This document shows, in pieces, positions 1-64,000 of a DNA stretch of 64,000 nt (position 1 is its first letter; every line of letters begins with the position of its first letter). The position numbers and the translations under genes were made by a program. Under the pieces are notes generated by a model, which did no database searches, had not been told where the DNA came from, and saw only the letters and a program-made list of their open reading frames with translations. Origin of the DNA: Gracilimonas sp. (GTDB lineage Bacteria; Bacteroidota; Rhodothermia; Balneolales; Balneolaceae); NCBI RefSeq assembly GCF_040218225.1, contig NZ_JAVJQO010000002.1:496001-560000 (forward strand), read 5' to 3'.

Positions 1-127
1 CATTTTTAAGCTCAAGCTCTTTAGTTAAAGACCGGATGATTAGATCTTTCAGACTAATTCCTTCTTCCACTGCCTTTATCTTGGCTTTCTTCATTAAATC
101 ATCGGGTATATCTACAGAAGTTCTCAT
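1..127 (-). CDS. Ribbon-helix-helix antitoxin-like protein (partial, 3' end outside window)
   Basis: Only the first 42 codons are in the window; the gene runs off the left edge. The reverse-strand reading starts at the ATG at 127-125 with MRTSVDIPDDLMKKAKIKA and continues with a second helix ending in LIIRSLTKELEL. A short basic strand followed by two helices is the ribbon-helix-helix pattern of VapB/type II antitoxins. Such proteins bind DNA as dimers, repress their own promoter and neutralise a toxin encoded next to them. That toxin would lie left of base 1 and cannot be checked. The AT-rich stretch at 131-180 just upstream is the likely autoregulated promoter. A stand-alone RHH regulator is the alternative. 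Confidence 0.6.
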   Translation of the reverse strand, partial: MRTSVDIPDDLMKKAKIKAVEEGISLKDLIIRSLTKELELKN

Positions 128-235
128 AAACCAAAACTATGCATATTTATGCTTATATGTCAATGAGTATAACATAGCAGAATTTTTTGAGTAGAAAAGA
201 GGATTGTGTATCCTTCAAAAAAAGACAAAGCTACA

Positions 236-2014
236 ATGAATATGAAAGTTTTGAATATCGGCTGTTTATTCTTGATGATTTTCATCCTGAACATCTTCAC
301 GAGTGCTGTTCAGGCCAAAGAGTATTCCATTCCGGAATTAAAAATTGAAGTTACAATTAACCCTGATGGAACAGTAACCATAACCGAACACAGAACCTAT
401 GTGTTTGATGGTGACTTCTCCTGGGCAAATTACGAACTCCCAAAATCAGGGTTTTCAGCTATTCGGAATATTCAGGTCTCGGAAAACGGCACAAATTACA
501 CTAACCTGAATGCAGAAGAACCCGGGACTTTCCTGGTAGAAGAATCAAACAGAGCCTTCAATATAAAATGGTTCTATAATGCAGAAGACGAAGAGCGGAT
601 ATTTACGATTTCCTATACCTTTGAAGGCGCGGTTGTTACCGGACCCGAGTGGAGTGAATTCTTTTGGAATTACGCAGCTGCCGGAAGAGAAAAATCGACC
701 GAAGAGATAACCATTCAGGTACAACTTCCAGAGACGTTGCCCGATTCCAGCTTACATTCCTGGGTTCGTGAACCCAGTTGGGTGATAGAATCCGCAACTT
801 TAGAAAATGGTTTCCAATTCACTGGTTCTGATATTAGCCGAGGTCAGGCCGTTATCATCCGAACAGTGTTTCCTGCTTCCGTCTTTAATTCATCTGCTGT
901 TAGTATTACTGATCCCGAATTCTCTCTCTTGTGGGCTCAAAATGATGAGATAAATTATCGTCAGCAAAAGATCGCAGAAGCTGAAGAAAGAGAGCAAATG
1001 ATGAATTACGCTATTGAATTGTCTGTAGTTATCGCTGGGTTGAGTCTCCTTTGTTTTATCTTTTTCTACCGTAAATACGGAACCAGGCATCAGATTAACT
1101 TATCGAGAAATGAAAGCCTGATGATTCCCGGAAATCAAAAACCAGCGGCTATAGGCTGGTTGCTTATGCATCGTACCATTACCGGTGGGCATGTTACTGC
1201 TACCCTTCTTGACCTTGCCCGTCGGGGATATTTAGTAGTCAATGAAGTAGAACCTGAAGAAGATAAGAGCTGGTTCTCCGCTTCCAGCGACCAGAACACC
1301 TTTGCAATCACTCTCAATGAAAAAGAACCGGAATCTAACATGCCTGAATGGGAGTTATCCTTATTGAATTTTGTGAAAGACCGAATATCTGATGGAAATA
1401 CTGAGATCAAGGAAATCTTCAAATTCAGTGACAGTAATGTTTCCAAATGGTACTATAGCTGGAAAGATGAGCTCAATAAATTCACCAAAAAACAGTATTG
1501 GATAGACTCAGAGAGTTACAAAGGTGCTTGGTGGAATTTTGGTATTCAGCTAATATTTATGTTGGTAGCCGTTGCGGGTATATTCATTCTTCATCCCATT
1601 GTTGGGATAGCAACATTCATTGTTTTCGTAGCATCAGTTCTATCACTCGCTATAATCAGAAGAACTCCTAAAGGGGAAGAACTTTATCAGAGCTGGAAGA
1701 ACTATCATAACGCCTTAAAAAATGCGAAGGAATATTCTATCCCAGAAAACCACCTTGGACGGCATTTCATCTATAGCATTGCATTTGGATTGAGTAAAGA
1801 TCACATAGAGCAAATCTTTGAACAAAACCCAGCGGCTGTTTCACATATCACATGGATTATCATACTGCCTGGAAGCAACAGTACTCCGGCTAGTATCGCA
1901 TCATCATTTGGTAATCTTGCAGCTACAGGAACAATTTCGGCCGGAGGCGGGAGCGCAGGAGCAGGGGCTTCGGCTGGGGCAGCAGGCGGAGGGGCTTCAG
2001 GTGGTGCCGGTTAA
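236..2014 (+). CDS. DUF2207 domain membrane protein
   Basis: A predicted membrane protein of the DUF2207 family, whose function is unknown. I chose the ATG at 236 (242 is equally possible) because it begins a classical signal peptide (MKVLNIGCLFLMIFILNIF) ending near AVQAKEYS; a GTG at 206 would put a hydrophilic stretch in front. A beta-rich extracytoplasmic domain follows (about residues 30-250), then a membrane helix at about 259-281, a cytoplasmic domain, and two close helices at about 433-490. The last 25 or so residues are almost only Gly, Ala and Ser, the low-complexity tail common in this family. It is followed by a lipoprotein gene on the same strand after a gap of 113 bases. Family assignment is by architecture. 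Confidence 0.75.
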   Translation: MNMKVLNIGCLFLMIFILNIFTSAVQAKEYSIPELKIEVTINPDGTVTITEHRTYVFDGDFSWANYELPKSGFSAIRNIQVSENGTNYTNLNAEEPGTFLVEESNRAFNIKWFYNAEDEERIFTISYTFEGAVVTGPEWSEFFWNYAAAGREKSTEEITIQVQLPETLPDSSLHSWVREPSWVIESATLENGFQFTGSDISRGQAVIIRTVFPASVFNSSAVSITDPEFSLLWAQNDEINYRQQKIAEAEEREQMMNYAIELSVVIAGLSLLCFIFFYRKYGTRHQINLSRNESLMIPGNQKPAAIGWLLMHRTITGGHVTATLLDLARRGYLVVNEVEPEEDKSWFSASSDQNTFAITLNEKEPESNMPEWELSLLNFVKDRISDGNTEIKEIFKFSDSNVSKWYYSWKDELNKFTKKQYWIDSESYKGAWWNFGIQLIFMLVAVAGIFILHPIVGIATFIVFVASVLSLAIIRRTPKGEELYQSWKNYHNALKNAKEYSIPENHLGRHFIYSIAFGLSKDHIEQIFEQNPAAVSHITWIIILPGSNSTPASIASSFGNLAATGTISAGGGSAGAGASAGAAGGGASGGAG

Positions 2015-2127
2015 ATACTTGTTTGGTATATCTTTAAATAACTTCATTAGAAATTACCCTTAAATTGAAACATAATTAGTTCATACTTGTTGGAATGGAT
2101 GAAATTTCAAACCAATCAACCACAATA

Positions 2128-3000
2128 ATGAACTACTTTATTAAGAGATTTAGAATTTTATCACTACTGCTAATTCTCGTTACATCTTTTGCCTTTACGG
2201 CTTGCAATACAAATAGCGGTTCAGGTACCGGAACTATGAAAATTTCGTTGACGGATGCACCTGCTGCCTATGACGAAGTAAACATTGAGATTCGCCAGGT
2301 TTTGGTAAATAAGGATGAAGATGCTGAAGAGCCAGAAGACAATGGCGAAGATACCGATGATGGCGAAGAAGATGGAGACGATGAAGAAAACGGCTGGTAT
2401 TCTATTTTAGATGATTCCATGACCGTAAATTTATTGGACTACCAAAACGGAGCTACCCTTGAATTAGGTGAAACCGAACTCGAAGCTGGTCAATACAATC
2501 AGATTCGACTAATACTCGGAGATGATAACAATGTGGTAATAGATGGAGAAACATACGCTCTCACCACACCAAGTGCGCAACAGTCTGGTTATAAGCTCCT
2601 GGTAAATGCTGATGTTGAAGAAGGCCAGGTGTATGAATTAGTAATAGACTTCGATGCTTCTCAATCCATCGTAGAAACCGGTAATGGAATGTACATTTTA
2701 AAACCTGTGCTCCGCTCTGTTGATCTGGAAGAACAGGCTAGCATCTCTGGTACTGTACTTCCACTTGACGCCGAACCCTATGTGTATGCTATTGTTGGGG
2801 AAGATACCGTGGGAACCCAGCCTGATGCTGAAGGTAACTTTCGCATCGTAGGACTTGAAAACGATACTTATAAAGTATCTTTCAATCCAACAAATGATGC
2901 TTACGCTGATTCTCTTGTTGAAGGTATAGAACTTGAAGACGGAGAGGAATTCGAATTTGAAGAAACCATTGAATTGAAAAGCTCCGGTATACTCAAATAA
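2128..3000 (+). CDS. DUF4382 domain lipoprotein
   Basis: A predicted surface or periplasmic lipoprotein. The chosen ATG (2128) gives MNYFIKRFRILSLLLILVTS followed by the lipobox FTAC, so Cys is lipidated after signal peptidase II cleavage. The next segment, TMKISLTDAPAAYDEVNIEI, is typical of DUF4382. It is interrupted at about residues 64-89 by a run of Glu, Asp and Gly, perhaps a calcium-binding or flexible loop. The C-terminal 90 or so residues (ISGTVLPLDAEPYVYAI onward) resemble a carboxypeptidase-regulatory-like beta-sandwich. A strong terminator follows at 3024. No enzymatic function is suggested. Confidence 0.75.
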   Translation: MNYFIKRFRILSLLLILVTSFAFTACNTNSGSGTGTMKISLTDAPAAYDEVNIEIRQVLVNKDEDAEEPEDNGEDTDDGEEDGDDEENGWYSILDDSMTVNLLDYQNGATLELGETELEAGQYNQIRLILGDDNNVVIDGETYALTTPSAQQSGYKLLVNADVEEGQVYELVIDFDASQSIVETGNGMYILKPVLRSVDLEEQASISGTVLPLDAEPYVYAIVGEDTVGTQPDAEGNFRIVGLENDTYKVSFNPTNDAYADSLVEGIELEDGEEFEFEETIELKSSGILK

Positions 3001-3023
3001 ACGTTCCGCTTAAGATTGTATTT

Positions 3024-3063
3024 AAAAGCCCTGCACTTAAACTATAAGTGCAGGGCTTTTTTT
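3024..3063 (+). terminator. Rho-independent terminator after the DUF4382 gene
   Basis: A perfect 16-bp stem (3024-3039 pairing with 3045-3060) with a 5-base loop is followed by a run of T. It starts 24 bases after the stop codon of the DUF4382 lipoprotein. The A run on the left arm means it could also work on the other strand, but no minus-strand gene needs it. Confidence 0.92.
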
Positions 3064-3133
3064 ATGCCTATTATTTCCAAATTAATTTGTTATGATATAG
3101 ACTGTAGAAAATCCCATTTGGAAATATCTGTAT

Positions 3134-4318
3134 ATGAATGCGAAAGAGTTTTATGAGGAACTAACCATTGTTCCTTCCTTCAGAGAGGTTTCAGATCATT
3201 CTCTTTATACCCCTCTTCCTGAGGATTGGTACATAGCATTGGCTGATATTCGGGGCTCTACAGATGCCATTCGCCTTGGAAAGTATAAAGAAGTAAATAT
3301 GGCAGGTGCTTCTATCATTGCCGCGCTCAACAACCTCTACAAAAAAGAGGATTTACTTCCTTATTTATTTGGAGGCGACGGATCTCTGATCGCACTACCT
3401 GATCAACAAATAGAGAAAGTAAAAGGCGTTTTAGCCTTTTGCAGAAAAGCCGTAAAGGATGCTTATGGTTTGGAAATGGCTACCGGAATAATTCAGGTAA
3501 AAAAGCTTAGGGAACTAGGTCATGATGTAAGCGTGGCTCGACTATATTTATCAGAATTTCTGGATCAAACTATATTTTGGGGAAGCGGAATAACTTATGC
3601 TGAACAACTCATAAAACAAGAGGACCAACTCAAAGACGTTGAACCCACTGAAGCAGATTTTATAGGTCTGGAATGCCGCTGGAGTCAGGTACCCAGCGAT
3701 AAAGATGAAGTAGCAGCATATATCATACAGTCTTACGAAAAAGACAACGAAGAAAGTGCTAAAATTTATGAGCAGTGTTTCGAAATAATAGAACGTATTT
3801 ACGGAACCGAGGATAAATTTCATCCAATCCGGGAAGACGATCTCCAAATGACAACAAACCCATTGTTGCTTGGTGTAGAATGGAAACTAAGAACTCAACC
3901 TCCCACACTCTACAAAAAGCTCAAACATATCGGTATGATGATTTTTCAACTTGTGACCGGGTTGTATCTTATGAAATTCAAAAAGAAAACATCTGCTACT
4001 GACTGGGGCGATTACAAACCCGATTTGGTTCGCCATGCCGACTATAAAAAATTTGGAGACGGGCTCCGTTTTGTCGCTTCCGGAACTATTCAACAGCGGA
4101 TGGAAATGACACAATATCTTGAAGATCTATTTAGTGAAGGACACATCGTGTATGGCGTTCATTCATCCTTTGCTGCTATGGTTACCTGCTACGTCAGGAG
4201 CTACCAGAGCAATCACATCCACTTTGTTGATGGAACTGATGGCGGTTATGCAAAAGCTTCTCAAGAGCTAAAGAACCGAAGAGCACAATTGGAAGCTCAG
4301 ACCAACTTGGCAAACTAA
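3134..4318 (+). CDS. DUF3095 family protein, class III cyclase-like
   Basis: A soluble 394-residue protein of the DUF3095 family. Two motifs resemble a nucleotide cyclase fold. DIRGST at about residues 38-43 matches the DI-G-(F/S)-T metal-binding motif of class III adenylate cyclases, and GGDGSLI at about 80-86 matches their second acidic loop. The C-terminal part (about 280-380) is a second conserved region with no recognisable catalytic motif. There is no signal peptide and no clear membrane domain. The gene is convergent with the luciferase-like gene downstream, with only two bases between their stop codons. Cyclase activity is inferred from motifs and has not, to my knowledge, been shown for the family. 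Confidence 0.7.
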   Translation: MNAKEFYEELTIVPSFREVSDHSLYTPLPEDWYIALADIRGSTDAIRLGKYKEVNMAGASIIAALNNLYKKEDLLPYLFGGDGSLIALPDQQIEKVKGVLAFCRKAVKDAYGLEMATGIIQVKKLRELGHDVSVARLYLSEFLDQTIFWGSGITYAEQLIKQEDQLKDVEPTEADFIGLECRWSQVPSDKDEVAAYIIQSYEKDNEESAKIYEQCFEIIERIYGTEDKFHPIREDDLQMTTNPLLLGVEWKLRTQPPTLYKKLKHIGMMIFQLVTGLYLMKFKKKTSATDWGDYKPDLVRHADYKKFGDGLRFVASGTIQQRMEMTQYLEDLFSEGHIVYGVHSSFAAMVTCYVRSYQSNHIHFVDGTDGGYAKASQELKNRRAQLEAQTNLAN

Positions 4319-4320
4319 CC

Positions 4321-5361
4321 TTACGCTGGTGATCCCTGCCCCAGTTTTTCGCGCACAGCCGGTGCCACTTCTTTGGCAAAGAGCTCAATCGACTTCAGTA
4401 ATTTTTCATGAGGAACACTGCCTACGCTCATCTGAAGCAGAAAGCGGTCGTGATTAAAGATCTCATGCTGATACATGATTTTATCAATTACATCCTGCGG
4501 ACTTCCAACTACATTAGCTCCTTTCAAAGTAATCGATGCGTCAAACTGCTGCCGGCTCATCGGAGGCCATCCTCTCTCCTTTCCGATTTTATCCATGGTG
4601 GTTTTAAAAGCAGGAAAAGCAATGTCAGCAGCTTCCTGTGTGGTTTCTGCAATGAACCCGTGGGAGTTTATACTCAATGCGGGCTTGGGTTGATTGTGTT
4701 CTTCGGCAGCGCGGCGGTGCAGGTCGGCCATCTGTTTGAACTGAGCCGGTTGCCCCCCAATTATCGCGATAGCCATCGGCATACCCATCGCTCCGGCTTC
4801 AAAAGCTGATTTTGGTGTTCCCCCAACGGCCCTCCACACGGGCATTTTATTCTGATAAGGCTGAGGATATACTCCCCTGTTATTAATAGAAGGCCGGTGC
4901 TTGCCTTGCCAGGTGATTATCTCCTCTTCCCGTAGCTTCATCAACAATTTTAGTTTCTCAGAAAACAATTCTTCATAATTCTGCAGGTCGTACCCAAAAA
5001 GAGGAAAAGATTCGATGAACGATCCCCTGCCGACCATTATTTCTGCTCGTCCTTCGGTCAACAAATCAATCGTAGAGAATTGCTGAAAGACCCTGACCGG
5101 ATCTTCCGATCCCAGAACCGTAACCGCACTGCTCAGTCTGATGTTTTTCGTTCGCGAAGCCGCCGCGGCCAACAATGTTGATGGAGAGGACGAAACATAT
5201 TCTTCTCTGTGATGTTCCCCTATAGCGAAAACATCAAGCCCCAGCTTATCAGCCAGTTCAATTTCTTCCATCAAATTTTTGAGCCGTTTTGATGGATGTA
5301 ACGTTTTTCCGCTTTCGGCGTCAGGTGTGTTTTCTACAAAAGTATAAATTCCAAATTCCAT
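4321..5361 (-). CDS. LLM-class flavin-dependent oxidoreductase (luciferase-like)
   Basis: A 346-residue TIM-barrel monooxygenase of the bacterial luciferase-like family, expected to use reduced FMN or F420 supplied by a partner reductase. Family signatures are the start MEFGIYTFVENTPD, the FAIGEHHREEYVSSSP segment, and GRAEIMVGRGSFIESFPLFG, where the flavin phosphate pocket usually lies. The substrate cannot be read from the sequence; this subgroup is often annotated simply as an LLM oxidoreductase. The gene is single, convergent with the DUF3095 gene, and no flavin reductase lies nearby. Confidence 0.9.
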   Translation of the reverse strand: MEFGIYTFVENTPDAESGKTLHPSKRLKNLMEEIELADKLGLDVFAIGEHHREEYVSSSPSTLLAAAASRTKNIRLSSAVTVLGSEDPVRVFQQFSTIDLLTEGRAEIMVGRGSFIESFPLFGYDLQNYEELFSEKLKLLMKLREEEIITWQGKHRPSINNRGVYPQPYQNKMPVWRAVGGTPKSAFEAGAMGMPMAIAIIGGQPAQFKQMADLHRRAAEEHNQPKPALSINSHGFIAETTQEAADIAFPAFKTTMDKIGKERGWPPMSRQQFDASITLKGANVVGSPQDVIDKIMYQHEIFNHDRFLLQMSVGSVPHEKLLKSIELFAKEVAPAVREKLGQGSPA

Positions 5362-5458
5362 GAATATATGTTTTCACAATTACGATTATTTAAGAAGGGA
5401 GCTCAATAGACTTCTATTAAGTTCGAACGAATTGCTTACTGAAGTTTTAAAACTAATT

Positions 5459-5560
5459 TCACCATTTTGGTTCCTTACGTGTCGGGCTTAAACCTTGTCC
5501 TGTTTTAAGCTCGGTATATTCTTTAACCCACATAGTAGCGAAAGCATTTATTCTATCCAT
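5459..5560 (-). CDS. Possible small protein, 33 residues
   Basis: A short open frame upstream of the luciferase-like gene on the same strand reads MDRINAFATMWVKEYTELKT and ends in PTRKEPKW before TGA. The composition (mixed charged and hydrophobic, ending in Lys-Trp) looks like a real protein end. I see no recognisable domain and no clear ribosome-binding site. It could be a genuine small protein, the remnant of a larger gene, or chance. Unknown function. Confidence 0.22.
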   Translation of the reverse strand: MDRINAFATMWVKEYTELKTGQGLSPTRKEPKW

Positions 5561-5640
5561 TAATTTATGTACCGTTAGTAACGAATGAAGACTTTTGAAA
5601 CTACATATAATGGAATGTAAACTCAGGTATTTCTTGTGTT

Positions 5641-5856
5641 ATGAATAAAAAAGAAAAAAAGCATTCAGCTTCTCCTGGCACCGAGCAAATCGAATTTATC
5701 AGAAATGTCTGCATTGAAGCCGCAAAGGAAGGCTTCATGGATGCTTCTATGAGCGGACTTTGCATGGAAGGAGCAATTGAAGCGGCTATCGGTTCCATTC
5801 AATCACTGGATATTCAACAGAAGATTAAAGAAAAGACCAAAGAGATCCAGTCATGA
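5641..5856 (+). CDS. Conserved-looking small protein, 71 residues, unknown function
   Basis: A small soluble helical protein. Its Lys-rich start is followed by EQIEFIRNVCIEAAKEGFMD and a Gly-Leu-Cys turn (MSGLCMEGAIEAAI), then an amphipathic C-terminal helix. The alternating Cys/Met/Glu pattern looks like a conserved helical-hairpin family, but I cannot name it. Its stop overlaps the start of the DUF488 gene by four bases (ATGA at 5853-5856), so the two are translationally coupled and probably act together. No membrane segment or signal peptide is visible. Confidence 0.6.
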   Translation: MNKKEKKHSASPGTEQIEFIRNVCIEAAKEGFMDASMSGLCMEGAIEAAIGSIQSLDIQQKIKEKTKEIQS

Positions 5857-6206
5857 TTAAGCTAAAAAGAGTGTATGAAGAACCATCTGAGGAAGATGGT
5901 TACCGAATTCTTACCGAGCGTTTGTGGCCGCGAGGTGTCTCCAAAGAACGGGCTAAACTCGACCAATGGATGAAGGGAGTATCCCCCAGCCCTGGTTTAA
6001 GAAAATGGTTTGACCATGACCATGACAAATGGGAAGAATTCAAAGACCGATACCGGAAAGAACTATTTGGCTCTGAAGCTATTCAAGAGCTTATTGATAT
6101 CATTCAAAAAGAAGATACAGTCACTTTCGTGTTTGCCTCAAAAGATGAAGAACATAATAGTACCGTAGTGCTGAAAGACTTTATAGAACAACTTCTCTCC
6201 CAATAG
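5853..6206 (+). CDS. DUF488 family protein (YeaO-like)
   Basis: A 117-residue protein of the DUF488 family. Diagnostic segments are the start IKLKRVYEEPSEEDGYRIL, the LTERLWPRGVSKERAKLDQW block and the WFDHDHDKWEEFKDRY block. The family is small, soluble and widespread, with no established reaction. Translation is coupled to the preceding 71-residue protein. Its last 26 bases overlap the 3' end of the convergent membrane-protein gene, so both stops lie inside each other's frame. Family call is firm; function is not known. Confidence 0.88.
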   Translation: MIKLKRVYEEPSEEDGYRILTERLWPRGVSKERAKLDQWMKGVSPSPGLRKWFDHDHDKWEEFKDRYRKELFGSEAIQELIDIIQKEDTVTFVFASKDEEHNSTVVLKDFIEQLLSQ

Positions 6207-7443
6207 CCTCTGCCGGGTGATGTTCTTCATCTACTAATCTTTTCAGTTTCAGCCAGAATAATAATACAGCAACTACCGGCAGAACAGCCGTTACAGCTAA
6301 GGCATCATATATCCATAATCCCGTCAGAGATTCAGGCCAAAGACTGGTCATCAGTACAAGACTCATCAATAACAGAACTACAGATAGTAACACAAAGTAG
6401 AAGTATTTCTTTTGCATGATCGACATTTGATGCAGAAACCAGATAATCCCGACTGTAAAGGCGCCAAGCAGAATAGTATGAAGATATAAAATCCGTATTC
6501 CATGATCGGAAAGCCACATTTCCATGGGTGAAACCGAGGCTATTACCTGCATCACGGATTTAAGCACTAGAAAAAGGAGTGGCCAGATCCAGATTGAGAT
6601 ATTTTTGCGCCTGCCTTTAATCACAGAATACACAAATAACAAAACTCCTTCAGCAATAAGGATGCCTCCCGTCCGGGCAGCTACCGATAAATCAAAGTTG
6701 ATCAGGCCTTCTGAGATTCCATAAGGAAATGTGAGTGGTGCGCCGATTGCAATCAACCCAATTAAAACGGAAGGTGGAACCACAAAATCATCTTCTTCAA
6801 TTGAGAGTGCTTTTGTAATCAACCCCATTAATAGCAAAATGATCCATCCTTCTATGAAAGTTGACAGGAAAAAGTGGGTCAATGCTTTAGACAGCAGAAC
6901 GCTTCCAACATCTGCCATTTGAACTATGCCAACAGCCCACGCACCCAGCGAACTCACGAAAAGCATAACTAATGCTCCATCAAAAAATACATTTGGCTGA
7001 TACCCTTTTTTTCTTCGGCGGGTAATCAGATATCCAACCATGAATACGTACCAGCCAATCATAACCATCCCGGAAAAAATCACAGATAATGGAAGGGAAG
7101 CACTACCAATCATGATGGGTTTATATCCATAAAGCAGAAAAGCCGGGTACGAGAGCAATCCGAAAATCACTATCCACCAGAGCGCATTCTTCATGAGCCG
7201 AACGCCAAAAGCTGCGTGATACCCGGAAACTATATCCAGCTTGATTAAATATAGCGGCAGTAATGAAGCCCAGCCAAAGAACATGAGATGTGAGTGGGCA
7301 TGCCTCATATTTTCAAAGTTCAGATCGGCTGGTAGTGGTTGTACAAAACCTAAGCGAAACAGAAAGCCAGTTAAGCCGGCTAAAACAAAACTGAACATGG
7401 CCCATTGCCAGATTCCTGAATTTTTTGCTAACGATGTCATCAA
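6181..7443 (-). CDS. Polytopic membrane protein, haem-copper oxidase/NnrS-like
   Basis: A 420-residue protein with about 12 membrane helices. The second helix contains MRHAHSHLMFFGW (His48, His50 and His52), resembling the haem-ligand helix of haem-copper oxidase subunit I and NnrS proteins. A late helix, LYLHTILLGAFTVGIIWFLH (about residues 317-336), carries two more histidines, and LTHFFL supplies another mid-protein. I do not see the full ligand set of a terminal oxidase, so a haem- or copper-binding accessory or sensor role is more likely than oxygen reduction. The next gene upstream is hemN, which fits haem-linked biology. Its 3' end overlaps the convergent DUF488 gene. The family name is an inference from the histidine pattern. 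Confidence 0.5.
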   Translation of the reverse strand: MMTSLAKNSGIWQWAMFSFVLAGLTGFLFRLGFVQPLPADLNFENMRHAHSHLMFFGWASLLPLYLIKLDIVSGYHAAFGVRLMKNALWWIVIFGLLSYPAFLLYGYKPIMIGSASLPLSVIFSGMVMIGWYVFMVGYLITRRRKKGYQPNVFFDGALVMLFVSSLGAWAVGIVQMADVGSVLLSKALTHFFLSTFIEGWIILLLMGLITKALSIEEDDFVVPPSVLIGLIAIGAPLTFPYGISEGLINFDLSVAARTGGILIAEGVLLFVYSVIKGRRKNISIWIWPLLFLVLKSVMQVIASVSPMEMWLSDHGIRILYLHTILLGAFTVGIIWFLHQMSIMQKKYFYFVLLSVVLLLMSLVLMTSLWPESLTGLWIYDALAVTAVLPVVAVLLFWLKLKRLVDEEHHPAEAIGREVVL

Positions 7444-7525
7444 ACAATCCCTTTATTAATTTCAGCTTTTAAAGAATACGTTAGTTTCGTTAAGGTTAAA
7501 TGAAGATTTTTCTATCTCTCGTTAA

Positions 7526-8881
7526 TTACACGGTTCTGGAAAACAGGTTTTCTCTTGGTTTACTTTCTTGAAGTTTTCTATCAAAAGCCATGCAAATATT
7601 CCGAACAAATGGAATTCCTGCTCTTGTGACCGTTACTTTCCGCCCGTTTATTTGAACCAACCCATCAGATAATAAGTCCTGCAAATCTTCACGTATCAAT
7701 TCGAATAAATGAGAACTTCCTTCGAATTCTGTTTCAAACCGACACATAATATTAAGGATGTTCTCGCGTAGCAGCAGGTCTTTATTACTTAGCAGGTGTC
7801 CACGGAATATGGGAAGTTCTCCTTCTTCCACCCTCGCCTGGTAGTCACTAAGTTTCTTCTCGTTCTGTGCAAAACTGTACCAGCTGTCACTGATGGCCGA
7901 CATCCCCAACCCAATAAGCACTTTGGTTGAACCAGACGTATATCCCATAAAATTGCGATGTAATTCTTTGGTTTTCATCGCTTCATACAACGAATCAGAA
8001 GACAGGGCAAAATGATCCATTCCTATTTCTTCATAAGCATGATCAAAAAACATTTGTTTACCTAACTCATACAACGCACGTTTTTCATGGTCTTTCGGAA
8101 GATCTTTTTCATTAAATCCGCGCTGTCCATTTCCCTTCATCCATGGCACATGCGCATAGCTGTAAAAGGCAATACGGTCGGGGCGTAACTGATTCGTCTT
8201 TTGAATGGTATCCTCAACACTTTCCAGTGTTTGATGAGGAAGCCCAAATACCAGGTCATGATTAATAGAAGTATAACCGATTTCTCTTGACCAATCGTGA
8301 GCCCTTTTTACATGCTCGAAAGGCTGAATGCGATTGATGGCAAACTGTACCTGTGGATCATAATCCTGCACGCCATAGGATACCCTTCGGAATCCCATAT
8401 TATATAAAGACTGCAAATGTTCTTTGGTCGTATTGTTGGGATGACCTTCAAAACTAAACTGATAGTCTTCAGCTAATTCTGCCCGGTCTAATATTCCGCT
8501 GATGAGTCGTTCCAGATTTGACACACTAAAGAAAGTGGGAGTTCCACCCCCCAAATGAATTTCACGGATCCGGGGGGTTATAGGAAGGAAATCGAGATAT
8601 ATTTGCCACTCTTTTAAAACAGTGTTTATATACGGGGCTTCAACATCATGTCGTTTGGTGATCTGTTTATGACAGCCGCAAAAAGTACACAGGCTTTCGC
8701 AAAATGGAAGATGAATATATAAACTAATCCCATCGGCATAGCTTTCCACAAAAGAACTGATCAGCGTAGATTCCCAATCCTCAATAGCAATTCCTCTCTT
8801 ATTCCAAAACGGAACGGTTGGGTAGCTGGTGTAACGCGGACCCGGAATATTATACTTTCTGATTAATTCGGTGTTCATCAT
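7526..8881 (-). CDS. hemN: Oxygen-independent coproporphyrinogen III oxidase
   Basis: A radical SAM enzyme that decarboxylates coproporphyrinogen III to protoporphyrinogen IX without oxygen, in haem synthesis in the cytoplasm. The iron-sulphur motif is CESLCTFCGC at residues 61-70 (C-x3-C-x2-C plus the extra Cys typical of true HemN). The start NTELIRKYNIPGPRYTSYPT is the HemN N-terminal trip wire, and EIHLGGGTPTF is the SAM-binding GGG motif. Length (451) matches the family. It lies 82 bases upstream of the haem-copper-like membrane protein on the same strand and may form an operon with it. In an organism with an aerobic oxidase this suggests growth at low oxygen as well. Confidence 0.96.
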   Translation of the reverse strand: MMNTELIRKYNIPGPRYTSYPTVPFWNKRGIAIEDWESTLISSFVESYADGISLYIHLPFCESLCTFCGCHKQITKRHDVEAPYINTVLKEWQIYLDFLPITPRIREIHLGGGTPTFFSVSNLERLISGILDRAELAEDYQFSFEGHPNNTTKEHLQSLYNMGFRRVSYGVQDYDPQVQFAINRIQPFEHVKRAHDWSREIGYTSINHDLVFGLPHQTLESVEDTIQKTNQLRPDRIAFYSYAHVPWMKGNGQRGFNEKDLPKDHEKRALYELGKQMFFDHAYEEIGMDHFALSSDSLYEAMKTKELHRNFMGYTSGSTKVLIGLGMSAISDSWYSFAQNEKKLSDYQARVEEGELPIFRGHLLSNKDLLLRENILNIMCRFETEFEGSSHLFELIREDLQDLLSDGLVQINGRKVTVTRAGIPFVRNICMAFDRKLQESKPRENLFSRTV

Positions 8882-8952
8882 TCCTCATAGATTTATGAAA
8901 TGATGATACCCGGCTTTTGTAAAGTTTTAATGAATTCTCTTTTGAACAGAAA

Positions 8953-9014
8953 AACATCGAACAAGGAACTTCCAACACCGAACGTTTAACTTTCGATGTT
9001 CCTTGTTCGATGTT
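8953..9014. repeat. 17-bp perfect inverted repeat between hemN and DUF420 genes
   Basis: AACATCGAACAAGGAAC (8953-8969) is repeated exactly in reverse complement at 8998-9014, with 28 bases between. The interior contains further near-copies of the same word (aacaccgaac, tcgatgttcc). The element lies between the start of hemN and the stop of the DUF420 gene, so a transcript from the DUF420 side could fold into a long hairpin and attenuate entry into hemN. There is no T-run, so it is not a classical terminator. Related GAACAAGGAAC palindromes are common intergenic repeats in this bacterial group. Confidence 0.8.
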
Positions 9015-9023
9015 CTTAAGTTT

Positions 9024-9593
9024 CTATCCCCAGATTCTCAGCATAAAGAATACCAAGACGCCGGTAACTGACACGTACAGCCAGATGGGGAAGGTCCACC
9101 GGGAGACTTTTTTATGGGTTTTGAATTTTCCGCTTAGCGAAAAGTAAAAGCTGGAAAGAACGAGCGGAACTACAAAAACCGAAAGCACAATGTGACTTAT
9201 TAATATGAAGAAATAGACCGGCCGGATAAATCCTTCTCCCATAAATTTGGTATCCCCCACAAAATGATGGTAAACCACATAACTCACCAAAAATAATGAT
9301 GAGGTCACAAAAGCGGCAAGGTTAAACCGCATGTGCTTCTGAAAATCTTTGCGCTTAATTTCACGAAAGGCGAGCAACAAAAAGATGGTACTCAGGAAAT
9401 TCAATCCCGCATTTACAGCCGATAAATTCTTAATCCACGGCACCGGAGCTTCCGCTCCCTCTTTAAAATAAATCAGCCAAAACAGAAACAGTACGGCAAC
9501 GAAACTCAGTCCGGCTATTAACCCAATCGCTTTCTTCGCACTGATTTGCTCTAAAATACGTGAGGATTCGGGTAAGGTAAATTTTTCAAGCAT
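9024..9593 (-). CDS. DUF420 membrane protein
   Basis: A 189-residue protein with five predicted membrane helices. The pattern is that of DUF420 (YozB/CtaM-related): an N-terminal helix after SAKKAIGLIAGLSFVAVLFL, a second after the Asn-Ala-Gly-Leu-Asn loop, then HKHMRFNLA-type and VYHHFVGDTKF segments with conserved histidines, and a last helix ending FFMLRIWG. DUF420 proteins are tied to assembly of haem-copper oxidases; the Firmicute CtaM is required for cytochrome aa3 maturation. A decayed copy of this gene's first codons lies just upstream of the act/cox operon (11435-11492), which supports a respiratory link. Assembly-factor function is inferred. Confidence 0.85.
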   Translation of the reverse strand: MLEKFTLPESSRILEQISAKKAIGLIAGLSFVAVLFLFWLIYFKEGAEAPVPWIKNLSAVNAGLNFLSTIFLLLAFREIKRKDFQKHMRFNLAAFVTSSLFLVSYVVYHHFVGDTKFMGEGFIRPVYFFILISHIVLSVFVVPLVLSSFYFSLSGKFKTHKKVSRWTFPIWLYVSVTGVLVFFMLRIWG

Positions 9594-9622
9594 GTCTTTT
9601 TTACTTCTATATGTTTGCGAGC

Positions 9623-9630
9623 CAAAGTTA
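9623..9630 (-). promoter_or_regulatory. Promoter -7 box (TAnnTTTG type) for the DUF420 gene
   Basis: Read on the minus strand this is TAACTTTG, matching the TAnnTTTG -7 element of Bacteroidota promoters, about 30 bases before the ATG. The same box and flanks are preserved in the decayed duplicate at 11521-11528, while the copied reading frame has broken. A TTTG further upstream (minus strand, near 9644-9647) is closer than the usual spacing, so the -33 element is uncertain. Confidence 0.5.
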
Positions 9631-9687
9631 AGACATGCTAAACCAAAAGGTGAGTTTTTTCGGTTCCTTTTTTTGGGATTTTAATTT

Positions 9688-9819
9688 GCCACAAAAGCTC
9701 TAATACCTGAAAAGAGATGGCACAGGTTGCGCGGTTGGTCGCAGGAATTGGATTAGGTTACAAGGCTATCTTTTTAACCCTTGTTTCACTCTCGTTCCGA
9801 ACGCTCTGCGTCGGGACGT
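9688..9819. repeat. Direct repeat R, left copy
   Basis: This stretch (gccacaaaagctctaa ... cgctctgcgtcgggacg) recurs in the same orientation, with many changes and small deletions, at 10940-11049. The two copies flank the lipoprotein gene at 9968-10837. No coding frame is supported in it. Confidence 0.55.
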
Positions 9820-9967
9820 GGAGTTGAGGCTCCATTCACAAATCGGTCAATCGGTTCATCATCCATCGCATTTTCATCTAAAGTTGGTTTTCGTTGTTTT
9901 CAATATATCCAGTGATTAATATGTGAAAAGCGTCTTCTTTTCTTACTTAAATATATGGGGTGACGAA

Positions 9968-10837
9968 ATGTCTAAAAAATCCACTCTTATTATACTTTTC
10001 GTGATTTTTTTTACGATCTCTTGTGGTTCCTGGAAACATAGAAACCAAATTCTTAGTCCCGTTTGGAGTGATGATAACTCGGATATCGCCTATATTTTAA
10101 ATAGCTACGAGTTTAAAGAACATTGGCCAACAGGGGGAGATTCTCGCAATCGGTCTTTCAGCATTTACATGATGGATAGCGGACTTCAAAGTAAATCGTT
10201 ACTTGTATCTGACATACAGGGGCAAGCCGGCACACTCTTTTATATGAAATCTCAAAAGTATGTTATCGCTGGGATAAGAAACGCTGATTTTCATATGATT
10301 GACAGTGAAACAGGTGAGTTAATACAAACTTTTAAGCCAACTGAAACAGTGTTATGTGCTGACAAAATAGGTGATTTCCAATCATTCTTTGTACTGCCCT
10401 CTCTCCATGGTGATAAATTAGCCGTCGTTGAAACCACCCCAAGTTGTGAAATCAACATTAACTTTCTAATACAAAATGACAATAATTGGACAGATGGCAG
10501 CAATTATAAAATTCAAGGTAACGATTTTGATGATTTGACCTGGGTGAGTAACGACTCACTGCTTATTAGTAACTGCCTCGAAACATGTAGTGAAGAGTAT
10601 TATCTGATAAGTATAGATTCCGGTGTTGAAAAAGTTGCCTCGGTAAACGATTTCTATGAACCCTGTACGTTTATTAATACCAGCAGCAGTTTTGTTTCAA
10701 AAGATGGAACCGAGCTCTATTTAGATCCTGAAGAAAGGAATAAGATTTCTAAACGTTCGATTTTTGAGAATCCAGATTTATTTCTCTATGGTGAATTAAG
10801 TGAAGAGTATTATCAGCCGGGGTGTAATAGGTTTTAA
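9968..10837 (+). CDS. Lipoprotein of unknown function, beta-propeller-like repeats possible
   Basis: The start at 9968 is chosen because a strong ribosome-binding sequence (GGGGTGA) lies just upstream and the protein then opens with a lipoprotein signal, MSKKSTLIILFVIFFTISC, with Cys19 in the lipobox. The mature part has repeated short strands such as SPVWSDDNSDIAYI, DLTWVSNDSLLISN and FVSKDGTELYLDP. These resemble blades of TolB/WD40-like propellers (Trp-Ser-x-Asp turns), though too few are clear to define a fold. Length is 289 residues. The gene is isolated and flanked by direct repeats (9688-9819 and 10940-11049), so it may have been inserted or moved. I do not recognise the family. Confidence 0.65.
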   Translation: MSKKSTLIILFVIFFTISCGSWKHRNQILSPVWSDDNSDIAYILNSYEFKEHWPTGGDSRNRSFSIYMMDSGLQSKSLLVSDIQGQAGTLFYMKSQKYVIAGIRNADFHMIDSETGELIQTFKPTETVLCADKIGDFQSFFVLPSLHGDKLAVVETTPSCEININFLIQNDNNWTDGSNYKIQGNDFDDLTWVSNDSLLISNCLETCSEEYYLISIDSGVEKVASVNDFYEPCTFINTSSSFVSKDGTELYLDPEERNKISKRSIFENPDLFLYGELSEEYYQPGCNRF

Positions 10838-11434
10838 TCTTTCCACAGCTATTCCATTATCCCTAAGTTAAATGCCTTTCAGCAAAAATTAGAGGCATAC
10901 CGCGCGATACACCTCATACACTGATCTGACTGATAGTCTGCCACTAAAGCTCTAAAAAAACGAAAAGGAATGGAACACAGATGACCCAGATTGCACGGAT
11001 AGTCTTGATCCTTATTCTATCTCGCTCTGAACGTTCTGATTCGGGACGATGAACAATTTCTTAGCTGCTTACTTGGACCGGGTGGTCCAGAGAGGCATTC
11101 CCAACTTGGGAGTTGGGAACGAGATCAAACGAGCATCAGCCATGAAAAGGGGATACTTCGCTTCGCTCAGTATGACATGGGTGGGGATATTACCCAAAGC
11201 CGCCACCGGCGGCTTATTCGTTGTTATTAATAACAATGTCATCCTGAACGAAATGCAGCGTAGCGGAATGAAGTGAAGGATCTCCCTTTCATGGCAACTT
11301 GCTAAATATTAATAGCTGGTTACATAGCTCCGGCTGCGTAACCCCCTCCCGGAAGCACCAGCTTCAAATCCCTAATCCCCAGCACATGTTTCTAACAAAT
11401 CAACATCAACATACAGTTCTTCAAGTTTTCTCCC
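10838..11434. repeat. Gene-free stretch with dispersed repeats
   Basis: About 600 bases without a supported gene. It holds the right copy of repeat R (10940-11049), a cttcgcttcgctcagtatga fragment near 11157-11176, a hairpin with an 8-bp GC-rich stem (11197-11215), a perfect 16-bp palindrome TTGTTATTAATAACAA (11221-11236), and a motif reading GTCATCCTGAACGAAATGCA then ...gaaggatctcc (11238-11284). The last is a member of the GTCAT-type intergenic repeats seen elsewhere in the window. Open frames here are short and unlike proteins. Confidence 0.6.
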
Positions 11435-11492
11435 TCGCACCAATTTGTTCTAAAACTCTTCATGATTCAGGTAGCGTAAATTTTCCAGACAA
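11435..11492 (-). pseudogene. Remnant of the DUF420 gene start
   Basis: On the minus strand this reads L-S-G-K-F-T-L-P-E-S-stop-R-V-L-E-Q-I-G-A-R, against M-L-E-K-F-T-L-P-E-S-S-R-I-L-E-Q-I-S-A-K at the start of the intact gene ending at 9593. The start codon has become TTG and a TGA interrupts codon 11. Similarity continues upstream (to about 11582) through the promoter region, including the TAnnTTTG box at 11521-11528 and the ccaaaaggtgagttttttc segment. Similarity to the rest of the gene fades below about 11431. This is a truncated, broken copy directly before the act operon. Confidence 0.85.
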
Positions 11493-11582
11493 ATTTTTTC
11501 CCTTCTATATGTTTGCGAGACAAAGTTAAAAGATGCCTTACCAAAAGGTGAGTTTTTTCCATTCCTTTTTCGGCATTTTTGC
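11493..11582. repeat. Duplicated DUF420 upstream region
   Basis: Matches 9594-9690 with a few changes: both contain cttctatatgtttgcgag, caaagttaa and accaaaaggtgagtttttt in order. It is the promoter part of the partial duplication whose coding part is the pseudogene at 11435-11492. Whether it still drives transcription towards the left is unknown. Confidence 0.8.
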
Positions 11583-11709
11583 CAAATGTATACTATCTTT
11601 TCGGCCTCACATCATTAGGGTGTGACCAGAGTTTGGGTTAAACTATTTAGAACAGTTTTAAATAAAAGACTTTCCGTCCTTTTTCTTCAATTTAGATTGA
11701 AAAAATTGA

Positions 11710-11717
11710 TAGATTTG
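11710..11717 (+). promoter_or_regulatory. actA: Candidate -7 box for the act/cox operon
   Basis: TAGATTTG fits the TAnnTTTG -7 element and lies 59 bases before the actA start. A convincing TTTG -33 element at normal spacing is not visible. It is the best promoter candidate in the 190-base gap between the DUF420 remnant and actA. Confidence 0.35.
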
Positions 11718-11775
11718 CCCGGCTTCAGAACGGGAGCAATCCTGCTCTATACGTAAACTTAAATCAGCAATCTTT

Positions 11776-12423
11776 ATGGCGCAGATTTTCCCCAAGTGGA
11801 CAAATCAGGTTCCCCGAAAAATTTTAATTGGATTAATCGTGGTACTGAACGCAATTATTTTTGGTGTTTGGTACTTCTTCTCTCCAGAATATACTGACGT
11901 TGGCTACGCTCCGGAACAACCCGTTCCTTATAGTCACAAAATACACGTAGACCAACTTGGTCTCGATTGTCAGTATTGCCACACCAGCGTTTTCGACTCC
12001 AAGCAGGCAAATATCCCTGCCACACAAACCTGTATGAATTGTCACAACCAGGTACAAGTACAAAATCCAGAAAACCTTGAGCTTGTAAAGGAAAGCTGGG
12101 AGACCGGAAAAGCAATTGAATGGGTTCGTGTGCACAACCTGCCTGACTATGCTTATTTCAATCACTCTGCACACACCAATGTGGGTGTTGGTTGTGAAAG
12201 TTGCCACGGCAGAATTGATAAAATGGAAGTGGTGTATCAGTCTGAGCCGCTCAGCATGGGCTGGTGTTTGGATTGTCACCGCGAACCAGAGAAGTATATC
12301 CGTCCGGTTGATGAAGTTACAACTATGGGTTACCAGGTTGAAAACCAGTTAGAAATAGGCCGTGAACTGGTAGATAAAAAGAATATTCATGCTCCAACTT
12401 ATTGCCAGGGTTGCCATTACTAA
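11776..12423 (+). CDS. actA: Alternative complex III subunit A, pentahaem cytochrome c
   Basis: Multihaem subunit of alternative complex III, the quinol:cytochrome c/oxidoreductase that replaces the bc1 complex in many Bacteroidota. One N-terminal membrane anchor (about residues 16-35) is followed by a periplasmic domain with five CxxCH haem sites: CQYCH (65-69), CMNCH (86-90), CESCH (140-144), CLDCH (164-168) and CQGCH (210-214). Extra histidines (YSHKIH, YFNHSAH) can act as distal ligands. It is the first gene of the respiratory operon, and its TAA overlaps the actB ATG (TAATG). Confidence 0.96.
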   Translation: MAQIFPKWTNQVPRKILIGLIVVLNAIIFGVWYFFSPEYTDVGYAPEQPVPYSHKIHVDQLGLDCQYCHTSVFDSKQANIPATQTCMNCHNQVQVQNPENLELVKESWETGKAIEWVRVHNLPDYAYFNHSAHTNVGVGCESCHGRIDKMEVVYQSEPLSMGWCLDCHREPEKYIRPVDEVTTMGYQVENQLEIGRELVDKKNIHAPTYCQGCHY

Positions 12424-15400
12424 TGAATGATTTAGAATCTACAGATCGACAGATGAGTGAAGAAGTGAAAGAAACTACGTATTGGAAGAGTTTAAACGAA
12501 CTAGCCAATAATAAGGAATACCAGAAATTTGCTGAACGCGAGTTTCCTGAAAACGCCACCGAACTTTCGGATGGTGTTTCACGTCGTGGATTTTTACGTG
12601 TGATGGGAGCTTCTGTAGCTCTGGCCGGACTCGCCGCTTGCCGCCGACCGGTTCAAAAAATTCTTCCTTATTCCAAGCAGCCTGAGGATGTCGTTCCCGG
12701 CGTACCTTTATATTATGCAACAGCAATGCCGGTTCAGGGTAACCTGGTTGGTTTGATTGCTGAGAACCATGAAGGCCGCCCTACCAAGCTGGAAGGTAAT
12801 GACATGCACCCGGCCAGCCGTGGCGGAACCAGCATTTATAATCAGGCAGCCATTCTTGGGCTTTACGATCCTGATCGGTCCAAGTCACCTTTATATAATG
12901 GTAATAAATCTACCGCTGCTGACTTTGAAGCATTTGCCAACTCTCATTTCGCAAATACTGGTCAGCGCATTGCCTTTATTTCTGAAGCAAACTCCTCTCC
13001 TACTTATAATAACATCAAGGAGCAGGCGCTTTCGAAATTTAACAATGCAACCTGGGTTACCTACGAGCCTTTCGGTGAAGACAATATATTAGAAGGTAAC
13101 CGGATTGCATTTGGCGGCCGGTTAAGAACCCACTACAATTTTGAAAATGCAGATGTCATCGTTTCTCTGAATGATGACTTCATGAGTTCGACACATCCAA
13201 ATAATGTTGAATACGCTAAGCAAGTATCCGGCCGACGAAAAGTAACCGGCACTGATGGCGAGATGAACCGAATTTACTCAGTAGAGGATTCATTCTCGCT
13301 CACCGGTTCTTATGCGGATCACAGACTGAAGATCAAAGCCAGCCAAATGGAGGCATTTACCTACGCCCTGGCTGCTGCACTTTCAACCCGTATTAATGGA
13401 CTGAGTGCGTTCAATGGTTATACAAATGAATTTTCTGATCACAAGTGGATCACTGTTCTTGCTGACGAACTGGCTGCTAATGCCGGACGTTCTGCGCTTT
13501 CTTTGGGAAGCCAGCATAAGCCTGAAACACATGCCGCTGTTGCAGCTATCAACCAAGCTTTAGGTAATGCGGGCAACACCGTTCATTATTTAGAAGTACC
13601 GCATCTTGACGAGCAAAGCAGCAACCGGGCTTTTGCCAATGTTGTTTCTGAAATGAAAGCGGGTAACATCGACACCGTTGTAATGGTTGGTGTGAACCCG
13701 GTATTTACCGCACCAGCTGATCTTGACTTTGAAAATGCCCTCTCTAATGTTGAAACTGTAGTCAGCCTATCTGACTATGTGGATGAGACTTCCAAAAAAG
13801 TAAATTGGCACGTTAATCGTGCACACTTCCTGGAAGCATGGGGAGACGGATACTCTTTTGGCGGAGCACGTTCTGTGATTCAGCCACAAATCCGACCACT
13901 ACATGAAGGTCTGAGTGAAATTGAGTTTTTAAATACTATCGTATCCGGTTCTATGACTTCCGGCTATGATCTGGTACGAAATACCTTCCGCGGATATTAC
14001 CGATCCGGTTTTGATAATCGATGGACTAATATCCTGCATGATGGAATTGACACAACCGGCAACTTCAATGAAGTCAATGTTCGGTTAAGCTCAGGTTTTG
14101 CCTCTGCAATGAACCGTGCTACCTCGAATGTAACTTCAACTTCGGGAATGGAAGTCGTTATTCGTCCCGATGCTACATTATATGACGGCCGTTATGCAAA
14201 CCTTGGCTGGCTTCAGGAACTGCCTGACCCAATGACGAAAGTTACCTGGGATAACGTAGCTCTTATGAGTCCTGCTACAGCAAAAAGCTTAGGGATTGAA
14301 GAAGCCAGTGCCGGACAAGATGATTATGATGTTGTAGAAATTACTGTAAATGGCAAAACGATCAATATTGTAGCCTGGATTCAGCCGGGACATGTTGACG
14401 ACGCCATTACCCTAACCACTGGTTATGGGCGAAAAGGAATTGGCCGTGTTGCCAGTTCTTACATCGATTATACCGCTGGCGGCGTGGATGTGTATCCACT
14501 CAGAGGTACAAGCAATATGCTGTATGCTTCCGCCAACGTTTCCAAGACCGGTGATACCTACGAAATTGCCTGTGTTCAGGATCATCACAGCCTTGAAGGA
14601 CGAGATATGTATCGTCAGGCTTCGATTTCTGAATACAAAGAAAACCCAGACTTTGCTTCCTTTGCTTCGGTTCATACCTATGAAGTTCCCGGAATGAAAG
14701 AAGCCGAAGAAATGGGCGAAGATCAGCCTATCTCTCTCTTTGACGAGCAAACCTATCCCGATTACGAACCACAATGGGGAATGGCTATCGACCTGAACTC
14801 CTGCTTTGGTTGCGGAGTTTGTGTGATTGCTTGTCAGTCTGAAAACAATATCCCCGTTATAGGGAAAAAAGAGGTGAAACGCGGCCGTGAGATGCACTGG
14901 ATCCGTAATGACCGCTATTATGTAGGTGATGATGCTGATTCACCACAAGCGGTTCATCAACCAGTTCCTTGTATGCACTGTGAACTCGCACCTTGCGAGC
15001 AGGTTTGTCCTGTTGCGGCAACAACCCACAGTGACGACGGTATGAACCAAATGACATATAACCGCTGTATCGGTACTCGTTACTGCGCAAATAATTGTCC
15101 TTACAAAGTTCGCCGTTTCAACTTCTTCAACTATCCAAAAGAATATATAACCTCGGGCGACGATCCTGATATCATCCAAATGGCGATGAATCCGGAAGTA
15201 ACCGTTCGTTTCCGTGGTGTCATGGAAAAATGTACGTATTGCGCTCAGCGCGTAAATCGTGCAAAAATTGAAGCCAAGAACAAAACCGGTTCACCTAAAC
15301 CAGCAGATGGCGCTGTTAAAACTGCTTGTCAGCAAGCATGTCCTGCCGATGCCATTTACTTTGGTGATTTAACCGACGATAACAGCGAAGTTGCGAAAAT

Positions 15401-15503
15401 GAAGCGCAATGAGCGAAACTTCCAGATGCTTGAGGAGCTTAACACGCGTCCGAGAACATCTTATATGGCTAAACTTACGAATCCAAACCCGGCTTTGGCT
15501 TAA
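12423..15503 (+). CDS. actB: Alternative complex III subunit B, molybdopterin-oxidoreductase-like with Fe-S domain
   Basis: Large peripheral subunit (1026 residues). The ATG at 12423 overlaps the actA stop and is preferred over an upstream TTG. A twin-arginine-like motif SRRGFLRVMG (about residues 53-62) is followed by a hydrophobic stretch ending in AAC, so it may be Tat-exported and lipid-anchored. The middle 600 or so residues resemble molybdopterin oxidoreductases; in known ActB proteins this domain binds no molybdenum. The C-terminus is a ferredoxin-like domain with four cysteine clusters: CFGCGVCVIAC, CMHCELAPCEQVCP, CIGTRYCANNCP, and CTYC paired with CQQACP. It relays electrons from ActC to the cytochromes. 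The actC gene follows after 27 bases. Confidence 0.95.
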   Translation: MNDLESTDRQMSEEVKETTYWKSLNELANNKEYQKFAEREFPENATELSDGVSRRGFLRVMGASVALAGLAACRRPVQKILPYSKQPEDVVPGVPLYYATAMPVQGNLVGLIAENHEGRPTKLEGNDMHPASRGGTSIYNQAAILGLYDPDRSKSPLYNGNKSTAADFEAFANSHFANTGQRIAFISEANSSPTYNNIKEQALSKFNNATWVTYEPFGEDNILEGNRIAFGGRLRTHYNFENADVIVSLNDDFMSSTHPNNVEYAKQVSGRRKVTGTDGEMNRIYSVEDSFSLTGSYADHRLKIKASQMEAFTYALAAALSTRINGLSAFNGYTNEFSDHKWITVLADELAANAGRSALSLGSQHKPETHAAVAAINQALGNAGNTVHYLEVPHLDEQSSNRAFANVVSEMKAGNIDTVVMVGVNPVFTAPADLDFENALSNVETVVSLSDYVDETSKKVNWHVNRAHFLEAWGDGYSFGGARSVIQPQIRPLHEGLSEIEFLNTIVSGSMTSGYDLVRNTFRGYYRSGFDNRWTNILHDGIDTTGNFNEVNVRLSSGFASAMNRATSNVTSTSGMEVVIRPDATLYDGRYANLGWLQELPDPMTKVTWDNVALMSPATAKSLGIEEASAGQDDYDVVEITVNGKTINIVAWIQPGHVDDAITLTTGYGRKGIGRVASSYIDYTAGGVDVYPLRGTSNMLYASANVSKTGDTYEIACVQDHHSLEGRDMYRQASISEYKENPDFASFASVHTYEVPGMKEAEEMGEDQPISLFDEQTYPDYEPQWGMAIDLNSCFGCGVCVIACQSENNIPVIGKKEVKRGREMHWIRNDRYYVGDDADSPQAVHQPVPCMHCELAPCEQVCPVAATTHSDDGMNQMTYNRCIGTRYCANNCPYKVRRFNFFNYPKEYITSGDDPDIIQMAMNPEVTVRFRGVMEKCTYCAQRVNRAKIEAKNKTGSPKPADGAVKTACQQACPADAIYFGDLTDDNSEVAKMKRNERNFQMLEELNTRPRTSYMAKLTNPNPALA

Positions 15504-15530
15504 GATATTAATCAGGAATACATCCAAAAC

Positions 15531-16958
15531 ATGAGTAAATACCAATACGTACCGGAACCCGCTCTTGTAAAAGGCGATCATGACTTTTCGAGCCTTACGA
15601 GACTGATTACCGATATAAATTTACGCCCTACTCCAAAAGCATGGTACTTGTGCATGATCGTTGCCAATGCCCTGCTCTTTGTTATGGTTGCCGCCATTGG
15701 CTACCTGATCTGGGAAGGAACTGGAATTTGGGGGCTTAATAATCCCGTTGGATGGGGTTGGGCCATCATTAACTTTGTATGGTGGGTTGGTATTGGTCAT
15801 GCCGGAACCCTGATTTCTGCGATTTTATTTCTCTTCCGACAAGATTGGCGTACAGCCATTAACCGTTTTGCGGAAGCGATGACCATTTTTGCCGTAATGT
15901 GTGCCGGGGTATTTCCTGCTATCCACGTTGGTCGTATCTGGGTGATTTACTGGGTATTCCCAGTTCCAAACTCAATGGCGATGTGGCCAAACTTCAACTC
16001 TCCCCTTCTTTGGGATGTGTTTGCTGTTTCTACCTATTTCACCGTTTCCCTGTTGTTCTGGTATGTGGGACTTGTTCCTGACCTTGCAACTATCCGTGAC
16101 CGGGCTACCGATAAAATCAGAAAAGTGGCTTACGGTATTTTCTCTCTGGGATGGACCGGTTCAAACCGCCACTGGTGGAATTACGAGAAAGCTTATATGA
16201 TTCTGGCCGGACTAGCTACTCCTCTGGTACTTTCGGTTCACACCATTGTATCCTTTGACTTTGCCGTTTCTATGATTCCGGGATGGCACACCACTATTTT
16301 CCCTCCTTATTTCGTTGCCGGTGCTATTTTCTCCGGTTTTGCCATGGTGCTTACCCTGATGATTGTTGCCCGCAAGATCTACGGAATGAAGGACATTATG
16401 ACCGATGATCACATGGAGAAAATGAATATTGTGATTCTGGTTACCGGTTCCATGGTAGGCTTTGCTTACATGATGGAATTCTTTATCGCCTGGTACAGTG
16501 GCGTTGAATATGAAAAAGCGATTTTTATTCTGAGAGCAACCGGGCCTTATGCATGGGCATACTGGGCTATGATGACTTGTAACGTGTTGTCTCCTCAGTT
16601 CTTCTGGTCAAAAAAATTACGCCGCAGCGTTGGCTTCACCTTCTTCATCTCCATTGTGGTGAACATCGGTATGTGGTTCGAACGATTTGTAATTACGGTA
16701 ACTTCACTGGCAAACGATTACCTGCCATCAAGCTGGGATTATTATTCCCCAACTATCTGGGACGTATTAACTTATGTTGGAACATTTGGTCTGTTTTTCA
16801 CCATGTTCCTGCTGTTCCTGCGCTTCCTTCCAATGGTTGCCCTTGCAGAAATTAAAGCTGTAATTCCTTTGGCTGATCCTCACAACTATGACGAAGAAAC
16901 CAAAGAATTTGAAGCTCCAAAAGTAGAAGTACCGAAACCTCAAGCTGAGAAGGTTTAA
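15531..16958 (+). CDS. actC: Alternative complex III subunit C, NrfD/PsrC-like
   Basis: A 475-residue polytopic membrane protein of the NrfD/polysulfide reductase C family, with about ten helices. It is the quinol-binding subunit of alternative complex III and passes electrons to ActB. The start ([18 protein letters not shown]) and the [19 protein letters not shown] segment are typical of ActC. The C-terminal tail ([11 protein letters not shown]) is charged and disordered. It sits between actB and actD with short spacers. Confidence 0.95.
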
Positions 16959-16962
16959 GATT

Positions 16963-17508
16963 ATGAGTACAACAGAAAAGAATGATTTATACGGCATTAT
17001 AGCCGAGTTCAAAAATCCAAAAGAACTGATTGATGTTGCCAAAACAATGTCAAAGTCAGGATTCAGCAAGTTCGATACCTTTAGTCCTTTCCCGATTCAC
17101 GGAATGGATAAAGCTATGAAGCTGAAAAAATCCAAGCTTGGTTGGATTGTACTGGGTCATGCTTTTATTGGTTTTTTCGGCGCACTGGCAATGATGTACT
17201 TCATGGCGGTTATGGATTATCCAATGAATATCAGCGGAAAACCATTTTTTAACGCTCCGGCCTGGGTGCCAATCACTTTTGAATTAACGGTACTTTTATC
17301 CTCTTTTGGAGCTGTTTTTGGGATGTTTTTCTTAAACGGACTCCCAAGACTTAACAACCCTCTTTTCAACGTTGAGCGATTTAAGAAAGCTACTGATGAT
17401 GGTTTCTTTGCCTGTATTGAAGCTGAAGACGATATGTTTGAAGCTGGTAAAGTGAAGAAATTGTTTGAAGAAGCCGGTGCTACTCACATTGAGGAAGTTT
17501 ATGAATAA
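16963..17508 (+). CDS. actD: Alternative complex III subunit D (DUF3341)
   Basis: A 181-residue DUF3341 protein with two membrane helices (about residues 60-83 and 102-124) in an otherwise soluble fold. The first part (YGIIAEFKNPKELIDVAKT) and the LPRLNNPLFNVERFKKATDD segment are characteristic. In the known complexes ActD is a structural subunit without cofactors. It begins five bases after actC, and its end overlaps the actE start by eight bases. Confidence 0.94.
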   Translation: MSTTEKNDLYGIIAEFKNPKELIDVAKTMSKSGFSKFDTFSPFPIHGMDKAMKLKKSKLGWIVLGHAFIGFFGALAMMYFMAVMDYPMNISGKPFFNAPAWVPITFELTVLLSSFGAVFGMFFLNGLPRLNNPLFNVERFKKATDDGFFACIEAEDDMFEAGKVKKLFEEAGATHIEEVYE

Positions 17509-18541
17509 GACGAATACTCAAATATCATTTCCAGGAATGAACATTAAAGGAATGTTTAAGATTGCGGGCATTTTTGCGCTCGGAATCACTCTTTCGGCCT
17601 GCCAGGGACAGCTTTCTGAAAAGCCTCCTATTCACCCAAATATGAATATGGACCAGCAGCCAAGAAAAGAAGCACAAGAGGAAAATAACTTTTTCGCCGA
17701 TGGACGCTCTATGCGTCAGCCGGTAGAAGGAACCGTTGCAAGAGGTTTAGCTAAAACCGATCGTGCCTATTATGAGGGTGTCGATGAAAACGGAGAGTTT
17801 ATTGATTATATCCCCGTTGATCTGACCAAATCATTCCTTTACCGCGGGAAGGAACGCTACGAAATTTATTGCACACCTTGTCACGGACAAACCGGTGCCG
17901 GAGATGGCATAATCATGGAAGGAAATTACGGATACGTTCCTGCTCCTTCTTATCATGATCAAAGGGTAAGAGATTTATCGGATGGGGAATTGTATTCAGC
18001 TATTTACAACGGTGTACGAACCATGCCCTCTTATTCTACTCAGGTTCCTGTTGAAGACCGATGGGCGATTGTTGCTTACATCCGTGCCCTGCAAGAAAGC
18101 CAGAATGTTACTGAACAGGAAATTCAGGAATATCCGGTTGACCTGTCTGCCCTTCAGGAAGAATTCACCAAAGAAAAAGCACGACAAGATTCTATTACAG
18201 CTACACGGGCTCCTAAAGATGCGCCTCAACCAACCGTCGACCTTGGTAAAGAAGTAATTACAGCTAACGGCTGTGCGGCCTGTCATAATGAAGATGGTGC
18301 ACCCGGTGGTATTGGACCAACATGGGCCGGACTGTTTGGTAGCGAAGGTGAGGTAATAACTGCCGACGGTGAAACAATCACTGTTACTAAAGATGAAGAT
18401 TATATCCGTGAATCAATTGTTGCCCCTGAAGCGAAGAAACCTGTGGATTATGCACAGGGAGTGATGGCTTCTTACAGCTACCTTGCTGATCATGAAATTG
18501 AAGCCATTGTGCTTTACATCAAAAATTTATCTGAAAACTAA
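17501..18541 (+). CDS. actE: Alternative complex III subunit E, two cytochrome c domains
   Basis: A lipid-anchored periplasmic cytochrome c. The ATG at 17501 overlaps the actD stop; an internal ATG at 17537 (MNIKGMFKIAGIFALG, lipobox LSAC) gives a neater signal peptide and could be the true start. Two haem sites are present: CTPCHG in the first domain (about residue 124) and CAACHN in the second (about residue 258). ActE is usually described with a single haem. The second domain closely matches the C-terminal cytochrome domain of CoxB in this operon: both share IGPTW-GL-GSE and DYIRESI/NYIRESI. The extra domain may speed transfer to the oxidase. Confidence 0.93.
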   Translation: MNKTNTQISFPGMNIKGMFKIAGIFALGITLSACQGQLSEKPPIHPNMNMDQQPRKEAQEENNFFADGRSMRQPVEGTVARGLAKTDRAYYEGVDENGEFIDYIPVDLTKSFLYRGKERYEIYCTPCHGQTGAGDGIIMEGNYGYVPAPSYHDQRVRDLSDGELYSAIYNGVRTMPSYSTQVPVEDRWAIVAYIRALQESQNVTEQEIQEYPVDLSALQEEFTKEKARQDSITATRAPKDAPQPTVDLGKEVITANGCAACHNEDGAPGGIGPTWAGLFGSEGEVITADGETITVTKDEDYIRESIVAPEAKKPVDYAQGVMASYSYLADHEIEAIVLYIKNLSEN

Positions 18542-18566
18542 GAACTTTGCTTAATACACTTACACA

Positions 18567-19763
18567 ATGAGTCATAAGCCTACAATAACAGATTCTTTAC
18601 AATTCCCAGCCGACAGCAAAGTTCCTCGTGCCCTTTTCGGTGTTGGTGCCGTTGGCCTGATTGCCAGCCTTATTGGTTACTTTTTAGATGCTGACCAGTT
18701 TTTCTTTTCATACCTGGTTAGTTTTGTCTTTTTTACCGGAATTGCTCTTGCAGCTCTTTTGATGGTAATGTTGCATCATATCACTCGCTCTTCATGGGGT
18801 GTTCTGGTGCGAAGAATTTCTGAATCTTTTACTGCTAACATCTGGATATGGGCGATCTTTGTGATTCCGGTAATACTCGGAATTCATAACCTTTACCATT
18901 GGAGCCATGAAGATGCTGTAATGGCCGACAAAATCCTCAAAGGAAAATCAGCTTACCTCAATACCCCCTTCTTCATTGCCCGTCAGTTTATCTACTTCGC
19001 AATCTGGGGATATTTAGGTTATAAACTCCACAAGGTTTCTGTAGAGATGGACAAAACTAATGACTGGGGTTTGACCAGCCTGCTTCGAAAAGTGAGCGCC
19101 CCTGGTATTCCTTTGTTTGCCCTGTCTATTGCATTCGCAAGTTTCGACTGGTTGATGTCGCTTGACCCTCACTGGTTCTCTACCATGTTTGGCGTGTATT
19201 TCTTTTCTATTAGTTTCCAGGCTTTTTGGCCAATCATGATTCTGCTCATTTTCTTTATGCAGAGTAAAGGCATTCTTAAAAACACCATCCGACAGGTGCA
19301 TATTTATGATTTAGGAGCATGGTTCTTTGCTTTCACTGTATTCTATGCATACATCGCGTTCAGTCAGTTTTTGCTGATTTATTATGCGAATTTACCCGAA
19401 GAAACTTTATGGTATTTCCACCGCCTGGAAGGTAGCTGGAAGTACATTGCCTACAGCTTGTTGATTTTCCGTTTTGCACTGCCATTCCTGGTTCTTTTAA
19501 ATCGTGAAGCCAAGAAGAATCGAACTGTTTTAGGTATTGTATCGGCAATAGTACTCATTATTCATTTTGCAGAAATCTACTGGATTGCAATGCCGGTCTT
19601 GTTTAAGCATGGCATTCACTTCAGCTGGATGGATATCACTACTTTCCTTGGACTGGGAGGTATTTTCTTTGGACTGTTCTTCAACAAATTCAAGCAACAC
19701 GATATGGTTCCGAAGAACGATCCAAAACTGGAAGACTGCCTCTCCAAATCGTATCACCAATAA
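18567..19763 (+). CDS. actF: Alternative complex III subunit F
   Basis: A 398-residue NrfD-like membrane protein with about ten helices, the second large membrane subunit of the complex. Recognisable parts are the VPRALFGVGAVGLIASLIGY start, MLHHITRSSWGVLVRRISES, and SFDWLMSLDPHWFSTMFGVY. In studied complexes ActF is thought to contribute to proton movement rather than quinol binding. It lies between actE and the HTH/transmembrane gene. Confidence 0.94.
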   Translation: MSHKPTITDSLQFPADSKVPRALFGVGAVGLIASLIGYFLDADQFFFSYLVSFVFFTGIALAALLMVMLHHITRSSWGVLVRRISESFTANIWIWAIFVIPVILGIHNLYHWSHEDAVMADKILKGKSAYLNTPFFIARQFIYFAIWGYLGYKLHKVSVEMDKTNDWGLTSLLRKVSAPGIPLFALSIAFASFDWLMSLDPHWFSTMFGVYFFSISFQAFWPIMILLIFFMQSKGILKNTIRQVHIYDLGAWFFAFTVFYAYIAFSQFLLIYYANLPEETLWYFHRLEGSWKYIAYSLLIFRFALPFLVLLNREAKKNRTVLGIVSAIVLIIHFAEIYWIAMPVLFKHGIHFSWMDITTFLGLGGIFFGLFFNKFKQHDMVPKNDPKLEDCLSKSYHQ

Positions 19764-19775
19764 TCGAATTTACCG

Positions 19776-20306
19776 ATGTCAGAAAAGTATAGCTCAGAAT
19801 TTAAAGCAAAAGTAGCACTCGAAGCTGTTGCACAAGGGCGTTCTGTAATTGAGAAGATCGCTCAAAAGCATAACGTTTCAGAAGATGATGTAATTGAATG
19901 GGCAGCTCAGCTTCAGGATGAAGCTTCTCAAATCTTCACGACCGAATCGGCCCATACGGATGAAGGTGACGTTGAAGAAGTTGATATCACGACCGAAGAC
20001 GAAGAATTTGCCGGTGCTGTTGAGCACGGTGTAATGAGTGATACACTCAATTACAACAAATTGATATTTTGGTCTACCCTTGGGACCGCACTCGTTGTTA
20101 TTTTTGTTATCGGTTTAGTTTATTTTTCTCAATACAGCCTTTTTGAAACACAAAAACAGGTTTCAAGCCAAAGCACCTTTTCAGAAGTAAAAGAATTAAA
20201 AGCTGAACAAGATCAAGAGTTGAACAGCTTTGGAGTTGTTAACCTTGAGGAAGGTATTTACAGAATTCCTATTGACAGTGCTATTAGTAAAATAGCCACA
20301 GACTGA
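19776..20306 (+). CDS. Transposase-type HTH domain fused to a membrane anchor, respiratory operon member
   Basis: A 176-residue protein with three parts. Residues 3-54 (KYSSEFKAKVALEAVAQGRS, then IAQKHNVSEDDVIEWAAQLQ, ending EASQIF) follow the N-terminal helix-turn-helix of IS3-type transposase OrfA proteins almost position by position. Residues 61-78 are an acidic linker. Residues about 96-118 form one membrane helix, with the HTH predicted in the cytoplasm. The periplasmic tail ends in GIYRIPIDSAISKI, a pattern I associate with small proteins near oxidase genes. There are no transposase catalytic residues and no inverted repeats nearby, so it is not an active element. Position after actF suggests an ActG-like subunit or a membrane-tethered regulator. 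Function unknown. Confidence 0.85.
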   Translation: MSEKYSSEFKAKVALEAVAQGRSVIEKIAQKHNVSEDDVIEWAAQLQDEASQIFTTESAHTDEGDVEEVDITTEDEEFAGAVEHGVMSDTLNYNKLIFWSTLGTALVVIFVIGLVYFSQYSLFETQKQVSSQSTFSEVKELKAEQDQELNSFGVVNLEEGIYRIPIDSAISKIATD

Positions 20307-20320
20307 CAACCATCAACATT

Positions 20321-21151
20321 ATGAGACGTTTTACACTGTTAGCAATTAGCTTGCTTGCAGTGTTTCTGAGTTCACAATCTGCCAATGCGCAGGTAAATCG
20401 TGAAACACCGGATGCGCTGCAAGATCTCGGTATCGATGAACATCTGGGAGATTTTATCCCTCTTGATGCCAAGTTTGCTACATCAAAAGGTGACAGTGTT
20501 GTTCTGGGTGATTTACTGGAGGAAGGAAAACCTGTTTTATTGAACCCCTTATACTATGAATGCCCTATGTTGTGCGGCCTGGTAATTGATGGGGTAATAA
20601 ATGTTGTTGATGAGCTGGCCTGGAAACCTGGCAAAGAATTTATTGTGATTTCAATCAGTATCGACCCACAGGAAAATGCTGAACTGGCAGCGAAATCGAA
20701 AGAAAATTACCTGTCCGGAATGGATTCCACCACTAAAGCCGGGTGGCATTTCCTGACCGGTAAAAAAGACCAGATTGACAAGGTAATTGAAGCTGTTGGA
20801 TTTGAATACAAAGAAATTGAAAAAACCGGAGAGTTTGCCCACAGTGCGGCAATCATGCTCCTGAGTCCGAAAGGAAAGATAACCCGTTATTTGTACGGCA
20901 TCTCCTACGACTCATTCAATGTTCGCAGTGCCTTATATGAATCTGCAGATGGAAAGATTGGTAACACCGTCGACAAACTGGTGATGTACTGTTATCAATA
21001 CGATCCGGATTCCGGCAGTTATGCGCCGGTAGCAATTAATATTATGAAGCTTGGCGGCTTGGCTACACTGATTATTCTCGGTATATTCCTCGGCGTGCTT
21101 TGGCTTCGCGAAAAACGCAAAAAACCAACCTCAAAAACTGAATTTAACTAA
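20321..21151 (+). CDS. SCO1/SenC copper chaperone for the oxidase
   Basis: A periplasmic thioredoxin-like protein that delivers copper to the CuA site of cytochrome oxidase subunit II. It has a signal peptide (residues 1-23, ending ANAQ), the copper-binding CPMLC motif at 81-85, and the downstream His in GEFAHSAAIM. An unusual C-terminal membrane helix (about 238-262, LGGLATLIILGIFLGVLWLR) anchors it, as often found in Bacteroidota SCO proteins. Its stop overlaps the coxB start (TAATG), in line with a role in CoxB metallation. Confidence 0.94.
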   Translation: MRRFTLLAISLLAVFLSSQSANAQVNRETPDALQDLGIDEHLGDFIPLDAKFATSKGDSVVLGDLLEEGKPVLLNPLYYECPMLCGLVIDGVINVVDELAWKPGKEFIVISISIDPQENAELAAKSKENYLSGMDSTTKAGWHFLTGKKDQIDKVIEAVGFEYKEIEKTGEFAHSAAIMLLSPKGKITRYLYGISYDSFNVRSALYESADGKIGNTVDKLVMYCYQYDPDSGSYAPVAINIMKLGGLATLIILGIFLGVLWLREKRKKPTSKTEFN

Positions 21152-22095
21152 TGGGCAGTTTATTCGATTTTATGCTCCCGGAGCTTAAATCTCCGATGAC
21201 GGGAGCAAGTACCGATGCGCTGATGGCATTCATCCACATCGTCAGTTTTATTATTCTTGCCGGTGTCACCATTGCAATGATTTACTTTGCAATCAAGTAC
21301 AAGCGCAAATCAGAAGACGACAAAACACCTCTTATTACCCACAACAACACCCTGGAAATTACCTGGTCGGTAATTCCCCTTTTACTGGTATTTGTTGTAT
21401 TTGGATGGGGATACAAAGGCTGGCTGAATCTTAAAACCGTACCTGATAATGCCTACGAAATTCAGGTTTCTGCCTACAAGTGGGGCTGGACATTCAAATA
21501 TGAAACCGGAGCTCAGGTTGGTAATGAAGTACATGTACCTGCGGGTCGGCCTGTGAAATTGGTAATGCAGTCTCAGGATGTACTCCACTCCTTTTTTGTA
21601 CCTGATTACCGAATCAAGCACGATGTACTGCCCAACCGTTATACTTATGTCTGGTTTCAGGCTGAAGAACCCGGAGAGTCACAGGTTTTCTGTACTGAAT
21701 ATTGCGGTACCTCCCACTCTGATATGTTGGCTAAAGTTATTGTTCACACCGAAGAAGACTTTCAAGCCTGGCTAGATGAGCAAGGAACAGGTGGTGGCGG
21801 AACTCCCGTTGAACGCGGCGAACAGCTTGCTACTTTACAAGGTTGTGTAACTTGTCATTCCGTAGATGGCTCTGACAAAATAGGACCCACCTGGCAGGGA
21901 CTGTATGGCAGCGAGCGTCAAATGGAAGACGGCTCTACAGTTACTGCCGATGACAACTATATCCGAGAGTCTATTCTTGATCCAAGCGCAAAACTTGTTG
22001 AAGGATATCAAAACCAAATGGTTAGCTATGAGGGTCGCCTTAGTGACGACGACATCTCCGACATTATTGAATACATTAAAACGTTAGAAGAATAA
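21151..22095 (+). CDS. coxB: Cytochrome c oxidase subunit II with fused cytochrome c domain (caa3 type)
   Basis: Two membrane helices (about residues 27-48 and 69-90) precede a cupredoxin domain with the CuA motif [12 protein letters not shown] (C-x3-C-x3-H-x2-M). A C-terminal cytochrome c domain follows, with haem site CVTCH at about 232-236. The fusion defines a caa3-type oxidase that receives electrons from ActE or a soluble carrier. A Gly-rich linker ([10 protein letters not shown]) separates the domains. The haem domain is a close relative of the second domain of ActE. Confidence 0.96.
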
Positions 22096-22096
22096 C

Positions 22097-23848
22097 ATGG
22101 CAACAGCTGAAGTAACACCTTCCTCTTCAGGGAACGTACGAACATTAAAAGTAAAGCGGTTTAAGCCGTCAGAAGATCCCAAAAACACTTATCTGACCGA
22201 TGAAAAAGGTCTTTGGGCATGGATGACGACCGTAGATCATAAGAAAATCGGGCTTATGTATTTAGGCTCCGTTGCTTTCTTCTTTCTGCTTGGCGGCGTG
22301 CTTGCACTCTTACTCAGGACCGAACTTCTTACACCGGCTAAAACCTTTATAGAAGCTGACACTTACAATCAGTTTTTTACCCTGCACGGTGCCATTATGG
22401 TATTCTTTGTGCTGGTTCCATCAATACCTGCTGCCTTAGGTAACTTTGTGCTTCCCATGCAGCTTGGAGCCAAAGATGTGGCTTTTCCAAGGCTTAACTT
22501 AGCCAGTTTTTATATTTATGTGATTGGTGCCATCTTTACTTTCATCGCTCTTGCGAACAACGGACTTGACACAGGCTGGACGTTCTATACTCCTTACAGT
22601 ACAACCTCATCATCCAGTGTGATTTGGGTAACCCTGGGAGTCTTTATACTTGGATTTTCATCTATTTTAACTGGTACAAACTTTATTTCTACCATCCATA
22701 AAATGCGAGCTCCCGGTATTACCTGGGGTAAGCTGCCGCTGAATATCTGGGCGCTGTATGCAACCAGTATCATTCAGGTATTGGCAACTCCGGTATTAGC
22801 TATCACACTTTTACTTCTTACGATGGAGCGTTTCCTGGGAATTGGGATCTTTGACCCTGCCCTTGGTGGTGACCCCGTACTGTTCCAGCATTTCTTCTGG
22901 TTCTACTCACACCCTGCGGTATATATCATGATTGTACCGGGTTTTGGAATCATTTCAGAAGTAATCACCACCTTTTCCAAGAAACATATTTTTGGATACT
23001 GGGCGATTGCGCTTTCATCACTCGCTATTGCCTTCATTGGTTTCCTCGTTTGGGGACACCACATGTTTACCTCAGGTCAGTCTGCCGTAGCAACTACTGT
23101 TTTCTCATTCCTTACCTTCCTTGTAGGTATCCCAACCGGTATTAAGATTCTGAACTGGATTGCTACGCTCTACAAGGGGTCAATTGAGATGAAAACCCCT
23201 ATGATTTATGTGTTCATCTTCTTATTCCTATTTTCAATTGGCGGATTTACTGGAATTATGTTGGGCGCTCTTTCAGCCGACATTCACCTGCATGATACCT
23301 ACTATGTAGTAGCTCACTTTCACTATGTGATGATGGGTGGAACGCTGATTGCCCTGCTTGCCGGACTCCACTACTGGTGGCCTAAGATGACCGGCAAGAT
23401 GTACAACGAGTTTCAGGCTAAAATTGGATCTGCACTTATTTTCATCGGCTTCAATATGACCTTCCTCCCGCAGTTTATCATGGGATCACAGGGAATGCCA
23501 CGACGATATTACAACTACATCGATCAGTTCACCGTATTCCACCAAACTTCAACTATTGGATCTTACATCCTTGGAGTTGGCTTCTTACTTATTGCATATT
23601 ACCTGTTTGTATCATTATTCAAAGGTGAGAAAGCCGGTTCAAACCCATGGGGAAGCCGTGGACTGGAATGGCAGGCAACTTCACCACCAGACTTCCACAA
23701 CTTCGATCATACACCAGTTGTAATCAACGGACCGTATGACTACCACAAGCCAATGGAAGAATTTCAGCTTGGACTTGCAGACTCACATAACGGTCATGAT
23801 CCAAGTCATGAAGCAGTTGCTGCTAAGCAAAAAGTAGAATCCAACTAA
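22097..23848 (+). CDS. coxA: Cytochrome c oxidase subunit I, A2 subtype
   Basis: Catalytic subunit with 12 or more membrane helices, containing the low-spin haem and the haem-CuB centre. Ligand motifs are visible: [11 protein letters not shown] (helix II His), [10 protein letters not shown] (CuB His with its cross-linked Tyr), WGHHMFTSG (the two CuB His) and [14 protein letters not shown] (haem ligands). The YSHPAVY sequence, in place of GHPEVY, marks the A2 subfamily of haem-copper oxidases, where Tyr-Ser stands in for the D-channel glutamate. Length is 583. It starts one base after the coxB stop. Confidence 0.97.
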
Positions 23849-23883
23849 AAATTTAAATTCAAACAACACAACTCGGGAAGTAA

Positions 23884-24534
23884 ATGGCGAATCATTCGAC
23901 TTCACACCCCACACATGTGCAGCATCACTTTGTTGACGCCGATCAGCAATTTGATACCGCAAAAATGGGTATGTGGGTGTTCTTGGTAAACGAAATCCTA
24001 TTCTTTGGCGGATTATTCTGTGCTTATATCATCTATAGAGCATGGTATCCTGAACTATTCACGGAAGCAGCACTCGAGCTTAATACCTTTTGGGGAGCCG
24101 TAAACACAGTGGTTCTGATTGGTAGTAGTTTAACCGTTGCAATGGCGATTCGGTCTGCTCAGAAAGACCAAATGAAAGGTTTAAAACTCAATCTTCTATT
24201 TACAATCGGTCTGGCAGTCATCTTTATGGTGATTAAAGCTTTTGAGTATGCTCATAAATTTGAGATGGGAATCTTTCCTGGTGAATACTATACCTATGAA
24301 GGTCTTGAACATGCACAAGCGGCCATCTTCTTTAGTATTTATTACATGCTAACCGGAGTTCACGCTCTTCACGTGCTGGTTGGAATTGGACTTATTTACT
24401 GGATTTATCTCCGTGCGAAGAAAGGAGAATTCAGCAGTGAATATTATACCCCCGTTGAGATTACCGGCCTTTACTGGCACTTGGTTGACCTCATCTGGAT
24501 CTTCCTGTTTCCACTCCTATATCTCATTGAATGA
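23884..24534 (+). CDS. coxC: Cytochrome c oxidase subunit III
   Basis: A 216-residue membrane protein with five helices, shorter than the seven-helix type of mitochondria, as usual in caa3 oxidases. Recognisable parts are [19 protein letters not shown], the [20 protein letters not shown] helix and the end [18 protein letters not shown]. It stabilises subunit I. The N-terminus is His-rich ([12 protein letters not shown]), which might bind metal. Confidence 0.95.
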
Positions 24535-24580
24535 CAGAGATTGATACTATCACCACCTAAGAACTTAGAATACAGATATT

Positions 24581-24898
24581 ATGAGCGCACATAATCACGA
24601 ACATCACGTTTCTACAGCAGGCCAGCTTTGGGCCGTTGGTACCGCACTACTATTCCTTACTATATTAACCGTAGTATTTGGGAAATTTGTAGCTATTCCG
24701 CCTCCATTTGATGTCATCACTGCGATGAGTATTGCACTTGTGAAGGCATTTTTAGTAGCGGCATTCTTCATGAACCTGTACTGGGATGTCAAATTTAATG
24801 CCATGTTGCTTATTATGGCGGTTTGCTTCTTCCTGTTAATGGTTATCATTACCCTGTTAGATACCATGTATAGAAACGATGTGGTTCCCTCATTTTAG
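24581..24898 (+). CDS. coxD: Cytochrome c oxidase subunit IV
   Basis: A 105-residue protein with three membrane helices, of the prokaryotic COX4 type (AFFMNLYWDVKFNAMLLIMA is characteristic). It starts with a His-rich stretch (HNHEHHVS). It is the last gene of the operon, followed 24 bases later by a strong terminator. Confidence 0.9.
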   Translation: MSAHNHEHHVSTAGQLWAVGTALLFLTILTVVFGKFVAIPPPFDVITAMSIALVKAFLVAAFFMNLYWDVKFNAMLLIMAVCFFLLMVIITLLDTMYRNDVVPSF

Positions 24899-24921
24899 AT
24901 AGCCGGAACCTTCAAAAATTT

Positions 24922-24954
24922 AAAAGCCCCGTGCCAATCGTGCGGGGCTTTTTT
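24922..24954 (+). terminator. Terminator of the act/cox operon
   Basis: AAAAGCCCCG (24922-24931) pairs with CGGGGCTTTT (24943-24952) around an 11-base loop and is followed by a T-run. It lies just after coxD and ends the 13-kb respiratory operon. Confidence 0.9.
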
Positions 24955-24971
24955 ATTTACTGGTCGTTAGT

Positions 24972-25125
24972 TGTCATACTGAGCGGCACGATAATTAAAA
25001 GGCATTTTTTGCGGACGCGAAGAATCTCAAATTATATTAAACATCTTAACCTATACACTTCTGAGATCCTTCGCGCTAAACAGTTGTAGCTTGATTGAAT
25101 ATATTATGTGCTCAGGATGACAAGT
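24972..25125. repeat. Degenerate inverted repeat of the GTCAT family
   Basis: The left part reads gtcatactgagcg ... cgaagaatctc and the right part reads gagatccttcgcg ... ctcaggatgac, so the ends are inverted copies of the same motif with an AT-rich centre. The element fills the gap between the operon terminator and the MBL gene and contains no gene. Confidence 0.55.
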
Positions 25126-25222
25126 AAGGTTTCAATAACCATTTAACCTTGTAAATAAAGGTAGCTCATTCTGAATACTCTTCGCTGATTGTTATATTCA
25201 AATTGAACCAATAAAACTGTCC

Positions 25223-26098
25223 ATGAGCTTATCAAAAACTACTTTAGGTCCTTTTGAAATATACACCATCGAAACCGGGGACTTCCGCTTAGATGGTGGC
25301 GCTATGTTTGGTGTAGTTCCCAAAACATTATGGTCGCGTGGTTTGCCTGCAGATGATAAAAACCGTATCCCAATGACTATGCGATGCCTGCTCATCAAGT
25401 CAAACAATACCGGCAAACTGTACCTGATTGACAATGGAGCAGGCACTAAGTTCAACGATAAAATGGAGAATATTTACCAGCTGGATTACAGTGTTAAGAA
25501 TCTGGAGAACTCTTTTGCGCATCACGGATTTTCTTTTGAGGATGTAACTGACATTATTTTCACTCACCTTCATTTCGATCATTGTGGAGGAAGCAGTTTT
25601 TATAATGATGAAGATGAACTTGAGCTTACCTTCCCAAACGCAACTTATCACGTTGTTAAAAAACACTGGGAAAATGCGAACAGTCCAAATGCCCGCGAGA
25701 AAGCCAGTTTTTTACCAGAGAATATCAATCCGCTAAAAGAATCCGGGAAACTAAATTTGGTAAAAGAGAATCATGAATATGAACCCGGCTTGTCTGCGGT
25801 AAATGTTGATGGCCATACCATTGGCCAGCAGCTTCCAAAAATTGAAGGTGATAACAAGACTCTCGTTTTCGTGGCAGATCTTTTGCCAACACATGTTCAC
25901 GTACCTCTTCCGTGGGTGATGGGATATGATATGTACCCAGTGCAAACGCTGAGTGAAAAAGATGCGTTTCTAAAACAAGCAGCTGAAAGCAACTGGAACC
26001 TATACCTGGAGCACGATGCCCACCAGGAAATCATCCGTATTGATCATAAAGATGGACGTTTTTCTGTATCTGAAAACCTCACGTTAAATGATCTCTGA
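25223..26098 (+). CDS. MBL-fold metallo-hydrolase
   Basis: A 291-residue enzyme of the metallo-beta-lactamase fold. All metal-binding motifs are present: THLHFDHCGG (H-x-H-x-D-H), the His in VDGHTIGQQ, the Asp in VFVADLLPTH, and the His in LEHDAH. It therefore probably holds two metal ions and hydrolyses an ester, thioester or lactone. The family includes lactonases and glyoxalase-II relatives, and the substrate cannot be read here. There is no signal peptide. It stands alone between a repeat and the DUF4175 gene, 60 bases upstream of the latter. Confidence 0.88.
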   Translation: MSLSKTTLGPFEIYTIETGDFRLDGGAMFGVVPKTLWSRGLPADDKNRIPMTMRCLLIKSNNTGKLYLIDNGAGTKFNDKMENIYQLDYSVKNLENSFAHHGFSFEDVTDIIFTHLHFDHCGGSSFYNDEDELELTFPNATYHVVKKHWENANSPNAREKASFLPENINPLKESGKLNLVKENHEYEPGLSAVNVDGHTIGQQLPKIEGDNKTLVFVADLLPTHVHVPLPWVMGYDMYPVQTLSEKDAFLKQAAESNWNLYLEHDAHQEIIRIDHKDGRFSVSENLTLNDL

Positions 26099-26158
26099 CT
26101 GCAATAAATAGTTTTGCAAGAAGTTTTCATCACATACTTCTCTTTCTTATAGTAGTAC

Positions 26159-29100
26159 ATGGCAAATTCTGATAAACATACATCAAGTACACAAGTTCAG
26201 GAGCTTCTTCAGCAAGCTTATCAATCTGTTCAGTCCAAACAGAATGTAAGTTTATTATTACGTTCTGCACTTATACTGCTTGCGGGCTTTACTGCTTTCA
26301 TGATCACCGAGCATGTATTTTATCTTACTGCAACTACCAAGCTGGTGACCGTTGGAATCTTAGTATTTACTGCGGCTTTTGCCTTTTGGAAAGGATTTAC
26401 ATCTTCCGATCAGACTTCCTTTAAAGAATTTTACCGGCAGTTCAGCCGAAAAAGTAACTTCCCGGAACTTAAAGACACTTTAGATCTGGAAAAATCAGCT
26501 TCCGGAAATCGGGCTTTGGTGGATGCAGCTATCCTGCAAAACCTATCTAAAATTGAACCACAAAGGCTGGAAAGCACCCTTTCAGCATATATCAAAGACT
26601 CTACTGTCTACCAGGGTTATTCCCGATTTCTAACGCTTTCTATTGCCACGTTGATTGTTCTAGGGATTACTGCTTTCAATTTTAATTCTGCAGCTGAACG
26701 CTCCCTTACTTTTTGGAAATCTTATTCAAAACCCAATCCTTTTCAGTACACGGTAAATCCCGGAAGTGTTACCGTGGAACAAGGAAGCCCTTTTCAGGTC
26801 GAGATTCAATTCACCGGAGATCTCATTCCAAGAGATGTGAGTCTGCGAATAAAGACCTCTGTGGAGGAGGAATTCAGAACACGTGTCATGGAAGCTTCAG
26901 GAACTTCTTTCCGGTCCATTCCACAAGATCTGAACAATGATTTGCAGTACTATGTAGAAATGGATGGTTACAACAGTGAGCTCTATTCTGCTGATGTTCA
27001 GCTACGCCCTCGATTTAGTCAACTGCAAGCAACCATCATTCCACCTGTTTACACGGATCTTGATTCATCCATCATATCTTACCCTATTTCACAACTTAGA
27101 GCTTATGAAGGATCTGCCCTGAAGCTTGCCGGAGAACTTAATAAGACAGCTTCTTTACTTCAGATGCAAACATCTGAAGGGTTTTTGACTTTGAATGTGC
27201 AATCAGACAGTACCTTCCGTCATGAAATTCAGGTTAATAAACAGGATACTCTGCGATTCCATATCGAAGACGAAAACGGACTTACCAATCAAAATCCCTT
27301 TCAAATTGTTGTAGCCCCTCAAGCTGATGAATATCCATTGGTGGAGCTTGTTGAGCCTGAGGAATCTATTCGCGAAGTAAATCCTACAAATATCGAGCTC
27401 CTCTACAGAGCCACTGATGACTTCGGGTTGACATCGGCTTCGCTGAATTATGAACTTCGACGTGCTTATGTGGAACAACCTATCACTGGTTCCATCCCAC
27501 TAAAAAAACCACAGGAAGGAACCCTGCAACCTTTCGTTTGGAACTTGCAATTATTTGAGTTAAAGCCTCAGGATGAACTCACTTTCTGGATTACCGCAAG
27601 TGACAACGACCAGTATAATGGATATAAATCTTCGAATTCTCAAAAGCTAAAGCTGACCGTTCCCTCTCTGGTAGATTACTTTGAAGAAGTGGATAAGAAA
27701 GAAGACGATGTCGAATCGGAGCTGGAAGATATTTCAAATTCTTTTGATGAGACACAGCGCCAGTATCAGGAATTCAAAGAGAGGATGAAAGACAACCCTG
27801 AAAATACCGGATATGAAGAAAAGCGGGAATTAGAGCAGGTTCAAAAACAACAGGAAGAGGTTCAGAAGAAAATTGATGAGCTAAATCAAAAATTTGAAGA
27901 GCTCAAACAAGAGATGAGTAAGGACAATATGTTGTCTGAAGAGACACAAAGAGCTTATGATGAGCTGCAGAAATTGATGAAGGAAATTGATGACCCTGCT
28001 TTCCGGGAAGCGATGGAGAAACTCCAGGAGCAACTCGGACAAATGAATCCCGAGCAGCTGCGCCAAGCCATGGAAAATCTGGAGTTTAATGAAGAGTTAT
28101 ACCGTGAGCGACTGGAACGTACCGTTGAACTTTTTAAACAACTGAAACTGAATTCTGATCTCGATAAGCTGGCTAAATCGTTTGAAGATATGGCCAGAAA
28201 AGAAGAAGAGCGGGCTCAGAGTGAATCGAATGAAGCTGCACAGAATCAGGAACAGCAGCTTGAGCAATCCCTGAAAGAAAATGAAAAGCTCAAAAACCAG
28301 GTTGATTCCCTTTCCAAAAACACATCTTCCAAGAATAAAAAGACGATCAATGAATTTCAGGAGAAGACCAAGCAGGAACTACAACAGCTTAGCGAAGAAT
28401 TAAAGAAAGAAGTTGAAGAGTCTCAGAGTAAATCGGGAGAACAGGGAGAACAGGGAGAACAGGGAAAGAATCAAAATTCCCGGGAACAAGAAAACAACCA
28501 GTCTCAGAATCAGCAGAATAACCGGCAAGAACGGTACGAGCAGCTTGCAAAGAATACCCGAAATATGATGCAGAACATGGGTCAGGAACAAATGAACATC
28601 AATATTGCCGGTCTGCAGTATGTTCTATATTCCTTGCTGAATCTTTCTCTGGAGCAGGAGGATTTAACGACCCTGGCCTCAGCTACAGAAAACAGAAGTC
28701 AGGCTTATGTGAATTATGCCCGAAATCAAAGGAACGTAGAAGAGATTTTTAAAGCCGTATCCGATTCTCTGTTTAAGCTCTCTGCAGAAATCCCACAGTT
28801 TTCAAACCAAATTAATAAGAAGAAGTTGGAAGTTGAACAACGTTTACAGCGCTCTTTGGAGCAAATGTCTGAGCGAAATCAAAGTCAATCTTCTGTTGCA
28901 TCACGACAGGCATTGGGTGGAATTAATGATATTTCTTTTATGATCGCTAACCTTCTGGAACAGCTTCAGAATTCTCAAAGCAGTGGTGGCGGTGGCGGTG
29001 GAATGAGCATGCAGCAAATGATGGAGCAGCTTCAGCAATCAGGCCAAATGCAACAGCAGCTTAATCAACAGCTACAGGATATTATTAATGACATGCAGGG

Positions 29101-29572
29101 TGAGCGATTGAACCAGAATCAGATGGAGCGCCTGAATCAAATCGCCAAACAACAAAACCGAATCCGAAAACAACTTCAGGAACTCCAACAGCAGGGAGAA
29201 ATGAACGGAGACCGGATAGGCAGCGAGCTCGAGCGTATGATTGAAGATATGGAAGATACCATTAACGACCTGCGAGGCGGCTCTACAGACCCAAATATGA
29301 TTCAACGGCAGCAGAATATACTATCAAGGATGCTGCAGGCTGAACAGGCAATGCAAGAACGTGGAGAGGAAGAAAAACGGAAAGGCTCTCTGGCTGAAGA
29401 ATATGAGCAATCACGACCGCCTGAACTAACTCTGGAAGAGCTGGAAAAACAAATCAGAAACAGGCTGAAAGATCCCAACTTTACTAAGTATTCCCCCGAC
29501 TATCAGCGACTCATTGAGAATTACTTTGAGCTATTGAAAAGTCTGCAAGAGCGACAAGAAAGTATCAACTAA
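26159..29572 (+). CDS. DUF4175 family giant membrane-anchored coiled-coil protein
   Basis: A 1137-residue protein. Two N-terminal membrane helices (about residues 41-80) and a third at about 161-178 are followed by a large extracytoplasmic domain with beta-sandwich features (about 190-500). After that come several hundred residues of Gln/Glu/Asn-rich coiled coil with short Gly runs (SGGGGGGMS). It matches the DUF4175 family of the Bacteroidota group, which often lies near Bat-type VWA genes, as it does here (31118-32143). The middle holds a 9-base tandem repeat encoding Gly-Glu-Gln three times. A cell-envelope structural role is plausible; no catalytic motif is seen. Confidence 0.88.
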   Translation: MANSDKHTSSTQVQELLQQAYQSVQSKQNVSLLLRSALILLAGFTAFMITEHVFYLTATTKLVTVGILVFTAAFAFWKGFTSSDQTSFKEFYRQFSRKSNFPELKDTLDLEKSASGNRALVDAAILQNLSKIEPQRLESTLSAYIKDSTVYQGYSRFLTLSIATLIVLGITAFNFNSAAERSLTFWKSYSKPNPFQYTVNPGSVTVEQGSPFQVEIQFTGDLIPRDVSLRIKTSVEEEFRTRVMEASGTSFRSIPQDLNNDLQYYVEMDGYNSELYSADVQLRPRFSQLQATIIPPVYTDLDSSIISYPISQLRAYEGSALKLAGELNKTASLLQMQTSEGFLTLNVQSDSTFRHEIQVNKQDTLRFHIEDENGLTNQNPFQIVVAPQADEYPLVELVEPEESIREVNPTNIELLYRATDDFGLTSASLNYELRRAYVEQPITGSIPLKKPQEGTLQPFVWNLQLFELKPQDELTFWITASDNDQYNGYKSSNSQKLKLTVPSLVDYFEEVDKKEDDVESELEDISNSFDETQRQYQEFKERMKDNPENTGYEEKRELEQVQKQQEEVQKKIDELNQKFEELKQEMSKDNMLSEETQRAYDELQKLMKEIDDPAFREAMEKLQEQLGQMNPEQLRQAMENLEFNEELYRERLERTVELFKQLKLNSDLDKLAKSFEDMARKEEERAQSESNEAAQNQEQQLEQSLKENEKLKNQVDSLSKNTSSKNKKTINEFQEKTKQELQQLSEELKKEVEESQSKSGEQGEQGEQGKNQNSREQENNQSQNQQNNRQERYEQLAKNTRNMMQNMGQEQMNINIAGLQYVLYSLLNLSLEQEDLTTLASATENRSQAYVNYARNQRNVEEIFKAVSDSLFKLSAEIPQFSNQINKKKLEVEQRLQRSLEQMSERNQSQSSVASRQALGGINDISFMIANLLEQLQNSQSSGGGGGGMSMQQMMEQLQQSGQMQQQLNQQLQDIINDMQGERLNQNQMERLNQIAKQQNRIRKQLQELQQQGEMNGDRIGSELERMIEDMEDTINDLRGGSTDPNMIQRQQNILSRMLQAEQAMQERGEEEKRKGSLAEEYEQSRPPELTLEELEKQIRNRLKDPNFTKYSPDYQRLIENYFELLKSLQERQESIN
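28436..28462 (+). repeat. 9-bp tandem repeat inside the DUF4175 gene
   Basis: Three exact copies of GGAGAACAG, encoding Gly-Glu-Gln three times in a disordered section between coiled coils. Slippage here would change length without breaking the frame. Confidence 0.85.
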
Positions 29573-29590
29573 CTTTCTCTTCTCTTAAAC

Positions 29591-29710
29591 CTTGATTTTT
29601 GGGATTAAGGGATTGCCCTGATTAATCTATGCGGATCCTGCCAATCCTTAAATCATGAAAATCATGGTTCAAAATTCAACCCTCGTCATTCCTGCAAAGG
29701 CAGTAATCTT
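29591..29710. repeat. Intergenic repeat modules (D type and GTCATTCCTGC type)
   Basis: 29591-29670 (ttgatttttgggatt ... ccaatccttaaatcatgaaaatcatggttc) is a short version of the D module found again at 35622-35800 and 40065-40240. It is followed by cgtcattcctgcaaaggcagtaatcttg (29695-29710 and beyond), a GTCAT-type repeat. No gene lies between 29573 and 29786. Confidence 0.65.
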
Positions 29711-29786
29711 GTTAAAACATTAGCAGCCTAACTCCTTCATCTTATGATAAGATTTCCAACATACGGCGCAAAATGATCTTTCTTTA

Positions 29787-30545
29787 TTATGAAGCAGAAA
29801 CCAGGCTTCGGTTATAAACAATGATTTGTTCATAAGCTTCCAGTACACCTTCAGTTGCTTCACCTGTAACATGATCTACGGTGTCTTTTACAAATGATTT
29901 TGCGTTCACAGGAGCAAATGACTTTCCAACTATCTTCAATCCTGGCATATCACCGCTACTATCACCAATGTAAGCCACTTCTTCCAGATCAATTTCAAGG
30001 AGTTCACAAAGCAGTTTGATTCCCACTCCCTTGTTGGCTTTCTTTAGAATAATATTTACCGAAATATCTGTTGCGTGAACTTCAAACATTGGATAGCGGG
30101 CCGGAATGTAGTTCAAAATCTCCTCGTGCATCAACGCAACTTTAGATGGATCCGGATTTACCAAACCCACATCCGTGTATTTAGCAAACTCTGGGTACGT
30201 TCCCTTATAATTCTTAACTAAGGTTCCGTTTATCCAATCCTGGATTTCAGCTACAGCTGTTTTAGCTTCTTCATCAAAATGTGGATTCCAGGTAATTTCA
30301 TTGGTCTTAAAGTCATACATGCCTCCCCCACTTTCAAAAACCATCGGAATATTGACATCCAGCCACTGGGCAACTGCCTCCACATAGGGGAATGGCCGGC
30401 CCGAACAAATGGTCAATGCCGGGATTTCCTCTTCCTTTCTGCTACGCTGATTCAGCTTCTTAATCCTGGAGATAGACTCCCAGTCAGGACTTACAAATGG
30501 ATGAGAAATACAGCCGTCAAGATCGGTAATGAATAGTTTAATCAT
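29787..30545 (-). CDS. HAD-superfamily hydrolase (class IIB, sugar-phosphatase-like)
   Basis: A 252-residue phosphatase. HAD motifs are FITDLDGCIS (motif I with the nucleophile Asp), TICSGRPFPY (motif II), the Lys in ILKKANKGVG (motif III) and YIGDSSGDMPG (motif IV). The cap placement matches class IIB enzymes such as mannosyl-3-phosphoglycerate and sucrose phosphatases. The substrate is unknown. It precedes the SLBB export region by 2 kb and might serve nucleotide-sugar metabolism, but it could equally be a housekeeping enzyme. It lies 54 bases from the cupin gene on the same strand. Confidence 0.88.
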   Translation of the reverse strand: MIKLFITDLDGCISHPFVSPDWESISRIKKLNQRSRKEEEIPALTICSGRPFPYVEAVAQWLDVNIPMVFESGGGMYDFKTNEITWNPHFDEEAKTAVAEIQDWINGTLVKNYKGTYPEFAKYTDVGLVNPDPSKVALMHEEILNYIPARYPMFEVHATDISVNIILKKANKGVGIKLLCELLEIDLEEVAYIGDSSGDMPGLKIVGKSFAPVNAKSFVKDTVDHVTGEATEGVLEAYEQIIVYNRSLVSAS

Positions 30546-30599
30546 GAATAAATGTAGGTAAGGTAAGTGTGCCTGAATTGAATATTAAAATTAGAACTG

Positions 30600-31103
30600 C
30601 TAACGACCGAAGTCATCTTCCAGACGAACAATATCTTCTTCATTGGATGGATTTTCTGCATCTACATGCTGCCATATTTCTGCAATGATGCCCCAGTTTT
30701 TGAGCCCAACTAACCGGTGGCGTTCGCCTTTTTTTACCGTGATTAAATCACCTGATTTATATTCCTGAACCTCTCCCTGCTTATCTGTCATACTACGCAC
30801 CACACCAACCGGCCCTTCCAGCACTTGCCATACCTCTGCCCGGCGGTGATGATACTGCCAGGAGAGACGTTTTCCCGGTTCAACCAAAAGAATTTTAGGA
30901 CTTAGTTTTCCCGAGATATTAACATCGCTTATACCAACTTTATCATCAAAATAAATGTCGATAAACTTTTGGATTTGCTGTTCATCAATCACAAAAAAAC
31001 CTCCCCAGGGACGATTAAAATCATAATCCTGAATCTCGAAACCCCGGGTTTTTAATATTTTCCCGGTTTCTTTAAATAGCTTTTCTTTCTCAGTTTTGCT
31101 CAT
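30600..31103 (-). CDS. Cupin protein, type II mannose-6-phosphate isomerase-like
   Basis: A single-domain cupin of 167 residues. It matches the C-terminal isomerase half of ManC/AlgA: RPWGGFFVI, EPGKRLSWQYHHRRAEVWQV (metal-binding His-His-x-x-x-Glu) and the later His in KKGERHRLVG, ending with EEDIVRLEDDFGR. It probably isomerises a hexose 6-phosphate, such as fructose 6-phosphate to mannose 6-phosphate. Similar stand-alone proteins are sometimes named phosphoheptose isomerase. It sits 14 bases from the end of the VWA gene and likely shares its transcript. Confidence 0.8.
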   Translation of the reverse strand: MSKTEKEKLFKETGKILKTRGFEIQDYDFNRPWGGFFVIDEQQIQKFIDIYFDDKVGISDVNISGKLSPKILLVEPGKRLSWQYHHRRAEVWQVLEGPVGVVRSMTDKQGEVQEYKSGDLITVKKGERHRLVGLKNWGIIAEIWQHVDAENPSNEEDIVRLEDDFGR

Positions 31104-31117
31104 TCCAAAAATTTATG

Positions 31118-32143
31118 TTATTCGCTACTTGAACCGGAATAAGATGGAACCAACACATATATAAATAAGAAAAGTAGTGCTAAAGCACCCATCCACTGGT
31201 ATTGATTTTTATAATCGGCATACTCCTGACTGGCAAACTCCCCCTTCTCCAACTCGTCCATACGAGCCAAAAAAGAATCGATACCGTCGTTTCCACGTTC
31301 AATTGAATAATATTCTCCGTTTGCAGAATTAGCTATGCTTCTTAATTTTTGGGGTTGAAGTACCGTAGTGACTACCCTCCCATCACTGTCTCTTTTATAG
31401 CCTATAAGCTCATCCGTTCCTTCTTCATACAGGGGAATGGTGGTTCCATCTGTAGTTCCTACTCCCAATGTATAAACCGAAATATCTTCTCCAACCAGGG
31501 CGGTCAAAGCTTCCTCATAGGATTGCCCATGATCTTCCCCATCAGAAATAATCAGCAGCACCTTAGCCGCTTCGGTAGCATTTTCTTCCAGGGCATTAAA
31601 GGCTTCCAGAGCGGTCTCCATTGCCGACTTAAAATCCGTGGCCGAACTCGGCATTTGTTCGGTATCTGCTATATCAAGAAACAGACGCAAAGCAGAATAG
31701 TCGAGCGTCATCGGACTTTGAAGATAGGCTTCACCCGTAAAAACGATTAGTCCAACACGATCGCCCCGAAGTCTTTCGATTAGCCGATTTATTTCAAACT
31801 TAGCTTTTTCCAATCTGCTGGGGCGTACATCTTCGGCATTCATGCTGGCAGAAAGGTCAAGTGCAACCAGCATATCAATCCCCTGTCGTTTTACCTCCCG
31901 AACTTCTGTACCAATCTTAGGACCAGCAAGGGCTGCAATCAGGAAGAATAAGCCACTTAACATTGCAATGTTTTTAAGCCGGTTACCCAGTGGCCAGAAT
32001 CCCTGTCGAAGTGAGGAAAATAATTCATTGCCAAAATACTGCTTTTTCCTGTTTCGCAGGCTGCGGGATTTCCACCAGATCAGCGCAATGAATGCAGGTA
32101 TCAGTATAACCAGCCATAAAAATAAAGGTTGTTCCCAGATCAT
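31118..32143 (-). CDS. VWA-domain membrane protein, BatA-like
   Basis: A 341-residue protein with membrane helices at about 8-24 and 59-75, a von Willebrand A domain and a C-terminal helix. The MIDAS metal site is complete: DLSASMN (D-x-S-x-S), the Thr in SPMTLDYS, and ISDGEDHG. This is the Bat (aerotolerance) type known from Bacteroides and Leptospira. The usual partners (MoxR ATPase, DUF58 protein, BatB, BatD) are not adjacent in this window, so it is a solitary copy or the end of a split cluster. It is upstream of the cupin and HAD genes on the same strand. Confidence 0.88.
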   Translation of the reverse strand: MIWEQPLFLWLVILIPAFIALIWWKSRSLRNRKKQYFGNELFSSLRQGFWPLGNRLKNIAMLSGLFFLIAALAGPKIGTEVREVKRQGIDMLVALDLSASMNAEDVRPSRLEKAKFEINRLIERLRGDRVGLIVFTGEAYLQSPMTLDYSALRLFLDIADTEQMPSSATDFKSAMETALEAFNALEENATEAAKVLLIISDGEDHGQSYEEALTALVGEDISVYTLGVGTTDGTTIPLYEEGTDELIGYKRDSDGRVVTTVLQPQKLRSIANSANGEYYSIERGNDGIDSFLARMDELEKGEFASQEYADYKNQYQWMGALALLFLFIYVLVPSYSGSSSE

Positions 32144-32414
32144 AGATTCAAACTTTTTAAGACTCTCAAGATAGAGATTTCAAAGCGTTTGTTGCAGTAA
32201 TAAAATTATAAAATTATTTGAGGTTAATTAGGATTAATGGCCAGCTCTTTTATGGCCAAATAATATTTTTCAAGGTAATTAGTTCATTGTTTTTATCGAA
32301 TTAAAGTTTTATTCCATCAAAATCTGATCGTAAATAGAAACTTCAATTAATAACCGGAAAGCGTTTATAGAGTTAAAAATTAATGAGTTTAGTGGTAACG
32401 AAATTGTTGATTTC

Positions 32415-32439
32415 AAACCATGAAACAAAATCACGGTTT
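32415..32439. promoter_or_regulatory. Imperfect 9-bp inverted repeat, possible operator
   Basis: AAACCATGA (32415-32423) faces TCACGGTTT (32431-32439), eight of nine pairs matching with a 7-base spacer. It ends 28 bases before the TAnnTTTG box, so a protein bound here could cover the -33 region of the SLBB promoter. Confidence 0.35.
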
Positions 32440-32467
32440 CTAAGTGAAAATAATAATAGAAACAGCA

Positions 32468-32475
32468 TAAATTTG
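32468..32475 (+). promoter_or_regulatory. Candidate -7 box for the SLBB export gene
   Basis: TAAATTTG matches TAnnTTTG and would give a 5' untranslated leader of roughly 130 bases. No clear -33 TTTG is seen. Confidence 0.35.
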
Positions 32476-32613
32476 GCTAAATAAGGCTTCAGGGTAACTA
32501 CAATGACTTATTTTATAGTTATTGATTTTACTCTTTTTATTGTTACTCTTTCTTATAAAAAGTCTTATCATTACGATTCTTATTAATATCCCACAAAAAG
32601 GACATTCTATTAC

Positions 32614-35064
32614 ATGTTAAAGCGTATAACTACATTCCTCTTTGTAGCTTTAATAACTATATCAGCACAGGCACAAAACTTCGGCATTGATTTTGAAAAC
32701 ATCAGGGTTGATGACTTAAGCGACCAGCAAGTCATGCAACTATATGAACGCATGCAAGAAAGAGGGCTTTCGATTTCTGAAGTCGAGGCGCTCGCTTTGG
32801 CACGGGGCATGAATCGCTCTGAAGTAAACAAGCTTCGCTCCAGGATTAATCGTGTACGATCGTCAATGAGTGGGCTAGAAAATAGTGGACAAGCCTCCAA
32901 CCAAGGCCGACTTCGTAGCGGAAACCTCCAACAAAGCCAGTTAAGTAAACCCAGAGGAGTCAGTCCTGATACCCTGGATGTTCTTTTAGATACTATGCAA
33001 AGAGATACTTCCGATGTATTTGGGGCGGATATTTTCTCATCTCAGAGTATATCTTTTGAACCTTCACTTAATATCGCTACCCCAAAAAATTATACCCTGG
33101 GTCCGGGAGATGAACTTTTTATTGATATTTGGGGCGCTGCGGAAACCACCTACCAGTTGGTAATCAGTCCTGAAGGGTCCATCCAGATCAGTAATGTGGG
33201 TCCAATTGCAGTTAGCGGTTTAACTATTGAAGAGGCCAAAGAACGTCTGACCAGTAAGCTTTCGAATATTTATTCCGGATTAAAAGGACCCAATAAAACC
33301 ACTTATATGCAGGTCACTTTAGGGAATATCCGGAGTATAAAAGTGAGTATTGTTGGCGAGGTTAAGGCTCCCGGAACATACACGCTCAGCTCTCTATCCT
33401 CTGTTTTCAATGCGCTCTATGCTGCCGGCGGGCCTAATAAGCAAGGAAGTTATCGTTCCATTAAGGTTCTGCGGGATGGAAGTGTTCATCAAAGAGTAGA
33501 CCTCTATAAGTTCCTGGTGTCTGGTGATCTTTCAGACAATATTATTCTAAAAGATCAGGATATCATTAAAGTTGAGCCTTATATAAACCGAATTACGGTA
33601 AAAGGTGAAACCAAGAATATTGGACTATTCGAAACCCTTGAAGGAGAAACATTCAATGACCTGTTGGAATATACCGGAGGATTCAATCAGTTTGCTTATA
33701 AGAAAAGAGTAAAACTGGAACGCAAAACGGATACGGAAAAAAGAATTGTTGATATCGCATATCCGGAAAAAGGTAATACTGTTCTCCAGTCAGGTGATAT
33801 TATTACAGTGGGCAGAATTTTGGACCGATATGAGAATAAAGTATCGATCAGGGGACCTGTTTTTCGTCCCGGAGAATACCAGCTGGAGGAAAACCCTACC
33901 CTGACAGAACTTATTGAAAATGCGGAAGGCCTTATGGGTGATGCATTCATGGATCGTGCTGTGATTTACAGAACCCAGCAAGATTATAGCATTGAAGCCA
34001 TTCCGGTAAACTTAGGGCGATTACTTAGCGACACCTCATCTACAGAAATTAGTCTTGTAAAGGATGATGTAGTACAGATTTCGTCAATTTTTGATTTACG
34101 CGAACAGCGAACCGTGACAATTAGTGGGTCTGTTCTAAATCCTGACACTTATGACTTTGTAGAGAACAGCTCTCTTAAAGACCTGATCTACCAGGCTAAT
34201 GGCTTCAAAGAAGAAGCAGCTCCTCATAATATAGAAATTGCCCGGCGGGTACCTGATACAAAAACAGGAGAAATGAATAATCAGATTGCGGAGATTATAA
34301 CCGTAAACATTGGTAACGGGCTGACCTATGACGAAAAACTGGAGGAAGTTGAACTCAAACCTTTCGACCAGGTTTTTGTTCGTAAGTCTCCCTCTTATGA
34401 AGTGCAGAAAACAGTTCGTGTTACAGGAGAAGTGCTGTACCCTGGTGAATATGCCCTGAGTACGCGGGATTTCAGACTCAGTGACTTAATCAATAAAAGC
34501 GGAGGACCAACAGACTTCGCTTATGTAGAAGGTGCCTCTTTGACCCGTAATTACGACCAGGATATTGATGAATTAGATATTAATTTAGAGGATTCAGTTG
34601 CCACAGAAGAGGTGGAATCTTTGTCAAAAGTAGGTATTCAGTTGCAGGAAGCTCTGAACGACCCCGATTCCGAATACGACCTTTTGCTGCAGCCGGGAGA
34701 TGTAATTAATATTCCCAAGCGATTACAGACTGTACAAATCAGAGGCGAGGTACTGTATCCCATTAATGCCCGTTATGAAGATCGGCGTTCTTTCAGAAGC
34801 TATATAAGTGCAGCCGGTGGCTTTACAGAACAGGCGAATACCAAAAAAGCATATATCGTTTATGCCAATGGAGAGGTGGATCGTACCAAAAAATTCTTAT
34901 TCTTCAAATCTTATCCTAAGGTTAAACCAGGATCTGTACTAATCATTCCTCCAAAAGAACAACGTGAACGCCTCTCTCCGCAAGAGAGAATTGCAATATT
35001 CTCCACTATTGTATCTATGGCGGCTATCGTCACTAACACCATTTTCCAGATTCGACGGAATTGA
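32614..35064 (+). CDS. SLBB-domain polysaccharide export outer membrane protein
   Basis: A Wza-type exporter, long for the family (816 residues against about 380). It has a signal peptide (MLKRITTFLFVALITISAQA), a helical segment at about 30-120, the polysaccharide export domain (YTLGPGDELFIDIWGA, about 163-178) and six SLBB domains. The SLBB units are recognisable by starts such as VSIVGEVKAPGTY, ITVKGETKNIGLF, VSIRGPVFRPGEY, VTISGSVLNPDTY, VRVTGEVLYPGEY and VQIRGEVLYP. A C-terminal membrane helix (about 794-811) crosses the outer membrane, as in Wza. It should form the export channel for the glycan made by the genes downstream. No chain-length kinase (Wzc) is next to it in this window. Confidence 0.93.
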   Translation: MLKRITTFLFVALITISAQAQNFGIDFENIRVDDLSDQQVMQLYERMQERGLSISEVEALALARGMNRSEVNKLRSRINRVRSSMSGLENSGQASNQGRLRSGNLQQSQLSKPRGVSPDTLDVLLDTMQRDTSDVFGADIFSSQSISFEPSLNIATPKNYTLGPGDELFIDIWGAAETTYQLVISPEGSIQISNVGPIAVSGLTIEEAKERLTSKLSNIYSGLKGPNKTTYMQVTLGNIRSIKVSIVGEVKAPGTYTLSSLSSVFNALYAAGGPNKQGSYRSIKVLRDGSVHQRVDLYKFLVSGDLSDNIILKDQDIIKVEPYINRITVKGETKNIGLFETLEGETFNDLLEYTGGFNQFAYKKRVKLERKTDTEKRIVDIAYPEKGNTVLQSGDIITVGRILDRYENKVSIRGPVFRPGEYQLEENPTLTELIENAEGLMGDAFMDRAVIYRTQQDYSIEAIPVNLGRLLSDTSSTEISLVKDDVVQISSIFDLREQRTVTISGSVLNPDTYDFVENSSLKDLIYQANGFKEEAAPHNIEIARRVPDTKTGEMNNQIAEIITVNIGNGLTYDEKLEEVELKPFDQVFVRKSPSYEVQKTVRVTGEVLYPGEYALSTRDFRLSDLINKSGGPTDFAYVEGASLTRNYDQDIDELDINLEDSVATEEVESLSKVGIQLQEALNDPDSEYDLLLQPGDVINIPKRLQTVQIRGEVLYPINARYEDRRSFRSYISAAGGFTEQANTKKAYIVYANGEVDRTKKFLFFKSYPKVKPGSVLIIPPKEQRERLSPQERIAIFSTIVSMAAIVTNTIFQIRRN

Positions 35065-35298
35065 TTGATAAGTCATCGCGGGCGGAGATACAGGATCTCC
35101 GATTATTATGATTCAACCATATCCAAATTAAGCGAAGGGCTGAACCCCTTCGCTTGTGTACTGGAAGAAAAGCCCCTCTTTTACAGATTTCGTCATCCCG
35201 CACGAAGCGTGGCGGAGATACGGGATCTCCATAATCGACATCCATACTCAATCAAGGAGATCGCGGGTCTATGCCCGCGATGACGTGCTTTATTGAAT

Positions 35299-35365
35299 GT
35301 CATCCCGCGGCGAATGCCCGGGATCCTGTTGTTTGATAAAAATATGGCCGTTGATTTACATCCCA
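35299..35365 (+). repeat. A-module copy 1
   Basis: Begins gtcatcccgcggcgaatgcc, contains the palindrome CCCGGGATCC and ends ...gttgatttacatccca. It is nearly identical to four other copies in the window (35532, 38029, 39922, 40564). Confidence 0.9.
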
Positions 35366-35531
35366 ACCCGATTCCCCGACCTCTCTAAATCTCTCCTTCT
35401 CAAGGAGAGACTTTACTTACGTGGTTCTAATAAACACCTTAACTCGTTTCTTCGAGATTGCGTCGTCGCTATGCACCCCAAACCTACATTCAAAATCCGG
35501 GCTTCTCGCAATGACAGGTTTTAATTAGCAA

Positions 35532-35598
35532 GTCATCCCGCGGCGAATGCCCGGGATCCTGTTGTTTGATAAAAGTATGGCCGTTGATTTACATCCCA
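35532..35598 (+). repeat. A-module copy 2
   Basis: Differs from copy 1 at one or two bases only (aaaagtatgg for aaaaatatgg). It is directly preceded by a B module ending in cgcaatgacaggttttaatt. Confidence 0.9.
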
Positions 35599-35925
35599 AT
35601 TCGATTCCCGACCTCTTTGCATTTGAACCCTGATTTTTTTGGGATTATATGATTTCCTTGATTACTCTTCATCTCTTCCGCGAATCGTTTTAATCAGGAA
35701 AATCATGGTTCTAAGTAATGCACTCTTCCACCATCAGCTCTGTTTTAACCAGCAGTAGAGAACACCTGGAAGCTTTTTCACAAATCGATCATTCGATTTC
35801 AGGAGATTCTTCACTCCGCCTACGCTTCGCTCAGAATGACAGAGCCACTAATAACCATTCTAATGCTGCTATCGCAGCAATGCCTTTCAGGCATAAGTAA
35901 TATTCTGGCTCTTAAGAACAACTTC

Positions 35926-35952
35926 AATATTGAATGTTCATCATTCAATATT
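35926..35952 (-). terminator. Hairpin at the end of ugd
   Basis: AATATTGAATG (35926-35936) pairs perfectly with CATTCAATATT (35942-35952) around a 5-base loop, two bases after the ugd stop (minus strand). The AT-rich stem and the lack of a T-run make it a weak terminator or an mRNA-stabilising hairpin. It also resembles the short gaatg palindromes common between genes in this group. Confidence 0.5.
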
Positions 35953-35954
35953 CC

Positions 35955-37136
35955 CTAGTCCGTCCCGAATAAGTCCCTCGTATAAACTTTATCCTTTACA
36001 TCCCGGATTTCATCCACCATCCGGTTTGCAATAATTACTTCGGATATTTTCTTAAACTCGTCAAGATCACGGATTACCATGGAATGATAAAATTCTTCCT
36101 GCTCCAGATAAGGCTCATAAACAACAACGGTTATTCCCTTTGCCTTAATACGTTTCATAATACCCTGAATAGCACTCTGTCTGAAGTTATCTGAGCCTTG
36201 CTTCATCACCAAACGATATACCCCAACTACCTTGGGATCGTTCTTCCAAATTTGTCGGGCTATAAAATCTTTGCGGGTAGAATTGGCATCTACAATAGCC
36301 CTGATCAGATTATTAGGCACATCCTGAAAGTTAGCCAGAAGCTGTTTGGTATCCTTAGGCAGGCAGTATCCTCCATATCCGAAAGAAGGATTATTATAAT
36401 GATCACCAATACGGGGGTCAAGTCCGACACCCTCTATAACCTGTGAAGTACTCAGGTTATGAGTTTCACAATAGGAATCCAGCTCATTAAAATATGCCAC
36501 ACGCATAGCCAGATACGTATTTGAAAACAATTTGATAGCCTCAGCCTCTGTATTGTCAGTAAAAAGCACCGGTATTTCATCTTCTTCCTTTTCTGCACCT
36601 TCAATCAGTAAATCGGCAAAAACACGGGCACGTTCCGACTGTTCCCCAACTACAATCCTTGAAGGATATAAATTATCATACAGCGCTTTTCCCTCCCTTA
36701 AGAATTCGGGAGAAAACATGATGTTCTCTGAATTAAACTTCTCCTTAAGGCTTTTAACGTATCCTACCGGAATGGTAGACTTAATAACCATTACAGCATC
36801 CGGGTTAACCTGCAGCACTTCCTTAATTACTGCTTCTACCGACTTCGTATTAAACTTGTTGGTTTCCGGATCATAGTCGGTGGGAGTAGCGATAATGACA
36901 TACTCAGCGTCCTTATAAGCTTCCTCCGGATCAAGGGTCGCCGTTAAATTCAAGTTCTTCTTTTCAATAAAGAATTTTTCTATTTCCTTGTCTGTGATTG
37001 GAGACTTTCGGTTGTTAATGAGTTCTACCTTTTCCTCAACAATATCTAATGCTACAACTTCATTATGCTGTGATAACAAAACAGCAAGTGAAAGTCCTAC
37101 ATACCCGGTTCCGGCAACGGCAATCTTCATTTTCAA
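35955..37136 (-). CDS. ugd: UDP-glucose 6-dehydrogenase family enzyme
   Basis: Oxidises UDP-glucose (or a related UDP-hexose) twice to the uronate, using NAD+. The Rossmann start [20 protein letters not shown], the [10 protein letters not shown] segment, and the catalytic Cys in [15 protein letters not shown] are all present. Length (393) is that of the short Ugd type. The start may be the second Met (37130). The product could feed a uronic acid residue into the polysaccharide. It stands alone on the minus strand between repeat clusters, facing the SLBB gene. Confidence 0.94.
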
Positions 37137-37254
37137 TATTTTTAATGGTATTGATTAAGGGCACAAATATAGAAGTTTTATGACTTTCAAACTTGGACTA
37201 AAGTTGGTATTGTATTCTTCGTTTCAAAACAGTGGATATTGATTTCTTCAGCTC

Positions 37255-37743
37255 ATGAACTCTAAAAAATATCTTATTAAGGCAGGTTTAATTTCAGCAT
37301 ATGTGCTTTTTCATATATATCTGCTCCGACCTGTGAGAACAGCCGTATTTCAGTTTCAGGTAGATGAAGATTTCATAGAGTCTATAAATGAAAGTGAGGG
37401 ACTTTCTTTCCAAAAGCTGGACATTCGACTGGCTGTTTTTGAATACACTAAAGATGATGTTGAAAAACTATTTTTCTATAAAGTACCTTTTGGTTCATTC
37501 TTTTTCCTCGGTATAATCGGACTCATTCTTATAGGCGCAGACGCAAAGTTTTTTGGAATTTTGATCTCTGCTCACGGTTTTATTCTACTATGGTCCCTCA
37601 TTATTTTTTCAATGGATATAGCCCAAAACCTGATGCTCTTACACATTCTGGATTTTTTGTCAACCTACCTCGCTCCTTTATCCGCTCTTGGTGTTATTCC
37701 ACTCTCGCTATATTATAAAAGACTCCATCATTCTTCGACGTGA
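37255..37743 (+). CDS. Small membrane protein of unknown function, 162 residues
   Basis: Four predicted helices: one N-terminal (about residues 7-25), then after an exposed loop of about 55 residues rich in Glu and Phe, three close ones at about 80-98, 101-121 and 130-150. The pattern of one anchor, a periplasmic loop and three helices does not match a family I can name. It is the only plus-strand gene between the two sugar dehydrogenases and is divergent from ugd by 118 bases. Polysaccharide modification or surface anchoring is possible from position only. Confidence 0.6.
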   Translation: MNSKKYLIKAGLISAYVLFHIYLLRPVRTAVFQFQVDEDFIESINESEGLSFQKLDIRLAVFEYTKDDVEKLFFYKVPFGSFFFLGIIGLILIGADAKFFGILISAHGFILLWSLIIFSMDIAQNLMLLHILDFLSTYLAPLSALGVIPLSLYYKRLHHSST

Positions 37744-38241
37744 ATAGGACATTCAGTCAACATTGTTCTGTGATCGCGAAGGGATGAATCCCTTCGCTTG
37801 TGTACTGGAAATCATCTTTGCATTACCCAACATCCCGTCATCCCGGACTTGATCCGGGATCTCCATAATCAACTTGGGTTATCGATAAAGGAGATTGTGG
37901 GTCTCGGCCCGCGATGACGAAGTTGTTGTTTGGCTTGGTTGCCATACCAGGGAGATTGCTTCGTCGCTATGCACACCAAACCTACATTCAAAATCCGGGC
38001 TCCTCGCAATGACAGATTTTATCAGCAAGTCATCCCGCGGCGAATGCCCGGGATCCTGTTGTTTGATAAAGATGTGGCCGTTGATTTACATCCCAAACCG
38101 AATCCAGAGATTCTTCACTCCGCTTTCGCTTCGTTCAGAATGACAGTGGCACTTATTACCTCTCTTATGCTGCTATCGCAGCAATGCCTTTCATGCATGT
38201 AAACAAGAAATTTTACGGTTATTTAACCACAAACAACTCTT
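37744..38241. repeat. Repeat cluster 2 between the membrane protein and wbpA-like genes
   Basis: About 500 bases without a supported gene. Modules are F (37840-37870, gtcatcccggac ... gatctccataatc), E (37884-37920, ataaaggagattg ... gcccgcgatgacg), the gttgttgtttggcttggttg segment shared with 40895-40920, a partial B ending cgcaatgacag (to 38014), an A copy (38029-38095), and C (about 38108-38195). The order parallels cluster 3. Confidence 0.8.
38029..38095 (+). repeat. A-module copy 3
   Basis: Same 67-base unit as at 35299, with gatgtggccg in place of aatatggccg. Confidence 0.9.
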
Positions 38242-39573
38242 CTAAGCTTTAAAAATATGCTTATCATTTTTCGGCTTAACACCCTTCATTGCATTCCGGG
38301 TATCAACGATGCAATCATTCCACTCGGCAAGCTCGGAGTAATCGATAGAAGAATGATTGGTAGAAATAACTATCGCATCAAACTCAGCTATAACCTCTCT
38401 GTTCCATTCAATGGATTTATGGCCGGTCCATTCCGCATGCTCACGGGTAGGGAGAACTTCAGGAATATAAGGATCATAAAAGGATACTTCGGCCCCAACT
38501 CGCTTTAATAAATCAAAAATCTTGAAAGTAGGAGATTCCCGCATATCATCTACGTCTGGTTTGTAGGCCAAACCAATAACCAACACCCTACTCCCGTTCA
38601 ATGCTTTTTTATGGGCATTCATAGCCAGCATAGTCTGATCGATCACATACTGAGGCATATTGGTATTCACTTCTCCGGCTAACTCTATAAAACGGGTATG
38701 TTTTTCAAACTCACGCGCTTTCCAGGTCAGGTAAAAAGGATCGATAGGAATACAGTGTCCACCCAAACCCGGGCCCGGAGTAAATTTCATAAATCCAAAA
38801 GGTTTAGTTCCGGCTGCATCCAGTACTTCATGCACATCTATACCCATAGCCTCATACACTACTTTAAGTTCATTCACCAAAGCAATATTTACGGAACGAA
38901 AAATATTCTCAGTAAGCTTGACGGCCTCTGCTGTCTTGCAATCAGTGACTGGTACCGTTTCTACAATAGCGGTGTCATACATTGCTTTAGCCAGCTGTAG
39001 CGCCTCTTCTCCATGTCCACCCACCACTTTAGGAATCTTGGCAGTATTAAAATTGGGATTACCCGGATCTTCCCGCTCAGGGCTATAAGCCACGTAAAAA
39101 TCCTCCCCCGCTTTGAGCCCCGAGTTTTTTTCCAGAATAGGAATCATTAATTCCTCGGTAGTGCCCGGCCAGGTAGTGGATTCCAAAATCACCAGCTGTC
39201 CCTTTCTCAGGTACTTGGATACGGTATCCGTAGTCTGTTCCACATAACTCATATCCGGTTCCCGGTGATGATCCAATGGAGTTGGCACGCATAAAAGAAT
39301 AGCATCCGCTTCATCAAGACGGGAGAAATCAGACGTAGCATCACAACGTTCGGAACCGGCTAATTCCCCCATCATCTCTGACCCAAGGTGTTTAATGTAA
39401 GATATACCAGAATTTAGATTATCTACTTTCTTTTGATCAATATCATAACCAATTACAGGCATCCCTTGTTGATGAAAAGTCCACATTAATGGAAGGCCAA
39501 CATAGCCTAATCCTACAATCCCGATTTTGTACTCTTTATCTTCTATTTTTTGAAGAAGGTTACTGATGCTCAT
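38242..39573 (-). CDS. wbpA: UDP-N-acetylhexosamine 6-dehydrogenase (WbpA/WecC-like)
   Basis: A nucleotide-sugar dehydrogenase of the UDP-GlcNAc/UDP-ManNAc type, giving the corresponding uronate. It has the NAD-binding start KIGIVGLGYVGLPLMWTF, the ILLCVPTPLDHHREPD segment that separates this group from Ugd, and the catalytic Cys in GPGLGGHCIPIDPFYLTWKA. Length is 443. Together with WecB (42558-43646) and the amidination genes, it resembles parts of the Pseudomonas O5 pathway to amidino-uronates, but the WbpB/WbpE/WbpD steps are not seen. Choice between WbpA and WecC is uncertain. Confidence 0.88.
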   Translation of the reverse strand: MSISNLLQKIEDKEYKIGIVGLGYVGLPLMWTFHQQGMPVIGYDIDQKKVDNLNSGISYIKHLGSEMMGELAGSERCDATSDFSRLDEADAILLCVPTPLDHHREPDMSYVEQTTDTVSKYLRKGQLVILESTTWPGTTEELMIPILEKNSGLKAGEDFYVAYSPEREDPGNPNFNTAKIPKVVGGHGEEALQLAKAMYDTAIVETVPVTDCKTAEAVKLTENIFRSVNIALVNELKVVYEAMGIDVHEVLDAAGTKPFGFMKFTPGPGLGGHCIPIDPFYLTWKAREFEKHTRFIELAGEVNTNMPQYVIDQTMLAMNAHKKALNGSRVLVIGLAYKPDVDDMRESPTFKIFDLLKRVGAEVSFYDPYIPEVLPTREHAEWTGHKSIEWNREVIAEFDAIVISTNHSSIDYSELAEWNDCIVDTRNAMKGVKPKNDKHIFKA

Positions 39574-39921
39574 TTATTTTGGGCTAAATGAATGTTTGAT
39601 TTTCAGGGCTTGAAGGTAAGGATATTTCCATTCTTTAAGAAGCTTGATTTACAATTCCAGTTTTCCCTTCCCGAGGGGATTGTAGGGAGGGTAAATATAG
39701 CCAGAGGCAACCAAACCTGACCACCATCGCACAAGTGGAGAGGGTGCATTCCAAACCCGATTCCCGGATCTCTTTAAATATCTTCTTACCAAGAAGAGAC
39801 TTTACTTACGTGGTTTTAATAAACACCTTAACTCGTTTCTTCGAGATTGCTTCGTCGCTATGTACCCCAAACTTACATTCAGCAACTCAGACTCCTCGCA
39901 ATGACGGGTTTTAATCGGCAA

Positions 39922-39988
39922 GTCATCCCGCGGCGAATGCCCGGGATCTTGTTGTTTGATAAAAGTATGTCCGTTGATTTACATCCCC
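39922..39988 (+). repeat. A-module copy 4
   Basis: Begins gtcatcccgcggcgaatgcc; has gggatctt for gggatcct and tatgtccg for tatggccg. It follows a B module, as copies 2 and 5 do. Confidence 0.88.
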
Positions 39989-40563
39989 ATTCGATTCTCC
40001 GACCTCTCTAAATCTTTCCTTGCCAAGATAGACTATACCTGCCGGGCTTATTTCACCTCTTTCCATTTGAACCCTGATTTTTGGGATTATTTGATTTCCT
40101 TGATTATTCTGCACATCTCCTGCCAATCGTTTTAATCGGGAAAATCAGGATTCTAAGTAATGCACTCTCTCTACCACCAACTCTGTTTTAACCAGCCGTA
40201 TAGAACACCAGGCAGCTTTTTCACTAATCGATCATTCGATTAATCAATCTATCGCAAATTGAGGCGTCCCTTCTCCTTATGAAGGAGAAAGACAGAAAGA
40301 GGTTTGTGTGAAATAGAAAACAAGCACAAGTAAGAGACTTCGCAAATCGGTCGCCCGGTCCATCGGTTATACGCAATTCAATCAGGGTATTATTCAACAT
40401 CCTAAACCAATTCACCTACCTCTCTTCTTCTCAAGGAGAGACTTTACTTACATGGTTTTAATAAACACCTTAACTCGTTTCTTCGAGATTGCTTCGTCGC
40501 TATGCACCCCAAACCTACATTCAAAAACCCGAGCTCCTCGCAATGACAGGTTTTAATCAGCAA

Positions 40564-40629
40564 GTCATCCCGCGGCGAATGCCCGGGATCTTGTTGCTTG
40601 ATAAAAATATAGCCGTTGATTTATATCCC
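40564..40629 (+). repeat. A-module copy 5
   Basis: Same unit with gcttgataaa for gtttgataaa and an end reading tttatatcccg. Slightly more diverged than copies 1-3. Confidence 0.85.
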
Positions 40630-41268
40630 GAGCCGATTCAAGGAGATTCTTCACTCCGCATACGCTGCGTTCAGAATGACAGTGGCACTTATTACCTCTC
40701 TTATGCTGCTATCGCAGCAATGTCTTTTATTAAAAAACCATTATGAAGGTACTCCTGAAGAATCTTTGCCACGAAATGCTTGCTTGGGCTTTTACACCCC
40801 GTCATCCCGCACGTTGTGAATACGGAGATGCTGGATCTCCTTAATCACTTGGGATGTCGATAAAGGAGATCGCGGGTCTGGGCCCGCGATGACGCGGTTG
40901 TTGTTTGTCTTGGTTGCCATGAGAGGGAGATTACTTCGTCGTTATTCAACCCGAGCCTGCATTCGGCAATGCGGTCTCCTCGCAAAAACCGGTTTTTGGT
41001 ACGTCATTGCGAGGAGGAAGCCAAGTCTGACCTCTACTTACCAACACTTTCGACGCGGCGATCTCCTTTACATTCCCAAATGCTGGTTTCAGGGAGATTC
41101 TTCACTCCGCATTCGCTTCGTTCAGAATGACAGAGGTGGTTAATACCATTCTTATGCTGCTTCGCAGCAATGCCTTAAGATATTTTATTCTGCAGATACT
41201 ACCGAAGAACTTCTGCTATGAAAGCTTACCAGATATGTTTCAAAGAGAGAGAATTATGTATTCTTAAG

Positions 41269-42324
41269 CTAGTTACTACGGGCTTTCTTAACAAGAATAT
41301 TATACCAAGCTTTAAAAAAGTACCTAACATCTGTTCGAATAGGATGTTCCAGGTAGGATTTTAGATACTTTCTTTCCGATTCAATGATCTCTTCAAGGGT
41401 CTGAGGCATATCAGCATAGAACGGTGGCACCAATCCAGGTTTTACTTTTGTTCTAAGCTCTTGAAGGTCTTCCGGATATAAATTAAAGTAATGCCTGCTT
41501 AGCGGTCTTACCCCTACAAGTTTCATCTCCCTTTTGAAAAAATTAATAAACATGGGCAATTCATCAATCCATAATTTCCTGAACCATCTCCCCCAGGTTG
41601 TTACCCGGAAATCGTCCTTAATCTTACCACCCTGTTGTAAGCTATTTTTCTTAAAGGCATAATCCTGAAGATATTCTGAATATGGATGCATTGTTCGGAG
41701 TTTATATACACTAAATAATTCTCCACCCTTACCAATTCTATTTAGCTTTACCAAAGCTCCATAAGTTGGTTGCATATCATAAGCAGGATCAGATTGCTTT
41801 TGACTTAATATATATGTGGTATAACCAATTCTCTGATATCCAATAATGTCAAACCCGCAAGACGTTAAACGCCCTAAACTTTCCGTAAGAGACAAAACCC
41901 TGCTTTTACCATTAGTAAACCAAAAATAAAGCCCTTTTGTAAAAGATATTTTGGGAAGCACCCGCTTAAGAATAAAATCCAATACATATACCGGATAACC
42001 AATGAATTTTGGATAGTTATTCAGAATTTTATTTTTTCTTGTATCCTTAGTCTCAACCGCTGTTAAAAAATATTTACCTTTTTCTAAACGGTGATTCGCT
42101 TCTTCAAAAAATTTATTGATTCTTTGAATATCATTGATCGGTTGAATATTGGCAATTCCAGAATAAGAATTTGAAGCATTTGGAATCTTATCTTTATCTG
42201 TACTATCAAACCATTCAAGCTGAGAACTATCAATACCCAAATTTAAGGATTTGATGAACTCATTGACCCCTTTCTGTTTTGTACCAACCCTGGAAATTTT
42301 CAGAGTTTTTTCACTCAGTTCCAT
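41269..42324 (-). CDS. Sugar transferase initiating polysaccharide synthesis
   Basis: Polyisoprenyl-phosphate sugar-1-phosphate transferase family, expected to start repeat-unit assembly by loading the first sugar phosphate onto undecaprenyl phosphate. The family core is clear: IGKGGELFSVYKLRTM (about residues 198-213), FRVTTWGRWFRKLWIDELPM, LVGVRPLS and the tail KARSN. The usual N-terminal membrane helix next to the core is absent. Instead there are about 190 soluble-looking residues of unclear function, a layout I know from other Bacteroidota members. It is the last gene of the minus-strand polysaccharide series. Confidence 0.85.
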   Translation of the reverse strand: MELSEKTLKISRVGTKQKGVNEFIKSLNLGIDSSQLEWFDSTDKDKIPNASNSYSGIANIQPINDIQRINKFFEEANHRLEKGKYFLTAVETKDTRKNKILNNYPKFIGYPVYVLDFILKRVLPKISFTKGLYFWFTNGKSRVLSLTESLGRLTSCGFDIIGYQRIGYTTYILSQKQSDPAYDMQPTYGALVKLNRIGKGGELFSVYKLRTMHPYSEYLQDYAFKKNSLQQGGKIKDDFRVTTWGRWFRKLWIDELPMFINFFKREMKLVGVRPLSRHYFNLYPEDLQELRTKVKPGLVPPFYADMPQTLEEIIESERKYLKSYLEHPIRTDVRYFFKAWYNILVKKARSN

Positions 42325-42557
42325 ATTTACTAATTCTCACTTCAATTATTATTCAGTAAAGAGTTTAACATATGAATAATATATTTAAATTATAATCTAG
42401 TACCCTCTCATAAAATTTTCTAATAATTCAACGGATTAGATTACTAACCATTACTCAAGATACATTAATTTATTTATGTTCTTAAATAAAACCGATTGTT
42501 CTAATAAAGGATTGTCTTTTTACTATATAACCTTCTTCTATTATCAATAAAAAAATA

Positions 42558-43646
42558 TCACATCCATCCTATTAAATAATTAACAATTCTTTTTGAAGTT
42601 TTACCATCCCATTTTTCTGGTATCCCACCTTTTTTCCAGTTTCCTGAAAATAATTTTTCCATTGCCGGTGCTATAGATTTTGGGTCTGTTCCGAGCAACT
42701 CATTTGTTCCGATATAACAGGTTTCCGGGCGTTCTGTACTATTCCTTAGGGTCATACAAGGTATTCCCATAACTGTAGTCTCTTCAGTTATCCCTCCCGA
42801 GTCTGTAATAACTGCTTTAGAGTGTTTTACAAGATAGTTAAACTCAAGATAACTTAGAGGGTCTACATAGTGAAGAGTGTTGTACTCTATCCCAATTTTT
42901 TCGAGGTTTTTGCGCGTCCGTGGGTGTACTGGGAAGATAATAGGTAATCCATCAGATGATGTAACAATTTCATTAATAAGCCTTTTCAACTGTTCTTCTT
43001 CGTCAACATTGGAAGGCCGGTGGAGGGTCATCACCAAATACTGTTGATTTTTTAGCTTTTGTTCCAACCAGACCTGAGGCTTAATAAGCTTATCAGAATT
43101 ATCTAAAAGTGTATCAATCATAGTATTACCTACAAAGAAAATTTGGTCCTTAGATATCCCCTCTTTTTGTAAGTTTTTATTTGCAACATCACTTGTTGTA
43201 AAAAAATAATCAGTTATGGAATCTGTAACCAGCCTATTTATTTCTTCTGGCATACTTCTATCACCCGACCTAATTCCTCCTTCAACATGCGCCACTCTGA
43301 TATTCAGTTTTTTCGCAGTTATTGCACAAGCCATAGTAGAAGTCACATCACCAACTACCAAACACAGATCACTTGGACTATCAAATAAAATCTTCTCATA
43401 GCGAATCATTATTCCCGCAGTCTGACTTGCCTGGGAACCGCTTCCTACTTCCAAGTTAAAATCAGGAGCAGGTATATTAAGTTGTTCAAAAAAACTTCCA
43501 CTCATATTTCTGTCATAATGCTGCCCTGTATGAATTAATCGATATTTCAAATTTGAAGTCTCACTTGACCTTTTTTTTATTTCTTTTATGATTGGAGCAA
43601 TCTTAATAAAGTTAGGTCTCGCTCCTGCTATTATATCGATCAACAT
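42558..43646 (-). CDS. wecB: UDP-N-acetylglucosamine 2-epimerase (non-hydrolysing)
   Basis: Interconverts UDP-GlcNAc and UDP-ManNAc (or a related diamino-uronate pair). Motifs are DIIAGARPNFIKIAPII at the start, CLVVGDVTST, AHVEGGIRSGDRSMPEEINR (catalytic Glu and Arg region) and LHRPSNVD (catalytic His). Length is 362. About 230 AT-rich bases with no gene separate it from the sugar transferase. Paired with the WbpA-like dehydrogenase it would give UDP-ManNAcA. Confidence 0.93.
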   Translation of the reverse strand: MLIDIIAGARPNFIKIAPIIKEIKKRSSETSNLKYRLIHTGQHYDRNMSGSFFEQLNIPAPDFNLEVGSGSQASQTAGIMIRYEKILFDSPSDLCLVVGDVTSTMACAITAKKLNIRVAHVEGGIRSGDRSMPEEINRLVTDSITDYFFTTSDVANKNLQKEGISKDQIFFVGNTMIDTLLDNSDKLIKPQVWLEQKLKNQQYLVMTLHRPSNVDEEEQLKRLINEIVTSSDGLPIIFPVHPRTRKNLEKIGIEYNTLHYVDPLSYLEFNYLVKHSKAVITDSGGITEETTVMGIPCMTLRNSTERPETCYIGTNELLGTDPKSIAPAMEKLFSGNWKKGGIPEKWDGKTSKRIVNYLIGWM

Positions 43647-43664
43647 AAAATTGTATTCTTTTAA

Positions 43665-44720
43665 TTAATTGTCTGACAAAAAGTTGGATATATAGTTATA
43701 TAAATAGTCTGCAGTATTTATCTTTTCCTTCAACATTAACTTTCTTTTAGTTTCAAAAACTTCTTTTCCACTCGCATTTTTTGAGGCTAATTCAATTGCT
43801 ACATTAACTAAATTCTGTGGTTGATCTGGTGTAATTCCAAATCCAAGCCCGTACTTTTCTTCTAATTCTTTCAAATAACCAATTTTACCAACAAAATCAT
43901 TGTACCTAATATATGGGGTTCCTAGAACCGCTGCTTCAGCCGACATAGTTTGGCTGTCTCCAATAACCAGGCTTGCGAAAGCTAAAAAATGATGAATGTC
44001 CAATGGATCAATCGATAATCTGTATGGTTCAAATTTATCAGATAGTTTTCTTTCTGACGTTATTAATATCTGTCCAAATTGTTCTAGCTCTTTTATCAAT
44101 CTTGAAGCTAACTCATCATTAATACCTCTCACATTTTCATCGTGATGTGCTGTCAACCCAGCAAATCTTACAATAATAAATTTGTTATTTTTTTTTAAGT
44201 ATTTGTTAATAACATTTTTATCTGGTTTAAAATGATCGGGATGAAGATAAGCTAGTTCATGATATCCTGGATACTTGGTCGTTTTATTTTCCCACCTTCC
44301 GTTATTACAGCAATCCGGACTCAATATAGAAGTTGCGAATGGATAGGCCATCCAAGCGTACATTGGCACAACGCTAGCATCATCTTCATTCACATTGATC
44401 GAAGGTATTTTTAACAACTTTCCTAAATATGAAATATCAGCTGAGGTACCTATCAATAGATTTGGATTATTTTTTTTACAATACCTATAAATATTTTTAC
44501 CCCTAACTATTAAATCTTGGAACAAGCCAATTTTACCTGCAGATTTTCCTTCTGGCAAAATATTTTCATATGGAATATTTGAATCATCTAATAGCTTTTT
44601 TAATACATCTTTTTCTTTAATTACTATATCTACTTCGTGATCATTTTGAATGAGCTTTTTAATTACAAACTTAAACAGATGAAAATGAGCAGGGTGCCCA
44701 AGATGAAATAATACCCTCAT
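43665..44720 (-). CDS. DUF354 family protein, glycosyltransferase-like
   Basis: A 351-residue GT-B-like protein of DUF354. The start MRVLFHLGHPAHFHLFKFVI and the segment VIGDSQTMSAEAAVLGTPYI are characteristic; the latter is the donor-site region of UDP-sugar-processing GT-B enzymes. The family is common in polysaccharide clusters and presumably transfers or epimerises a sugar, but its reaction is not established. It is 18 bases upstream of wecB and 13 downstream of the toroid gene, clearly in one transcript. Confidence 0.82.
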   Translation of the reverse strand: MRVLFHLGHPAHFHLFKFVIKKLIQNDHEVDIVIKEKDVLKKLLDDSNIPYENILPEGKSAGKIGLFQDLIVRGKNIYRYCKKNNPNLLIGTSADISYLGKLLKIPSINVNEDDASVVPMYAWMAYPFATSILSPDCCNNGRWENKTTKYPGYHELAYLHPDHFKPDKNVINKYLKKNNKFIIVRFAGLTAHHDENVRGINDELASRLIKELEQFGQILITSERKLSDKFEPYRLSIDPLDIHHFLAFASLVIGDSQTMSAEAAVLGTPYIRYNDFVGKIGYLKELEEKYGLGFGITPDQPQNLVNVAIELASKNASGKEVFETKRKLMLKEKINTADYLYNYISNFLSDN

Positions 44721-44733
44721 TTTACCTAATAAC

Positions 44734-45900
44734 TTATGCTTTTATAATTTTAGTTTCTTGGTACATGAGTAAATTTGATAAAGCCGCAAACATCCACGCA
44801 TTAGACCACCTCATGAACGAAGTTTTTAAGGTGTACCACTTAAATTTTCTAAAATAAAAATAGCCACTTTCATCTTGCATGTTCTCAATAGTCCAATTGG
44901 CAACTTTTTTTGCAAGGTCATATTCCTTAAATCTGAGTAAAGTAAGAATTGATTGTGAAGCAGAAGTACAATCAATTGGGTAAATATTATCCGAATAAAA
45001 AGATGGTTTACCATTCCTAGAAAAAAAATTGTGCTTGTAGAATTCAAATCCACTTAGAAGGTTTTCATTGAATGTTTGATCCTTACATAATTCGATATAT
45101 TCATTTAAACAATCAAGAACGTAACCAGTATGGTAGTTATCAATCCAGTTTCCTTTTTTGGCCTGAGAATAATACCAAGAACCATCTTGATTTTGATTCT
45201 GAATAACATATTCAACTGCTTGCCGGGCTACCATTTTTGCCGATTCACTTTCTGTCAATGAATAAACCTGGGCCAATATTCGTACCCCTTTCATTGAAGC
45301 ATTGAAGACCTTTTGATTATCAAATGGGGAGTATGAAAAACAAAGCTTTTCATCTTCATATGACCTATTAAGGTCCTTCAATACAAAATCAGCTGAGCTC
45401 ACAACCAATCTCTTCAGAGATTCCCTTCCGGTGATCTTCCAAGCTGAATAGAGACTATTTACTATTATACCTGTAGCTACTACTGTGGGTTGATACGCAG
45501 GAATTTTAGCGTACCTGGCTTCCCAATCAAAATCATACCCCCAACATGCTCCTGAATAACCTTCAGGAATGAGATGAGTTAATTCCTCCTCTAAAGATCT
45601 GATCTTCTCTATATAAAAATCTTTTTTATCAGGTTCAGATATAATTAGATATGCATAAGCTTGAATACTTAGACCCAGCGAAACTGGATTCAAACCTTTA
45701 GAAATAAGTAGTAATGGTCTAATGTTAAAAGGAAAACGTTTAACTAATTGCTGTATTCCGAATCTTAATAGTTTACTCTTCTTAAAAATGGGTAACCTAA
45801 ATAAAGGGGATTTTAAAGCATCATATGGGTCATACCCTCTATATTCATTATGCTCTAAGTGCTCTTGAAGATTTCTCAAGGGTTCTTTTATATCCATCAA
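44734..45900 (-). CDS. Alpha/alpha-toroid protein of a polysaccharide cluster
   Basis: A 388-residue protein made of helical hairpins with repeats such as QPTVVATGIIVNSLYSAWKI, FNASMKGVRILAQVYSLT and QNQDGSWYYSQAKKGNWIDN (Trp/Tyr-rich turns). The fold resembles an (alpha/alpha)6 toroid like those of polysaccharide lyases and prenyltransferase-like proteins. There is no signal peptide and no visible catalytic set, so a cytoplasmic role in glycan assembly is more likely than degradation. Databases often carry a misleading delta-aminolevulinic acid dehydratase name for this group. Its start overlaps the stop of the bi-domain dehydrogenase by four bases. Confidence 0.65.
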   Translation of the reverse strand: MMDIKEPLRNLQEHLEHNEYRGYDPYDALKSPLFRLPIFKKSKLLRFGIQQLVKRFPFNIRPLLLISKGLNPVSLGLSIQAYAYLIISEPDKKDFYIEKIRSLEEELTHLIPEGYSGACWGYDFDWEARYAKIPAYQPTVVATGIIVNSLYSAWKITGRESLKRLVVSSADFVLKDLNRSYEDEKLCFSYSPFDNQKVFNASMKGVRILAQVYSLTESESAKMVARQAVEYVIQNQNQDGSWYYSQAKKGNWIDNYHTGYVLDCLNEYIELCKDQTFNENLLSGFEFYKHNFFSRNGKPSFYSDNIYPIDCTSASQSILTLLRFKEYDLAKKVANWTIENMQDESGYFYFRKFKWYTLKTSFMRWSNAWMFAALSNLLMYQETKIIKA

Positions 45901-48062
45901 ATCATGATTTTCCTGCGGTGTAATAAACTTTCGGTAATCTTACAGGTAGCTAATGAACTGAGATAAGACTCTTCAAAAGAGATCGGCGTTTTCTCACCCT
46001 GTTTAATCGCTTTAAGAAAAGCATCTATTTCAGATTTATGGCCCTTATCCTGATTTCTATATTTTTTTCTTTTTTGATTATCCGCATAAATAGTTAGCTC
46101 TTTAAAATCATCAATCTTTGCAACGATACCCCCGGAGAAGACTTCAATGTATTCTTTTGACAGACTTTTATTCCCATTTGAAAAATAATTGATAGAAGCT
46201 ATACTGCCATTATCCATTTCTAAATTAATAACAACGGTATTATTTAGATTGTTCGGGTCTTTCATAGAGTCTGCTGAAACACTAATGATTTTTCCTCCTG
46301 AAAGATACATTGCCAAATCAACAAAATGACAAGCCTCACCAATTATTCGTCCACCACCTATATCAGAATCATTAACCCAATGGTCTTTTGGCAAATTACC
46401 AGCATTAACTCTTATTAAGATAGACTTAGGTTGTTCAGGTTCAAACAAATCTTTAATTTCTTTGACGGCTGGTGCAAATCTTCGATTATATCCCACCATT
46501 AAATGAGTATTTTTACTTTCCTCAGCAGCTTTTTTTATCTCCAATAGCTCTTCTTCATTCATACCCAATGGTTTTTCAACAAATACATTCTTATTCGCCT
46601 TTAAGGCTTTAATAACATATTCAGCATGAGTATTATGTCTGGTTGTAATGAAAATAGTGTTCGTATTTTCATCCTCAAATATTTCCCGAGAGTTCTCAGC
46701 ACAATATTTAAAACCATATTTTTCACCTACACTTTTAGCGGTAGTACCACTACCAGTTACAATACCAGAAAAATCACAATGCCCCTCTAAATTAGGCAAG
46801 AGGGTACCTTGAGCGAAGGAACCTGCTCCGATAAAACTTACATTGGCATTAGAAGGCTTAAAGCTCTTATTGTTTAATTGAACGCTTTTTTTAAGTTCTT
46901 TACTTTGATCATATTCTATTACAATCCCAGTAAATTCCTCCTCATTACTGAGTATCAGGTCATATGCTTTTGGTGCATCAATCAATGGAAATGTATGGGT
47001 AATAAGTGGAGTAATATCTATTCTTTTAGAAGCTAATAAATCAATAAAGCTTTGCATGTTTCGATTCTCAGTCCATCTGACATAACCAATGGGGTAATCC
47101 AGGCCTTTTTCTTCATAATCTGAATCATTTCGCCCAGGTCCATATGAAGAAGACATTCGCAGGTCTAATTCTTTCTTATAATAATTTGCTCTGCTAAATC
47201 CTGTTGGAACAGCACCAACTACTACAATTTTTGCTTTATGTCTTGCAATTTCTCCAGCAAATTCAACAGGATCTAGAGATGAAGTGCCGGCAGTAATTAT
47301 TATCGAATCACACCCATTGCCTCTGGTATGAAGCATGATTTTATTAACAATTCCATTCGCATTCCTATTAAAAACATTCTCCATTCCAGCTTTTCTTGCC
47401 TGCTGAATTTGCGCTTCTGAAATATCTATTCCTAAGGGCTTAACTCCGGAGGCTTCTAAAATTTTATATGTAAGTTGTCCGATCAAACCCATCCCTATTA
47501 TTACACAGTTCTCACCCAATTTGAGATCTGCCTGACGAATACCTTGTATAGCTATTGCGGCAATTGTTGTTAATGAAGCTTGCTTTAGACTTACATCTTT
47601 GGGTACTTTTACTGCTAAGTTAACGGGAACACTTATAACATCAGCATGATTGGCAGTATTACCCCCACAAGCAACGTAATCACCAACCTTAAATTCTGAT
47701 ACCCCTTCACCAACTGCAATTACCTCACCAGCCGAACTATATCCCAATGGTGAATCAGCTTCCAGCTTATTCATGACCATTTTATAGGTGGATATCAAGC
47801 CATTTGTCTTAACCATTTCAATGACTTGCCTTACTTCTTTTTGACGACTTTTTGCCTTAGCTATGTAGCCTTTTCTTGCATCAGAAACTGTTTTTCCTTC
47901 AGTACCAGAACTAATAACAGAGTAGAAATTTCTGACCAAAATTTTCCCCTTACCAACAGTTGGAAAGGGCACTTCACTAATATTCATTTCGCCGCTTTTA
48001 AGTTTTTGTGTTAATTGGTCCATATTCTGTTTGGCTATTTCAATGATTTTCAGCAGGGTCAA
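45897..48062 (-). CDS. Bi-domain dehydrogenase: zinc-type ADH fused to Gfo/Idh/MocA
   Basis: A fusion of two oxidoreductases in 721 residues. The N-terminal part (to about 380) is a medium-chain dehydrogenase with the GKILVRNFYSVISSGTEG start and a Rossmann segment (NCVIIGMGLIGQLTYKIL). The C-terminal part (about 400-721) is a Gfo/Idh/MocA domain (VSFIGAGSFAQGTLLPNL, NVFVEKPLGMNEEEL). Such fusions occur in polysaccharide clusters with toroid/heparinase-like proteins. It may carry out a two-step oxidation and reduction of a sugar. A start at the internal Met (MDQLTQKLKSGE, 48023) is possible. It is translationally coupled to the toroid gene. Confidence 0.88.
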   Translation of the reverse strand: MTLLKIIEIAKQNMDQLTQKLKSGEMNISEVPFPTVGKGKILVRNFYSVISSGTEGKTVSDARKGYIAKAKSRQKEVRQVIEMVKTNGLISTYKMVMNKLEADSPLGYSSAGEVIAVGEGVSEFKVGDYVACGGNTANHADVISVPVNLAVKVPKDVSLKQASLTTIAAIAIQGIRQADLKLGENCVIIGMGLIGQLTYKILEASGVKPLGIDISEAQIQQARKAGMENVFNRNANGIVNKIMLHTRGNGCDSIIITAGTSSLDPVEFAGEIARHKAKIVVVGAVPTGFSRANYYKKELDLRMSSSYGPGRNDSDYEEKGLDYPIGYVRWTENRNMQSFIDLLASKRIDITPLITHTFPLIDAPKAYDLILSNEEEFTGIVIEYDQSKELKKSVQLNNKSFKPSNANVSFIGAGSFAQGTLLPNLEGHCDFSGIVTGSGTTAKSVGEKYGFKYCAENSREIFEDENTNTIFITTRHNTHAEYVIKALKANKNVFVEKPLGMNEEELLEIKKAAEESKNTHLMVGYNRRFAPAVKEIKDLFEPEQPKSILIRVNAGNLPKDHWVNDSDIGGGRIIGEACHFVDLAMYLSGGKIISVSADSMKDPNNLNNTVVINLEMDNGSIASINYFSNGNKSLSKEYIEVFSGGIVAKIDDFKELTIYADNQKRKKYRNQDKGHKSEIDAFLKAIKQGEKTPISFEESYLSSLATCKITESLLHRRKIMI

Positions 48063-48067
48063 TAATC

Positions 48068-49192
48068 CTACTTTAAAATTTTATTAATTAATAAATATTC
48101 GTAAGAGAATTTATAATTTATTTCTTCATTTTTTTTTCTGTCATAGTCAAAACTAAAATTACTTAGCTTTTCTGTAAGATCTCTATTAGAGTCATAATAA
48201 TATCCTGACACTTCATTCTCCAACAAATGATTAAGTGTGTTTTTGTAACTATAAGTGGGTAACATCACAAATAACCCCGTCCCAAGTGCCTGTTGGATAC
48301 TTATTGAGGGCCTGTACCAATAACCCACATCAGCAATATTTAAAAGCGCATTTAACTTTTCCGGGTCTTGAAAATCTAACAAAATAAGCTGATTACTAAA
48401 GTCACTCTCCAGTAATTTTTTCTTCAGATCTTTAGCGTAGGCTGTATCATTAAAACCAACGAGCACGTAAACCAATTCCTTATCTCTTTCAATTGCTTTT
48501 AATATTGGCTTTATGTGTTCAAAAATATGTTTGTACTCAACTATCCTTGTAATAGTAATTATTACCTTTTTATCATTTACGTTCTGTCTTTTTCTATATT
48601 CCTTACGCAAGCTTTCATCAAAGTTAAATATAGATTTATCATATCCTAAACCAGTCATTACTATTTTCTTAGCATCTTTAGGATTTCTCAATTTTGACTT
48701 TAAAATCTCTACTGTCTGCATTGTATTAGCGATTACTCTATCAGATTTTTTTATGCTTTTACGAGTCCAGTAGTTTTTAAATAAAATGCGGGACAATCTT
48801 CCTTTAATACTAGTACTGCTATGATCTTCCAAATCCCCAAATAAGGAAATAGTTTGTGCTTGTTTTGGAATTGCTCTAAGTAAGTGGAATGGAAGCCCCC
48901 AAGTTGGATGAACCAAAATAACATTATCGGGGTTTAACTTTTTCAATAAACCATATTTATAGAATGCGAAAAAAATGGTCGTCGAAAGTTTTATGATCTT
49001 GTTGAGTCTAATAACCTTATAAGAGTTATTATCTTCATTGATTCTTTTATTTTTATCAAACTGACTTCTGTTTGATGTTACAACAGTGACTTCATGGCCT
49101 AACCTATGAAGTGTTTCAGCAATTTGTACTTCTTGATATGAAAATTCAGGCTCAAAAAAATTTGAAATAATAACAGATTTACTTTTTCCCAT
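48068..49192 (-). CDS. Glycosyltransferase, GT4-like
   Basis: A 374-residue GT-B enzyme. The N-terminus (VIISNFFEPEFSYQEVQIAE, LHRLGHEVTVVTSNRS) is typical of GT4 acceptor domains, and the C-terminal half has KKVIITITRIVEYKHIFEHI and VLVGFNDTAYAKDL. The usual E-x7-E donor motif is not clear (GYWYRPSISIQQALGTGLFV occupies that place), so it may be a divergent member. It is five bases from the bi-domain gene and adds one sugar of the repeat unit. Confidence 0.85.
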   Translation of the reverse strand: MGKSKSVIISNFFEPEFSYQEVQIAETLHRLGHEVTVVTSNRSQFDKNKRINEDNNSYKVIRLNKIIKLSTTIFFAFYKYGLLKKLNPDNVILVHPTWGLPFHLLRAIPKQAQTISLFGDLEDHSSTSIKGRLSRILFKNYWTRKSIKKSDRVIANTMQTVEILKSKLRNPKDAKKIVMTGLGYDKSIFNFDESLRKEYRKRQNVNDKKVIITITRIVEYKHIFEHIKPILKAIERDKELVYVLVGFNDTAYAKDLKKKLLESDFSNQLILLDFQDPEKLNALLNIADVGYWYRPSISIQQALGTGLFVMLPTYSYKNTLNHLLENEVSGYYYDSNRDLTEKLSNFSFDYDRKKNEEINYKFSYEYLLINKILK

Positions 49193-49193
49193 T

Positions 49194-49967
49194 TCAGTCA
49201 GAATAGATCTCCATCTTCTCTTTAATTACTCTTCTATCCGGATAACTTATGAGCACAGCTTTATGTGGCATTCGATAAATAAATATACTTCCAGCACCAG
49301 CTGCCACCGAATTTCCCACGGATAAGACCTCAATCAAATCCTCAACACTCCCAGCTCCTCCTAAAGCCACAACAGGAATATCAACGCTCTTATTAATAAT
49401 CTCAATTAATGAAAGGTCATAACCTTTCATTACTCCATCGTTATCTACTGAATATATAATTAGTTCACCAGCACCAAGCATTTCTGCTTTCTTTGCTAAC
49501 TCTACTGGCGTTAGTTTAACCCTTTTCTTTTTTACATGATCATAAACAAAGTATCTACCCAAAAAATCTTTCTTTACATCAATACCTACGACAATACTTT
49601 GTGAACCAAAATTATTTGCTGCTTCTGTAATAAACTCAGGATTTGTTAAAGCATGATTATTTATGATTACTTTTTCATAACCCAACCTAAATATCTTAGC
49701 AATTTCACTTATCTTTTTTATCCCGCCTCCATAGCCCATAGGCATAAATGCCTCTTTTGCTATTCTATTGAGTAGCTTAAAATTGGGTGGTTGATTCTTC
49801 TTTGATACTCCAATATCCAAAAGTACCAACTCGTCTGCTAATTTTGCATTAAATATCTTTACAACATTAATTGGATCCCCAACATAATTGGGATTTTTAA
49901 ACTTTGTTGTTTTAACCAATCCCCCGTTTGAAAGCAAAAGACTAGGAATAATTCTGTATTCTAACAT
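49194..49967 (-). CDS. HisF-like protein of amidination module 1
   Basis: A 257-residue TIM barrel related to the synthase subunit of imidazole glycerol phosphate synthase, of the type found with sugar amidotransferases (WbpG/HisH2/HisF2). The start MLEYRIIPSLLLSNGGLVKT has Leu where HisF has its catalytic Asp11, while the second catalytic Asp (VVGIDVKK, Asp130 position) is kept. This argues against histidine synthesis and for a role in passing ammonia to the amidotransferase encoded two genes upstream. HisH-like and amidotransferase genes are adjacent. Confidence 0.9.
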   Translation of the reverse strand: MLEYRIIPSLLLSNGGLVKTTKFKNPNYVGDPINVVKIFNAKLADELVLLDIGVSKKNQPPNFKLLNRIAKEAFMPMGYGGGIKKISEIAKIFRLGYEKVIINNHALTNPEFITEAANNFGSQSIVVGIDVKKDFLGRYFVYDHVKKKRVKLTPVELAKKAEMLGAGELIIYSVDNDGVMKGYDLSLIEIINKSVDIPVVALGGAGSVEDLIEVLSVGNSVAAGAGSIFIYRMPHKAVLISYPDRRVIKEKMEIYSD

Positions 49968-49968
49968 C

Positions 49969-50580
49969 TTATATTTTTAAATAGGATTCTATTAGATCCA
50001 TACCAAATTTATGACTCTTTTCCGGATGAAACTGAGTCGCAAATATATTATCTCTTTCGATAGCAGCTACAAATTCTCTACCATAATTCACAGTGCAAAG
50101 TATGTCCTCATCATTTTCACATTCTACATGATAAGAATGAACAAAATAGTACCTGGAGTTCTCCAATACATCTGAGTTCAATTTGCTTTGATTATTCTTT
50201 ACTGTTACGGTATTCCATCCCATATGAGGAATTTTAAACTCCTTACCAGTAAAAGTAAATTTTTTTGCTCTTCCCTTTATCCATCCCAAACCAGGAAGAT
50301 CTCCCTCTTCACTTTTTTCTGTTATCAGTTGCATACCTAAACATATACAAAGAACTGGTGTTTTATCTTCTAAAACTTTTTTATTCAATACTTCAATTAA
50401 ATCGTATTCATCTAATTTATTCATTGCATTATCAAAAGCACCGACCCCGGGAAGAAATAATTTCTCTGCCTCAAGTATAGAATCTTTTGAGCTACTGGTT
50501 ATAGCATCCCCACCCACTCTTCTTATCATATTTTGCAGTGATCCTACGTTACCGATGCCTAAATCAACTATACAGTTCAT
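49969..50580 (-). CDS. HisH-like glutaminase of amidination module 1
   Basis: A class I glutamine amidotransferase (203 residues) releasing ammonia from glutamine. The nucleophile is in CICLGMQL, with the His-Glu pair in FATQFHPEKS, so the glutaminase triad is intact. It lies one base from the HisF-like gene and four from the sugar amidotransferase, forming a three-gene module. Confidence 0.92.
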   Translation of the reverse strand: MNCIVDLGIGNVGSLQNMIRRVGGDAITSSSKDSILEAEKLFLPGVGAFDNAMNKLDEYDLIEVLNKKVLEDKTPVLCICLGMQLITEKSEEGDLPGLGWIKGRAKKFTFTGKEFKIPHMGWNTVTVKNNQSKLNSDVLENSRYYFVHSYHVECENDEDILCTVNYGREFVAAIERDNIFATQFHPEKSHKFGMDLIESYLKI

Positions 50581-50584
50581 CGTT

Positions 50585-51685
50585 CTACCTTTTCAAAACT
50601 TTTTTAAGTTTTCTTTTTAACAATACCCCGATAGAGTTTGGGTAATCCCAATAAGTTTTAGGCTCAGTGCTCATAATATCCTCAAATTCTTCTTTCTCGA
50701 TATCAAATTTGCTTAAAAGGTATTCTATATCTCTCTTTAGTTCTTGAGAATCATATAAAGGGGTTTCTAGTTCTTTGAGAGCCTCTTCTCTGTCAATTTG
50801 TCCTGCTACAATTAGACTTGATAAATGAGCCTTTCTTTTATCAAAACCAAACTTTTCGGGCAATATATATGACTGGTATATTTTTGTATAAAATGATTCA
50901 TGATGTTTGCCACCATAGTCTCTCCAATTAATCTCATCTATCAAAAATTGTTTGGCTTTGTTCTTATCATATTCAACATAGTTAAGAAACTGCACTTTAT
51001 TATATACTAACCTGTCCCAAAGCTGTTTGGCAAAGTTCCTATGCGGAAATGATTTTAATCTGACTGAACCAAATTCTTTTTGAACGTTTTTTATGTATCT
51101 CCAATCGTCATGACCCTGAGACCATGCCTTTGGCAAAATTGATTCAGATGAAGAATTCTGTCCCGTTAAAATATATTTAACCCCCCATTTTGATGCCTGT
51201 TGATAAAGCAAAGATTTTATCGCATGATCCGTTGGAATCTCAGAGTCTGGTGTAGAAGCTTTTAAAAAAGATAATTGTAAATCTTTAAATTCTTCCCAAT
51301 CAATTACATAAGTAAACAAATCAATATCAAGAGAATCACAAATATGTTCGATATTTTTATTCGCTAACTCTGAATTCCATCCATTATCAAAATGAACAGC
51401 GAGAGGATTAAGACCAAGCTTTTTAATTCTGTAAGCCGTATATGAACTATCAACCCCCCCACTTACTCCAATAATGCAATCATACTTTGAGCCTTTTTGC
51501 TTTCTCTTTATTTCTTCTACTAATGTTTTTAAGGCTTTCTCTCTATAATCTTTATCATTTAAAAGTCGATTAGACTTTAAGAAAGCTTCTGAAGATTTAC
51601 AATGGTGGCACCTTCCGTTTTCGTCAAAAGTAATATTAGGATCTGTTGTATCCATTACACAATATGTACAAATCTGATAATCCAT
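50585..51685 (-). CDS. N-acetyl sugar amidotransferase (PseA/WbpG-like), module 1
   Basis: Converts an acetamido group of a nucleotide sugar to acetamidino, using ATP and ammonia. A Cys-rich zinc site opens the protein (QICTYCVMDTT ... GRCHHC), and the PP-loop ATP motif is GVSGGVDSSYTAYRIKK. I take the ATG at 51685, four bases after the wzy stop, rather than a TTG twelve bases upstream. The second copy of this enzyme is at 55840-57066. Confidence 0.9.
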   Translation of the reverse strand: MDYQICTYCVMDTTDPNITFDENGRCHHCKSSEAFLKSNRLLNDKDYREKALKTLVEEIKRKQKGSKYDCIIGVSGGVDSSYTAYRIKKLGLNPLAVHFDNGWNSELANKNIEHICDSLDIDLFTYVIDWEEFKDLQLSFLKASTPDSEIPTDHAIKSLLYQQASKWGVKYILTGQNSSSESILPKAWSQGHDDWRYIKNVQKEFGSVRLKSFPHRNFAKQLWDRLVYNKVQFLNYVEYDKNKAKQFLIDEINWRDYGGKHHESFYTKIYQSYILPEKFGFDKRKAHLSSLIVAGQIDREEALKELETPLYDSQELKRDIEYLLSKFDIEKEEFEDIMSTEPKTYWDYPNSIGVLLKRKLKKVLKR

Positions 51686-51689
51686 AAAG

Positions 51690-53027
51690 TTATGCAAGTT
51701 TCAGCTTATAATTTAAATTTTTTACGTTTACACGTAGTAAAAGCATCATCATTAAAAAGAATTGAAGGTTTGTATACCATGTCCACAAACCTTCATTGAC
51801 TATACTTTGTGATAAGGCGGTAATAAATAAAATTACACTAACTGTGTATTCTTTTTCAGTGCATTTTTTCTTAATTATTTTAAGTGTAATAATATAAGGT
51901 AAAATCAATATGAAAACCCCAAGTAGCCCAAACTCAATTGTTAACAAAATTAGAAAGGCATCGGAAAAACTATAGCCAGAGAATATAAATCCTGGTCCAA
52001 ATCCAAAAATAGGATTTTGGAAAAGGTATTGAATGAGTTCCATAGAACGGCTTAAGGTAGTATTCCCTAACAAATTTGAATCAAATATTGCAAATATTCC
52101 TAATATCCTTATCAACGGATTTTCAAAATTATTCCCAGCTGCAGCGGTAGTAGAATACTCGATCAAGGAAGAAATTGATGTCACTAGTATTGGCAAAACA
52201 ACGAAGGCTATTACAGTTGTAAACAAGAATAGTTTTTTATTAGCAAACCATAAGATTGCAAAAAAACTTATAAATAAACCTAGTAAGGGAGCCCGAACAC
52301 CAGTTAATAACATAGTTGCAATCGAGAAAATTATTACCCAATAGACAGAATTACCTATCTTATAGATCTTAAAATATTTTATACAACCTAAAAAAATGAT
52401 ATTTAATAATAGAAAGCTTGACAAATTTTGCATTGCCAAAAGAGTTCCTGTAACAACTTGCTCAGATTTAAATTGCTGAGCTATGGCTAATTCTGTCTTA
52501 CCATATCTCTCGTATGTCACTATCTTAAAGAAGTCCGAAATCTCAGGTATATAATACTGTAGTAACCCCAACAAAGCTTGAATAAGAGTTAACACAACAA
52601 TAAAGTTTACATAAGTACTTACCTGATACTTCTTTTTGACTCTTTCTGACAAGAAAATTGTAAATAGTAAAAAATTAAAGAAATAGTTTTTTACATAATC
52701 TATATAGATAATTGGGTCATCCCCTCTGTATACAGCCAGAACAAATAAATACATAAATAAACCTATAATACACGATAGGTATACGATCAGATATTTATTT
52801 TTTGATAGCCTGGTAAATAATAAATAGTAAACAAATAAGAGTACTATGGTAATATTTATGAAAATCCCACTAGCGAAGGCTATATGAGGAATGATTTTAA
52901 ATAGAGTTATTTTCAAAAAGACATGCAGTCCTAAGATAAAGGATACAGTAAGTAAAAAGTCTTTCCTGCCCAGGTAAACTGAAACCAAAAAGAAGAGAAA
53001 AGGAAGTATGATGAAATAAATAATCAT
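51690..53027 (-). CDS. wzy: O-antigen/polysaccharide polymerase (Wzy-like)
   Basis: A 445-residue membrane protein with about 11-12 helices and a large periplasmic loop near residues 300-340. The conserved segment TGVRAPLLGLFISFFAILWF and the loop before FGFGPGFIFSGYS match the O-antigen ligase/polymerase (Wzy_C) region. It joins repeat units in the periplasm in the Wzx/Wzy pathway. It lies one base downstream of the flippase gene. Confidence 0.85.
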   Translation of the reverse strand: MIIYFIILPFLFFLVSVYLGRKDFLLTVSFILGLHVFLKITLFKIIPHIAFASGIFINITIVLLFVYYLLFTRLSKNKYLIVYLSCIIGLFMYLFVLAVYRGDDPIIYIDYVKNYFFNFLLFTIFLSERVKKKYQVSTYVNFIVVLTLIQALLGLLQYYIPEISDFFKIVTYERYGKTELAIAQQFKSEQVVTGTLLAMQNLSSFLLLNIIFLGCIKYFKIYKIGNSVYWVIIFSIATMLLTGVRAPLLGLFISFFAILWFANKKLFLFTTVIAFVVLPILVTSISSLIEYSTTAAAGNNFENPLIRILGIFAIFDSNLLGNTTLSRSMELIQYLFQNPIFGFGPGFIFSGYSFSDAFLILLTIEFGLLGVFILILPYIITLKIIKKKCTEKEYTVSVILFITALSQSIVNEGLWTWYTNLQFFLMMMLLLRVNVKNLNYKLKLA

Positions 53028-53028
53028 A

Positions 53029-54312
53029 TTATTTCGAGAATTTAAACCAGCTCATTGGGAACACTTTATTACCCATATACCAAGAGATCAAATAACCCAC
53101 TACATTGATTATCAGTAATGAAAGTGCCCCGCCTTTAAGACCATACCATTCAACAAATAGATAGCTCAATATTATATTTAGTGTTCCAGTTGTTAGTGTT
53201 ATAATCAGTATTAAATGGGTTTTTTTGGAATAGAAAATATAATTCACATGCATTTTATACATTCCATCAAAAGCAGAGGCTAAACACAATAATAATACAA
53301 CCTCTTTGCCCTCAGAATATGCCGTACCAAATACAGGCTCAATCAATAACAAACCCAAAAAACCTGTGATAGAAGAGAATAAAAGCAAAGAAAAATTATA
53401 TCCATAAGTAAGCTTAACAATCTTATTTTCTATTTCCTGATTAAAATTATTTAGCTTTTCAAAAAGATAGGGAACAAAAGCCTTATTAAATGAATCTTGA
53501 GTATATTTAACAATTAATCCTATGGTAGCACCGATTCCAAAAGATCCAGTTGCAGCAGTACCCAAAATTCCGCCGATAATAATTCGAGTTGCTGAATCAG
53601 CTAACCAGCTTCCAATTCTGTGTAATGAAAGTGGATAACCAACTTTTATATTATCAACAATGAAATCTTTTCGTATTACTGTTGAATATAAGTTATGAAT
53701 GCTAAAAAAGTAGAGGCTGATTAGAAAAAATAAAGCATAGCTTAGAAGGTACCCAACAATGATCCCCTGCCATTTCCACCCCAAAACGATAACAAAAAAT
53801 AGCATAGATAGATTTTTTGTTGCCGTAAGCGATATAGAAAAAATACCGTATTTTTTAGGCTGGCGTTTTACCTGATACATATTCAGGGCTAAGCTCGTAT
53901 GTAATTGAAAGAAACAAAAAACAATTATACTTATGATCCAGCTTGCAGGGAACTCCGTTATATCAGAAATTGGATTCCTTAACACATATAATATCCCACC
54001 AAAAGCAAGAGAGCTACCAATTAACATCACATAGCCACTTGAAAAATAACTACTAAACTCCTCTTTCTTTACTTTAAAATAATTTAAGAGAATTGAAGAG
54101 TCTACACTCAAAGTTATTAGAGGTAAAGCTATACCGGCAAGAGCTTGGAATAATACAAAAACTCCGTATTCTGAAGGATCCAGTTCACGTGTTATGATGG
54201 GCAATAGCAAAAAGGGGATAAATTTATCAACCACTCTAAATATAGTATATATACCTGCATCTTTGGCAAGAGTGCTTTTCTTTAGCTTTTGAATTGATTC
54301 CTTTAATCCCAT
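53029..54312 (-). CDS. wzx: Polysaccharide flippase (Wzx-like)
   Basis: A 427-residue MATE/MOP-type protein with 12 or more helices that flips lipid-linked repeat units to the periplasm. Recognisable parts are IYTIFRVVDKFIPFLLLPII at the start, TRELDPSEYGVFVLFQALAG, and the long helical C-half. It sits between a glycosyltransferase-like gene and wzy. Confidence 0.9.
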   Translation of the reverse strand: MGLKESIQKLKKSTLAKDAGIYTIFRVVDKFIPFLLLPIITRELDPSEYGVFVLFQALAGIALPLITLSVDSSILLNYFKVKKEEFSSYFSSGYVMLIGSSLAFGGILYVLRNPISDITEFPASWIISIIVFCFFQLHTSLALNMYQVKRQPKKYGIFSISLTATKNLSMLFFVIVLGWKWQGIIVGYLLSYALFFLISLYFFSIHNLYSTVIRKDFIVDNIKVGYPLSLHRIGSWLADSATRIIIGGILGTAATGSFGIGATIGLIVKYTQDSFNKAFVPYLFEKLNNFNQEIENKIVKLTYGYNFSLLLFSSITGFLGLLLIEPVFGTAYSEGKEVVLLLCLASAFDGMYKMHVNYIFYSKKTHLILIITLTTGTLNIILSYLFVEWYGLKGGALSLLIINVVGYLISWYMGNKVFPMSWFKFSK

Positions 54313-54349
54313 ATCAGTATGAATGGTTATTTTTACTATATGGAAAAGA

Positions 54350-55822
54350 TTAAGCGAGGTCTTCGGACAAAAGAAAATTTCTCAACAGAGATGTATGTTT
54401 GTCAAGCAAATAAACGGCTGCTTTTTTTTCTCTTCTTTTCGTTTCCTTTTTTATTATCTCAATACAAGTTTCTTCGTCTTCTGCATATTGAAGAAACCCA
54501 TTTTCAACTTCTTTTCTGAATAAAGAATTAGCAGACTTATGAATGGAAATAGATTTTATATCACAATACTTAGCATCTAAAATAACTGAAGAGGTCTCCG
54601 TTAAATGTAAATCAATATGCATAAGTATATCGTACAATGAATTATTAGTTGCCTCTTCTATAAATATATTTTCTTTGTAGCTATGATCTTCAAAGAATCT
54701 TCTTATCTCTTCAAGTTGATTAAGCATATTTGGATGTAGACGAACCCACCAACATAGCTTTGAGTCTCCTTTATCAATTAATTTCTTATAAAAATTCAAA
54801 GTCTGCCTTCCCGGCTGCAGTGTTATCAAAATATTTTTGCAATCTGATTTCAGTTTAGCAACATCATTAATGCCATCGGAATTATTTAAGTTTGAAATTA
54901 TTGTAACATTCCCACCCACAACAGCTCGGTGTTTTCGAGTCTTTCCAGCCCAGCTTTGTATTACTTCCTTTGAGTTTTCGTCCCAAGCCAAGAAAATATC
55001 TGGCAACAATTCATATCCATTTCTAGGAATATTCTGCCATTCAGTATATGCAAAGTGATTCTCACCCTGAACCCCATGTTGCACATCTACAGAGGTTATA
55101 TTCAACTCATCTGCAGCAAGGTTAATAGCCATCTCAAGACCATAGTAATTAGAACCAAATACATGAGTAGGTGTGGTTTTTTCAAGTACTTCTTTAAACC
55201 AATCAGCCAATAATCTTATAAAAGTAATTCTAAACCATATCTTTTTTAAAGAAAGACTATGATTAATCCCATCTTGGTCCATTTTTGAAATTATTTCTTT
55301 CAACTCTGTTTTTAACTCTGTTGGCATAGAAACAAGCTTGGACTTCAAAATAGATTTCAGACGTATTGCCCTAAATACAGCATCAATACTAACAAACTCA
55401 TTCTTGTTATTTGCTAGTGCCTGTCTTGTAGAGTATAAAAAGGTAAGATGCTTTTTATCATGTTTAAGATTCTCAATAATAGGTGACATGTATATGTCTA
55501 ATTCTTTAGACCCTATCTTTTTTTGAGCAGCTCCATATGTAATAAATACTATGTCTTTATTGGACCTTGAAACAGAATATTTTCCTGAAACAAACTTAAT
55601 AAAATCAAATATCGACGATACAAAGCCATAAATCTTTGACCATAACCTAGTCACTCTGCTGGCATTTTCATTTCCACCAGATGCAATCGTAAAATTATCT
55701 AAGTTAAGGCCTAAAAAAACTCTAACTATCGGCCAAGCATTAAATCCCGATACCTCGTAGTTAGCGAGCTTAATATTTCTTTCAAGAGAATGTAAATAGT
55801 CAACAACCTGTTTAGTTTCCAA
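54350..55822 (-). CDS. Putative polysaccharide glycosyltransferase, GT-B/CDP-glycerol-transferase-like
   Basis: A 490-residue cytoplasmic protein. It has no signal peptide and no membrane helix. The segment TSVDVQHGVQGENHFAYTEW (about residues 238-257) resembles the HG-x-QG turn of Kdo and capsule transferases, and NILITLQPGRQTLNFYKKLI followed by WWVRLHPNM resembles the donor-binding half of GT-B capsule enzymes. I would class it with capsular polysaccharide synthesis proteins. The donor and acceptor are unknown. Confidence 0.6.
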   Translation of the reverse strand: METKQVVDYLHSLERNIKLANYEVSGFNAWPIVRVFLGLNLDNFTIASGGNENASRVTRLWSKIYGFVSSIFDFIKFVSGKYSVSRSNKDIVFITYGAAQKKIGSKELDIYMSPIIENLKHDKKHLTFLYSTRQALANNKNEFVSIDAVFRAIRLKSILKSKLVSMPTELKTELKEIISKMDQDGINHSLSLKKIWFRITFIRLLADWFKEVLEKTTPTHVFGSNYYGLEMAINLAADELNITSVDVQHGVQGENHFAYTEWQNIPRNGYELLPDIFLAWDENSKEVIQSWAGKTRKHRAVVGGNVTIISNLNNSDGINDVAKLKSDCKNILITLQPGRQTLNFYKKLIDKGDSKLCWWVRLHPNMLNQLEEIRRFFEDHSYKENIFIEEATNNSLYDILMHIDLHLTETSSVILDAKYCDIKSISIHKSANSLFRKEVENGFLQYAEDEETCIEIIKKETKRREKKAAVYLLDKHTSLLRNFLLSEDLA

Positions 55823-55839
55823 TGGATTAGTTTAGAAAA

Positions 55840-57066
55840 TTAATCTTCAAGGCCACCATTCCAGACATTGTGACGAAGTTTCCATTCATCATTTTTATCT
55901 TTACCCCATAGATGTGGTGAGCGGAATTTATCTGTTAATTTATTTTTAAAATATTCAGGATCCATATCTAAATAGTCCATTATTTCCTCGAAATACCTGT
56001 CTGGAAACTCTCCATCAAATCGCTTAACAAGAGCTTCTCCTTCTTCTCTGGTAAGATGCCTATTCCGGATTTCCTGTGACGCATCATAAGTAGCACGTCC
56101 AATACCAAACTTTATAAAGGTTGTGTAATAATGAAGATCATCAATCTTGTCATCAATGGAATTATACTTACTGTATGTTCCCTGCGTTCGGAATGGCCTT
56201 GCTTTAAAACCTGTGTTTTCTACAGCATAATAATAGACTTCTTGAGGAGTCCATTTGAGATAATAACCCAGGTAGCGAACATCAACTTTTGCCTGTTCCA
56301 TTTCTTCCACAGGCATTGGAAGGAATGACATGATATCCTGCATTTGAACGTCATACTTCTCTTTCAGTTCTTTTACAGAAACGCCTCCCAAATACAGTTC
56401 ATCAATATTCTTAAACGTGTAATAGCTCTTATCTCTTAACGAAGTTGCATTATCTGCGATCGGGTTTCCATATTCGGCTTCGTTCTCACCATAAAAAACC
56501 AAATTAATTCCATACTTGGCTGCTATTTTGGGCCCAATATTCTTCTGGCCCAATATGAAAGTCTGGAAAGGGTGAAAAAGATTCTCTATGGATAGCTTTG
56601 TCAGTAGTTTCATAATTTTTCCATTTCTATAAAATGAAATATTATCGAAACCACTATCCAGCCAATTTTTCCAGTTCTGATATCCGTAATCAGTATAAAG
56701 TATAGGAGGCCAAGTAACCGTTAACGGGTTCATGCCATATTTATATTTTAATACATGAGCCTGATAGGCACTGTCTTTCCCCCCGCTACCGGGAACCAAA
56801 CAATCGTAGCTACCGTCATTGCTTCTGTGTTTATCCAGCAGCTTTAAAAGCTCTTCTTCTCTTTTTTCCCAGTCTATCTTTTCTTTTTGTTCCGCCATTC
56901 TACAAGCATCACAAATCCCCTCTTCATCAAAGTTCATGGTGGTTTTCTTAGAGTCAATGGTGTGTTTAAACTCCACCGCAGACGCCGGTCTTTGATTAGA
57001 CATTACACATCGCTTACAAAACTTAACTTCTTCTGGTAGTCCGTAATATGTTTCTTTCTTTCCCAT
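55840..57066 (-). CDS. N-acetyl sugar amidotransferase (PseA/PtmG-like), module 2
   Basis: Second amidotransferase of the window, 408 residues. A zinc-type site opens it (KFCKRCVMSNQRPAS ... GICDACRM), and the ATP motif is VPGSGGKDSAYQAHVLKYKY. Its place next to the CMP-nonulosonate genes suggests it amidinates legionaminic acid or a precursor, as PtmG/PseA do in Campylobacter. The HisH- and HisF-like partners follow on its upstream side. Confidence 0.92.
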   Translation of the reverse strand: MGKKETYYGLPEEVKFCKRCVMSNQRPASAVEFKHTIDSKKTTMNFDEEGICDACRMAEQKEKIDWEKREEELLKLLDKHRSNDGSYDCLVPGSGGKDSAYQAHVLKYKYGMNPLTVTWPPILYTDYGYQNWKNWLDSGFDNISFYRNGKIMKLLTKLSIENLFHPFQTFILGQKNIGPKIAAKYGINLVFYGENEAEYGNPIADNATSLRDKSYYTFKNIDELYLGGVSVKELKEKYDVQMQDIMSFLPMPVEEMEQAKVDVRYLGYYLKWTPQEVYYYAVENTGFKARPFRTQGTYSKYNSIDDKIDDLHYYTTFIKFGIGRATYDASQEIRNRHLTREEGEALVKRFDGEFPDRYFEEIMDYLDMDPEYFKNKLTDKFRSPHLWGKDKNDEWKLRHNVWNGGLED

Positions 57067-57081
57067 TATTCTGAATTTGTC

Positions 57082-57738
57082 TTATGGTAATAAATTATAA
57101 TTTTTTGCCCATTGCTTATAAATCCTGAGCCCATTCTCACCGCTTTTTTCCGGATGAAACTGTGTGGCAAATACATTCCTGTTGTTAAAAACAGCAGAAC
57201 AGTATTCAAAGCCACAATAGTTGGTATTAGTCAAAACCTCACTATCGTTATCAGGCTTTGCATAAAAGGAATGAACAAAATACATAAAAGAGCTATCCTT
57301 TATTCCAGACAAAGACGATGAATTCCATAGAGTCTCATTCTGCATGTGTATTTTATTCCAGCCAATTTGAGGAACTTTTAGCTGTTTGGATTTATAGTTC
57401 TTTGGAAACTTTAAAATCTTTCCCTTTATAATATCAAGCCCCATCGAATTTCCGAATTCCTCACTTTCTGTAAACAGCATTTGTAGGCCCAGACAAATAC
57501 CGAAAAGAGGTATTCCTTCGCTTACTTTTTCTTTGATTACAGTTGATAACCCTAAATCGTTAAGATGATTCATTCCTTCTCCAAATGCCCCAACACCCGG
57601 CAAAATCAATGCATCGGAATCTGATATAAATGAGGCATCCGAAGTAATAACTGAATCCAAACCTATGTAATCACAAGCGTGTTTTACGCTAAATAAATTA
57701 CCTAGCTTGTAATCTATAATTGCTATTTTCTTACTCAT
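57082..57738 (-). CDS. HisH-like glutaminase of amidination module 2
   Basis: A 218-residue class I amidotransferase. The catalytic Cys lies in FGICLGLQML and the His-Glu pair in FATQFHPEKSG. It overlaps the HisF-like start region by eight bases, so the two are translationally coupled. It supplies ammonia to the module 2 amidotransferase. Confidence 0.92.
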   Translation of the reverse strand: MSKKIAIIDYKLGNLFSVKHACDYIGLDSVITSDASFISDSDALILPGVGAFGEGMNHLNDLGLSTVIKEKVSEGIPLFGICLGLQMLFTESEEFGNSMGLDIIKGKILKFPKNYKSKQLKVPQIGWNKIHMQNETLWNSSSLSGIKDSSFMYFVHSFYAKPDNDSEVLTNTNYCGFEYCSAVFNNRNVFATQFHPEKSGENGLRIYKQWAKNYNLLP

Positions 57739-58594
57739 TGGTTTCCACTCTTACTGAAATTTCATTTTCAAACAAATACTGCTTTAGTGCATCAAGCGAA
57801 CATTCCTTAAAGGTGTGAAATGATTTTTTTCTGTTTAGAAACTCAATATTTCCTTCCCCCTGATGATCTCCGATTTCATAACCATTATGGATGTAGTCAT
57901 AGTGAAGCAGCGAGGCCAATGAAACAGCTTTAGCATCCGTTTTATTAAACAACTCTTTTACATCTTCTTTCTTGCCAACTCCACCATGAGCAATCACGGG
58001 AATGTCAACCATCTCAGATATTTTCTCAATCATTGAAATATCCATGCCTTCCCCGGTCCCTTCACGATCTACAGAAGTGATAACAAGTTCACCGGCTCCC
58101 ATCTCCTCAACTTTCTGTGCCCATTCAAAAATATCGATACCGGTATATTCTCTTCCATTATCTGTATAGGCCAAATATTTATCAGATTTATATTCTTTAA
58201 TAGCCTCTATGGCCACAACAATAGTTGATGAACCGAACTTAAGAGCTGCTTCGGTTATAATTTCTGGATTATTTATGGCGGCAGTATTAATACTTACCTT
58301 ATCTGCACCCGCCCTGAGTACGTTTCTGATGTCTTCAATGGTTCTAAGCCCACCCCCCACGGTAAGTGGTATAAAAATTTCTTTAGCCGTATTTGAAATA
58401 ATATCATGAAGACTATTTCTTTCATAAAGGCTGGCAACCACATCCATGAAGATCAATTCATCTGCACCCTGCTTGTAATAATATTTTGCAAAATGTTCGG
58501 GCTTCCCCAGTACACGAAGGCCTTCCAAATGAATGCCCTTTACAAGATTAGGACCTTTAATATCAAGTCGGGGTATTACTCGTATTGTATTCAT
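57731..58594 (-). CDS. HisF-like protein of amidination module 2
   Basis: A 287-residue TIM barrel with an extra C-terminal stretch of about 30 residues ([12 protein letters not shown] at the end) not found in standard HisF. The first catalytic Asp is kept ([16 protein letters not shown]) but the second is Glu (VVAIEAIKE). In module 1 the loss is at the other site. Neither copy has both catalytic residues, so neither should make imidazole glycerol phosphate. A role in channelling ammonia is inferred. Confidence 0.88.
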
Positions 58595-58595
58595 G

Positions 58596-59276
58596 TTATC
58601 TTCTTAAAATAAATTCAGCTAAGTTAAAATCGAATTCATCATCAATATCAATTGATGATTCTTTATTCATGACATATTTCTTTGTTCTACTGAATACAAG
58701 TGTATCACTTGACAATAGAGATTTGGTATTAATTATATAGATGGCTCCATTAATTTCATAAACAGTAGGGCAGTCTTGTTTTCTTGTAAAATCTCCTGAT
58801 AAAACCTTTTTAAGGTATCCGTCTTCACCTTCTTCAAAAAGCAAAAAATAAGGATTGGAATCTGTTTCTTTTACTGATAAAACCTGGTCTACTTCCTCAT
58901 CATATAGCTTTAGGCACTCATTAATATGGGTTCCATTCCTCAAAGGCGAAGTAGGCTGGAGCAGTACAATGGTATCAGCAACATAGCTTCTGGCTTGTTT
59001 ATAAAAATTATAAGCATGTAACAGAACACTCCTTGAATCCGCAGCATCAGTTGCCAAAGACTCAGGCCTCAAAAAAGGCACCCTGATTCCTGTTTGTTCT
59101 GCAACTTTCTTTATGGATTCATCATCTGTTGAAACGCATATAACCGAATCGTCAAAAACCTCCCTTGCAGCTTCAATGGTATAATGAATTAAAGGCTTTC
59201 CTTTGAGCGGTTTTATATTCTTACCTGGTAATCGTTTGGATCCACCGCGTGCCGGTATAATTACTAATGGCTTCAT
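58596..59276 (-). CDS. legF: CMP-nonulosonic acid synthetase (NeuA/LegF-like)
   Basis: Activates a nonulosonic acid with CTP to give CMP-sugar. The nucleotide-binding start IIPARGGSKRLPGKNIKPLK, the LLQPTSPLRN segment and the length (226) fit the family. Neighbouring NeuC/LegG, NeuB/LegI and PtmE-like genes point to legionaminic acid rather than sialic acid. It lies one base from the PtmE-like gene. Confidence 0.92.
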   Translation of the reverse strand: MKPLVIIPARGGSKRLPGKNIKPLKGKPLIHYTIEAAREVFDDSVICVSTDDESIKKVAEQTGIRVPFLRPESLATDAADSRSVLLHAYNFYKQARSYVADTIVLLQPTSPLRNGTHINECLKLYDEEVDQVLSVKETDSNPYFLLFEEGEDGYLKKVLSGDFTRKQDCPTVYEINGAIYIINTKSLLSSDTLVFSRTKKYVMNKESSIDIDDEFDFNLAEFILRR

Positions 59277-60323
59277 TTAAAACTTGATGGTTTTAATATC
59301 TTCCTGTGCCTTTTCAAAATCTTCCGGCTTTCCAATATCAAGCCAGTATCCTGACAATGGATAGGACAGAACCTTTTTGCCTTCTGCAATAAGTCTTTCC
59401 ATGAGGTCGGTAGTGTTGTAAAAACTATTCTTGGGTATACCCTCCGTAACTTCCCGTTTCATTAAATAAATACCCCCGTTGGAGTAATACGTATAAGTAG
59501 GTTTTTCTTTAAAATTCATCACATGTCCATTCGATGTCTCCAGAACAGCATAAGGCACGTCTACTTTGTATGGTATGGTGACTACGGCAAAATCTGCATC
59601 TTCTTCTATGAATCGAATAAAAAAATCTTCATAATCAAGATTGGTAAGGACATCGGAATTGGTAACCAGCACGTAATCATGAATAAAGTTTTCAATCTTT
59701 GAAACTGAGCCTATGGTTCCAAGAGGCTCATCTTCCCAGATATAATTGATGTTTAGGTTCTTCTGATTCCCATTTCCAAAATACTCTTCAATTTGTTCCC
59801 CCAGGTAGTTTACGGTTATCCAAAAATCATCCATTCCAAATAAGCTTAGCCGGTGAATGTTATGTTCAAGAATAGGTTTATCCCCTACTTTTAATAGTGG
59901 CTTGGGAGTTTTTTCTGTAAGAGGTCGCAATCTGGTGCCCTTTCCCCCTGCCATTACCACCACATCTACAGGAAGATAGGACTTTAGCTCTCCAAAATTA
60001 ATCACATTTACGATGCGATCCTGATGATCAAGAATTGGAATTATTTTAAAATCATTTTCCCGGTACTCAATCACCTTTTGAATGTCCTGATCACCTTTTC
60101 GTATAAACCTGGGATTTGATTGAATAATATCATCGACCGGCTGATCAAGCCCAGCTCCTTTGATAAGACCCCTACGTACATCCCCATCGGTTAAAGACCC
60201 TATTAATCTATCATCTTTGTCAACTACAAAAGAAATAGCATCATGAGACAGCTTTTCTAAAACCTCTAATGCTTCTCTAATTGGGGTTTCTGTTGGTATT
60301 AAATGTTCTTTATAATGACGCAT
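59277..60323 (-). CDS. CBS-domain nucleotidyltransferase (PtmE-like)
   Basis: A pair of CBS domains (residues 1-115, with SLTDGDVRRGLIKG) is fused to a nucleotidyltransferase (VVVMAGGKGTRLRPLTEKTP at about 120-140). In Campylobacter, PtmE joins GlcN-1-phosphate to GTP in the legionaminic pathway, so a GDP-hexosamine product is likely. The CBS domains may bind nucleotide and adjust activity. Its start overlaps the end of the neuC-like gene by 14 bases. Confidence 0.88.
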   Translation of the reverse strand: MRHYKEHLIPTETPIREALEVLEKLSHDAISFVVDKDDRLIGSLTDGDVRRGLIKGAGLDQPVDDIIQSNPRFIRKGDQDIQKVIEYRENDFKIIPILDHQDRIVNVINFGELKSYLPVDVVVMAGGKGTRLRPLTEKTPKPLLKVGDKPILEHNIHRLSLFGMDDFWITVNYLGEQIEEYFGNGNQKNLNINYIWEDEPLGTIGSVSKIENFIHDYVLVTNSDVLTNLDYEDFFIRFIEEDADFAVVTIPYKVDVPYAVLETSNGHVMNFKEKPTYTYYSNGGIYLMKREVTEGIPKNSFYNTTDLMERLIAEGKKVLSYPLSGYWLDIGKPEDFEKAQEDIKTIKF

Positions 60324-61422
60324 AATTATTTTTTAATGTGTCAATTATTGACCTTACCGTATTTGGTTTTCGATAAATATTTGATCCTTCAAAAGAACCT
60401 AAATCTTTTAATTTTGAAACAGTTTGCAAGATATCACTAGCTCCAAATTCACAGTCTATTACATTTTCTCCTTTCGTGCGTCCCTTTTGTCTATTACCAA
60501 CATTAACAACATATTTTCCGAACGAAGCAGCCTCAATAATTCCACTCGAAGTATTTCCCAAAAGGAAGTTCGAATACTTCATGGCATTGAAATAATTGGT
60601 TTTCCCAAAGTTTTCTATGCAAAGAATTTGTTCAGGTATCTCTTTCTTTAATTCTGCAATAGAATTCCGAAATATCTTACCATTGGTATCTGCATTGGGC
60701 ATGGTAATAACTAAAAAGTAGTCAGTACTGATTTCACTCATAGCAGATTTCATCTCTAAAGCATATTCTTGATTCGCCTCAGGGTTTACTGTTTCAGGAT
60801 GAAAAGTAATTAATATGTACGGCTTGTCAGGAATTCCAAATTTATTGCGAAAAACATTTTCTTCTAAAAATTTGAACTCTTCTATCCCATCCAAACTTAA
60901 AGAACCTACATTATATACATGCTCATCATACCCTATAATTGTCTCAATTTTATCTTTATATGCTTCTGTAGATGGAAAATGTATACTAGAGGCTAGAGTA
61001 ATTTGATGCCTGTAAATATTATCAATGGCACCTAATGTTGTTTCTCCCCCATGAATATGTGCAAACTTAACTCCAAAAGGAATTCCAGCCTGCACCGCTG
61101 CTGACATTTCAAAACGATCTCCCAAACAAAAGACTAAGTCAAAAGTATTTTCAGACCAGTAATCAGCAAATTTATTCACTGTAAGTCCATAAGATGTACT
61201 AATTCCATTTGGGTTATCATTTAATAACAAAGATTGTATAAGATCAATATTCTCAAAACCAGCTTCTTGAATTTCAGAAACTGTTTTACCATGATACGGT
61301 GAACCATGTGTTCCAAAAGCAATAACTCTCAATTCAAAAAACACATCGTCTTTTAATTTCTTAAGCAAAGGAAGATAAATTCCAAAATCAGCTCTCGAAC
61401 TTGTAAGTACACCTACCTTCAT
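60310..61422 (-). CDS. legG: Hydrolysing sugar-nucleotide 2-epimerase (NeuC/LegG-like)
   Basis: Releases the 2-epimerised sugar from its nucleotide in nonulosonate synthesis. The start MKVGVLTSSRADFGIYLPLL, FCLGDRFEMSAAVQAGIPFG and IHGGETTLGAIDNIYRHQIT are characteristic of the NeuC family. Length is 370. It overlaps both neighbours (PtmE-like by 14 bases and NeuB-like by four), so translation is coupled through the pathway. Confidence 0.92.
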   Translation of the reverse strand: MKVGVLTSSRADFGIYLPLLKKLKDDVFFELRVIAFGTHGSPYHGKTVSEIQEAGFENIDLIQSLLLNDNPNGISTSYGLTVNKFADYWSENTFDLVFCLGDRFEMSAAVQAGIPFGVKFAHIHGGETTLGAIDNIYRHQITLASSIHFPSTEAYKDKIETIIGYDEHVYNVGSLSLDGIEEFKFLEENVFRNKFGIPDKPYILITFHPETVNPEANQEYALEMKSAMSEISTDYFLVITMPNADTNGKIFRNSIAELKKEIPEQILCIENFGKTNYFNAMKYSNFLLGNTSSGIIEAASFGKYVVNVGNRQKGRTKGENVIDCEFGASDILQTVSKLKDLGSFEGSNIYRKPNTVRSIIDTLKNNYASL

Positions 61423-62450
61423 TTCAACGAACTCCTTTCAAGCATTTCTGCTGCCGCATAGGCTCGGCTAACCTTCCTACCAATAATATTTTCCCAATCC
61501 ATAGGTGAAATACCGTCTCCGGGACGAAGTGCTATAATATCTTTTTCCTTTATCGCTTCTCCAGCTTTCATTGATCGTGTTGTATGGATACTTTTTCGGG
61601 CTACTGTCTTATTCTTTTTTTCACTTCGGCTAGGCTCTTTTTCACCACTTCCCGAAATCGCCTTTTCTATATTCTTTATGGCTTTAACCATATCTTTGAG
61701 CTCATCCGGTTCCAAAGAAGCCCGATGATCAGGTCCGGGTAAATTTCGATCCAAAGTGAAGTGCTTTTCTATGACACAGGCTCCCATTGCCACTGCCGCA
61801 ACCGGAACTTCAATTCCTAATGTATGATCTGAGTATCCTACCCGTACGCCGAGTTCCTTTGCTATGGTATTCATAGCCTTCAGGTTTACATCCTCCATGG
61901 GGGTGGGATACTCTGTATTACAATGTAATACAGTAATGTCCTTTTTGGTCAAGCCATGTTTTAATAATACCTCAATAGCATTTTTTACTTCTTGCATATC
62001 TGCCATCCCGGTAGAAAGTATTACCGGCTTTCGTTTTTCAGCCAAACGTTTCAAATATGGATAATTGGTAATCTCACCAGACGGACTTTTGAAAAACGGC
62101 ATTCCGAGATCATCTAAAAAGTCAATTCCGTCCACATCAAAAGCCGTAGATAAAAACTGGATTCCTCTTTTTTCACATTCCTTAATTAATACTGTATGAT
62201 CCTCTTCACTCAATTCAAGTGATTTGAGCATGTTATATTGGCTCTCATCACCATCTCCTATATTTTGAGATTGATATTTTGCTTTTTTAGCCGTTTTTGA
62301 TACTAATTTGTCTGCTTTGAAAGACTGGAATTTTACTACATCAACTCCTGCTTGAGTAGCTACTTCAATCAGCTCAATTGCCTTTTGCAAATCACCATTA
62401 TGATTCACTCCAGCTTCTGCTATAATATAAACGTGTTCCTTCTTACTCAT
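61419..62450 (-). CDS. legI: Nonulosonic acid synthase (NeuB/LegI-like)
   Basis: Condenses the sugar with phosphoenolpyruvate to give the nine-carbon acid. The start is taken as MSKKEHVYIIAEAGVNHNG (62450), overlapping the formyltransferase stop by eight bases. The TIM-barrel active site has VKFQSFKADKLVSKTAKKA, and the C-terminal SAF antifreeze-like domain (about 283-343, ending GRKVSRAYAAAEML) closes it. The Lys-Ala-Lys-Tyr and Asn-rich segment and the Pro-Gly-Pro-Asp-His motif (LPGPDHRASLEPDEL) are typical of the family. Confidence 0.93.
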   Translation of the reverse strand: MSKKEHVYIIAEAGVNHNGDLQKAIELIEVATQAGVDVVKFQSFKADKLVSKTAKKAKYQSQNIGDGDESQYNMLKSLELSEEDHTVLIKECEKRGIQFLSTAFDVDGIDFLDDLGMPFFKSPSGEITNYPYLKRLAEKRKPVILSTGMADMQEVKNAIEVLLKHGLTKKDITVLHCNTEYPTPMEDVNLKAMNTIAKELGVRVGYSDHTLGIEVPVAAVAMGACVIEKHFTLDRNLPGPDHRASLEPDELKDMVKAIKNIEKAISGSGEKEPSRSEKKNKTVARKSIHTTRSMKAGEAIKEKDIIALRPGDGISPMDWENIIGRKVSRAYAAAEMLERSSLK

Positions 62451-63342
62451 TTTTAAACCGAGCCCCAACTCTGAGTTTTACTTCAGTATCAACTTCAAGA
62501 ATTTCCACAAATGAATCTTTCGTTTTTACTAAAAATCCATCTTTTGTTTTTGAAAGAATTTGTCCTGGTATATTTATGTACTGTGGTGCACCTTCTATTA
62601 ATTTAACTCGATTAATTTTGACCTGAACATTATCAATAAAAGTTGTTGCTAAAGGTCCCGGTGAAGACAAAGCCCGCACAAAGTTAAATATTTCTCTTGA
62701 TGTACTTTTCCAATTAACAATCTCATCTCCAACTGAACGCCTACCGCAATAAAAACCAACAGGATGGATCGTATTCTGTTTTACCACTTTGAAACTTCCA
62801 TCCTGAATTTGCTTAATTGCTTTATATAATAATTTTGCGCATTCATCATATGCTACAGAAAGCAATGTATCATAAGTATCTTCATCTGTTATTGGATAGG
62901 TCTGTTGCAAAAGAATATCTCCGGTATCAATTCCTTCATCAACAAAATGAACCGTTATGCCAAACTCTTTCTCATCGTTAATCAACGCCCAATTGAGAAC
63001 ATTTCTGCCACGATAAAAAGGTAATTTACCAGCATGACAATTTATAGTACTGTATTTAGGGAGATTGATTATCCTCTCCCTAAAGATTTGATTAAAACTC
63101 ATAGAAACAAACAAATCACAATTGTACGATTTCGCCTTTTCTATAAATTCTTCAGAGTTAACCTTTACTGGATGCAAATAATCTATTCCGTATTTTCCTG
63201 CAAAATACTTTAGAGTATCATCTTTAGTATCCGTTCTTGGCACAATAAAACATATTTCAATTTCTTCATCTTGAATCAACAATTCAAACGCCTTATGCGA
63301 CCAAGGCCCATCTGCAAAGTACCCTATTTTAAATTTACTCAT
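62443..63342 (-). CDS. Sugar N-formyltransferase
   Basis: A 299-residue relative of methionyl-tRNA formyltransferase that transfers a formyl group from N10-formyl-tetrahydrofolate. The catalytic Asn, His and Asp are in INCHAGKLPFYRGRNVLNWA and VDEGIDTGDIL. The C-terminal half (about 200-295) is the OB-like domain of the family. It lies between a LegC-like aminotransferase and NeuB with overlaps on both sides. So the amino group made by the aminotransferase is probably formylated rather than acetylated. It is too divergent in context to be tRNA formyltransferase, which would be next to def. Confidence 0.88.
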   Translation of the reverse strand: MSKFKIGYFADGPWSHKAFELLIQDEEIEICFIVPRTDTKDDTLKYFAGKYGIDYLHPVKVNSEEFIEKAKSYNCDLFVSMSFNQIFRERIINLPKYSTINCHAGKLPFYRGRNVLNWALINDEKEFGITVHFVDEGIDTGDILLQQTYPITDEDTYDTLLSVAYDECAKLLYKAIKQIQDGSFKVVKQNTIHPVGFYCGRRSVGDEIVNWKSTSREIFNFVRALSSPGPLATTFIDNVQVKINRVKLIEGAPQYINIPGQILSKTKDGFLVKTKDSFVEILEVDTEVKLRVGARFKNE

Positions 63343-64000
63343 ATTCTTACACTACTTGGGATATTGACGATACGATCTTCAAGAAACTCAGCGTTTTTTT
63401 GATCGTCTCTGAAGCAATTCTCATACATGGATAATTTATACATTAGCTGCCATATTGGACGGGTCATTACTCCCTTTTCATTGGTCTCCTTCAAAAATTC
63501 ATCCCGGTTATTCCGATTAGCCAATTCCACACACATCAGCCAATAATTCGCTTTTGTGTTTTCATTCTCAGTCCTGAACTTAATTCCCAGTTCATTAAAA
63601 TGTGAGGTATATTTATAGGCTAGTTCTCTTTTATTTTCTATAAAATCATCCAGTTGTTCCAATTGAGCACAAATTAACGCCGCATTTAAATTCGGCATGC
63701 GGTAATTGTGTCCCAATTCGTCATGCACGTATTCATACTTATGAGGTTTTTTGGCTGTGGTTGTTATATGCTTAGCGAAATCTCCCAACTGCTCATCTTT
63801 GGTTACGATTGCTCCACCACCTCCAGCCGTGACAATCTTATTTCCATTAAATGAATAAATTCCAAGTTTCCCAAAGCTCCCGGTTGGTTTTCCATGGTAG
63901 GTAGAACCTATGGATTCAGCCGCATCTTCCACCACCGGGATATTCCATTTATCGCAAACTTTCATAAGCTCATTCAGATGCACCGGGAAACCGAAGGTGT
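63339..64000 (-). CDS. legC: LegC-like aminotransferase (partial, start outside window)
   Basis: A PLP-dependent DegT/DnrJ/EryC1 aminotransferase whose 5' part lies beyond base 64000. The visible 220 codons run upstream of any in-window start: reading on from the edge gives T-F-G-F-P-V-H-L-N-E-L, the segment expected inside a LegC protein. The PLP lysine is in YSFNGNKIVTAGGGG, preceded by VVEDAAESIG. It would add the C4 amino group to the UDP-sugar precursor. It overlaps the formyltransferase by four bases. A matching dehydratase should lie just to the right. Confidence 0.9.
   Translation of the reverse strand, partial: TFGFPVHLNELMKVCDKWNIPVVEDAAESIGSTYHGKPTGSFGKLGIYSFNGNKIVTAGGGGAIVTKDEQLGDFAKHITTTAKKPHKYEYVHDELGHNYRMPNLNAALICAQLEQLDDFIENKRELAYKYTSHFNELGIKFRTENENTKANYWLMCVELANRNNRDEFLKETNEKGVMTRPIWQLMYKLSMYENCFRDDQKNAEFLEDRIVNIPSSVRI

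Follow-up and report, generated by a model that had tools for sequence, protein, structure and literature searches.

What is a transposase-type DNA-binding domain doing in the middle of a respiratory operon? Within the window (the whole stretch of 64,000 nucleotides analysed here), a 176-residue protein opens with a helix-turn-helix (HTH) resembling that of IS3-type OrfA proteins, continues into a membrane anchor, and has its gene in a series that comprises actA-F, sco and the genes for oxidase subunits. An earlier note on this DNA had proposed a transposase fragment taken over as a respiratory component, either as an ActG-like subunit or as a membrane-tethered regulator. The relevant features, all on the forward strand, are these:

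11776..18541, + strand: actA, actB, actC, actD and actE, upstream (Pfam matches to multihaem cytochrome, Fe-S, NrfD, ActD and cytochrome c).
18567..19763, + strand: actF, membrane subunit of alternative complex III (tblastn finds the actF of locus L149, which is PDB 6f0k_F).
19776..20306, + strand: actG, HTH-ActG fusion, 176 aa, ATG to stop (open reading frame list; orthologues in 84 of 92 Balneolaceae genomes).
19782..19940, + strand: N-terminal HTH_Tnp_1 (OrfA-like) domain, residues ~3-55 (Pfam for residues 3-50, AlphaFold2 model).
19875..19916, + strand: would-be DNA-recognition helix, residues 34-47 (VSEDDVIEWAAQLQ), acidic (charge comparison).
19941..20036, + strand: acidic linker, residues 56-87 (sequence; low pLDDT at 56-70).
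20037..20306, + strand: ActG core, with a hydrophobic stretch at 97-115, a predicted helix at 93-150 and the segment GIYRIPIDSAI at 160-170 (alignments, hydropathy, model).
20321..21151, + strand: sco (Pfam SCO1-SenC).
21151..24898, + strand: oxidase subunits II (with a cytochrome c domain), I, III and IV (domain matches).

The gene is as tightly placed as had been claimed: it starts 12 bp past the end of actF, sco starts 14 bp past its own end, and the order actF-actG-sco was seen at every surveyed locus where all three genes were found. At 1e-5, neither Pfam nor NCBIfam had a model matching the actF of the window. In a consensus scan of 11500-25200 for terminator-like stems, the longest (13 pairs) lay at 24922, past the oxidase genes, and the remaining 21 sites had 5-8 pairs each. 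No orfB with a catalytic domain adjoins actG, its 3' neighbour being sco, and within 19300-20800 no inverted repeats of at least 12 nt flank the gene, in agreement with the earlier note; the repeats detected lay within actG or 1 kb apart. As an observation on the same operon, ActE (17465-18541) has an additional cytochrome c domain at its C-terminus, which shares 44% identity with the one in oxidase subunit II (21151-22095) across 100 aligned positions. In R. marinus, ActE carries a single haem (PMC5928083); the extra domain may have arisen by duplication within the operon and may supply one more haem between the two complexes.

The membrane and periplasmic part of the protein is ActG itself, and the window protein is an orthologue of this seventh subunit of alternative complex III (ACIII): it is encoded directly after actF, has a single membrane helix and carries a homologous YRIPID core. 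The reference for this assignment is R. marinus (genome G166), whose ActF is identical over 417 residues to chain F (ActF) of PDB 6f0k, so that the gene following it (L149) is, by position, R. marinus actG. That gene encodes 130 aa with the same membrane helix and the segment GVYRVPIDRAM (an RVPID motif). The two proteins thus agree in gene position behind actF, in having a single membrane helix and in the R(I/V)PID segment near the C-terminus, but the R. marinus form has no N-terminal domain, whereas the window protein has about 55 extra HTH residues. The acidic linker, single membrane helix and RIPID motif described in the earlier note are all present, and its suggestion of a respiratory component holds in that the core is ActG, following actF as in R. 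marinus. Downstream of the ACIII cluster of that organism, too, lies an oxidase gene cluster (PMC5928083). According to the same paper, ActG was detected by mass spectrometry in the purified complex, the structure contained no density for it, and the authors judged the subunit not essential for catalysis. Melioribacter has act genes, but the authors of PMC3534657 found no actG homologue in it.

A profile of the ActG core also matched PDB 8k9e chain G, one name of which is ActG; the match runs through LNSYG...IPIDRAM, at E 0.001 overall and 0.0029 for the best stretch. The ActG of 8k9e, 8k9f, 8x2j and 9ilt, structures that we take to be from Chloroflexus, shares the LNSYG...G..IPID.A segment with the window protein; with 112 aa, the 8k9e-type ActG is too short for such an HTH plus core, and only its C-terminal 48 residues aligned. 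Across the class, ActD was found in 226 of 244 genomes and the HTH-ActG alignment matched in 201 of 244, a count in which at least one match (G099) is a transposase-like frame and the weakest were taken unchecked. Of 247 genomes sampled from the phylum, 66 were found to contain the ActG core, and six of these 66 belong to other classes.

The reading of the N-terminus as a transposase-type HTH was borne out by a significant match of residues 3-50 to Pfam HTH_Tnp_1 (PF01527; E 4.4e-6; 27.3 bits, the cut-off being 24.1), which, with the hydrophobic stretch at 97-115 and the flanking actF and sco, gives the arrangement that had been described. NCBIfam models for the IS66 accessory TnpA (1.6e-5) and an IS3 transposase (0.0023) also matched, each under its own cut-off. 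A PDB search with the window protein alone returned no match at E 10, and the window's genome contained no HTH_Tnp_1 match besides ActG at E ≤ 0.1. Among the 61 aligned HTH-bearing ActGs of the family, 42 matched HTH_Tnp_1 individually at E ≤ 0.01, making it by far the commonest Pfam match of these domains (the next HTH family had 8); the other 19 missed this threshold alone and have the HTH placed by alignment only. In a scan of 89 family genomes, ActG exceeded the Pfam cut-off in 25, with 8 further ActGs below it. A chance match was ruled out by this recurrence across orthologues. Two other kinds of family protein with related matches are recorded here in their own right. One is a 660-aa PAS-HisKA_2 histidine kinase (L086:1477-3459, on G019:C4) whose N-terminus matched HTH_28 (E 9.3e-5) and HTH_Tnp_1 (E 0.0033), each below its cut-off, a second non-transposase protein of the family with such an N-terminal domain. 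The other is a 723-aa protein, a putative RecQ helicase as read from its sequence, with an HTH_Tnp_1-like match late in the chain; its two loci, L120 and L121, lie near both ends of G061:C1, perhaps overlapping ends of a circular chromosome.

The fusion is family-wide and not a single oddity. Taking as HTH-bearing any family ActG of 158-195 aa, we found the HTH form in 71 of the 84 ActG-bearing genomes (92 searched) and in 15 of 19 scorable genera; the 84 leave out G099, whose sole match is a transposase-like frame of 97 aa (raw tally 85 of 92), and include G058, whose 39-residue ActG fragment at a contig end was scored neither way. Twelve family genomes have a short ActG without the HTH (G002, G009, G011, G012, G013, G021, G057, G060, G061, G097, G100 and G101), two belonging to the same genus as the window. 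Elsewhere in the order, ActG was found in 30 of 36 genomes from other families, with matches starting at residue 43 or later of HTH-ActG, and the HTH was absent from all 11 of these that were read. HTH-less relatives thus exist, as the earlier note had allowed, but its accompanying idea of a recent insertion fails because 71 family genomes have the domain; a recent insertion element was likewise ruled out by the family-wide orthology together with the lack of an adjoining orfB and of flanking repeats. Separately, one genome (G078) gave three ActG matches (C37, C130 and C52), one near a contig end, perhaps reflecting several act operons or a mixture of strains.

On an ActF tree (110 rows, quick method), which did not resolve the unity of the family itself and left out near-duplicate loci (L008, L010, L023 and L138) and loci that broke off with less than 290 aa of actF, every HTH row fell in the family and the HTH label needed five changes. 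The name Balneolaceae for this family is based on matching named Gracilimonas records that the tree places in the window's genus; one strain with the fusion is G. mengyeensis DSM 21985 (L002). The simplest history is one early gain followed by several losses. A loss is well supported for the G002/G009 pair because it nests inside the window's genus (forks 96 to 99), and in genus g10 two HTH forms are nested among HTH-less ones, making a regain there possible. When the N-termini of the HTH-less family forms were compared with shuffled sequences, leftover HTH similarity was seen at ≤8 of 200 shuffles in 6 of 12, against none of 11 outgroup controls; the outcome depends on the threshold, with 6 of 12 against 3 of 11 at 15 of 200, and 9 of 12 against 3 of 11 at 25 of 200. 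This threshold-dependent test gives a hint of internal deletion of the HTH in G002, G009 and G011.

Structure prediction from the 61-member alignment (AlphaFold2) gave helices at 7-20, 22-31 and 36-58 and a long helix at 93-150, in a model of middling quality (mean pLDDT 68.8, pTM 0.26). Hydropathy showed a single hydrophobic stretch, residues 97-115, in the window protein. Foldseek found no match to the model at E ≤ 0.001. The top row from VIA was 2rn7, the Shigella TnpE protein (Z 6.7, 3.0 Å, 54 residues), tied with many other HTHs, so that only the common HTH fold is indicated. As for the side of the membrane, of the 72 HTH forms 60 have more K and R before the membrane stretch than after it, 2 have fewer and 10 are tied, which favours a cytoplasmic HTH. 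The side is certain for no ActG, and ambiguous outside the family, because the window protein is itself a tie, short ActGs of other families are split (7 richer before against 6 richer after, of 17) and FN3-bearing ActGs, which have a fibronectin type III-like domain at the N-terminus, run in the opposite direction (3 against 7 of 14). The HTH-less ActGs of the family gave 6 against 1 of 11.

The HTH is kept by purifying selection. Pooled pN/pS values for the domain were 0.177, 0.277, 0.095 and 0.166 in genera g1, g23, g6 and g26, compared with 0.160, 0.079, 0.115 and 0.101 for the ActG core, all calculated from changes counted between close pairs, which are not independent; the protein is therefore under constraint, which is looser in the HTH than in the core in three of the four genera. 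Three positions are near-invariant across 15 genera: K10 (65 of 67 ActGs), A17 (65 of 67) and W42 (66 of 67).

What has changed is the charge of the recognition helix, the helix with which an HTH reads DNA. Over residues 34-47 its mean net charge is -1.91 in 67 ActGs and +1.87 in 15 OrfA-type proteins of the family, a small set chosen from 26 loci by their match to the ActG-HTH profile. The helix is negative in 56 ActGs, zero in 9 and positive in 2, and its mean is positive in none of the 15 ActG genera, compared with a positive helix in 12 of the 15 OrfA-type proteins. Position 43, beside the near-invariant W, is K or R in 73% of OrfA and 0% of ActG sequences, and acidic residues occupy position 37 in 61% of ActG versus 7% of OrfA and position 38 in 52% versus 0%. 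Some contact with DNA may yet occur, since ActG keeps K or R at position 40 (31%, versus 20% in OrfA) and at position 44 (36% versus 27%), has K at position 31 in 48 of 67 proteins, and has a less acidic helix 2 (mean charge -0.16, versus -1.2 in OrfA). Overall, the acidic character of the presumed DNA-reading helix suggests that the domain was recycled as a docking part and not as a gene switch.

A second line of evidence comes from outside the family. Of 20 loci read at class level, picked by score and frame length and not at random, 14 (L139-L148 and L155-L158, all in other families of the class) have ActGs 247-314 aa long in which the N-terminal domain is a different one. The model of one such protein, built from a 14-member alignment, contains a confident beta-rich domain at residues ~11-110, for which Foldseek matched 75 PDB chains at E ≤ 0.001; all of the top five, whose E-values run from 1.3e-5 to 1.0e-4, bear the name fibronectin type III (FN3). 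The Pfam fn3 model itself was weak, with E 0.09 in one of two FN3 forms scanned and no match in the other. These proteins resemble the window protein in having the same core, an extra N-terminal domain and, where found, a place between actF and sco; they differ in that the domain is a fibronectin-III-like sandwich and not an HTH. With the bare form, one ActG core therefore occurs in at least three N-terminal states, and the simplest reading of ActG is that of an adaptor that uses its N-terminal module for protein contacts specific to each lineage.

Given these observations, we consider it moderately probable that a captured transposase-type HTH on ActG now serves as a protein-contact or assembly module of ACIII and not as a DNA reader. 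An in-frame fusion early in the history of the Balneolaceae would have placed the 5' portion of an IS3-type orfA, or a gene descended from such an orfA, ahead of actG. The resulting three-helix HTH would lie in the cytoplasm, tethered by the acidic linker to the ActG membrane helix, with the conserved YRIPID segment on the periplasmic side together with the complex. It would have been retained as a folded protein-protein contact that aids assembly or stability of ACIII or of an ACIII-oxidase supercomplex, and would have given up its DNA-reading function. Counted against this docking role are the 12 family genomes that do without the domain, the absence of ActG density from the R. marinus structure, the 19 ActGs whose HTH misses E 0.01 alone, the basic residues kept at 31, 40 and 44, the tied flanking charge of the window protein, the middling model and the actG-less Melioribacter.

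The other half of the earlier proposal, a membrane-tethered transcription regulator of the one-component type whose HTH binds DNA at the membrane and signals the condition of ACIII or the oxidase, is a less likely possibility than a docking module, and we think it improbable. The layout is that of ToxR/CadC-type regulators, with an N-terminal HTH, one membrane helix and a periplasmic tail; those regulators differ in using winged HTHs. The probable cytoplasmic position of the HTH in a single-pass protein, the selection on its fold, the basic residues that roughly a third of ActGs keep at 40 and 44 and most keep at 31, and the VIA tie of 2rn7 with many DNA-binding HTHs all speak for such a regulator. 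A recognition helix that is acidic or neutral in 65 of 67 proteins speaks against it, as do the 12 HTH-less family genomes that keep actF-actG-sco and the FN3 domain that another branch has at the HTH position. A contact or assembly module fits better because the positive charge has been lost and an unrelated domain sits at the same position; the ActG-like half of the proposal thus stands and the regulator half is less supported.

Could the domain instead be a tolerated passenger, weakly useful (for example as an N-terminal stabiliser) and with no specific partner? Its patchy occurrence within the family, including a loss inside one genus, and its low identity among genera would suit such a role, but the pN/pS of the domain, 0.10-0.28 across four genera, and the near-invariance of K10, A17 and W42 over 15 genera argue against it, and we regard it as unlikely.

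The protein-contact reading also involves a transposon source, and here the closest sequences at hand are OrfA-like. When the ActG-HTH profile was run against the 26 HTH_Tnp_1 loci of the family, a small set picked for matches to that model, the top two were OrfA-like proteins (L112, 44 bits; L109, 40 bits), both with F(K)..KV..EALKE and a W placed as in the ActG HTHs. OrfA-type HTH_Tnp_1 proteins, of which 2rn7 and 2jn6 are presumably solved examples, share with ActG the YS.EFK start, the near-invariant W and the length of the first 50 residues; the ActG domain differs from them in its acidic recognition helix, in having no adjoining orfB and no flanking repeats of at least 12 nt, and in being joined to a membrane subunit. 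We infer that a transposon source is likely, though not proven because the tree of 49 domain columns is poorly resolved, separating the ActG HTHs from the rest by a branch with a support of only 52, and because profile matches in the PDB are scattered among HTH folds, with homeodomains, a sigma factor and Cgl2762 (2jn6) scoring about equally and none below E 0.02. The same two results are what would favour derivation from another homeodomain-like HTH family that merely scores best against transposase models; the prevalence of HTH_Tnp_1 over the next HTH family among the Pfam matches and the OrfA-like hits of up to 44 bits, if from a small HTH_Tnp_1-chosen set, count against this, and it seems to us quite unlikely. 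Least likely, and very doubtful, is an exchangeable ActG adaptor (no domain, FN3 or HTH) whose HTH still reads DNA or a nucleoid partner, linking the ACIII-oxidase supercomplex to transcription of its own operon.

No report of an HTH-ActG fusion was found among the matches listed in the literature searched, which included few subscription journals. The bare, FN3-bearing, HTH-bearing and HTH-lost ActGs form a natural comparison for the function of the N-terminal side of this subunit. For the Balneolaceae, the finding looks like a bacterial transposase-type DNA-binding domain that has been kept family-wide, with its DNA-facing charge removed, in a core energy-conserving complex.
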